A stretch of DNA of 34,366 nucleotides from Hungatella sp. GTDB taxonomy: Bacteria > Bacillota > Clostridia > Lachnospirales > Lachnospiraceae. Positions 1 through 34,366 of the stretch are shown in pieces. Location: positions 1 to 34,366 of the forward strand of contig JAAWHU010000036.1 of the NCBI GenBank assembly GCA_022796015.1, read 5' to 3'. The number at the start of each line of letters is the position of its first letter. Position 1 is the stretch's first letter. Position numbers and translations under genes: made by a program. The notes under the pieces are model-generated. The model was given only the letters and a program-made list of their open reading frames with translations, was not told where the DNA came from and did no database searches.

Positions 1-483
1 AATTTTTATGTTTTCTCTCTAAATCATAATTTTTTAATTGATGTATTTAGCAAACTGCACAAAAAATATTCAGATACGGTACTTGTATTGATCGGAACAG
101 GGGAATATGAAACTGTAATAAAAGAAAAAGTGAAAACGCTCAATTTGTGGAAAAGCGTGATATTTCTTGGACATAGGGATGATGTACCGCAGTTGTTAAG
201 CGCAATGGATTGTCTTGTTATGCCTTCACGTTTTGAGGGGCTGCCGGTAACTATGGTAGAGGCGCAAATGGCGGATTTACCCTGTGTTGTTTCAGGAACC
301 ATTACAAGAGAGGCAGAGTTTACAAGTCATGTAACATATATTTCATCATGGAATAAAGAAGAATGGGTTGAAAAAATATATAAATATAAAAAGGCTGAAC
401 GATTAAAAAATAAAGAAGAAAAACAAGAAAGTATTTTTAATATTAAAAACGCTGTTAAGAAGTTAACTGAAATATTAGATTGA
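1..483 (+). CDS. Glycosyltransferase, GT-B fold (GT4 family), 3' part only
   Basis: The frame is open from the first base of the window, so this is the C-terminal 160 residues of a longer protein, not a short gene starting at the ATG at 88. The fragment contains the donor-binding half of a GT-B glycosyltransferase: the strand-loop LVLIGTGEYE, the segment VIFLGHRDDVPQLLSAMDCL, and then the classic E-x7-E signature in SRFEGLPVTMVEAQ. The GT4 family transfers sugars from nucleotide-sugar donors, with these glutamates contacting the donor. It is the first of a run of co-directional polysaccharide genes and ends 30 bases before the next start. The order of domains fits a cytoplasmic enzyme that adds one sugar to a lipid-linked repeat unit. 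The sugar and linkage cannot be told. The N-terminal acceptor-binding domain lies outside the window. Confidence 0.88.
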   Translation, partial: NFYVFSLNHNFLIDVFSKLHKKYSDTVLVLIGTGEYETVIKEKVKTLNLWKSVIFLGHRDDVPQLLSAMDCLVMPSRFEGLPVTMVEAQMADLPCVVSGTITREAEFTSHVTYISSWNKEEWVEKIYKYKKAERLKNKEEKQESIFNIKNAVKKLTEILD

Positions 484-496
484 TTATATTAACTAC

Positions 497-502
497 AAAG
501 GA
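497..502 (+). promoter_or_regulatory. Ribosome binding site that fixes a TTG start
   Basis: AAAGGA at 497-502 sits 11 bases before a TTG codon at 514. An in-frame TAA at 490-492 closes the frame upstream, and the ATG at 506 opens only a three-codon reading frame in another phase. The TTG at 514 is therefore the only reasonable start for the following glycosyltransferase. Confidence 0.6.
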
Positions 503-513
503 AATATGAAAAA

Positions 514-1686
514 TTGAAAGTTTTATTTATATCTGAATTAATGACGGGACGAGACAGTGGAGCAAAAGTAAGTACTTGGTTTCATGCGGAGATTATAAAT
601 AGCATAGTTGATGAGCTGGATGTTGTATGTCTATATCCATATACAGATATTAAAGAAACAGAGAAAGATAAATTCAGGAAATTTCATAACGTTTTTTTTC
701 TGAAAAGTTTTAGCAATAAAATAGAAAAAATATCTAATATCTTATTCTTAAATGGATGGTGTATGAATGGGAAAATAAGAAAACAAATCATAAAGATAGT
801 AGGAGAATATCAGTATGACGTAATCTTTATTGATGATTCGGTAATGGGGAAACTGGCAAAAAAATTAAAACGATATTTCCCCCAAATTAAACTTATATCC
901 TATTACCATGATGTTAAGGCCGAACTTGCTGTCAAATGGTTGAAAGAAAATGGTGTTAAAACACTTCCATATAATCTTGGACTAATTATTAATGAAAAAA
1001 TAAACCAAAAACATGTTGATGTTAATTTGGTCTTAAATAAAAGAGAAAGCAATCTGTTTGAAAAATATTATAGAAAAACACCGGAGGGATTGCTCCCTGT
1101 TGGTGTTCCGGATATAGAAAAAGAATATACATTAGAGAAAAATGACGATTCTGAAAACGTGTGTAATTTATTATTTGTTGGTGCCTATTATTATCCAAAT
1201 GTTAAGGGAATAAAGTGGTTTATTATTAATGTTTTAAAGAAACTTGATAAAAAGAAATACCATTTAACAATTATCGGGAGCGGAATGGAGTACATTCTTC
1301 ATGAAATAGAGCCATTAGAAAATCTGACGATTAAAGGGTGGGTAGATAATTTGGCCGATGAATATATGCATGCAGATATTGTTGTTGAACCTCTTTTTGA
1401 AGGAGGAGGAATGAAGATTAAGACAGCAGAAGCATTACAATTTGGGAAATGTATTGTTGGAACTAAAGAGAGCTTTGAGGGATACGAAGAGTATTTTGGA
1501 TCGGATGTAAAAGATATTTACTTATTTTGCTGTAATTCACAGGAATCCTTTATCGCTGTAATACAAAAACTTAGTGACAGAATCCATAGCAGAAATATGA
1601 TACCGGAAGTACGGAAAATCTATCTTGACCATTTTTCTCTTGAAAGTAATAAAAATATAATACAAAAGTCAATATATGGAAATTAG
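514..1686 (+). CDS. Glycosyltransferase, GT-B fold (GT4-like)
   Basis: A 390-residue protein of normal length for the family. It begins with the Rossmann-type strand MKVLFISELMTGRDSGAK, typical of the acceptor domain of GT-B enzymes. The C-terminal half carries LLFVGAYYYPNVKGIKWF, LTIIGSG and, near residue 290, EPLFEGGGMKIKTAEAL. The last is the variant seen in the Glyco_trans_1_4 group, where GGGMKIK replaces the ordinary E-x7-E spacing. The start is a TTG, supported by an upstream in-frame stop and an AAAGGA site. The product probably acts in the cytoplasm on an undecaprenyl-linked oligosaccharide. The base composition is strongly AT-rich, like its neighbours up to the flippase. Neither donor nor acceptor can be inferred. 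Confidence 0.85.
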   Translation: MKVLFISELMTGRDSGAKVSTWFHAEIINSIVDELDVVCLYPYTDIKETEKDKFRKFHNVFFLKSFSNKIEKISNILFLNGWCMNGKIRKQIIKIVGEYQYDVIFIDDSVMGKLAKKLKRYFPQIKLISYYHDVKAELAVKWLKENGVKTLPYNLGLIINEKINQKHVDVNLVLNKRESNLFEKYYRKTPEGLLPVGVPDIEKEYTLEKNDDSENVCNLLFVGAYYYPNVKGIKWFIINVLKKLDKKKYHLTIIGSGMEYILHEIEPLENLTIKGWVDNLADEYMHADIVVEPLFEGGGMKIKTAEALQFGKCIVGTKESFEGYEEYFGSDVKDIYLFCCNSQESFIAVIQKLSDRIHSRNMIPEVRKIYLDHFSLESNKNIIQKSIYGN

Positions 1687-1700
1687 ATAGGAAGGTAAAA

Positions 1701-2855
1701 ATGCAGTATCAAAAAAAGAAGAGTTTTTCAAAAATTGAGGGAATTTTAATGCTTGTAATACTTGCAAGCTATTCTTATATGGGGGCAAATATACGGGCAG
1801 GATTAAATTCTCTAATGATTGCATTTATAGGATTTCATATATTACTTAATTTTCATGCCGTAAAAAAGAAGGGGTTTTATTCCAATATAAGCTGGCTGTG
1901 TATTCTTATTACAATATACCTCTATCAAAATAATGACATTAAACAAGGATATTATGGGAGATTTCTTTATTTTTCGTGTGCGATATGTTTCCTTAGTTTT
2001 ATGACATATACAGAAAAATGGATACCAACAACAATTTACATAATAAAATATGTGGGTATTATGATGTCATTATTTGCTTTATTTAAATTTTTAGACGGCG
2101 ATAAAATCAATGATGGCAATATACTTGTTTGGAGTATCGCTTTACTAGGAATAGGTATAACAGAATTGCTATTTGAAAGAAAAAAGATATTTCCATTGAT
2201 TGAAGTTATAATGGCTATAACTACAATATTTGTTTCAGGTAAAAGAGGTCCATTTCTTTTTATGAGTATTGCTGTAATAGCGATAATATACATTTTTTCA
2301 AAGAAAGAGATAGGGCGTAAAGGTACATTAATTAACATGACATTTATTTTTATAGTATCTTTATTGGGGATTTTTCTAATTGATAATATAGAGATAATAC
2401 TTAGATTAAGTCAAGATTATGATTTTACCTCAGGAAGAATACTTCTATATGACCGAGCTGTAAGACTGTTTAAAGAAAATATGATTTTTGGATCTGGCTG
2501 GGGAGGATTTCGGTCAGTGTATAAATTCCGAGATATAGTAGGGTATTATGAGGTACATAATATTTATTTGCAAATGCTGTGTGAAGTGGGTGTAATTGGT
2601 TCTCTAATATTTATAATATATTTTTTGAGAAATCTAAAATTAACATATAAGGCAATTTCTGGATGTGGAGAAGAGTGGAAGAAATATGTATATTTTGCTC
2701 TTTTTGGACAAATATATTTTGTTTTATATGGGATGACCGGGAATCCGCTCTACGATTTTTGGATATATTTGTATGCGGTATCTGGTGGATGCGGGCTATC
2801 ACTATATACTGTAAGTAAGGAAAAGAAGAAAAGAAAATGGTTATACAAGAATTAA
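1701..2855 (+). CDS. O-antigen/capsule polymerase, Wzy-like
   Basis: A 384-residue, very hydrophobic protein with around ten predicted membrane helices, and a GATAGGAAGG-type ribosome site just before the ATG. Towards the C-terminus it has VHNIYLQMLCEVGVIGSL. This matches the HN-x-YLQ-x-L-x-E-x-G-x-x-G pattern of the Wzy_C/O-antigen ligase superfamily and normally follows the large outer loop. The segment GRILLYDRAVRLFKENMIFGSGWGGF is also typical of that loop. Wzy proteins join lipid-linked repeat units outside the membrane after flipping by Wzx, and a Wzx homologue lies at 7071-8615. Wzy sequences diverge rapidly, so the assignment rests on topology, motif and context. A ligase role is the main alternative but is unlikely in a Gram-positive. 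The gene overlaps the next one by 19 bases. Confidence 0.8.
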   Translation: MQYQKKKSFSKIEGILMLVILASYSYMGANIRAGLNSLMIAFIGFHILLNFHAVKKKGFYSNISWLCILITIYLYQNNDIKQGYYGRFLYFSCAICFLSFMTYTEKWIPTTIYIIKYVGIMMSLFALFKFLDGDKINDGNILVWSIALLGIGITELLFERKKIFPLIEVIMAITTIFVSGKRGPFLFMSIAVIAIIYIFSKKEIGRKGTLINMTFIFIVSLLGIFLIDNIEIILRLSQDYDFTSGRILLYDRAVRLFKENMIFGSGWGGFRSVYKFRDIVGYYEVHNIYLQMLCEVGVIGSLIFIIYFLRNLKLTYKAISGCGEEWKKYVYFALFGQIYFVLYGMTGNPLYDFWIYLYAVSGGCGLSLYTVSKEKKKRKWLYKN

Positions 2856-3826
2856 TTAGCATTATTGTTCCGATTTATAATATTGAGCAATATGTTGGAG
2901 AGTGCGTGGAATCATTGATAAATCAAACTTATCATAATATTGAAATTTTACTGATTGATGACGGTTCCACAGATTTATCGAAGCAAATCTGTGAAGAATA
3001 TGAAAAAAGAGATTATAGAGTAAAAGTATATACTAAGGTAAATGGAGGCGTTTCATCAGCAAGGAATCTTGGAATTACCTTAGCAGAAGGTCAATACATT
3101 ACATTTGTTGATGGCGATGATTGGGTTGACATAGAATATATAAAGACATTGAGAGAGCTGATTAACAGTGAAGATATTGATGCTTCATCTGTAACAATGT
3201 ATTACTGGTTTTCAGAAGATAAAGTAGTAAAGGGAGAAAATGGGTTTATTGGTCAGCACAAATGCAGTAAAGAAGAAGTACTTAATCAAGCATTTAATCC
3301 TGAGACGCCATGGGTAGGGTTTGCCTGCGGAAAGTTATATAGATTAGAAGTAATCAGGAAACATAATATTAAATATGATGAGGAAATAAAACTATGTGAG
3401 GATTCGCTTTTTAACTACAATTTCTTCAATCATTGTAAATTTTGTAATATAAATAATAACCCCTTATACTTTTATAGGATCCGTCAATCATCGGCTACAC
3501 GAAGTAGTAAATTTGACATTGACGCTATATCAACGAAATTATTATCTTTGAAAAAAATAACAAGTATTGCGATACAGTATCCAAATACGAAATTTGAAGA
3601 GAGGGTTTTGATTAATAGACTGCAGACACAGATTTATTTATTGTGCTTAAAAAAGTACAAAAAACACAAAATTGCATCAGAAGAAAAAAAGGATTTTAAA
3701 GAGTGTATAAAAATAAGCAAAAAGTATCAAAAAAGAAATGATAAGATAAAGATTCTGCTTTTAATAATTTGTCCAAAATTTCTTTTTTTTATGATAAAAA
3801 AGAGAAATAGGTTAAATGGACAATAA
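2837..3826 (+). CDS. Glycosyltransferase family 2
   Basis: A 329-residue protein opening with LISIIVPIYNIEQYVGECVESL, the hallmark start of GT-A family 2 enzymes. DDGSTD at about 41-46 and the metal/nucleotide-binding DGDD at 92-95 follow. CEDSLFNYNFF near residue 190 supplies the usual acidic catalytic-base region. Family 2 enzymes are inverting and use nucleotide-sugar donors. The lysine-rich C-terminus with a hydrophobic stretch (ILLLIICPKFLFFMI) suggests association with the inner face of the membrane. The ATG lies inside the end of the polymerase gene (19-base overlap), with AAGGA about 16 bases upstream, so translation is probably coupled. The specific sugar is unknown. Confidence 0.9.
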   Translation: MVIQELISIIVPIYNIEQYVGECVESLINQTYHNIEILLIDDGSTDLSKQICEEYEKRDYRVKVYTKVNGGVSSARNLGITLAEGQYITFVDGDDWVDIEYIKTLRELINSEDIDASSVTMYYWFSEDKVVKGENGFIGQHKCSKEEVLNQAFNPETPWVGFACGKLYRLEVIRKHNIKYDEEIKLCEDSLFNYNFFNHCKFCNINNNPLYFYRIRQSSATRSSKFDIDAISTKLLSLKKITSIAIQYPNTKFEERVLINRLQTQIYLLCLKKYKKHKIASEEKKDFKECIKISKKYQKRNDKIKILLLIICPKFLFFMIKKRNRLNGQ

Positions 3827-3846
3827 TAAATATGAGGAGTTTTCAT

Positions 3847-4848
3847 ATGGTAATAACTAAGACGCCATTCCGTATGTCATTTTTTGGCGGAGGAACAGAT
3901 ATCGAAAAGTTTTTTAGGAAATATGAGGGTTCCGTTCTTTCAACAACGTTTGATAAATATTGTTATGTGATTGTAAGACACTTGCCGCGTTTTTTTGAAT
4001 ATAAAACAGAGTTATCCTATTCAAAAATCGAGAGGGTTAAAGACATAGACGAAATTCAGCATCCGGCAATTAAGCATGCAATGAAAATGCTTGATATGCA
4101 TGAGATACGGCTTACCTATGAAGCAGATCTTCCTGCCAGATCAGGCCTTGGGACAAGTTCATCCTTTGCAGTGGGGATGCTCAATGCTTTTTATGCCTTA
4201 AAGGGAAAATATGCAGACAAGAAAAAATTGGCGGATGATGCAATTTACCTGGAACGTATTTTATGCAATGAGATGGGAGGATGGCAGGATCAGATTGCTG
4301 CGTCCTTTGGCGGCATGAATAGAATCAACTTTAATTCTACAGGATATGAAGTATTACCGGTGATCATTAGCCCTGAGAGGAAGAATCAGCTAAATGAGAA
4401 TCTTTTGATGTTTTTTACAGGGTTTACACGTTTTTCGGCTGTCATTCAACAAACAACGAATGTGGCTGAAAAAGAAATGCAGCTTATGGAGATGAAGGAG
4501 CTTGTAGATGAAGCAGAACATATACTTGTAAATGAAACAATCAATCTTGACAGATTCGGCGAGCTTCTTGATTATACATGGAAATTAAAATGCCAAATCA
4601 GTTCTTCTATCAGTACAAAAGGTATTGATGAATTATACAAAAGAGCTATTAATGCCGGGGCACTGGGAGGGAAATTACTGGGAGCTGGAGGAGGCGGATT
4701 TCTAATTTTCTATGTCAGACCAGATAAGAAAGCTGCTGTAAAAAGAGCAATGAGTGATTTGCTATATATTCCCTTTAAATTTGAAGACAGTGGGACACAG
4801 GTAATTCATTATCAGCCGGAAGCTTATAAACCAGAGGAAGGAGACTAA
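3847..4848 (+). CDS. GHMP-family sugar kinase, HddA-like
   Basis: The start chosen is the ATG at 3847, preceded at 7 bases by GAGGAG (3834-3839). An earlier ATG at 3832 overlaps that ribosome site and lacks one of its own. The 333-residue product begins VITKTPFRMSFFGGGTD, a signature of the D-glycero-D-manno-heptose-7-phosphate kinase (HddA) branch of GHMP kinases. The phosphate-binding loop ARSGLGTSSSF is at about 98-108, and the C-terminal glycine motif GAGGGGFLIFY is near 284-294. GHMP kinases phosphorylate small molecules with ATP. HddA normally works with GmhA, GmhB and HddC to make GDP-heptose. None of those is visible here, so another sugar or sugar phosphate (for example a fucose-type substrate) is possible. 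The family is secure, the substrate is not. Confidence 0.82.
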   Translation: MVITKTPFRMSFFGGGTDIEKFFRKYEGSVLSTTFDKYCYVIVRHLPRFFEYKTELSYSKIERVKDIDEIQHPAIKHAMKMLDMHEIRLTYEADLPARSGLGTSSSFAVGMLNAFYALKGKYADKKKLADDAIYLERILCNEMGGWQDQIAASFGGMNRINFNSTGYEVLPVIISPERKNQLNENLLMFFTGFTRFSAVIQQTTNVAEKEMQLMEMKELVDEAEHILVNETINLDRFGELLDYTWKLKCQISSSISTKGIDELYKRAINAGALGGKLLGAGGGGFLIFYVRPDKKAAVKRAMSDLLYIPFKFEDSGTQVIHYQPEAYKPEEGD

Positions 4849-4890
4849 TTCTTTATTGAAATATGAGGGAAGGATCTGAACTATTAAGAT

Positions 4891-5997
4891 ATGGAAAAAA
4901 GATATGATGTAGTGACCTTAACATTTCATCAATCCGAAAATTACGGAGCACTATTACAAGCCTATGCACTGCAGAAAGCAATAAGAAACCTGGGATATAA
5001 AACATGTATTATTGATTATTATTCAACAGGAATAGCTTATTGGAGTCGAAAGATTAATTTTTTAAAGGATGGATATAATCTATCTACAGTGAAAAATATA
5101 ATCTGGCAATATATGATAAGAAAAAAAACAGAAAAGTTTAATGTATTCCGTAAAGAACTGCAGTTGTCTGGAAGATTTGAGGGAGAAACCATACAAGATT
5201 CAGAAGCATTATCAAAATGCTTTATTGTAGGAAGTGATCAAGTCTGGAATTGTGACTGTACCTTTGAAGATTATCATTATTTTCTTGACTTCCTTGGAGA
5301 TAATCATAGAAAATTAAGCTATGCAGCAAGTTTTGGCTATTCTGAAATTCCGCCAAAATATTTAGAGAGGACAAAGGCTTTATTAGAGGAGTTTGATGTT
5401 ATTACAACAAGAGAGGAACAGGGGCAGAGTATTGTTAAAGAATTGATTGATAAAGATGCAATAACGGTTCTCGATCCTGTTTTATTAATAACTCCAGAAC
5501 AATGGGATTTTGGTGGAATAGGGCTAGGAAAGAAATATATTTTTGTGTATCAGGCTGAAAAATCAAATTCATTGATTGAATATGCGAAACATATCGGATA
5601 TAAATTAAAATGTCCTATATATATAGTTTCAAATGTTTTTAAAGGAACTATCGGAAAAAATATTCATTCTATTTCGGATATAGGACCAGATCAGTTTATA
5701 AATTATTTAAAAGGCGCCGAATATGTTGTGACTAATTCATTTCATGGAACAGCTTTAAGTATACTTTTTAATAAACGTTTTAGTGTGGAATTATTGAAAA
5801 AGAACAATACAAATTCCCGGATAATAAGTATTTTACAAAAATATGGATTAGAAAATAGAATAATCGGAGCTGATATGGGCCATAGGGGTAAAGCGATAGA
5901 TTATTCCGAAATTAATAGAATGCTTGCAAAAGATAGGGAAAAATCATTAAATATATTGTCCGATATGATATCTGATAATATAGAAGGGGAAAACTGA
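4891..5997 (+). CDS. Polysaccharide pyruvyl transferase family protein
   Basis: A 368-residue protein with the features of the PS_pyruv_trans family (CsaB/WcaK-like, GT-B related). These are the N-terminal VTLTFHQSENYGALLQAYAL, then FIVGSDQVWN at about 111-120, SYAASFGYSEIP, and TNSFHGTALSILF near 282-294, the conserved histidine region. Known members add pyruvate from phosphoenolpyruvate as a ketal to a sugar, giving the polymer an acidic group. Homologues are common in capsule loci of gut Clostridia and Bacteroidetes, and some of them may act on other donors. GGGAAGGA lies about 16 bases before the ATG, a long spacing, but no better start is seen. The gene ends 4 bases before the next start, so the two are co-transcribed. 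Confidence 0.85.
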   Translation: MEKRYDVVTLTFHQSENYGALLQAYALQKAIRNLGYKTCIIDYYSTGIAYWSRKINFLKDGYNLSTVKNIIWQYMIRKKTEKFNVFRKELQLSGRFEGETIQDSEALSKCFIVGSDQVWNCDCTFEDYHYFLDFLGDNHRKLSYAASFGYSEIPPKYLERTKALLEEFDVITTREEQGQSIVKELIDKDAITVLDPVLLITPEQWDFGGIGLGKKYIFVYQAEKSNSLIEYAKHIGYKLKCPIYIVSNVFKGTIGKNIHSISDIGPDQFINYLKGAEYVVTNSFHGTALSILFNKRFSVELLKKNNTNSRIISILQKYGLENRIIGADMGHRGKAIDYSEINRMLAKDREKSLNILSDMISDNIEGEN

Positions 5998-6001
5998 GAA
6001 A

Positions 6002-7078
6002 ATGTCTTTTGTCACCAAATTAAAATTAAAGATCAAAAAGAACAATAGCTTATTTGCATACTTGTATTCTATAAAGTATTGTAGAAATTATTACTTTCAA
6101 AAGAGTATTCGTGCAATGACGGGAGAAGATGCCACATTACTATTAATAGAGGGAAATTATAATTTAACAGGTGATATCTATTATTTAATAGATTGCGGTT
6201 CGGAAAAAGATGATTTAAGAGGATTTTTTGCTCTTATCAGACATAATATTAAATCTATTTGCTTTGCAGAAGCATATGGTTTAGTACCGTGTGTTATATG
6301 GGGAAAAGGATGTATATATCATGATTGTAGGATGGATCATGTAACCCAAAATGTATTTGAATACTATTATGAGCCCATATCCTTACACTATAATGAAGTA
6401 TTAGGCAAGCATCAGTATGTAAGAATGAGAGATGCAGATAATCTGCGTATTCCTGATCAAATGATAAAAGAGCAAACATATGTTGTAGATGATCATGAAT
6501 TAGAAAAACTTGCAGAAATTTATGGTAGATATTTTCATCTGAATAAAAAAACCCAATCATATATTGATTCAGGAATACAATCCATCATGCAAGAAGGAGA
6601 TAAAATTATAGGTGTTCATGTAAGAGGAACTGATTTTAAAAATCAGTTTAATAATCATCCCGAATTTTGCGGATTTATTCCTTTTGTTGATGCTGCCAAA
6701 CAGATGATGAAAGAAGGGGATTACAATAAGATTTTTTTGGCTACCGAGGATAATGAGGTAATTGATCTTTTTAACGAAGAATTTGATGATAAGGTTATAT
6801 ACTATCAGGACTGTATAAGAGGTAGGGGAAAAACCAGTGTAGTTCTTGATAAAAGAGGCTATGGATATGGTATGGGATTAGAGGTCTTGAGAGATGTTTA
6901 TACTTTAGCGCAGTGTGATTCCTTTCTATATGGATTATCGCAGGTGGCATTTGCAGTACGGTATATAAAGGAATCACGCAATGAGCAATTCTCCCAGATA
7001 AGGCAGATTGAAATGAGGGTTAACAAAAACAGAAATGATGACAGGTCTTATTATCAAAAGTTAAAGAACCATGGATAA
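6002..7078 (+). CDS. Fucosyltransferase-like glycosyltransferase (GT23/O-FucT-type motif)
   Basis: A 358-residue protein with no signal peptide. The clearest landmark is IIGVHVRGTDF at residues 202-212, followed by the strand IFLATEDNEVIDLF at 244-257. The H-x-R-x-TD loop followed by an (F/Y)-x-A-(S/T)-(E/D)D strand is the GDP-fucose-binding arrangement of the alpha-1,6-fucosyltransferase/NodZ and protein O-fucosyltransferase superfamily. The same locus encodes GDP-mannose dehydratase and a GDP-fucose synthase-like enzyme, which would supply the donor. The assignment comes from motif plus context. Overall similarity to NodZ cannot be judged by eye, and the first 150 residues were not recognised. 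The final 8 bases overlap the flippase gene. Confidence 0.6.
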   Translation: MSFVTKLKLKIKKNNSLFAYLYSIKYCRNYYFQKSIRAMTGEDATLLLIEGNYNLTGDIYYLIDCGSEKDDLRGFFALIRHNIKSICFAEAYGLVPCVIWGKGCIYHDCRMDHVTQNVFEYYYEPISLHYNEVLGKHQYVRMRDADNLRIPDQMIKEQTYVVDDHELEKLAEIYGRYFHLNKKTQSYIDSGIQSIMQEGDKIIGVHVRGTDFKNQFNNHPEFCGFIPFVDAAKQMMKEGDYNKIFLATEDNEVIDLFNEEFDDKVIYYQDCIRGRGKTSVVLDKRGYGYGMGLEVLRDVYTLAQCDSFLYGLSQVAFAVRYIKESRNEQFSQIRQIEMRVNKNRNDDRSYYQKLKNHG

Positions 7079-8615
7079 TACAACAAAAACTTTAAAAAAT
7101 AGTGCCTTTGCCGTTGCCGGCCAAATAGTAACATTGTTTTTGAGCTTTATAAACAGAAGGATATTCATCATCTTTTTGGATATTGAATTTCTGGGATATC
7201 AAAGCTTATTTTCCAATGTGTTTTCAATTTTGTCGATTGCAGATTTGGGAATCGGAAACTTGATTCATTATCATCTGTATCAGGGATTAGCCAATGATGA
7301 TAAAGAAGAGATTTCCCGGATTATGAATGTATACAAGCTGTTTTATTATGTTATAGCAGTTGGAGTATTAGTAGTTGGGGGAATCTTAAGTTTTTTCTTA
7401 CCATACATCATAAAAGATACTTCATTGAGTTGGGGATATATTAAAACTATTTATTTTCTGCAGCTGGGGAGCGTTGTCCTTGGATATTTTATGGCATATC
7501 GAAGGACCTTATTTATCTGTGATCAAAAGGAGTATGAATGCGTAAAGGTTGACATTTATACTTCAATAGTAATACAGGCGGTTCAACTCCTGGCATTGCT
7601 GACTACAAAGAACTATCTTGTTTATTTGGCAGTTCACTTATCGACGTCAACCATTGCCAATGTAGTGATTGCACGTAAATCAGGAAAAACCTATCCATAT
7701 TTGAAGAAAAAGTATAAAATAACGAAAGCGTATTTAGCTGAGAAAAAGTTACTGGCAGATGCCAGGGATGTGGTGATCCATAAGCTGAGTTATATTGTCT
7801 ATTCCAGCACAGATAACATTATCATATCAGTATTTGAAAGTGTCCGGATGGTGGCACTGTATGGTAATTACTATGTACTGGGTACCGGACTAACTGCTTT
7901 GGTTACCAAGGTATACGGACCGTTCCAGGCCACAATCGGAAGAATCGTATACAGCCATAGAGAGAAAGAGGAGGTATGGTCTCAGTTTAGAATGCTGGAT
8001 TTGTTCAGCTTCTTTATTGCAGCCATGTATGGTCTTGGATTTTTGATTTATTATCAGTTTGCAATAGAAATCTGGATGGGAAGGGAGTATCTGCTTCCTT
8101 TTTCTTTTGCAGCGGCATATTCTGCAACTATATTTTTGACGCTGGACAGCGAAATTATCTACAGGTATCGTGCTGCATTCGGAGAGTTTTCCATAGATAA
8201 GAATTATATGGTCTTTTCCATGATTACGAATATAATTGTTTCGATTTTCCTTACCAAACAATTTGGTGTGACAGGGGTTCAGATAGGAACACTTATTGCT
8301 TTTCTGCCTATAGCGTATGGGAGACTTAAGTTTGTTGTGGGATATTATTTTGAGAAAAGGATATCGGATTGTATCATAACTCATTTTTTACGGTTTCTCA
8401 TATTTAGCATGGAAGCGGTTGTTGCATATTTTATGACAAGAAAACTAGATGTGTCTTTGATTGGATTTATTGAAAGAGGAATGATCTGGTTCATTCTCAG
8501 CATCGGGCTAAACAGCCTTATATTTTTTAGGGATTCAAGATACAGATTGATGATGAATTATGTAAAGCTTATGATAGCAATTATTAAAAAACAGATTGAT
8601 TCAAAAAACAAATAG
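7071..8615 (+). CDS. Wzx-type polysaccharide flippase
   Basis: A 514-residue integral membrane protein with about 12-14 hydrophobic segments spread evenly along its length. It begins NTTKTLKNSAFAVAGQIV, an amphipathic start followed by a helix typical of the MATE/MVF-type Polysacc_synt family. The internal YIVYSSTDNIIIS is the characteristic helix of this family in Firmicutes. Wzx proteins move undecaprenyl-linked repeat units from the inner to the outer face of the membrane, where Wzy (1701-2855) polymerises them. Its presence with Wzy makes this a Wzx/Wzy-dependent rather than an ABC-exported polymer. The ATG overlaps the preceding gene by 8 bases. This is the last of the very AT-rich genes; composition changes at the next one. 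Confidence 0.88.
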   Translation: MDNTTKTLKNSAFAVAGQIVTLFLSFINRRIFIIFLDIEFLGYQSLFSNVFSILSIADLGIGNLIHYHLYQGLANDDKEEISRIMNVYKLFYYVIAVGVLVVGGILSFFLPYIIKDTSLSWGYIKTIYFLQLGSVVLGYFMAYRRTLFICDQKEYECVKVDIYTSIVIQAVQLLALLTTKNYLVYLAVHLSTSTIANVVIARKSGKTYPYLKKKYKITKAYLAEKKLLADARDVVIHKLSYIVYSSTDNIIISVFESVRMVALYGNYYVLGTGLTALVTKVYGPFQATIGRIVYSHREKEEVWSQFRMLDLFSFFIAAMYGLGFLIYYQFAIEIWMGREYLLPFSFAAAYSATIFLTLDSEIIYRYRAAFGEFSIDKNYMVFSMITNIIVSIFLTKQFGVTGVQIGTLIAFLPIAYGRLKFVVGYYFEKRISDCIITHFLRFLIFSMEAVVAYFMTRKLDVSLIGFIERGMIWFILSIGLNSLIFFRDSRYRLMMNYVKLMIAIIKKQIDSKNK

Positions 8616-8650
8616 TAAATCAGAAAAATTAATTGAATGGAGAAAGGTTA

Positions 8651-9679
8651 ATGAAAACTGCATTAATAACAGGAGTAACCGGCCAGGATGGTTCTTACTT
8701 ATCAGAACTTCTGCTGGAAAAGGGATATGATGTGCACGGCATTATCAGACGGTCTTCAGTGGATTATCGCGAACGGATCATGCATCTGGAAAAGGAAGCG
8801 AACTTTCATCTGCACTACGGAGATCTGGGAGATTCCTTAAGCCTTGTGAAGGTGATCGCGGCAGTGAAGCCGGATGAGCTCTATAATCTTGCTGCACAAA
8901 GTCATGTACAGGTCAGCTTTGATGTACCGGAGTTTACGGCGGATATCGATGCTGTTGGAGTGTTAAGGATATTGGAAGCCGTTCGTATCTGTGGACTGGC
9001 AGATACCTGCAGAATCTATCAGGCTTCTACATCCGAATTATATGGGAAGGTTGAGGAAGTACCACAGTCGGAATCAACGCCATTTCACCCCTACAGCCCT
9101 TATGCGGTGGCGAAGCAGTATGGCTATTGGATTGTTAAGGAATACCGGGAAGCATACCATATGTATTGCTGCTCCGGTATTTTGTTTAACCATGAGTCAG
9201 AGCGGAGAGGCGAGACATTTGTTACAAGGAAGATTACCCTTGCGGCTGCCAGGATTTCACAGGGAAAGCAGGACAAGCTGTATCTTGGGAATTTGTCATC
9301 AAAGCGGGACTGGGGATATGCCAGGGATTATGTGGAGTGCATGTGGCTCATGCTCCAGCAGGACAGGCCCGATGATTATGTGATTGCTACGGGAGAGCAG
9401 CATACAGTAAGGGAGTTTTGTACGCTGGCTTTTCATTATGCCGGGATAGAACTGGAGTGGCAGGGAAGCGGCGAGGAGGAGAGAGGGATTAACCGGGCAA
9501 CTGGGGATGTAATCGTGGAGGTAAGTCCTGAATTTTACCGCCCTACAGATGTTGTAAATCTCCTGGGAAATCCTGCAAGGGCAAAAAATAAGCTTGGCTG
9601 GAATCCAACAAAAACTCCTTTTGAAGAATTAGTCTGCCTTATGGTAAAACATGATCTCCAAGCAGGAATTGTAATGTAG
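8651..9679 (+). CDS. gmd: GDP-mannose 4,6-dehydratase
   Basis: The start is taken as the ATG at 8651, directly after GGAGAAAGG (8639-8647); an upstream in-frame TTG at 8633 would overlap that site. The 342-residue protein is an extended SDR. The NADP-binding glycine loop [10 protein letters not shown] is at 8-17, the YAVAK catalytic pair is Y151/K155, and the TSELYG region at 127-132 carries the family Ser/Glu. The Gmd-specific segments [17 protein letters not shown] and [21 protein letters not shown] are also present. It converts GDP-D-mannose to GDP-4-keto-6-deoxy-D-mannose, the branch point for GDP-fucose, GDP-perosamine and others. Genes for GDP-mannose supply (ManC, mutase) and two users of the product lie immediately downstream. 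Confidence 0.96.
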
Positions 9680-9697
9680 TAGAAGGGGGAAAGCAGA

Positions 9698-10624
9698 ATG
9701 ATCTTAGTAATCGGAGCAACAGGCTTTCTTGGCAAAAGGGTATGCCGGAGACTGGATAAACTGGAGAAAGACTATGTAAAGACTTCCTTGAGCCTTGGGG
9801 TAGACCTGTGTGACAGGGGCCAGGCGGTAAGGCTCTTTAAAGAGGTAAAACCAGATTTCGTGTTAAACTGTGCGGCGTTTTTAGGAGGCGTCCAATTTGG
9901 CTACGAGCATGCAGCGGAAATGTTTAAAAATAACATGGAGATGGAACTGTCCATTCTTGAAGCCTGTAAAGAGGCAGAAGTAAAAAGGCTGGTGAATCCC
10001 ATAGGAAACTGTTCCTATCCCGGAATAGCAAAGATCTATAAAGAAAAAGAGTTCTGGGATGGCCCCCTTCACGAATCGGTGCTTGCATACGGCCTTGCCA
10101 AAAAAGCTTTTTGTGTCGGTGCATGGGCATATCACAAACAATATGGAATGGATATTATAAATCTGGTGTTTCCCAATATGTATGGACCAGGAGATCATTT
10201 TGATCCGGTGCGCTCCCATGCAGTGGGAGGACTGATCCAGAAGTTTGTAGATGCAGTGGATGAAGGGAAAAAGTCCGTGGTTATCTGGGGAACGGGGAAG
10301 CCGGTACGGGAGTGGCTGTATGTAGATGATGGAGCAGAGGCCATGATCAGGGCTATGGAGATTCCATATTATCCCGATATTATCAATATCGGAATGAACA
10401 AAGGGTACAGCATACTGGAAACGGCAGAGATTATTCAACAGCTGACGGGATTTAAAGGGGAGCTGATGTTGGATACCAGTAAGATTGATGGGGCTCCAAT
10501 AAAGATTATGGATGTAGAGCTGTGTAAAAAAATATTTGGTTGGCTGCCGGGAATGGATTATGAAGAGGGATTGAAACGCTCCATTGAAAGCTATAGAGAA
10601 TATAAAGCAGGCATAGATGTTTGA
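9698..10624 (+). CDS. GDP-L-fucose synthase-like NAD-dependent epimerase/reductase
   Basis: A 308-residue extended SDR with the N-terminal dinucleotide loop VIGATGFLGKRV. Segments close to GDP-fucose synthase (Fcl/WcaG) are PNMYGPGDHFDP at 159-170, SH at 173-174, VVIWGTGKPVREWLYVDD and GFKGELMLDTSKIDGAP. The Y131-x3-K135 pair is intact. Fcl performs 3,5-epimerisation and NADPH reduction of GDP-4-keto-6-deoxymannose to GDP-L-fucose. One oddity is that the loop written GSSCIYP in well-studied Fcl proteins reads IGNCSYP here (102-108). The cysteine used in epimerisation is kept (C105), but the serine of the SDR triad appears to be glycine. Fucose is the most likely product, but a different 6-deoxyhexose cannot be excluded. 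It lies 18 bases after gmd with its own GGGGGAAAG site. Confidence 0.78.
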   Translation: MILVIGATGFLGKRVCRRLDKLEKDYVKTSLSLGVDLCDRGQAVRLFKEVKPDFVLNCAAFLGGVQFGYEHAAEMFKNNMEMELSILEACKEAEVKRLVNPIGNCSYPGIAKIYKEKEFWDGPLHESVLAYGLAKKAFCVGAWAYHKQYGMDIINLVFPNMYGPGDHFDPVRSHAVGGLIQKFVDAVDEGKKSVVIWGTGKPVREWLYVDDGAEAMIRAMEIPYYPDIINIGMNKGYSILETAEIIQQLTGFKGELMLDTSKIDGAPIKIMDVELCKKIFGWLPGMDYEEGLKRSIESYREYKAGIDV

Positions 10625-10657
10625 ACAGTAAAAGATACATAGATATGGAGGAAAGGT

Positions 10658-11746
10658 ATGAAGACAATTAACTATATGGAACCATCCTATGATGAACATG
10701 AAATTAATGCTGTGAATGAATACATGAACAGCGGGGCGTGGCTGACAGAGTTTAAAAAAACCCGGGAATTTGAAGAAAGTATCGCTTTATTTACAGGAGC
10801 GGAATGGTGTTCTGTTATGAGCAATGGAACCGTTACACTGATAGCATCCTTAATGGCATGCGGGATTGAACCGGGTGATGAAGTGATTGTTCCTGATTTT
10901 ACCATGTCCGCCACATCCCATGCAGTTGAGATTTTAGGGGCTAGGGCAGTCTTTGTGGATGTGGAAAAAGACACTTTTTGTATGGATTATGATGCCATGA
11001 GGAGAGCGGTCAATGAGAAAACGAAAGCAGTCATTGTGGTAGATTTAAACGGAAGATGCCCCAATAGATTTGAAGATATAATAACATTCTGCCGCAGGCA
11101 TGGGCTGTGGATGATAGAGGATGCGGCTCAGGCACTGGGTTCCACCTATAACGGGAAGGCACTGGGAACATTCGGGGATATCGGAAGTTTTTCATTCAGC
11201 ATGCCTAAAATTATAACAACAGGCCAAGGAGGCGCTATTGTTACAGACAATAAAGAACTTTATCATAAAATACTCCAGATTCGTGATTTTGGAAGAGAAG
11301 AGGCAGGCTCTGATCATTACCTGATGATCGGGGCTAATTTTAAATTTACCGATCTGCAGGCCGTGATAGGAATTGAACAGATGAGGAAGGTTCCGGCACG
11401 GGTAGAGAGGAAAAAACAAATGGGAAAACTCTATGATGAGTACCTGAAAGACGTAAATGGTGTAGAGACCGTACACAATTATTATAATGATACGGCACCA
11501 TGTTTTATAGAACTCTTATGTGACCGGAGAGATGAACTGATGGAATGGCTGCTGAAGCACGGAATAAAATCCAGAAAATTTTATCCGGCGCTTCACAGTG
11601 AACCGGCATATGGGAGAGGCAAGCAGGACTTTCCTGTTGCACAGGAGATCAGCAGAAAAGGCCTTTGGCTGCCCAGCAGTGTGAATGTGACAGATGAGGA
11701 GATTGAGTATATCTGTGGATGCATTAAGGAATTTGATATCCATTAA
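10658..11746 (+). CDS. DegT/DnrJ/EryC1-family aminotransferase, perosamine synthase-like
   Basis: A 362-residue PLP enzyme of standard length. MSNGTVTLIASLMACGIEPGDEV is the cofactor phosphate-binding start, EDAAQALGS carries the PLP-ring Asp (D155), and FSFSMPKIITTGQGGAIVT holds the Schiff-base lysine (K184). The presence of lysine argues against a ColD-type dehydratase, which has histidine there. The GTFGDIGSFSF/TTG-QGG pattern is close to GDP-perosamine synthase (Per/RfbE). That enzyme transfers an amino group from glutamate to C4 of GDP-4-keto-6-deoxymannose, the product of the Gmd two genes upstream. The following acyltransferase would then N-acylate the amino sugar. AGGAAAGG lies just before the ATG. 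The substrate is inferred from context, while the family is certain. Confidence 0.82.
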   Translation: MKTINYMEPSYDEHEINAVNEYMNSGAWLTEFKKTREFEESIALFTGAEWCSVMSNGTVTLIASLMACGIEPGDEVIVPDFTMSATSHAVEILGARAVFVDVEKDTFCMDYDAMRRAVNEKTKAVIVVDLNGRCPNRFEDIITFCRRHGLWMIEDAAQALGSTYNGKALGTFGDIGSFSFSMPKIITTGQGGAIVTDNKELYHKILQIRDFGREEAGSDHYLMIGANFKFTDLQAVIGIEQMRKVPARVERKKQMGKLYDEYLKDVNGVETVHNYYNDTAPCFIELLCDRRDELMEWLLKHGIKSRKFYPALHSEPAYGRGKQDFPVAQEISRKGLWLPSSVNVTDEEIEYICGCIKEFDIH

Positions 11747-11765
11747 TATAAGGCAGGAAGAGATT

Positions 11766-12314
11766 ATGAATGGATTTTATACAATGATTGAACTTAAAGA
11801 TATGGGGTTTCAAGGTGTTGGGGAGGATCTATATATAAGCAGAAAGACAAGTTTTTATAATCCTTCAGGTATCTGTATAGGAAGTCATGTCAGAATCGAT
11901 GATTATTGTGTACTTGTTGGAAATATAAGAATCGGAGACTATATCCATATAGGTTCCCACAGCAGCCTTCACGCTAGTGGGGAAGGAAGAATTACTATGG
12001 AAGATTATTCAGGAATATCTTCTAATGTCACTATTTATGCCAGCAGCGATAATTTTGATGGAGAATGGATGACATGCCGGCCTGATTTGCCAAAAGAGTG
12101 TACAAATGTTGTGTTTGACCATATAGTCTTAGGAGGGTTTTCACAGGTGGGAACCGGAAGCACCATATTGCCAAAGGGTAGATTAGGCGAAGGGACAGCA
12201 GTGGGGGCTATGAGTCTGGTAAACAAACCGTTAGAACCATGGTATGTGTATGCAGGGATTCCCTGCAAGGCTATTAGGCCAAGAAGTAAAAAAATGCTAG
12301 AGATGGTTCAATGA
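11766..12314 (+). CDS. Left-handed beta-helix (hexapeptide) acyltransferase
   Basis: The frame extends upstream into the aminotransferase gene, but the ATG at 11766 has AGGAAGAG a few bases before it and gives a natural 182-residue protein. The sequence shows imperfect hexapeptide repeats (ICIGSHVRIDDYCVLVGNIRIGDYIHIG, split over several turns). It then shows the Lbeta-H insertion region with the catalytic-type histidine near FDHIVLGG, and the terminal VYAGIPCKAIRPRSK typical of the galactoside/maltose O-acetyltransferase (LbH_MAT-like) group. Such enzymes transfer acetyl from acetyl-CoA. Position directly after a perosamine synthase-like gene suggests N-acetylation of GDP-perosamine. O-acetylation of the polymer is the alternative. 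It lacks the N-terminal Rossmann domain of PglD-type enzymes. Confidence 0.8.
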   Translation: MNGFYTMIELKDMGFQGVGEDLYISRKTSFYNPSGICIGSHVRIDDYCVLVGNIRIGDYIHIGSHSSLHASGEGRITMEDYSGISSNVTIYASSDNFDGEWMTCRPDLPKECTNVVFDHIVLGGFSQVGTGSTILPKGRLGEGTAVGAMSLVNKPLEPWYVYAGIPCKAIRPRSKKMLEMVQ

Positions 12315-12340
12315 AAAAATGACAAAAGGAAAGCATAGAT

Positions 12341-13651
12341 ATGAATATAATCTTATTATCCGGCGGTTCAGGAAAACGGCTGTGGCCCTTGTCAAATGAT
12401 GTACGGTCAAAACAGTTTATAAAGCTCTTTCCTTCTGAGCATGGCTATGAATCTATGGCTCAAAGGATGTACAGACAAATCAGAGAACTTGATAGAAATG
12501 CAGTTATTACAATCGCTACATCCAGAACTCAGGTTTCGGCTATTCATAATCAGCTGGGGGAGGACGTGGGAATATCAGTGGAGCCTTCAAGACGGGACAC
12601 CTTCCCGGCCATTTCACTGGCTTGTGCGTATCTGCATGAGATAAAAAAAATATCCGAAAAAGAACCTGTTGTTGTAGTCCCCGTAGACCCCTATGTAGAC
12701 GAGGACTACTTTTTTGCCCTTACCAGGTTATGTGAGCTCGCAGGAACATCTGATTGTAACATTACACTTATGGGAATCAGCCCGACTTATCCAAGTGAGA
12801 AGTATGGTTATATTATCCCCCGTAATACTTCCGAAATAAGCTTTGTAAAATCATTTCAGGAAAAACCGGATAAAGCTACAGCAGAAGCATACATAAAACA
12901 GGGAGCACTTTGGAACAGCGGTGTTTTTGCATTCAGGCTGCAGTATGTTCTTGATAAATCAAAAGAATTATTGGGGTATGACGGATATAAAGACTTGTAT
13001 GATAACTATGATACCCTAAAGAAAATAAGCTTTGACTATGCAGTGGTTGAGAAGGAAGCATCTATACAGGTTATGCGCTTCAACGGCATTTGGAAAGACT
13101 TGGGTACCTGGAATACCCTTACAGAAGGAATGGAGGAAAAGATTATCGGTAATGGCAGAATGAATGATAGCTGTCGAAATTTACATATTCTGAACGAACT
13201 TAATATACCGATCCTCGCAATGGGTATGAAGGATGCGGTTATAAGTGCATCACCGGAGGGCATTCTGGTGTCCGACAAGGAACAGAGCTCTTATATAAAG
13301 CCTTATGTTGAAGAAATAAATCGGCAGGTAATGTTTGCAGATAAGTCATGGGGGAGTTACCGGGTCCTTGATATAGAGAAGGGGAGTCTAACAATAAAGA
13401 TTGGTTTAAAATCAGGATGCCGTATGAGCTATCACAGCCACCAAAATAGAAATGAAATATGGATCGTTGTTTCAGGAAGAGGAAAAGCAGTTGTGAATGA
13501 GAACGAGAAGCTTATACAAAAAGGTGATGTGGTGATGATAGATGCTGGCTGTAAACATACAATTATTGCAGAAACAGAAATGACATTAGTTGAAATACAA
13601 TTAGGGGATGAAATATATATAGAGGACAAGAAGAAATTTACACTTAATTAA
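12341..13651 (+). CDS. manC: Mannose-1-phosphate guanylyltransferase with C-terminal cupin
   Basis: A 436-residue protein. The nucleotidyltransferase domain begins IILLSGGSGKRLWPLS (residues 3-18), the pyrophosphorylase signature for GTP binding, and continues with VEPSRRDTFPAISLACAY and KSFQEKPDKATAEAYIKQG. The C-terminal ~110 residues form a cupin with WGSYRVLDIEKG, CRMSYHSHQNRNEIWIVVSG and GDVVMIDAGCKHTI, as in type II phosphomannose isomerase domains. ManC makes GDP-mannose from mannose-1-phosphate and GTP, and the cupin may add mannose-6-phosphate isomerase activity. This feeds the Gmd at 8651-9679. The protein is somewhat shorter than classic bifunctional enzymes. AAAGGAAAG lies upstream of the ATG. 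The gene is followed almost at once by the mutase needed one step earlier. Confidence 0.93.
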   Translation: MNIILLSGGSGKRLWPLSNDVRSKQFIKLFPSEHGYESMAQRMYRQIRELDRNAVITIATSRTQVSAIHNQLGEDVGISVEPSRRDTFPAISLACAYLHEIKKISEKEPVVVVPVDPYVDEDYFFALTRLCELAGTSDCNITLMGISPTYPSEKYGYIIPRNTSEISFVKSFQEKPDKATAEAYIKQGALWNSGVFAFRLQYVLDKSKELLGYDGYKDLYDNYDTLKKISFDYAVVEKEASIQVMRFNGIWKDLGTWNTLTEGMEEKIIGNGRMNDSCRNLHILNELNIPILAMGMKDAVISASPEGILVSDKEQSSYIKPYVEEINRQVMFADKSWGSYRVLDIEKGSLTIKIGLKSGCRMSYHSHQNRNEIWIVVSGRGKAVVNENEKLIQKGDVVMIDAGCKHTIIAETEMTLVEIQLGDEIYIEDKKKFTLN

Positions 13652-13673
13652 GTATATGAATAGCGGGAATTTT

Positions 13674-15353
13674 ATGGAAAATAACAATATAAACAAGCAG
13701 TATCATTTATGGATGGAAAATGCGGATTCAGAGTATAGAGCTGAATTGCAGCTTATGTCAGAGGAAGACATTAAAGATGCATTTTATAAAGAATTGTCCT
13801 TTGGAACCGGGGGCCTAAGAGGGATTATGGGAGCCGGAATAAACAGGATGAATGTATATACGGTGGAAAGAGCATCACAAGGATTGGCCAATTATATAAT
13901 AAAAAACTTTCCAAGTAGAAAATGTTCGATTGCCATTGCTTATGACAGCAGAAGGAAATCGGATCAGTTTGCCCGGGTTTCTGCTGAAGTTTTTGCAGCT
14001 AATAACATAAAAGTATATATTTACAAAGAATTAATGCCTACACCATGTTTGTCATATGCGATCAGACAGCTTAAGTGTCAGGCAGGAATTATGATTACAG
14101 CTTCCCATAATCCTATGAAATATAACGGATATAAAGTTTATGGAGAAGATGGGGGTCAGGTTACAATAGAAGCAGCAGAGAAAATACAGAGAGAGATTTC
14201 AGAGATTGATATATTTAAAGATGTAAGGAAGATTGATTTTGATGAATGCTTGGAACAAAAAAAGATCATTATGATTGATGAGTCGATTTATTTGAATTAT
14301 GTGGAAGAAGTTTTAAAAGAATCTGTAGTCAAGGAATCCATTGATCGAGATGTCTCGATTGTATATAGTCCATTAAATGGAACAGGATTGAAACCAGTAA
14401 TTAGGACATTAAAAGAAGCCGGATTTACTAATATCACGATTGTTCAGGAGCAAGAACAGCCAGATGGAGCTTTTCCAACATGTCCTTACCCAAATCCAGA
14501 GATTCGTGATGCTATGGAATTAGGGATTCAATATTGCGAAAGGATAGGAGCGGATATTTTAATTGCGACCGATCCGGATTGTGACCGATGCGGTGCTGCG
14601 GTTCGCGCCTTGGACGGCAGCTTCAGACTTCTTTCCGGAAACGAAATGGGGATTTTGCTTTTAGATTATATATGCAGTCAGAGAACAGCCAGCCATAAGA
14701 TGCCGGAAAATCCGGTGTTTATAAAAACGATAGTAACCACAGAATTAGCAGAAAGAATTGCTGAGAGTTACGGCGTAAGGACTATTAATGTTTTAACAGG
14801 CTTCAAATACATAGGAGAACAGATTGGAATTTTAGAACAAAGTGGAACGGAACATAGATTTATCCTTGGATTTGAAGAATCATGCGGATATTTGACAGGA
14901 TCTTATGTCCGGGATAAGGATGGAGTAAATGCAGCATTATTAATTTGTGAGATGGCTGCATATTATAAAAAACATGATATCACTTTGCTGGATAAGCTGG
15001 AGGAATTAAACAGTATATATGGGTATTATTTAAATACACTTCATACTTATGCGTTTGAAGGGAAAGCTGGTTCTAACCGGATGAGAAGAGTAATGAATAA
15101 CTTTCGGAATGGAATGAAAAGAATAGGAGAAAAGAAGGTTTATAGAATTGAGGATTATGCATTAGGAATACAAGGCCTTCCGAAAACAGATATGATTAAG
15201 TATATACTTTCTGATAATTGCTCAGTAGTTATAAGGCCAAGTGGGACAGAACCAAAACTTAAGGTTTATATCTCAGCTGTTTCAAATAATAAAAAAGAAT
15301 CAGTAAGGATAGAACATGAGATTCTAAAGAATATTGAAAATATAATAAAATAA
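13674..15353 (+). CDS. Phosphohexomutase (phosphomannomutase/phosphoglucomutase)
   Basis: The frame also offers an ATG at 13656, five bases after manC. The ATG at 13674 is preferred because it has GCGGGA six bases before it, while 13656 has no purine-rich site. The 559-residue product is a four-domain alpha-D-phosphohexomutase of the long PgcA-like type. It has SFGTGGLRGIMGAG near the N-terminus, the active-site serine loop ITASHNPMKYNGYK (Ser about 144), the metal-binding DPDCDRCG, the sugar-binding GFEESCGY and the phosphate-binding RPSGTEPKLKVY. It interconverts hexose 6- and 1-phosphates. Here it would supply mannose-1-phosphate to ManC, though it may serve glucose too. It is the last enzyme gene of the polysaccharide locus. 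Confidence 0.92.
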   Translation: MENNNINKQYHLWMENADSEYRAELQLMSEEDIKDAFYKELSFGTGGLRGIMGAGINRMNVYTVERASQGLANYIIKNFPSRKCSIAIAYDSRRKSDQFARVSAEVFAANNIKVYIYKELMPTPCLSYAIRQLKCQAGIMITASHNPMKYNGYKVYGEDGGQVTIEAAEKIQREISEIDIFKDVRKIDFDECLEQKKIIMIDESIYLNYVEEVLKESVVKESIDRDVSIVYSPLNGTGLKPVIRTLKEAGFTNITIVQEQEQPDGAFPTCPYPNPEIRDAMELGIQYCERIGADILIATDPDCDRCGAAVRALDGSFRLLSGNEMGILLLDYICSQRTASHKMPENPVFIKTIVTTELAERIAESYGVRTINVLTGFKYIGEQIGILEQSGTEHRFILGFEESCGYLTGSYVRDKDGVNAALLICEMAAYYKKHDITLLDKLEELNSIYGYYLNTLHTYAFEGKAGSNRMRRVMNNFRNGMKRIGEKKVYRIEDYALGIQGLPKTDMIKYILSDNCSVVIRPSGTEPKLKVYISAVSNNKKESVRIEHEILKNIENIIK

Positions 15354-15394
15354 TAATTATAGGAGATTCTTATTATGGGCGGAGGATTTATTTG

Positions 15395-17029
15395 ATGAAA
15401 AAAAGTCGGTTTTTATCTGTGTTTCTCTTTATAACACAGATCTACCTATTGTGGGAGATAAATAATATAAAAAGTTTTTTAAATAATGCTCCGGCTTTAT
15501 ATGATGAAAAGCAAATAAAAAAAGGGACAGAGGATAGTATTAGTTTAATAGAGACAATCAACATTCCTGTTGGCGGTAATTTAGTTGCTGGCAGTAATTA
15601 TGAATTAGGTGCAGGATGGACATATACGAATGGTACTTTTAATCATACATCAGGTTATACAGATCCGCTCACTATTAAATTCAATGTTATCCCCAATACA
15701 TACTACTTTGCCAAGTTCGATACTCCCGCGTTTAGTTTACCGCAGGATTTTACAATTTCAGTTGGAAATTACTTGATAGAGAATACTTATAAAGAAGAAA
15801 ATAATTATAATTTCACATTCTTGCCTACAGACGGTAACAACTTAGTTATAACACCATTACCTCATTTTGATGGGAGTATAAATAACTTATTTATTGCTGA
15901 AATAATACCTGGTTCAGAGAAAAAGATTGAGGTTGAAGTGTTAAATGTTGGTGAAAATTTGAATCCCTACTTAACAGGGTTTTGGAATATTGCGTTAGGA
16001 GATGATACTCTAAAATCTCTAATAAGCGGAAGATCAAATATTGCTTTTGGACATCAAACTTTTCCGATACTTCAGAAAAACAATCAAAATATTGCCATTG
16101 GAACTTTCTGCGCTCAGAATATGATTGATTCTTATAGAAATGTGTTTATAGGAGTAGATGTGGCTGAATTTCCAGAAAATGGAGGAAATAACAATATTGG
16201 AATAGGTACAGCCTCCCTAGGAAATTTTGAATCCATTGGCCATAATAATATTGCTATAGGTAATGGATCGCATTTTGGAGGTGAAAAAGGCACTGGAGGT
16301 AATTATAATATTGATATCGGAATGGGCGCCGGTTTTAAAAATTATGGAGATAAAAATACTATTATTGGATTCTATGCGGGTAATGGAAAATCTCAAAGTA
16401 ATGCTGTATTAAATAAGGCCTCCAACGTTCTGCTTATTGGGGCAGAGACAGGAAGCATTGATGAATTTTCGTTTCAGAATGGTGACATTAACATTAATAA
16501 TCTTATAAAGGGTGGATTAAACAGAGAAGGTCTTTCTATAACAGATTCAAATTTTTACATTGAGAATTCATTAAATAAAGGATTTAAATTTCAACTCAAC
16601 AAGACTAATAATGTATCATATTTACAGATTGTAAATAATGATAATATTGAGACTGCGATTGGTGGGATAGAATTTATTCAAATGCCTAATACCAATACTG
16701 ATATGAACTCAAGAAGGGAAGTTGCTTTAATTAGCGGAAACTTAGTTAAGAGTTCTGTAGAAGGACAGAATGGGGCGGATATTGTTATTTCCTTAAAATC
16801 ACCGGATGGGCCTTTTAGCGATAAATTTATATTCACGAACCAAGGACAAATTGGCGTTTTTAATACTGCTCCTGAAGCTATGGTTGATATTAATGGTCAA
16901 TCAGAATCTATGGGAGCGTTACACATAAATCCTGGTTCGCTTTTAACTATCCCTAAAGATGGAACATTAGAGTATGATGGATTACATCTTTATTTTACAA
17001 TTAATGGTGTAAGAAAGCAGTTAGATTAA
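15395..17029 (+). CDS. Signal-anchored protein with phage-tail-fibre-like beta repeats
   Basis: The start is the ATG at 15395, eight bases after GGAGGA (15381-15386). The 544-residue protein has a lysine-rich N-terminus and a hydrophobic segment (about 5-20), so it is secreted or membrane-anchored. Residues about 60-172 are beta-rich and resemble the jelly-roll modules of phage fibres (ELGAGWTYTNGTFNHTSGYT). Residues 197-352 contain about nine copies of a 16-24 residue repeat with core N-I-A-I-G (NIALG, NIAFG, NIAIG, NVFIG, NIGIG, NIAIG, NIDIG, NTIIG, NVLLIG), like YadA-head/tail-fibre beta-rolls. The C-terminus has TIPKDGTLEYDGLHLYFT, a segment common near the ends of tail fibres. No sortase motif or S-layer domain is seen. 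A role in surface display or polymer binding is only a guess. Confidence 0.65.
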   Translation: MKKSRFLSVFLFITQIYLLWEINNIKSFLNNAPALYDEKQIKKGTEDSISLIETINIPVGGNLVAGSNYELGAGWTYTNGTFNHTSGYTDPLTIKFNVIPNTYYFAKFDTPAFSLPQDFTISVGNYLIENTYKEENNYNFTFLPTDGNNLVITPLPHFDGSINNLFIAEIIPGSEKKIEVEVLNVGENLNPYLTGFWNIALGDDTLKSLISGRSNIAFGHQTFPILQKNNQNIAIGTFCAQNMIDSYRNVFIGVDVAEFPENGGNNNIGIGTASLGNFESIGHNNIAIGNGSHFGGEKGTGGNYNIDIGMGAGFKNYGDKNTIIGFYAGNGKSQSNAVLNKASNVLLIGAETGSIDEFSFQNGDININNLIKGGLNREGLSITDSNFYIENSLNKGFKFQLNKTNNVSYLQIVNNDNIETAIGGIEFIQMPNTNTDMNSRREVALISGNLVKSSVEGQNGADIVISLKSPDGPFSDKFIFTNQGQIGVFNTAPEAMVDINGQSESMGALHINPGSLLTIPKDGTLEYDGLHLYFTINGVRKQLD

Positions 17030-17136
17030 TCAACACGGACTCCTGTCCCCAATTAATACTATCTTCCCGGAAAAAGCAAATGTGGCTCCAGCATTACATT
17101 ATACTGTCATCAATCATACTGCCCAAATGTCTCTCC
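17030..17136 (+). other. Intergenic stretch after the polysaccharide locus; no clear terminator
   Basis: This stretch contains only a weak GGAC-TCCT-GTCC hairpin near 17038-17049 and a near-palindromic TTCCCGGAA near 17072-17080, neither followed by a T-run. No coding sequence is evident. The base composition changes from AT-rich to balanced across this stretch. Confidence 0.4.
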
Positions 17137-17165
17137 TTGAAACCACCCCATATTTGTGATATGCT
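17137..17165 (+). promoter_or_regulatory. Promoter of the LysR gene
   Basis: TTGAAA (17137-17142) is followed after 17 bases by TATGCT (17160-17165), with TG one base before the -10 hexamer (extended -10). It lies about 60 bases before the LysR start codon. This is a good sigma-A type match and separates the regulator from the upstream polysaccharide operon. Confidence 0.55.
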
Positions 17166-17225
17166 AATGTCTGGATATCTATGGCCAACTGCAAATTTAC
17201 CCATATCCAAAGGAAGGGAGAAGAA

Positions 17226-18170
17226 ATGGATACAGATGCTTTTAGATATGTAATCGTCCTGGCAGAATGCAGAAGTATTTCAGAGGCGGCGCGGAAATTA
17301 TTCATTACCCAGCCGGCGCTGACAAAGCATCTGAACAAATTGGAGGAAACCCTTGGAATCGGAGTAAGGTTATTTGACAGAAGTGTCACTCCCATTAAGA
17401 TCACGCCGGCGGGGGAGATTTTTCTGGAATATTCTAAGAAATATGTGGATATGGAGACGGAGATGAAGGAGCGGCTGAATGTAGCTCTTCAGCTTCAGAA
17501 GGGCAGTATTAAGGTGTCCAGCACATCCGGAGGCGAATGGTACCTGGCCGATCACATAGGGACTTTTTTAAAAACATATAAAGACATTATTCTGGAGATC
17601 CAGGACAATACTGCACGGGTATGTGAACAGCTGTTAGAAAGAGAAGAGATTGATATAGCCATTTACACAGACCCGGTTTGTTCGGATAAGGTAGAATACG
17701 TGCCTCTTTATAAGGATCGGCTCCAGTTTGCAGTATCCTGGGATCATTTTTTGCTGGAAGGGAAGGATATAGAGAACAACAGCCTGGATAATCCCTTGGA
17801 GCTTGATATAAGTGAGTTTCGCAATCCCAGGATAAAATATGTTCTCTCCACTCCGCCTCATGGAATGTACCGGGCAGAGCAGGAATTCTTTAAAAAGTAC
17901 AGCATAGAGCCCACAGATCCTCTGAGGATTGACTTCATAAATACCAGATACTCCATTGCCTGCAGCAGCAGAGGGATTGTGATGGTTCCCTATATAACGG
18001 CCAGGCGGATCGCTCAGAGAAATCCGCCTGTATTCTGTACCGTGAAGGGCGGCCGCTTGTCCAGGCAGATTATTATAGCTAAGAAAAAGGGACGCCCTCT
18101 TTCGGCGGCCGGAGAGACATTCTGGGATTTTATAATTCAGCACAGCTTTGGAACGCAGGTTTATGAATAA
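17226..18170 (+). CDS. LysR-family transcriptional regulator
   Basis: The ATG at 17226 has AAGGAAGGGAG immediately upstream and gives a 314-residue protein of typical LysR length; an earlier in-frame ATG at 17181 would add an unusual tail. Residues 1-60 form the winged helix-turn-helix, with the recognition region CRSISEAARKLFITQPALTKHLNKLE. RLFDRSVTPIKITPAGEIFLEY follows, and then the coiled linker. The rest is a periplasmic-binding-like effector domain with strands such as GSIKVSSTSGGEW and EEIDIAIYTDP. LysR proteins bind DNA as tetramers and respond to a small ligand. It probably controls the transporter-hydrolase operon that starts 336 bases downstream in the same direction, whose upstream region holds dyad half-sites. 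The ligand is unknown, perhaps a carboxylate. Confidence 0.93.
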   Translation: MDTDAFRYVIVLAECRSISEAARKLFITQPALTKHLNKLEETLGIGVRLFDRSVTPIKITPAGEIFLEYSKKYVDMETEMKERLNVALQLQKGSIKVSSTSGGEWYLADHIGTFLKTYKDIILEIQDNTARVCEQLLEREEIDIAIYTDPVCSDKVEYVPLYKDRLQFAVSWDHFLLEGKDIENNSLDNPLELDISEFRNPRIKYVLSTPPHGMYRAEQEFFKKYSIEPTDPLRIDFINTRYSIACSSRGIVMVPYITARRIAQRNPPVFCTVKGGRLSRQIIIAKKKGRPLSAAGETFWDFIIQHSFGTQVYE

Positions 18171-18200
18171 ATTTTATAGTACCTATAACAATAAGGAATA

Positions 18201-18230
18201 GCCGTCAGCTCTATGCTGGCGGTTATTTTT
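18201..18230 (+). terminator. Rho-independent terminator of the LysR gene
   Basis: A nine-base-pair stem (GCCGTCAGC at 18201-18209 with GCTGGCGGT at 18215-18223, two G-U pairs) and a five-base loop are followed by TATTTTT. It begins 31 bases after the LysR stop codon. Confidence 0.85.
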
Positions 18231-18360
18231 ATTCTATCGGAAGGCGGGCCCTATAGAACAGAAAGCCCTCCAGGAAGGATTCTTTTTCCTCTTGGGAGTC
18301 AGCCGGGAAAAGCACTGAGGCTTTTAAAATGAACATCACTTTTCTGGCATTTTTTGTGCA

Positions 18361-18425
18361 ATATTTCGCATAAAAATAAGTTATATGCCATATGAAATAT
18401 CAGAATCGTCATAAAATGCGAATAT
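18361..18425 (+). promoter_or_regulatory. Candidate LysR operator: three related half-sites
   Basis: ATATTTCGCAT (18361-18371), ATATGAAATAT (18390-18400) and ATGCGAATAT (18416-18425) lie just upstream of the -35 box of the transporter promoter. The first and third are near-perfect inverted copies of each other, and the middle one fits the same pattern less well. Multiple spaced dyads just before the -35 are the usual layout of LysR recognition and activation sites. The remaining bases from 18231 to 18360 hold no gene or further structure that I can support. Confidence 0.45.
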
Positions 18426-18426
18426 A

Positions 18427-18455
18427 TTGAACTAAAATTAAATAATCTATACAAT
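18427..18455 (+). promoter_or_regulatory. Promoter of the transporter-hydrolase operon
   Basis: TTGAAC (18427-18432), a 17-base spacer, and TACAAT (18450-18455) make a strong sigma-A type promoter. Transcription would begin near 18462, leaving a leader of about 45 bases that includes the AAAGGAGGT site at 18492-18500. The half-sites listed separately abut the -35. Confidence 0.65.
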
Positions 18456-18506
18456 TAATATATCTTATTTTTCCGAAGATGAAAAAAGAAAAAAGGAGGT
18501 AGTTTT

Positions 18507-19799
18507 ATGGCGGAAAAGGGAAAGAAAGGGATCATGGATGAGAAGTTGTTTGGCTTGCCGCTTCCGTATTTTGCGGTGGTGTCTCTCATTGTGCTGGGAG
18601 CGGGATTTTTGGGGAAGCTGGAATCCAAGAGCCTGGTGTGCGGCGGAGCCGTGTGTGTAGTCTTTGGGTACTGGCTGTCCTTTATTGCCAATAAGGTCTG
18701 GTTTATCAGGAAGACCATCGGCCTTGCTTTTGTGGGTATTGCCGGCGCCGCTATGGTGTACTTCAACCTGATTCCGGAAAATATTCTCACCCCGGCAAGT
18801 GCATTTATGAATGAAACCAATTTTCTGGCATTTTATATTGCGGCTCTTTTGTGCGGTTCCATTCTGGGCATGGACAGGAAGCTTCTGATTCAGGCAGGCA
18901 TACGGTATTTTGTTCCCATTATGGGCGGCGTAATTCTGGCTTACGGCCTGGGCGGCCTTGCAGGTGTACTTGTGGGTATGGATTTTAAAGAAACCGTTAT
19001 GTTTGTGGCGGCGCCGATTATGGGCGGGGGAAACGGAGCCGGAGCCGTTCCCATGTCAGAGATTTATGCCAATGCCACTGGTGCTGACAAGGCAGACTTT
19101 TATTCACGTCTCATGGCTATGGTAACCCTGGGCAACTGGTTTGCCATGTTAGGCGCATTGATTCTCAAATGGTTGGGCGACCGTTATCCTAAGACGACGG
19201 GCAGGGGAGTTCTCATGGAAGGCTTCCGCCCCGAGGATTCTGCCAAAGAATACAGCTATACCATGACCACAGAGGACATGGTAGCCGGCCTGGGTCTGGC
19301 GCTGGGCTTTTATATCTTTGGACGTATCGCCAATATTCTTCTGCCCAGCATCCACGCCTATGCCTTTACCATTGGGTTTGTGGCACTGTGTAAAATATGC
19401 GGCTGGATTCCCGAACGGCTGGAATTCGGGGCCGTAAAGTGGTATCGTTTTATGATGGATCATTTTACCATCGTCATCATGGGCGGTGTGGGACTTACCA
19501 TGATGGACTTAGGGGAGCTTCTTGCAGTATTGACTCCTAAATATGTATTTGTAGTGTTTATTGTGGTTTTGGGAGCAGCCTTAGGGGCAGGCCTCATTGG
19601 GCTTTTGGTAAAGTTTTTCTTTGTGGAGTCTGCCATTACAGCCGGTATGTGTATGGCCAACGGCGGAGGAAACGGAGATATTCTTGTTCTCTCCATGGCA
19701 GACCGTATGAATATGATGTCCTTTGCCCAGATTTCTTCCCGGCTGGGAGGCGCCCTGATTCTGGTGATCCAGTCAATACTGGCCTCAATGTGGTTGTAG
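18507..19799 (+). CDS. 2-hydroxycarboxylate transporter (2HCT/CitS family)
   Basis: A 430-residue membrane protein preceded by a perfect AAAGGAGGT six bases before the ATG. It has the layout of the 2-hydroxycarboxylate transporter family (CitS, CitP, MaeN): about 11 membrane helices and two re-entrant loops bearing GGxG motifs. The motifs are visible as APIMGGGNGAGAVPMSEIYA in the first half and MANGGGNGDILVLS in the second. The second is followed by MNMMSFAQISSRLGGALILV, the conserved C-terminal substrate-binding region with its arginine. Members take up citrate, malate or lactate-type anions with Na+ or H+, or exchange them. No citrate lyase, malic enzyme or oxaloacetate decarboxylase is nearby. 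Instead it shares an operon with two hydrolases, so the natural substrate may be unusual. Confidence 0.93.
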   Translation: MAEKGKKGIMDEKLFGLPLPYFAVVSLIVLGAGFLGKLESKSLVCGGAVCVVFGYWLSFIANKVWFIRKTIGLAFVGIAGAAMVYFNLIPENILTPASAFMNETNFLAFYIAALLCGSILGMDRKLLIQAGIRYFVPIMGGVILAYGLGGLAGVLVGMDFKETVMFVAAPIMGGGNGAGAVPMSEIYANATGADKADFYSRLMAMVTLGNWFAMLGALILKWLGDRYPKTTGRGVLMEGFRPEDSAKEYSYTMTTEDMVAGLGLALGFYIFGRIANILLPSIHAYAFTIGFVALCKICGWIPERLEFGAVKWYRFMMDHFTIVIMGGVGLTMMDLGELLAVLTPKYVFVVFIVVLGAALGAGLIGLLVKFFFVESAITAGMCMANGGGNGDILVLSMADRMNMMSFAQISSRLGGALILVIQSILASMWL

Positions 19800-19821
19800 C
19801 TAAGGAAAAGGAGGAGTTTCT

Positions 19822-20649
19822 ATGGGAGCAGAGAGCGTATTGGATTCAGATTTGACGCCGGAAATGAGAAAGAATTTATTTGGCAATGCATACTTAAACA
19901 TGCTTTGGCATTGCCAGAGCGATCCAAGGTTTCACTATTGGGTTCATCTGCCTGATGATTACTATGACGAGGAGAAGCCGGAATATGACTTGATGGTGAT
20001 TATTCATGGGACAGGATGCGGGGTGGAGGGCTATTTGAAGGCGGCAAGGGGATATGCAGACCGGCATCATATGGCTCTGCTTGCTCCCGTGTTTCCGGGA
20101 GGCCTTGTTCAACGAGATGATTTTAACAGCTATAAATTGTTATCCTGTGATGGAATCCGCTATGACCAGGTATTATTGAATATGGTGGATGAGATGAAAA
20201 AAAGATATCCGGGAGTAAAGACAGACAAAATGTTTCTCTTTGGCCATTCCGGCGGCGGGCAGTATGCCAACCGATTCCTGTTTGTGCATCCGGAACGGCT
20301 GAGAGCCGTATCCATAGGGGCTCCGGGGCGTCCTACCTACCTGAACAGAGAGGAGGACTATTTCTGGGGAGTCAGGGATTTTAAGGATTATTTTGACAAA
20401 GACCTTAATCTGGAGGCTGTGAGAAGAGTGCCGGTTCAGATTACTGTAGGCGAGCTGGACGTGAAGTACATCGGGGATTCCCCCTACGGAACCAACCGGG
20501 TGGAGCGGATGAAGAGCCTGGAGAAAAACTTAAGGGAACACGGAGTGAATGTCCGGCTTGCCATTCTTCCGGGCTTGGAGCATGGAGATGGAGAGAGGGA
20601 CCGGGTAGAGGCTGCCCAGAGATTTTTTGCGGAATTTATGGAGGGATAA
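19822..20649 (+). CDS. Alpha/beta hydrolase (esterase-like)
   Basis: A 275-residue cytoplasmic protein without a signal peptide. It shows the alpha/beta hydrolase core: the oxyanion strand LMVIIHGTGCGVEGYL, the nucleophile elbow LFGHSGGGQYANRF (G-x-S-x-G, serine as nucleophile), an acid candidate in ITVGELDVKYIG and the catalytic histidine in LPGLEHGDGERD. The overall pattern is closest to the esterase/PHB-depolymerase-like group rather than lipases. AAAGGAGGAG precedes the ATG, which is 22 bases after the transporter stop, so the genes are co-transcribed. It may release an acid or alcohol from an imported ester, but the substrate is not known. Confidence 0.85.
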   Translation: MGAESVLDSDLTPEMRKNLFGNAYLNMLWHCQSDPRFHYWVHLPDDYYDEEKPEYDLMVIIHGTGCGVEGYLKAARGYADRHHMALLAPVFPGGLVQRDDFNSYKLLSCDGIRYDQVLLNMVDEMKKRYPGVKTDKMFLFGHSGGGQYANRFLFVHPERLRAVSIGAPGRPTYLNREEDYFWGVRDFKDYFDKDLNLEAVRRVPVQITVGELDVKYIGDSPYGTNRVERMKSLEKNLREHGVNVRLAILPGLEHGDGERDRVEAAQRFFAEFMEG

Positions 20650-20655
20650 GGGCTT

Positions 20656-21717
20656 ATGAGTGATAGGTTTCAACTGATTAAAGTAAAAGCAGACACAGCC
20701 TTGGAGCGGGGAAGGCAGTACGGCAGTCAGGCCAAAGATAAGATTCAGGCAGGGGTGGAGAATTACCGGCGGTATTTTGAAGAAAAGCAGGGCTATACCT
20801 GGCAGGAGACAAAGGATTATGCCGCCGCCTATATTCCTGTAATCCGGGAGAGAATGCCGGAGATTCTTAAGGAAGCCCAGGGAATTGCTGAAGGCGCAGA
20901 CATCGGACTGGAAGAACTTATGGTGTTGAATACCAGGTACGAGCTGACTCAGTATCCCAACAAACTTCCTGAGTGTACGACTGCAGCCGTTTTGCCGGCA
21001 GCGTCGGAAGACGGAGGTACCTATCTGATCAAAAATTGGGATTATCGGCCGGGAATCCTGGATAAAATTGTACTTGTCAGTCTTGAGGATGAAAACGGAA
21101 CCCGCGTAATAGGCTTGACGGAAGCAGGCCAGCTTATCCGGGAAGGCTTTAACTCTAATGGCGTAGGGCTGTGCAATAATATGATTCAATCGGTCTATGA
21201 CAAAGCGGGAACAGGAATTCCGGTAACATTTTTAAGGCGGCGGGTTCTGGCAAGCAGGAATTTTGAGGAGGCCTATGGATGGCTGATCCACAGTGAGAGA
21301 TGTGTTTCCAACAATATGATGCTGGTGGATGGCAGGCTGGGGAGGGCTGTGGATATTGAGGCGTATCCGGGAGGAAGCGACCATATCTGGCCTAAGAACG
21401 GAATCGTGGTTCATGCCAATCATTTTGTGGTAAATCCCCGGATTGATGCCCTGAAGGTAAGGCCCAAGAACCGAGATAACCGTCTGGAGTATCTGCTCCG
21501 CCTTAAAGAGGGAAAAATCAATCTTGCATACATACAGGAATGTATGAAGGACCATGAGTATTATCCTCAGGCTGTCTGCAATCACTGCATAGACCAGGAG
21601 GATTCCATGAAAGGCCTGATGACCGTGGCGTCTTTGATTGTGGATTTTAAAAATAACACCGCATATGTATGCAAGGGAAATCCCTGTAAGGGAGAGTATT
21701 ACACCTATGCACTGTAG
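20656..21717 (+). CDS. C45-type Ntn hydrolase/acyltransferase (acyl-CoA:6-APA acyltransferase-like)
   Basis: A 353-residue protein beginning 6 bases after the preceding stop. The architecture is that of the peptidase C45/acyl-coenzyme A:6-aminopenicillanic acid acyltransferase family. A helical pro-segment of about 106 residues includes GIAEGADIGLEELMVLNTRYE. Then comes the nucleophile region PECTTAAVLP, with Cys107 as the expected new N-terminus after self-cleavage. TYLIKNWDY, GLTEAGQLIREGFNSNGVGLCNN and VHANHFV follow as the substrate pocket strands. Family members self-process and hydrolyse or transfer amide-linked acyl groups. The usual Gly-Cys processing site is Glu-Cys here. With the transporter and esterase this suggests breakdown of an amide or ester conjugate, and the physiological substrate is unknown. 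Confidence 0.82.
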   Translation: MSDRFQLIKVKADTALERGRQYGSQAKDKIQAGVENYRRYFEEKQGYTWQETKDYAAAYIPVIRERMPEILKEAQGIAEGADIGLEELMVLNTRYELTQYPNKLPECTTAAVLPAASEDGGTYLIKNWDYRPGILDKIVLVSLEDENGTRVIGLTEAGQLIREGFNSNGVGLCNNMIQSVYDKAGTGIPVTFLRRRVLASRNFEEAYGWLIHSERCVSNNMMLVDGRLGRAVDIEAYPGGSDHIWPKNGIVVHANHFVVNPRIDALKVRPKNRDNRLEYLLRLKEGKINLAYIQECMKDHEYYPQAVCNHCIDQEDSMKGLMTVASLIVDFKNNTAYVCKGNPCKGEYYTYAL

Positions 21718-21730
21718 AGAGTAACAGAAA

Positions 21731-21778
21731 GCTGCTGCAAAGGCGGGAGAAAAAATCCGCCTTTGCAGCAGCTTTTTT
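21731..21778 (+). terminator. Strong rho-independent terminator of the transporter-hydrolase operon
   Basis: A perfect 16-base-pair stem (21731-21746 with 21757-21772) and a ten-base loop GAGAAAAAAT are followed by TTTTT. Flanking A and T runs could lengthen the stem. It starts 14 bases after the C45 gene, so the operon ends here. Confidence 0.95.
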
Positions 21779-21921
21779 CATCAGCTCAAAGATCGCTTTG
21801 GCTGTTTACAATCATTTTCAGCCATGATAGAATATCCATATCGCTCTTATCGGATCATGCAGAGACATAGGAGAATCTGTCATTACGAACTTCAAATATT
21901 TAAGGGGAAGAGATCAGAGAA

Positions 21922-22125
21922 GTGAAGGAGATGATGAGGATGACGCTGCTGGGACAGATGCTGAGGGAAGATGGGATAAAGGAAGGAATAGAACAAGGGG
22001 AGTTTAAAACCATGCTGGAGCTGGTACAGGAGGGAATCTTAACTATAAAGGAGGCCGCCGCCAGAAAGCAGATGAGTGTGGAGGAATTCCAACAGAAAAT
22101 CCGGGAATTAAAGCTGGGGTTATAA
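21922..22125 (+). pseudogene. Remnant resembling the C-terminus of an Rpn-family transposase/nuclease
   Basis: The frame runs from a stop at 21901-21903 to the stop at 22123-22125. A GTG at 21922 or ATG at 21931 could start a 67- or 64-residue product. The residues LREDGIKEGIEQGEFKTMLELVQEGILTIKEAAARKQMSVEEF resemble (split here as LREDGIKEGIEQGEFK, then IKEAAARKQMSVEEF) the charged helical tail of Rpn/PD-(D/E)XK transposase proteins. That tail repeats G-x-x-x-G-x-x-x-G and ends with a small helix-turn-helix-like segment. The nuclease domain expected upstream is absent: translating the preceding 120 bases in the other frames gave nothing recognisable. It is therefore most likely a decayed fragment, though the tail alone can be expressed in some loci. 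It lies between two terminators. Confidence 0.5.
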
Positions 22126-22141
22126 AGAGATAAGAAGAACA

Positions 22142-22172
22142 AGACTTCGGACAGACATCCGGAGTCTTTTTT
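22142..22172 (+). terminator. Rho-independent terminator
   Basis: AGACTTCGG (22142-22150) pairs with CCGGAGTCT (22159-22167) with one G-U pair and an eight-base loop, followed by TTTTT. It sits 17 bases after the remnant and 33 bases before the -35 of the next operon, and so insulates that operon from readthrough. Confidence 0.85.
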
Positions 22173-22204
22173 ATGAAAACATTTAAATTAATGAAGAATA
22201 ACTA

Positions 22205-22233
22205 TTGAAGAACAAGAAGAACAATGCTATAAT
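22205..22233 (+). promoter_or_regulatory. Near-consensus promoter of the FRG-AIPR operon
   Basis: TTGAAG (22205-22210), a 17-base spacer, then TATAAT (22228-22233) with TG at 22225-22226 giving an extended -10. Transcription would begin near 22240, only about 20 bases before the chosen start codon. No obvious operator dyad overlaps it, so strong, possibly constitutive expression is expected. Confidence 0.8.
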
Positions 22234-22259
22234 AAAGAAAAAACATGGAGGACAAAGCC

Positions 22260-22844
22260 GTGGCAGACCGGTTAAAAACATCAGAGATCAAATTGCTTCT
22301 GCGGCAGTGTGTACAAGACGGAAAGAACCATCCGGTTGATGATTTTAAGAAGTATATTGCCCAAAATGCCGAAAAATCTTTCAGCATCGGCCAGTTAAGC
22401 GGAGCCATATCCCAGCTTACGGCTCTGAAGGAGCTGGAGAATATAGGGAGGGGCTTATACCGGAAAGGACCGGCTTTCCGTGATGGAACAGACGAGAGAG
22501 ATCCCCAGGGCCGGGAGAGCAGGACAGGAGCAACAGGCCAATCCGCCCCAATGGGTTCGGATGACCCGGCCGGCATGACAGGCGCCGCCGCGGGAACGGA
22601 TGCAGATACAGGGAATGGAGAAGGTAACCAAGATCAAACAAAAGAAATAAATGAAGAAAATGAAGATGAACAAATCAAAAAAATGTGGAAGGAGCTTAAG
22701 GTATTTCTGGAGGAAGCAGACCAGAGTCTTGCCAGGATCGTGGGAAATGCCAATGTATGGAGCTTAAGCAATCAGGAATTTGAACTGCTTCGGGAAGTGA
22801 GATGTCTGGGTGAGCAGATGAAGGCCGTTGCGGCCAAATGCTGA
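22260..22844 (+). CDS. Unrecognised protein, possible N-terminal winged helix, first gene of FRG-AIPR operon
   Basis: The best start is the GTG at 22260, seven bases after GGAGGA (22247-22252). The ATG at 22245 overlaps that site and would follow the predicted transcript start by only about five bases. The 194-residue product has three parts. Residues about 6-68 could be a winged helix (KTSEIKLLLRQCVQDG, FSIGQLSGAISQLTALKEL, then GRGLYRKGP as the wing). About 69-130 is a glycine, acidic and polar low-complexity linker. The final ~65 residues are helical and charged (EQIKKMWKELKVFLEEADQS). I do not recognise the family. DNA binding, or an adaptor between partners, would fit the shape. It ends 13 bases before the FRG gene and is co-transcribed with it and the AIPR gene. 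Confidence 0.7.
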   Translation: MADRLKTSEIKLLLRQCVQDGKNHPVDDFKKYIAQNAEKSFSIGQLSGAISQLTALKELENIGRGLYRKGPAFRDGTDERDPQGRESRTGATGQSAPMGSDDPAGMTGAAAGTDADTGNGEGNQDQTKEINEENEDEQIKKMWKELKVFLEEADQSLARIVGNANVWSLSNQEFELLREVRCLGEQMKAVAAKC

Positions 22845-22857
22845 TGGGGAGGTTAAT

Positions 22858-23973
22858 ATGGACCATGTAGAGGGAAATGCCCTTCCAAAAGAGAAGAGTA
22901 TCAGTGATCCTGTGTGTATCCAAAATGTATCGGAGTATCTGGGCAGAATCCGGACGTGCATAAGCAAAAGGCAGCAGAAGGGCTGTGTGGTGGTGTACCG
23001 GGGAGAGCCTGATGTATATGAACAGCCCTGCAGGCCCAACATTTTCCGGAAGGGCGTGCTAAAGGGCAATGATTTTTTCGAGAAAAACCTGTTTGATACC
23101 ATGAGGCAGAGCAAGCTGACAGGAGAGAAGCGGTATCTGGACAATGCCATCGACGCCCAGCACGGAGAATTTCCCAGCCGTCTTTTGGATGTGTCCTACA
23201 ACTGCCTTATTGCCTTATATTTTGCGGTGACGCCCTACTATCATTACCGGGAAGATTCCATGGATAAAAAGGACGGGATGGTGTACCTGTTTTTCATGGA
23301 TGAGATCTTCAGCCCCAGCGCCCAGAACACCAACGACAACTACAATGCCATTATCAACCGGAACCAGGACTGGTATCAGAGCAATTCCATTTTCTGGAAC
23401 AATCACAAATTCATTGACCATACGAAGCTGAACGGAAGGATTATCGCCCAGCAGGGGGCATTCATTCTCTTTCCCGGGGAGGAGCCCCAGGAGCTGCCGA
23501 AGTATGTATACTGCGGGATTCGGATTCCCGGGGAGTCCAAGGCCCTGATCCGTCAGGAGCTGAATCAGCTTTTCGGCATTCACACAGGAAGCGTGTATCC
23601 TGAAATCATCAATCTGGTTAAGGAGCTGAGCGGAAAAAGCACAAAACTGAACACAGAGGAATTTTGCTGTGAAAATGAGGTGCACCACACGCTGAAGCAG
23701 CTGGAACAGGAACTGCTCTATTATCTTGATTATGCCCTGGAGCAGAGGAAAAGTGACCGGATCGGCCAGATCCTGGTCCATATTGAGCAGAGGCTTTCCT
23801 ATTACCGCCAGGGAATAAAAGAGTTTCAGGAGTATTGTAAGCACAGCCCAAGCATATCAGAGGAATGGGCGGAGCAGATGGCAGAACAGTATAATCAGCT
23901 GGTACAAAGGTTTTCCGACGCAATAGAAGAATATCGTATAGGGGAGCTTTCATGGAGGACCCTTAAGCTTTAA
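22858..23973 (+). CDS. FRG-domain protein
   Basis: The ATG at 22858 follows GGGGAGG (22846-22852) by five bases, giving 371 residues. The N-terminal half shows the FRG domain: CVVVYRGEPD at 43-52 (the F/Y-R-G that names the domain), RPNIFRKG at 59-66, QHGEFPSRLLDVSYNCLIAL at 101-120 and YFAVTPYY. This matches the family pattern of RG, P-x-(L/I)-FR, QH-x-G-x-P-(T/S)-RLLD and ALYFA. The later half has helical segments (EVHHTLKQLEQELLYYLDYAL) that could mediate association. The biochemical function of FRG domains is not settled to my knowledge. They recur in accessory and defence-type gene clusters. Here the gene sits between a possible DNA-binding protein and an AIPR protein, 19 bases before the latter, in one operon. 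Confidence 0.85.
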   Translation: MDHVEGNALPKEKSISDPVCIQNVSEYLGRIRTCISKRQQKGCVVVYRGEPDVYEQPCRPNIFRKGVLKGNDFFEKNLFDTMRQSKLTGEKRYLDNAIDAQHGEFPSRLLDVSYNCLIALYFAVTPYYHYREDSMDKKDGMVYLFFMDEIFSPSAQNTNDNYNAIINRNQDWYQSNSIFWNNHKFIDHTKLNGRIIAQQGAFILFPGEEPQELPKYVYCGIRIPGESKALIRQELNQLFGIHTGSVYPEIINLVKELSGKSTKLNTEEFCCENEVHHTLKQLEQELLYYLDYALEQRKSDRIGQILVHIEQRLSYYRQGIKEFQEYCKHSPSISEEWAEQMAEQYNQLVQRFSDAIEEYRIGELSWRTLKL

Positions 23974-23992
23974 GAGAGGAACAGGACCAAGG

Positions 23993-26311
23993 ATGATGGA
24001 GTTAAAGAGTCAGAGGATAAGCAGGAGTGAGATATTTAGGGATCACATTGAGCGGATTTTAAAGGATCAGGGGACAGATACGGATGATGAATGGTGGGAG
24101 GATGAAGAGGCCTGGGAGGAATTAGGAGAGCTGGCATGGGGAGACAGGGACTATGTGAGCAATTCTAAAAAATTGAAGATCGAAAGCAGGGAGCGGCTGG
24201 TCTTTGCCGTCTACAGGAAAGATAAGAATGCTCTTTTTCATCAGATTGAGGAGCAGGCAGGGCTTATGGCCCAGGAGCCGGAGACAGAAGGCATTCATCT
24301 GGTATTTTTTGTTCAGGATATGAGAAACCAGGCTAAGCTGGAAACATGTTTTTCTCATACCTATCAGGCCAAGCTGACGAACCAAATAAGAGAAAACACA
24401 GGTAAGAAGAATCCGTCTGTGAAATGTACCTATATTCTTGAGCGGGAGGACAAAAAACAATCCGTAAGGCTGTATGATCTGAGGCGGTATGAAATTATGC
24501 AGATGCCTCCGGTTTCTGCCCGCATTAACATGGAATCATCAGACAAAGAACAAGGGGAGAATCAGGAAGGATCCCTGCATGGCCTTGTGTTTACGGCCAG
24601 ATTGTATCAGCTGGTGGATATCTATAATATGATCGGCGACCAGCTGTTCAATGACAACGTGCGGTTTGGGATCAATGAGATACTGGGGGTGGATCAGGCC
24701 ATCTGCCGGACCCTTGAAGAGGAGCCGGAGCATTTCTGGTACAAGAATAACGGAATTACCATTCTGGTAAGAATCGGTAAGGCGGATTTGAGAAAGTCGG
24801 AGGTGCTGACCTTAGATGAGCTGGAACCAGGGAAAGACCCCTCCTTCTCCATTATCAACGGAGCACAGACCATAACGGCTTCAGCCAAGTGTTTTTTTAA
24901 CATGGAGCTTCAGCGTGAAGAAGACAGAGAGAACAAAGACTATTGGGAAAAGAAATTAGAAAAGTCCAAAAGGGCCCAGGTTCTTGTGCGGGTGATCTAT
25001 CTGCCCAGGGAAGAAGGGGCAGGCTCAGGAAGTCTGGGAAAAGAGATCAGCGTGGCCCTAAACCGGCAAAAGCCCATTAAGATGGAAGATATTGCATTTA
25101 CCACCTATCAGGTAACGAAGACGGCCCGTTATCTGGAGCGGGAGATGAAGGCGGGCCGGGGCGATTTCAGTCTTGTAAGGAGAGGGGAAGGAATTTTAAG
25201 AAACCGGCAGTTGGAGCTGATCTCCTTTGTGCGGGCCAGAAAGGCATGTTGGGGAGAACCGGGGGAAGCCAGGAGCAAGGGCGCCAACGAACTTTTAAAG
25301 CTTAGGATTGATGAGGATGGAAATTATGTGTTCTATTACCAAGATATTTTTGTAAAGGAGTGGACCGAGGCAGAGGAGCGGCAGGAAGACCAGGTATTTA
25401 AGCGCTTCTATGGTGCGGTATGGTTTGCCGACCAGCTGGCCAGAAGATATGAGAAGGAAAAACGACAGATAAAGAAGGAAGAGCCGGAGATCTTGACTGC
25501 AGTGCGGAACGGAAAATGGTATTTTACCGCTGCCTTGATTCAGGTTCTTAACGGATTCGCAAAGAAGGAAAACTCAGAAGGCCGAATGGAGCCGGATTAT
25601 TCTGGATTTGGCAGTTCTGTGGAGGATGTGGAGGGAAATTTATTACAGGGAATCGTAAGCTTTGCGCAGATCGTGGCAACTTATGCCCGTATTCACAGGG
25701 ACGAGTATGGGGAACTGGATTCTAATTTGTTTAAAAAGAGCGACTGCTATGAGGGCCTGATGGAGGCCATGGAACAGGTGTACAAGGGGGGCAGGAGGAC
25801 AGATATTGTCTGGAAAAGGACGGAGGAGGAGACGGTTCTGACAGAGCTTTTGACGGATTTCTGCAGTCTTTTTGTACCTGGAGTTTTTGAAGAAAATGCC
25901 TCAGAGACCAATATATCCCAACAGGAAGCGGCGATGACTGCCGTAGAAGAGTTCCTTGGGGAAAAGTATGCCGTATTTGGCCAAAGAAGGGTTCGTGTTA
26001 AAAGTATGGCAGAAGCTATGGGGAAAACCGTGGAATACATACTGACACAATATCCCCAGGGACTGGATGGGCTTGAAGAGTATGCCGGAGGATGGATCAC
26101 GGCGGATTCGGAGAAGGCCTGGGCAAGCGACGGATATTTCGCGGGAGCTCCCAGGGAGATTAAAGTAGGAGGAGCCACCTACTGGATCGGAACTCTCTCT
26201 AATACAGGCAGGAAGACCCGCCAGGTGCGGGAGATGTGCCGGCAGGCAGGGGTAAAGCGGGGAGAGATTGCCTGGTATGACAGTGCTGGAAATAAGGTGT
26301 TCGGCTGGTAG
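23993..26311 (+). CDS. AIPR-family (abortive phage infection-type) protein
   Basis: A 772-residue cytoplasmic protein. ATG codons at 23993 and 23996 are both possible, with an AGGACCAAGG region just upstream. The central part carries the AIPR landmarks: LFNDNVRFGINEI at 218-230, FWYKNNGITILV at 248-259, SIINGAQTITAS at 286-297, VLVRVIYLP at 330-338 and ALNRQKPIKMEDI at 355-367. The ~200 residues before it form an acidic, then mixed alpha/beta region. The last ~110 residues (FGQRRVRVKSMAEAMGKTVE onward) look like a separate small domain that I do not recognise. AIPR proteins are named for a lactococcal abortive-infection protein and their mechanism is poorly defined. It converges with the DUF4129-like gene, leaving 11 bases between stops. 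Confidence 0.85.
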   Translation: MMELKSQRISRSEIFRDHIERILKDQGTDTDDEWWEDEEAWEELGELAWGDRDYVSNSKKLKIESRERLVFAVYRKDKNALFHQIEEQAGLMAQEPETEGIHLVFFVQDMRNQAKLETCFSHTYQAKLTNQIRENTGKKNPSVKCTYILEREDKKQSVRLYDLRRYEIMQMPPVSARINMESSDKEQGENQEGSLHGLVFTARLYQLVDIYNMIGDQLFNDNVRFGINEILGVDQAICRTLEEEPEHFWYKNNGITILVRIGKADLRKSEVLTLDELEPGKDPSFSIINGAQTITASAKCFFNMELQREEDRENKDYWEKKLEKSKRAQVLVRVIYLPREEGAGSGSLGKEISVALNRQKPIKMEDIAFTTYQVTKTARYLEREMKAGRGDFSLVRRGEGILRNRQLELISFVRARKACWGEPGEARSKGANELLKLRIDEDGNYVFYYQDIFVKEWTEAEERQEDQVFKRFYGAVWFADQLARRYEKEKRQIKKEEPEILTAVRNGKWYFTAALIQVLNGFAKKENSEGRMEPDYSGFGSSVEDVEGNLLQGIVSFAQIVATYARIHRDEYGELDSNLFKKSDCYEGLMEAMEQVYKGGRRTDIVWKRTEEETVLTELLTDFCSLFVPGVFEENASETNISQQEAAMTAVEEFLGEKYAVFGQRRVRVKSMAEAMGKTVEYILTQYPQGLDGLEEYAGGWITADSEKAWASDGYFAGAPREIKVGGATYWIGTLSNTGRKTRQVREMCRQAGVKRGEIAWYDSAGNKVFGW

Positions 26312-26312
26312 A

Positions 26313-26342
26313 GGGGGCGGATTTACCCCCTAAGCCGCCCCC
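26313..26342. terminator. GC-rich hairpin between convergent operons
   Basis: GGGGGCGG (26313-26320) pairs perfectly with CCGCCCCC (26335-26342) around a 14-base loop. It begins two bases after the AIPR stop and overlaps the last codons of the convergent gene. There is no T-run, so intrinsic termination would be weak. It may act as a 3' end stabiliser or a bidirectional block. Confidence 0.4.
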
Positions 26343-27234
26343 AATCCTCCTTACTGCATCCCTCCGGCCCGTAGCGGGCCTTCTCATAAAGCTCATGAAG
26401 AACCGGATGTTCCACGCCTGCGGCCTTCTCCAGCTCTCTGGGAGAGGCCCAGGGACTGGGGGACACCTTTGTTTTTTTAGCACCGGCAAGGATCTCTTTC
26501 TGATACATCCTGCGGATTCTGCCGCTGTAGGAGGAAAACCAGAGTCTGGAGGTTCTTCCCGCCTTTTCTCGTTTGCCGGACGGAAGAGTCCAGGCAGGCG
26601 TCAGATAGATTTTCTCGTCATCATCAAAGTGCCGGGGTCTGGTAATCCAGGCCCACACCTTCCGGCAGATTCCCTTAACCATCATAAAGAACAGTATCAT
26701 CACAAGGATGGCGCCCAGTACGTAAAATACCTGATCCAGAACCTGGATCCAGGCGGGGGTGGGCTTGGGCTCGCCGAAAATCTTTGTCATGTCAGGAGGC
26801 GAGGCGGGTTTCATGTCCATGTTCAGGGCCGGATATACCGCCCTTTCCGGATGACTCCTTCGGGAGAACCACAGGAATATGGCCTGCCACAAGGGTTCCG
26901 TAACATAGGCGGCGGCAGGCATTGCCAGGATGGAGACACCTAAAAAGAAAGTCATACAAAAGGAATTAACATAGGCGATCTGACGCCTGGGCACATGATC
27001 CGTATCTTTAAAATGATCCAGAAACCAGTGGCCGGCGTGGAGGTTTGCATGGATGAAATGGGCCGGTATGAGAATCAGCAGCCCGAAAAATCCAATCTGC
27101 TTTAACAAGGCAGAACGGGAGCCGTTTAGCATAGCTCCCACAACATAGACTCCCCCAAGGAGTAAGCCCCCAAATACATAAAATTCGGAGCGCTTCTTGC
27201 TCAGCCAGTAATTTAAAAGTTTACGAATAGTCAT
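26323..27234 (-). CDS. DUF4129-like membrane protein
   Basis: The frame extends upstream into the DUF58 gene, but the ATG at 27234 follows GGGAGGTG closely and gives 303 residues with a clean start, MTIRKLLNYWLSKK. Four hydrophobic segments are visible (YVFGGLLLGGVYVVGAML, GFFGLLILIPAHFI, SFCMTFFLGVSILAMPAAAY, VLGAILVMILFFMMVKGI). A cytoplasmic C-terminal tail follows, with RIRRMYQKE, SPSPWASPRELEKA and LHELYEKARYG. That tail matches the DUF4129 pattern in which T/SP-x-E precedes a Y-x-x-ARY motif. DUF4129 is often found with MoxR, DUF58 and transglutaminase genes, as here except that no transglutaminase is present. It overlaps the DUF58 gene by 14 bases and is the last gene of the minus-strand block. 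Confidence 0.6.
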   Translation of the reverse strand: MTIRKLLNYWLSKKRSEFYVFGGLLLGGVYVVGAMLNGSRSALLKQIGFFGLLILIPAHFIHANLHAGHWFLDHFKDTDHVPRRQIAYVNSFCMTFFLGVSILAMPAAAYVTEPLWQAIFLWFSRRSHPERAVYPALNMDMKPASPPDMTKIFGEPKPTPAWIQVLDQVFYVLGAILVMILFFMMVKGICRKVWAWITRPRHFDDDEKIYLTPAWTLPSGKREKAGRTSRLWFSSYSGRIRRMYQKEILAGAKKTKVSPSPWASPRELEKAAGVEHPVLHELYEKARYGPEGCSKEDWGRLRG

Positions 27235-28360
27235 AAGGCACCTCCCAGAAAAAGACGGAAAAATCCCCTTGGTGTTCCAGACGCACATCTTCCCCGGGGC
27301 GTACAGGCAGAATCCACTGGGAGCCGGGGGCGCGGCGGCAGAGAGCGGAAAAGGCCCGGGCCATGGAGGGGTGCTGGCTGGGGGAAAGCAGGATACAGAT
27401 AACCTTGTCATGGCCGGTGGAAAAGCAGGCGGTCTCCTCCAGCACCTGTTCCATGGAAGGATGAGGCACAAGGTCAATGCGGATTCGGGCCAGCAGGTCC
27501 ATAATAGCCCTTGCGTGGCTGCCTCCGGCTCCCGCCTCTATAAAAGCCTGTCCGCCGGTGATAGAATCCCTTCCGTTGGTGCGAAGGGACACGGGAACGC
27601 CCTCTTTTATGAGCCTTTGGCTGTAGGAGCCGCAGAGGCGGATGGCCTCCTCTGTCAGGGCTTCGTCTTTCCAAAGCCGGTCGGAATCCACATCCAGCAG
27701 AAACATGACCTGCCAGGAGGCCGTGGGGGCGTATACGTTGACCTTCAGGCTGCCGGTGCGTGCGGTGGCCTTCCAGTTTACGATGCGGTAAGGGTCATAG
27801 GGCTCGTAAGGTCTTACGGACTGAGTTTCAAAGGGATCCGGCAGCAGAGCCTGGCGGGACAGAATCTGCCCCATAAGGTTGCGGTAAAAAGGCTCCATAC
27901 GGCAGGAGTCCACGGCTCTGGGGTACACATAAAAGCCGGCGTCCACATCCATGAAGGTTACGAAATGGCCGGAGAAAAAAAGATCATAGCTGACCAGCTG
28001 AACCTGGGAGATTGTATAATATCCCCGCTTGTTACAGCAAAATTCCAGATTTCTGCGGATTTTCTGCCATGGCATACAGGAGAAAATGTCGCTGCGGTAG
28101 TTGTAATCTGTAATCTTGGAGTTGGAGGAGGATGTAAATACCAGATCTTTCCCCATCTGAAATTTTACGTGGAGGATAGGCAGGGGAAGGGACTTGGCAT
28201 TGGTGATGGTTTCCGTCAGGACTCCCCGTTCTCCTTCCACGGCAGAACGGCGGTCAAATGCCAGGCAGGCGGTGAGATGTTTTGTCCAGAGCTTTCTGTA
28301 GAGAACTCCCTGGAGTGTCCACAGGATCAGGGCAGTGAGGGCCATGACAAACAGCTTCAT
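27221..28360 (-). CDS. DUF58-domain protein
   Basis: A 379-residue protein with one N-terminal membrane helix (LFVMALTALILWTLQGVL). An Ig-like beta region follows (RGVLTETITNAKSLPLPIL), and then the DUF58 signature RPYEPYDPYRIVNWKATART at about 182-201, followed by a vWA-like strand VMFLLDVDSD. DUF58 proteins typically partner MoxR AAA+ ATPases, with the pair thought to assist assembly or maturation of surface or enzyme complexes. The start overlaps the MoxR stop by four bases (ATGA), indicating translational coupling. A long open frame on the opposite strand across this gene is a shadow caused by GC-rich codons. Confidence 0.92.
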   Translation of the reverse strand: MKLFVMALTALILWTLQGVLYRKLWTKHLTACLAFDRRSAVEGERGVLTETITNAKSLPLPILHVKFQMGKDLVFTSSSNSKITDYNYRSDIFSCMPWQKIRRNLEFCCNKRGYYTISQVQLVSYDLFFSGHFVTFMDVDAGFYVYPRAVDSCRMEPFYRNLMGQILSRQALLPDPFETQSVRPYEPYDPYRIVNWKATARTGSLKVNVYAPTASWQVMFLLDVDSDRLWKDEALTEEAIRLCGSYSQRLIKEGVPVSLRTNGRDSITGGQAFIEAGAGGSHARAIMDLLARIRIDLVPHPSMEQVLEETACFSTGHDKVICILLSPSQHPSMARAFSALCRRAPGSQWILPVRPGEDVRLEHQGDFSVFFWEVPYDYS

Positions 28361-29307
28361 AGGCCCAGGCTCCAGTTTTCTGTGGGAAGGGGAACGGAGG
28401 AAAGCAGCTGCCCTACGATCTCCCGGTTGGAGGCATGGAGACCGAGGGCAGGCGCTGTAGTCAGGCGGTGAGCCAGAACGGGAACAGCCAGGGTCTTTAT
28501 GTCCTCAGGAGCCACATAATTCCGGCCCTGGATCAGGGCGTAGGCTTTTGAGGCCCGGTATAGGGCAAGGCTTCCCCTGGGACTGGCGCCGTTCAGGATC
28601 CGGCTGTCGTTTCTGGTGGCCTGAACCAATTCCACCAGATACTCCTTGAGAACCGGATGAATATACACCAGGGACGCCGCATGACGAAGTTCTTCTAAAT
28701 CACCGGCTGTGCATGCCGGTTCAAGGCCTGCAAGGGGATTGTCGGCGCCGAACCGGTCGAGTATGGCCAGTTCTTCCCCTTTGTCAGGGTATCCCATGGC
28801 CAGCTTCATGAGAAACCGGTCCAGCTGGGCTTCAGGCAGAGGGTAGGTCCCTGCGGTCTCCACGGGATTCTGGGTGGCAATGACGAAAAACGGCTCCTCC
28901 AGCTGATCGGTAACACCGTCTATGGTCACCTGCCGCTCTTCCATGGCCTCGAGAAGGCTGGACTGAGTTCTGGGAGTAGCCCGATTGATCTCGTCGGCCA
29001 GGAGAATATTAGTAAAAACAGGGCCCTTCCGGAAGACAAATTCACTTTTCTTCTGATTAAAATAATTCAATCCTGTCACATCCGAGGGCAGAAGGTCAGG
29101 GGTAAACTGGATCCTGGCAAAGGTCAGATCCAGGCTTTTAGCCAGGGCCTTGGCCATCATGGTCTTGCCTGTTCCGGGAACGTCTTCTAAAAGCACATGT
29201 CCGCCTGCTGCAAGGGCAGTCAGAAGCAGATCTGTCACCAGGCCCTTGCCTACCATCACCTTTTCCATATTTTCTTTTACCGAATTGATCATGTTCTGCC
29301 AGGCCAT
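28357..29307 (-). CDS. MoxR-family AAA+ ATPase
   Basis: A 316-residue protein of normal MoxR length. Walker A is HVLLEDVPGTGKTMMAKAL at about 37-55. Walker B with its MoxR extension reads ILLADEINRATPRTQSSLLE, then MEERQVTIDG. Sensor 1 is FFVIATQNPVETAGTYPLPE, with QLDRF as the arginine-finger region. The C-terminal lid includes GASPRGSLALYRASKAYAL. These ATPases act as chaperone-like remodelers with their DUF58 partners. GGAGAAAAGAGGAAAA lies before the ATG. The ABC permease gene ends 59 bases upstream on the same strand with no terminator seen between, so the modules may be co-transcribed. Confidence 0.95.
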   Translation of the reverse strand: MAWQNMINSVKENMEKVMVGKGLVTDLLLTALAAGGHVLLEDVPGTGKTMMAKALAKSLDLTFARIQFTPDLLPSDVTGLNYFNQKKSEFVFRKGPVFTNILLADEINRATPRTQSSLLEAMEERQVTIDGVTDQLEEPFFVIATQNPVETAGTYPLPEAQLDRFLMKLAMGYPDKGEELAILDRFGADNPLAGLEPACTAGDLEELRHAASLVYIHPVLKEYLVELVQATRNDSRILNGASPRGSLALYRASKAYALIQGRNYVAPEDIKTLAVPVLAHRLTTAPALGLHASNREIVGQLLSSVPLPTENWSLGL

Positions 29308-29366
29308 AGGTTTTCCTCTTTTCTCCTTTTGTCAGGGTTTTTGCGTTCACGGATGGTAGGATATCT

Positions 29367-31553
29367 TTATATCATTGTATCATCCTTCAAAACCTCTGCC
29401 AAGCTGATTTTTCTCACACTTCGCCAGCCCAGGTAATAAGCCAGGGCCACGGCTCCCCAGACAGCCGCCGTGAAGGCAAGAATGGGGGGAAGAGGTGCTT
29501 CGGCTAAAAATTCCCCCACATCAAGATAGCTTATTTTCAGCATATATCCTATGGCTGCGGCGGCGGGGGGAAGGGAGAGAAGCACGGGGCGGCCTGCAAC
29601 TGCCAGCCCTTCGATACAGAACATGCGGCATAGGCCCTTTGGCGTCAGGCCTACGGATAAGTATCGGGCCACCTCCCGCCTCCTTTGGCGCACAAAGCCC
29701 AGGGTATTGGAGAAGATATTGCCGATTCCGATGATTGCTAAGAGCATGCAGAAGCCTCCCAGAATCATTTTCATTCCGTAGATTTGCTTCTGGTTCAGCT
29801 CATATTCCTCAATACGGTTTTCGCTTTTTGTTGTGCAGGTATTTGCCGTAATCCGGCGGATGCTTTCCTGGAGAGAATTCAGTTCCTCCCGTGAGGCGTT
29901 CTCCCCGGCAAGGACGCAGATGAAGGTGTCTTTCTCTCCATGCCCGATCTTCTCCTTGATCTCCTTCCAGAGGGATACAGGGAGAATATGCACCAGCTCA
30001 TAATAATCCAGGGTGCCGTATTCCTCCCTTAAGGCAGGGGCTTTCTCCGTATAGGCCAGGACAGGGAGCTTAGACGCTTCAGCTTCTCGGCCCGGCTGTC
30101 TTAAGATACTCACCTTGTTGTCGGTCTTTATATAGGGCATATACCGGGGATGCCTGAAATCCGGGTTTGTCACGTCACGGATCCGGTTTTGTATCACTGC
30201 GCCGTCAAGGCTGGGAGGAATGCCGATCTCCTCACAGTAAGCCAGGAAACTGCAGTCATCCATGATTATTACAGGCACATTGACCATCCAGCCTTCAGGG
30301 GTTTTTTGGACATCCTTCAGGGAGGCGTGGGCGAAACCGCCCAATTCTTTCATTTCCTCGCTGATTTCTTCCTCGGTGACGATTCTTTTTGCCCATGCCT
30401 TCTGATATACGATGGCCCTTAGTACCTGGGAAAGCTCCTGTATGGCCTGTGCTTCCTGGAAGGAATCGATATCTTTGTCCTTGATGGTAACCATAATGTC
30501 CCATAAGTTCTGATATTTTTCAAAATAGGTTTCCCGGGTGCTGATTTCCGACAGGGTGAAAAAGCAGTACATAAGGGTAAAGGCCATAAAAGACAGGCTT
30601 AAGGACCAGGATGATGTCCGTAAAGCCTTTTTTTGGGCTTTCAATCCGTTGCCTGCCAGCTTCCCTTCCATACCGAAGAAACAGGTAAGGATGGGGGAAT
30701 GCTTCCTGCGTTTGAGATGAAGCTCCTCTGTGTTTTTAATTGCCTCAAGAGGCGTGAGCCTGCTTAATTTTCTGGCCGGAAGCCATGCGGAAATTCCTAT
30801 GGTGACCACGGTTACAAGGATGGTTCCGCTTAGGACCAGAGGATGATAGCCAAATACCGACTCGTGTCTTTGAGGGAATTGGCTTCCCAGCAGTGCGTTG
30901 ATCATATGCAGAAGGATCATACTCAGCAGTATGCCTAAAAGATTGCCGGCCATGACCGGAAGGACGCACAAGGAGGCGGATTCCTTCATAAGGCAGGCAC
31001 GGATTTGCCTGGGAGTAGCCCCAATGCTTGAGAGAATGCCCAGGTGATGAATCCTTTCATTCATGGTAAGGGCGAAGGCATTGTGAATAATCACTACCAG
31101 AGAGACAGAGGCCATGGTCATGATCAGCAGAAACAGAGGGAACACCAGACGGGGCGCTTTGTCCCTGGAATCCCGGATCAGATACATTGCCAGGAGCTCA
31201 TAGTGATAGGTCAGATCCTCCTCAGAGATTCCTGCCAGCCGGGCAATCTTAGGAGTATCCTCGAGAACATTTCCCATATGATAAAAATACAGGTCGACCA
31301 CCATGGTTTCTTCCTGCGTTCCCGCCTCATGAACCACCACATCCTTGATTGTGGCAAAATTCTTAATGGATTCCATGGCCTCCTGGTTCGGCAGGCCTGC
31401 AATCCGGCTCTGCCAGCCCCCTTCCTCCAGGATGATTCTCTCGATCTCATATTTCCACATATTGTAAAACATTCCGCACAAAAGAGATAATAGCAGGGCT
31501 GAGATAAAGGCGGCGATTATGACGGAGAGGCCGGTTGAATGACGATTTCTCAT
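29367..31553 (-). CDS. ABC transporter permease, two FtsX domains
   Basis: A 728-residue membrane protein. It has an N-terminal helix (STGLSVIIAAFISALLLSLL), an outer segment of about 100 residues, and then a first FtsX module with LVVIIHNAFALTMNERIHHL and GILSSIGATPRQIRA. A middle helix (SLSLSFMAFTLMYCFFTL) and a large extracytoplasmic region of about 250 residues follow. The second FtsX module holds GGFCMLLAIIGIGNIFSNT and YLSVGLTPKGLC. This is the layout of MacB/LolC-like and peptide-resistance type permeases. The start overlaps the ATPase stop by four bases, with GGAGG eight bases before it. With the kinase and regulator upstream it resembles modules that sense or expel antimicrobial peptides, but the substrate is unknown. 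Confidence 0.9.
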   Translation of the reverse strand: MRNRHSTGLSVIIAAFISALLLSLLCGMFYNMWKYEIERIILEEGGWQSRIAGLPNQEAMESIKNFATIKDVVVHEAGTQEETMVVDLYFYHMGNVLEDTPKIARLAGISEEDLTYHYELLAMYLIRDSRDKAPRLVFPLFLLIMTMASVSLVVIIHNAFALTMNERIHHLGILSSIGATPRQIRACLMKESASLCVLPVMAGNLLGILLSMILLHMINALLGSQFPQRHESVFGYHPLVLSGTILVTVVTIGISAWLPARKLSRLTPLEAIKNTEELHLKRRKHSPILTCFFGMEGKLAGNGLKAQKKALRTSSWSLSLSFMAFTLMYCFFTLSEISTRETYFEKYQNLWDIMVTIKDKDIDSFQEAQAIQELSQVLRAIVYQKAWAKRIVTEEEISEEMKELGGFAHASLKDVQKTPEGWMVNVPVIIMDDCSFLAYCEEIGIPPSLDGAVIQNRIRDVTNPDFRHPRYMPYIKTDNKVSILRQPGREAEASKLPVLAYTEKAPALREEYGTLDYYELVHILPVSLWKEIKEKIGHGEKDTFICVLAGENASREELNSLQESIRRITANTCTTKSENRIEEYELNQKQIYGMKMILGGFCMLLAIIGIGNIFSNTLGFVRQRRREVARYLSVGLTPKGLCRMFCIEGLAVAGRPVLLSLPPAAAAIGYMLKISYLDVGEFLAEAPLPPILAFTAAVWGAVALAYYLGWRSVRKISLAEVLKDDTMI

Positions 31554-32239
31554 AAGCTCTGCCTCCTTTTCTCGTCGCTGATGATGCGTCCATCCTCCAG
31601 GGTTATGATGCGCTCTGCCTCCAGAGCCGCCTTTTCATCATGGGTAATCAGGATGATGGTCTGCCGGAAGCTGCGGCAGGATAGCTTCAGCAGATCCAAG
31701 ATCTCTCTGGAATTTTTCTGATCCAGATTGCCCGTAGGTTCATCGGCTAAAAGCAATGCCGGGCGGTAGATCAGGGAGCGGGCGATGGCAGCCCTCTGCT
31801 GCTGGCCTCCTGAGAGCCGGCCGGGCAGGGTATCCAGTTTGTCGGTGATGCCCAGAGAACCTACGATCTCCTCAAAATATTCTTTGTTGGGCTTCTTCTT
31901 GTCCAGGGTCAGGGGCATAAGAATATTTTCCCTGACCGTGAGCGTGGGAATCAGGTTATAGAACTGATATACCAACCCTACCTTTCTCCGGCGGAAGATG
32001 GCTGCCTGGGTGGGATTTAGGCTGGAAAGATTGGTTCCGTCTACCATGACGGTTCCTTTTGTGGCCTTGTCCACAGTGCCCAGAATATGCAGCAGGGTGG
32101 ATTTTCCTGAACCGGAAGCCCCCATAACCGCCACAAATTCCCCTGCATCCACAGACAGGTCAATGTCTCTTAGAGCCGTCACCTCATTGCCCGGGCTGCC
32201 GTATATCTTACAAACGCCTTCACATTTTAAAATTTCCAT
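31550..32239 (-). CDS. ABC transporter ATP-binding protein (LolD/MacB-type)
   Basis: A 229-residue nucleotide-binding protein with all core motifs. Walker A is GASGSGKST at 40-48, and the Q-loop region is LVYQFYNLIPTLTVRENILM. The signature is RLSGGQQQRAAIARSL, Walker B is LLLADEPTGNLDQ and the switch histidine is in ILITHDEKAA. The LTVRENI and PTGNLDQ forms mark the family that pairs with FtsX-type permeases. AGGAGG lies seven bases before the ATG. Its stop overlaps the permease start, so they form one complex. The 72-base gap from the kinase gene contains a short GCCTG/CAGGC hairpin (32260-32274) but no convincing terminator. Confidence 0.95.
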   Translation of the reverse strand: MEILKCEGVCKIYGSPGNEVTALRDIDLSVDAGEFVAVMGASGSGKSTLLHILGTVDKATKGTVMVDGTNLSSLNPTQAAIFRRRKVGLVYQFYNLIPTLTVRENILMPLTLDKKKPNKEYFEEIVGSLGITDKLDTLPGRLSGGQQQRAAIARSLIYRPALLLADEPTGNLDQKNSREILDLLKLSCRSFRQTIILITHDEKAALEAERIITLEDGRIISDEKRRQSL

Positions 32240-32311
32240 TCCATAGCCTCCTTTTCCCTGCCTGTTGGTCAGGCGGTATTTATGTCTATCATAACAAAGA
32301 AAAGTTACAAC

Positions 32312-33502
32312 TCAGTGACTGTAGAACCGAATTTCAAAACAGGCTCCGGCGTCAGGAATATTCATGGCATGGAGGGTCCCGTTCTGGCTCTCAATAATCT
32401 CCTTTGCTAGGGCAAGGCCGATGCCGATTCCCCCTTCCCGTGCTTCCTTCCCGCGGTAAAACCTTTCAAAAATATGGGGAAGCTCATCCTTGGCAAATCC
32501 CTTGCCCTCGTCCCAGATTCTGATCTGGGTATAGAGAGGGTTCTGGTCATAGGAACAGTGGATCACCCCTCCTCTGTTATGCTCCATACAGTTTTTCATC
32601 AGGTTCATGACGGCCTCCATAGTCCATTCCAGGTCTGCAGTGACTGCCATCTCCCCCAGCTGCACAATGTCAATCGAAGTTTCGTACCGGGCAGATAATT
32701 CCTGGAGATTATCTGCCCCCAGAACAAGAAGGGTAAATACGTCAACCTCCTCCTTTTGAAAAACCAGGGCTCCTGCATCCAGACGGGACAGGAGAAGAAG
32801 GGCCTCCTCCAGCCGGGTAAGTCTAAGAAGCTGCCTTTGGATCTGGGCCGCCTGCCTGTTGTCCCGGCCCTGTGCCATTGTCTGCAGGGATAAGGAGATG
32901 GAGGTAATAGGTGTCTTCAGCTGGTGGGCTATGTTGGAAAGATTTTCCGCAAAACGGTTCCTGGCATCAACGGCCATATCCTTAGTGTGCTGGAGAGCCG
33001 TCACGGTTTTTGAAATCTCATCCTCCAGCCTGGAGAAGGCATCCTCGCCGGAGGTTCTGATTAGGTCTGCTTTTTTTATGCCTGCCATCTCCAGGTAGTC
33101 CGCCAAAGCCTGAATGCGCAGAGCTTCTTTTTGATTCCGGTACAGGAAGGTAAGAGTAAAAAGCAGAAGGCCGGCAGAAAATCCTGCCGCCCCAAGGAGA
33201 AGGGATTCTCCTGGAGAAACCATGGCAAAATCAGATGCCCGGTATCCTAAGGCCGGCAAAAGGCCTCTGTCAGGTGTTTTTTCAGGGATTTCGGCGTCAC
33301 GGGTATGTTCTTTTAAGGCGGCGGCAATAAGCTTTTGCACCTCCGGTTCCTGCTCTACCATACGGCAGCACAGAGAATTTAACAGGTTAAAGGGAAGACG
33401 GCTGTAATAGCGGGACACCAGAAGGGCCGTGAGGGAGGATGCCATAAAGCTTAAGGACAGGGCAAAGCCGCAGATGAGCAAAAGCTGTTTTCGTCCGTTC
33501 AT
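32312..33502 (-). CDS. Sensor histidine kinase
   Basis: The ATG at 33502 is chosen because its ATGA overlaps the regulator stop; an earlier in-frame ATG at 33550 would lie inside the regulator. The 396-residue protein has a first membrane helix at about 7-29, an outer segment of about 70 residues, and a second helix at about 99-121. The HisKA domain follows with NIAHQLKTPITSIS (phospho-acceptor His193), then HATPase motifs NLMKNCMEHN (N box), IWDEGKGFAKDELP (G1), HIFERFYRG (F box) and GIGIGLALAKEI (G2). The sizeable outer loop suggests direct ligand sensing, unlike the loop-less BceS kinases. It probably regulates the ABC transporter genes that follow. Confidence 0.93.
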   Translation of the reverse strand: MNGRKQLLLICGFALSLSFMASSLTALLVSRYYSRLPFNLLNSLCCRMVEQEPEVQKLIAAALKEHTRDAEIPEKTPDRGLLPALGYRASDFAMVSPGESLLLGAAGFSAGLLLFTLTFLYRNQKEALRIQALADYLEMAGIKKADLIRTSGEDAFSRLEDEISKTVTALQHTKDMAVDARNRFAENLSNIAHQLKTPITSISLSLQTMAQGRDNRQAAQIQRQLLRLTRLEEALLLLSRLDAGALVFQKEEVDVFTLLVLGADNLQELSARYETSIDIVQLGEMAVTADLEWTMEAVMNLMKNCMEHNRGGVIHCSYDQNPLYTQIRIWDEGKGFAKDELPHIFERFYRGKEAREGGIGIGLALAKEIIESQNGTLHAMNIPDAGACFEIRFYSH

Positions 33503-34170
33503 AAGGTATCCTCCATGCGGTATCCCACGCTTCTCACGGTTTTTAAGCATGGGGGCTGGCCCAGCTTATCTCTCAGGCGCTTTAGGGTGACCGTCAGAGT
33601 GTTATTGTTCACATAATTTCCCTTTACATCCCATACCTGCTCTAAAATGTTTTCCCTGGTCAGGGTTTTTCCTTTATTCTCCATTAGGTATAGAAGGAGT
33701 TCATATTCGGACGTGCTTAATCCCACTTCCTTTGAATGGCAGGAGACCAGCCTTCGGTTCTGGTCAATGACGATGCCATCGCAGGACAGATATTCGCTGG
33801 CTACGTCTCCGGTTCTCCGCAGCAGCGCCTGGATCCGGGAATAAAGGACCTCCAGCTCAAAGGGCTTTGCCACATAATCGTCAGCCCCCCGACGGAATCC
33901 CGAGACAATATCATGGGGGTCGCTGCGGACCGTAAGAATGATAATCGGCAGGTTCTTCCATTTGCTGCGGGCCCACTGGCAGAAGGCGTCTCCGCCCCCG
34001 TCCGGCATGTTCCAGTCCAGAAGAATCATAGACGGCACATGGGCCTTTAGGGCCTGCCTGATGTAAGCAAGGGTGGGGCAGACGGTCACCCTAATATTTT
34101 TGCGGGCCAGGTAGTCTTTGACAAGATTGGCAATTACAGAATCGTCTTCGGCATAATATAGCTCCATCAT
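33499..34170 (-). CDS. OmpR-family response regulator
   Basis: A GTG at 34185 is in frame, but the ATG at 34170 is preceded at about eight bases by GAGGAT, so the product is 223 residues. The receiver domain has the acidic pair YYAEDDSVIA, the phospho-acceptor in MILLDWNMPDGGG (Asp about 52), the Thr in IIILTVRSD and the Lys in YVAKPFELEVL. The C-terminal winged helix contains LSTSEYELLLYLMENKGKTL, NNNTLTVTLKRLRDKL and KTVRSVGYRM, typical of the OmpR/PhoB class. It is the first gene of the minus-strand block and is divergent from the oxidoreductase gene at the right edge. Confidence 0.94.
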   Translation of the reverse strand: MMELYYAEDDSVIANLVKDYLARKNIRVTVCPTLAYIRQALKAHVPSMILLDWNMPDGGGDAFCQWARSKWKNLPIIILTVRSDPHDIVSGFRRGADDYVAKPFELEVLYSRIQALLRRTGDVASEYLSCDGIVIDQNRRLVSCHSKEVGLSTSEYELLLYLMENKGKTLTRENILEQVWDVKGNYVNNNTLTVTLKRLRDKLGQPPCLKTVRSVGYRMEDTL

Positions 34171-34210
34171 AGTAATAATCCTCACAATATCACAGTTCTT
34201 TAAGAAAATG

Positions 34211-34239
34211 TTGTCAGCTTCTAAAGAAAATGGTATGAT
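34211..34239 (+). promoter_or_regulatory. Promoter of the NfnA-like gene
   Basis: TTGTCA (34211-34216) and TATGAT (34234-34239) are separated by 17 bases, with TG one base before the -10 (extended -10). The start codon lies 47 bases further on, after GAGGAGG. Confidence 0.7.
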
Positions 34240-34286
34240 AAAATGACGAAAAAAGCAACTATGGAAAAGATTTGAGGAGGAATCAG

Positions 34287-34366
34287 ATGTATAGAATCGT
34301 AAAGGCAGAGCAGCTGGCGGATAAAATCTATCTCATGGATGTGGAAGCCCCCAGGGTGGCCAAGGC
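34287..34366 (+). CDS. NfnA/sulfide dehydrogenase-type FAD/NAD-binding subunit, 5' end only
   Basis: Only the first 26 codons fall in the window. The ATG at 34287 follows GAGGAGG by a few bases. The product begins MYRIVKAEQLADKIYLMDVE and continues APRVAKA. This matches the N-terminus shared by ferredoxin:NADP oxidoreductase subunit alpha (NfnA) and related sulfide or dihydroorotate dehydrogenase electron-transfer subunits of Clostridia. These proteins carry FAD and pass electrons between NADH, NADPH and ferredoxin. Confidence is limited by length. A downstream NfnB/glutamate synthase-like gene would support it. Confidence 0.7.
   Translation, partial: MYRIVKAEQLADKIYLMDVEAPRVAK

Follow-up and report, generated by a model that had tools for sequence, protein, structure and literature searches.

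The conserved unit to which the DNA studied here belongs is a pair of genes, an FRG gene followed directly by an AIPR gene, whose products represent two lineages that have diverged together from the common ancestry of the pair. The pair occurs in Hungatella sp. on contig JAAWHU010000036.1, the entire stretch of which (34,366 nucleotides) is referred to below as the window. A first-pass annotation of this sequence had described a three-gene operon as a candidate FRG-AIPR defense system; the conserved unit has two genes, not three. The components (FRG and AIPR) are known, and their pairing and architecture are new. We give a somewhat better than even chance to the interpretation that the pair is an abortive-infection or immune module, in which the FRG protein would serve as the effector and the AIPR protein as its sensor and brake, the first gene being an add-on.

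AIPR proteins occur widely next to restriction systems, but how they work is poorly understood. FRG domains have been proposed to be immune NAD+ enzymes, with little directly tested. With an obligatory pair, the two jobs fall to different proteins, and toxicity, inhibition and trigger become separable gene by gene.

Linkage and co-divergence of the FRG and AIPR genes

As the first-pass annotation had indicated, three same-strand open reading frames are found in the window, extending from 22245 or 22260 to 22844, from 22858 to 23973 and from 23993 to 26311, with intergenic spacings of 13 and 19 bases, and every FRG and AIPR motif named there is indeed present. The dN/dS values for two pairs of close relatives are 0.03-0.13, and the genes of the operon therefore look real and appear to be under strong purifying selection.

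The FRG gene is positioned directly upstream of the AIPR gene in all 20 located loci of the lineage. Besides the window, 14 of these loci were found via AIPR (with FRG upstream) and five via FRG (with AIPR downstream). One further remnant locus still holds pieces of both genes. Two Akkermansia candidates (L008 and L009) were dropped, each being a fortuitous match within a large transporter-like protein. The control loci were searched over stretches of 3-14 kb, compared with 12-34 kb for most of the paired loci: an FRG neighbor was found in none of the 19 other AIPR loci (all 19 weak matches of the family-genome search) and an AIPR neighbor in none of the 27 other FRG loci (21 taken from the 41 weak places in one FRG search and all six from another, including L143, whose FRG open reading frame was not re-found by the profile).

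The paired proteins also form single clades in both trees, with support of 100/96 for FRG (19 paired versus 23 generic sequences) and 98/97 for AIPR (19 paired versus 18 generic). The decayed L049 was left out of both trees; four of the 27 other FRG sequences (L081, L134, L140 and L143) were left out of the FRG tree, and two of the 20 other AIPR sequences (L116 and L122) out of the AIPR tree. The FRG and AIPR protein distances are correlated over 13 pairs (r = 0.925), and none of 5000 permutations reached as high a value. The tight FRG-AIPR coupling noted in the first-pass annotation is thus upheld in fixed gene order throughout the lineage, and the co-divergence of the two proteins fits the sensor/effector pair suggested there.

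Features of the two partner proteins

The FRG protein (371 aa; 22858-23973, forward strand), the proposed ART-fold effector, matches PF08867 with an E-value of 1.1e-11 (45.9 bits versus the Pfam gathering cut-off of 25) and the PADLOC defense-candidate model PDC-S15 with an E-value of 1e-31. Its characteristic motifs are YRGE (residues 47-50), QHGEFPSRLLD (101-111) and ALYFA (119-123). The FRG core (22990-23235, forward strand) includes the elements RGE, QH, SR.LD and AL.FA, which are invariant in eight FRG members sampled from the deep to the shallow branches of the lineage. In the account given in PMC9503650, Frg is a domain of the ART superfamily that is used in prokaryotic immunity; by this literature assignment, the window protein would be an ART-superfamily enzyme and may be an NADase. 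The protein shares its domain and motifs with the FRG-domain immune proteins (PF08867; PDC-S15), from which the paired FRG proteins differ by the AIPR neighbor, lacking in the 27 other FRG loci, and by a clade of their own, apart from the 23 generic sequences.

The AIPR-family protein (772 aa; 23993-26311, forward strand), the proposed sensor/regulator of its FRG partner, matches PF10592 (E 3.2e-13, 50.5 bits versus the gathering cut-off of 25), PADLOC AbiU (E 8e-11) and the Abi-alpha-like family phrog_1841 (E 1.1e-21). The paired AIPR of L106 gives no PF10592 match up to an E-value of 0.5, yet the lineage profile finds it at 8e-21. The motifs FWYKNNGIT, SIINGAQT and ALNRQKPI occupy residues 248-256, 286-293 and 355-362, respectively, of the window protein. 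Its conserved core, at about residues 191-592 (24563-25768, forward strand), is common to the other AIPR/AbiU proteins, together with the NNG, NGAQT and N.Q motifs, and profile-profile comparison with these proteins gave a probability of 99.9 and an E-value of 1.5e-32. The N-terminal region (residues 1-190; 23993-24562, forward strand) is different: it cannot be aligned with the rest of the AIPR family and is without the nuclease-like motif D..QxK/Y seen there. As a single pattern, this motif was found in 13 of 20 other AIPR proteins, a count that takes in a few matches ending on a neighboring QxK and not on the aligned one, versus none of 19 paired proteins; the aligned Q is present in 16 of the 20 others (13 QxK and 3 QxY) and in none of 16 paired rows. 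With the motif absent from the paired AIPR proteins, it is as if the catalytic job had passed to the FRG partner.

The structure models, both of poor quality and each based on an alignment of only three sequences (window, L006 and L007), have a pLDDT of 46 and a pTM of 0.37 for the FRG protein and a pLDDT of 44 and a pTM of 0.31 for the AIPR protein; sequence searches for relatives among solved structures gave nothing credible. According to PMC3506569, the N-terminus of DndB belongs to the AIPR family. A DndB/DGQHR-like nature of the AIPR core, expected from the NGAQT and N.Q motifs, found no support, as two profile comparisons with the DndB of L048 gave a probability of 0.5% each, a single DndB being a weak test.

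The roles of the two proteins could also be reversed, such that the AIPR protein acts as the effector, via its core or a HEPN-like N-terminus, and the FRG protein as a regulator that, for example, ADP-ribosylates AIPR or modification enzymes. The AIPR families are themselves named for abortive infection, the AbiU match is in line with this, and some of the published systems treated in PMC9523054 use AIPR without FRG. Moreover, PMC3506569 assigns an N-terminal HEPN toxin domain to AIPR proteins; if the domain exists here, toxicity could lie with the AIPR protein. General family scans gave no HEPN match for residues 1-189. The paired N-terminus, without a nuclease-like motif, has no invariant position before residue 172 (13 members); by contrast, the FRG motifs are invariant, and FRG shows the stronger conservation of the two (65% identity to L006, versus 48% for AIPR). 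We consider such a reversal rather unlikely.

The first gene and the transcription signals

The accessory first gene (22260-22844, forward strand) encodes 194 aa from the GTG at 22260, or 199 aa from an ATG at 22245. The GTG start, chosen in the first-pass annotation, looks right because a GGAGG is located about eight bases upstream and the alignment of two relatives begins at residues just past it. The protein consists of approximately 65 N-terminal residues, a low-complexity linker and a conserved helix-rich C-terminal tail. The N-terminal residues resemble a small DNA-binding domain of the winged-helix type, a label that stands as a reading of the sequence pattern, with no family match above chance in Pfam, NCBIfam or PADLOC.

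Of the 20 paired loci, only three (the window, L006 and L007) have the first gene, and a three-gene FRG-AIPR system was rejected on this ground; of the co-occurrence anticipated among three families, the part that concerns FRG and AIPR was seen in every locus and the part that concerns the first gene was not. Weak relatives of the first gene occur in three of the 298 other family genomes (299 searched), and neither an FRG nor an AIPR gene was seen in the 2-3 kb loci of these three. It is best regarded as a lineage-specific addition to the FRG-AIPR pair whose product probably binds DNA and regulates the operon.

The promoter and the upstream terminator that had been ascribed to the operon could both be located. 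The former is a sigma-70-type promoter-like site (22205-22233, forward strand), TTGAAG-17-TATAAT with TG before the -10 element, in which 10 of 12 positions match, by consensus match only; the latter is a terminator-like stem (22141-22168, forward strand) of 11 pairs, five of them G-C, followed by TTTT. On their own, these sites are only suggestive, because 6.9 promoter-like and 7.0 terminator-like sites per 6 kb are expected from shuffled sequences, versus 13 and 11 observed. Rfam gave no match in the window.

Genomic surroundings and proposed function

Seven of the 20 pairs sit in DNA-modification or restriction islands, which contain either a cytosine methyltransferase, accompanied in most cases by MutH- and AspBHI-like nucleases, or dnd or dnd-like genes, the second type in two islands (L048, with DndB, C, D and E over the cut-offs, and L047, with dnd-like genes below them). 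A methyltransferase match was obtained in two of the 19 other AIPR loci and in none of the 27 other FRG loci, a comparison in which the restriction and dnd queries were taken from the paired loci themselves, which favors finding such genes there. The remaining 13 pairs, the window's among them, have no DNA-modification neighbor and lie mostly amid housekeeping genes, which speaks against a defense island in the window; 11 of these 13 solitary pairs constitute one branch nested inside the modification-linked lineages. No homologue of the L047 or L048 dnd genes lies beside the pair in the window, and its genome (88.6% complete) gave no DndC or DGQHR match; a Dnd phosphorothioation system is present at L048 and was not detected for the window.

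In the mechanism that we propose, the FRG protein would consume NAD+ or transfer ADP-ribose and thereby halt cell growth. The AIPR protein, in which the shared core is kept and the nuclease-like motif was lost or never present, would act as a brake on FRG and release it upon sensed infection or disturbed DNA modification. In the deep lineages, the pair would back up a DNA-modification system, either one that combines an m5C methyltransferase and restriction nucleases or one for DNA phosphorothioation, and in the window's branch it would stand alone, freed of such a system. The toxicity of FRG, its restraint by AIPR, the trigger and the putative defense against phages are all features that we infer. 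More tentatively, FRG-AIPR could be a distinct immune type, as the first-pass annotation had suggested, in which AIPR swapped its own nuclease for an ART-fold partner effector; it would have arisen as a guard of DNA methylation or phosphorothioation that kills the cell when a phage defeats the modification, and the window's branch would sense infection directly. The step from modification-linked to solitary pairs provides a comparison, made by nature, of the ways in which such a sensor comes to respond to a different trigger.

PMC3506569 and PMC2292703 note AIPR as an accessory gene of restriction or Dnd systems, and the deep FRG-AIPR pairs lie in such islands; the paired AIPR gene is always accompanied there by an FRG gene, however, and the window's branch is without nearby modification genes. 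The MZA system likewise includes an AIPR protein (MzaE) in a defense operon, but the window match is weak (21.7 bits versus a cut-off of 1050) and the MzaA-D partners are absent beside the pair, which thus falls outside this system.

DNA-modification and restriction islands are where defense modules gather. The presence of seven of the 20 pairs in such islands, including the two with dnd or dnd-like genes, and the size of AIPR, large for an antitoxin, argue against a toxin-antitoxin-like selfish or plasmid-stabilizing module that does not itself act against phages, even though the adjacent co-diverging genes, the scattered single insertions, the decayed copies (L049, L050 and the split FRG of L173), the ICE-like element that carries L107 and the transposase beside L174 would all agree with one; we judge it improbable. 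A host stress or regulatory pair with no link to defense would account for the solitary members amid housekeeping genes and the strong purifying selection, but is also improbable given the patchy carriage (three of 26 same-genus genomes, one with a remnant only, and 11 of 397 family genomes), the different neighbors in most genomes, the decay and the restriction and dnd neighbors of the deep members.

In all 10 same-genus regions fetched, the genes to the right of the operon are present and FRG-AIPR is absent; the window's left flank was not found in these regions, which therefore afford no clean empty-site comparison. Among mobile elements, phages provided two records, with distant FRG only. 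Distant FRG was also found in 206 plasmid records, all of which fell short of 80% query coverage. The AIPR of L105 matched two plasmid records and the FRG of L107 matched 319, again with none covering 80%. Viral contigs yielded no match with one query and one match (L173) with another.

A conserved FRG-AIPR gene pair

The window operon, on the forward strand, comprises three ORFs (22260-22844, 22858-23973 and 23993-26311) separated by 13 and 19 bases, in the layout described by the first-pass annotation, and the FRG and AIPR motifs that it listed are present in the second and third proteins. Both proteins score above the Pfam cut-offs for their families (PF08867, E 1.1e-11; PF10592, E 3.2e-13). 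Of the promoter and upstream terminator proposed in the same annotation, it can be said that such sites are present, but at a frequency only somewhat above that in shuffled sequences.

The proposed coupling of FRG with AIPR is borne out by comparison with related loci: in all 20 loci that carry both genes, the FRG gene lies directly upstream of the AIPR gene. No FRG gene was detected at the 19 control loci of AIPR proteins outside this lineage, and no AIPR gene at the 27 loci of other FRG proteins. Two of the 20 pairs are damaged, one with a broken AIPR frame (L049) and one with a split FRG gene (L173). A 21st locus, in a same-genus genome (L050, 9498-9947), retains a 149-codon remnant, in which a large internal loss has joined the beginning of FRG to the final part of AIPR.

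The paired proteins form a single clade in both the FRG tree (19 paired and 23 other proteins; support 100/96) and the AIPR tree (19 paired and 18 other; 98/97). The two trees are largely concordant: L106, L173 and L175 branch first in both, and L047 adjoins the same eleven solitary members in each, whereas the positions of L048, L105, L107 and L174 differ. Pairwise FRG and AIPR distances are correlated (r 0.925, 13 pairs), a value reached in none of 5000 permutations, which ignore shared ancestry. For two closely related pairs of loci, dN/dS lies between 0.03 and 0.13.

FRG and AIPR are, each singly, known defence candidates, and AIPR genes beside restriction systems have been reported. No description of the FRG-AIPR pair was found in open-licence papers, which constitutes weak evidence of absence.

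Distribution and genomic neighbourhoods

The pair is sparsely distributed. Among 397 family genomes, the AIPR query gave strong matches (E <= 5e-40) in 11, one of which is the genome of the window itself, with the next match at E 1e-9; of 26 genomes in the genus, three have a match, which in one case is weak. A contig search in Lachnospiraceae yielded two strong loci (L006 and L007), and the lineage profile one further locus among 391 class genomes. The FRG profiles added two loci in 392 order genomes, two in 398 phylum genomes and one in viral contigs.

Seven of the 20 pairs reside in DNA-modification or restriction islands. L105, L106 and L175 each contain a cytosine-5 methyltransferase, a MutH-family nuclease and an AspBHI-like nuclease, accompanied in L106 by a Vsr-like nuclease. 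L173, whose contig is catalogued as viral, carries the methyltransferase and MutH-family genes, with no AspBHI-like gene seen in the fetched part. The combination of these genes with the FRG-AIPR pair recurs as an island (L106, L173, L175, L105). L107 has a methyltransferase beside the pair, in a stretch which we read as ICE-like, with recombinase and relaxase-like genes. DndB, DndC, DndD and DndE exceed the NCBIfam cut-offs in L048, where a DndA-like desulfurase falls just under its own; the dnd-like genes of L047 are all below theirs.

No homologues of these genes were detected at the other 13 pairs, including that of the window, which, read by eye, stand mostly alone among housekeeping genes at differing sites. 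The same queries matched at 2 of 19 other-AIPR loci and 0 of 27 other-FRG loci. In both trees, eleven of the solitary members group in a single branch that lies within the linked lineages, and the solitary L174 falls apart from it. The window's branch therefore probably descends from modification-linked pairs, the intervening forks being moderately supported in the FRG tree. In same-genus genomes, all 10 of the regions fetched retain the MoxR, DUF58 and next genes found to the right of the operon but lack the pair, and in two genomes (G003 and G007) the pair or its remnant sits on another contig.

Divergence of the AIPR N-terminus and a putative mechanism

In a profile comparison, the alignment of paired with other AIPR proteins is confined to the core (approximately residues 191-592; probability 99.9). 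Ahead of the core, other AIPR proteins display a D..GxD..QxK pattern, of a kind typical of PD-(D/E)xK nucleases. In an alignment of 11 other AIPRs chosen as carriers of the pattern, both D residues, the Q and the K never vary, and among all 20 the Q occurs in 16 (QxK in 13, QxY in 3). The motif is absent from the paired AIPRs, both by alignment (0 of 16) and by pattern (0 of 19, versus 13 of 20 other AIPRs). The L105 island holds both kinds, a paired AIPR lacking the motif and an unpaired one (14592-16379) with QxK. By contrast, the FRG motifs (RGE, QH, SR.LD and AL.FA) are strictly conserved, in the deepest members as in the closest.

The simplest reading is that FRG would perform the catalytic function and AIPR would serve as sensor and restraint, such that activation would halt or kill the infected cell; we infer toxicity, restraint, trigger and protection by the pair. 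Published work assigns Frg to the ART superfamily and describes it as used in prokaryotic immunity and possibly a NADase (PMC9503650). Two points count against the simplest reading: an N-terminal HEPN toxin domain is ascribed to AIPR proteins in another publication (PMC3506569), and the structure predictions are poor (pLDDT 46 for FRG and 44 for AIPR).

The first gene and other window genes

The view of the operon as a three-gene system does not hold across the lineage, as the first gene, which most likely starts at GTG 22260, occurs in only 3 of the 20 paired loci (the window, L006 and L007). Family searches assigned it to no family. Weak relatives were found in three other genomes of 299 searched. 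Two of them, at L152 835-1719 and L153 1435-1989, are relatives of its N-terminal domain fused to a VVSPIGD-type domain, whose resemblance to nucleoside deoxyribosyltransferases is sub-threshold only (E 0.041).

The window is one entire contig of a 3.7-Mb genome (163 contigs, 88.6% complete). A 67-codon ORF immediately before the terminator (21922-22125), with no family matches, may represent the tail end of a gene that has otherwise been lost. Genes for a LysR regulator and then carrier-like, esterase-like and AAT acyltransferase proteins run in one direction at 17181-21717, where the family scan covered the first and last of these only. In the left part of the window, a nucleotidyl transferase with a mannose-6-phosphate isomerase domain (12341-13651) probably belongs to a cluster of sugar-nucleotide genes.
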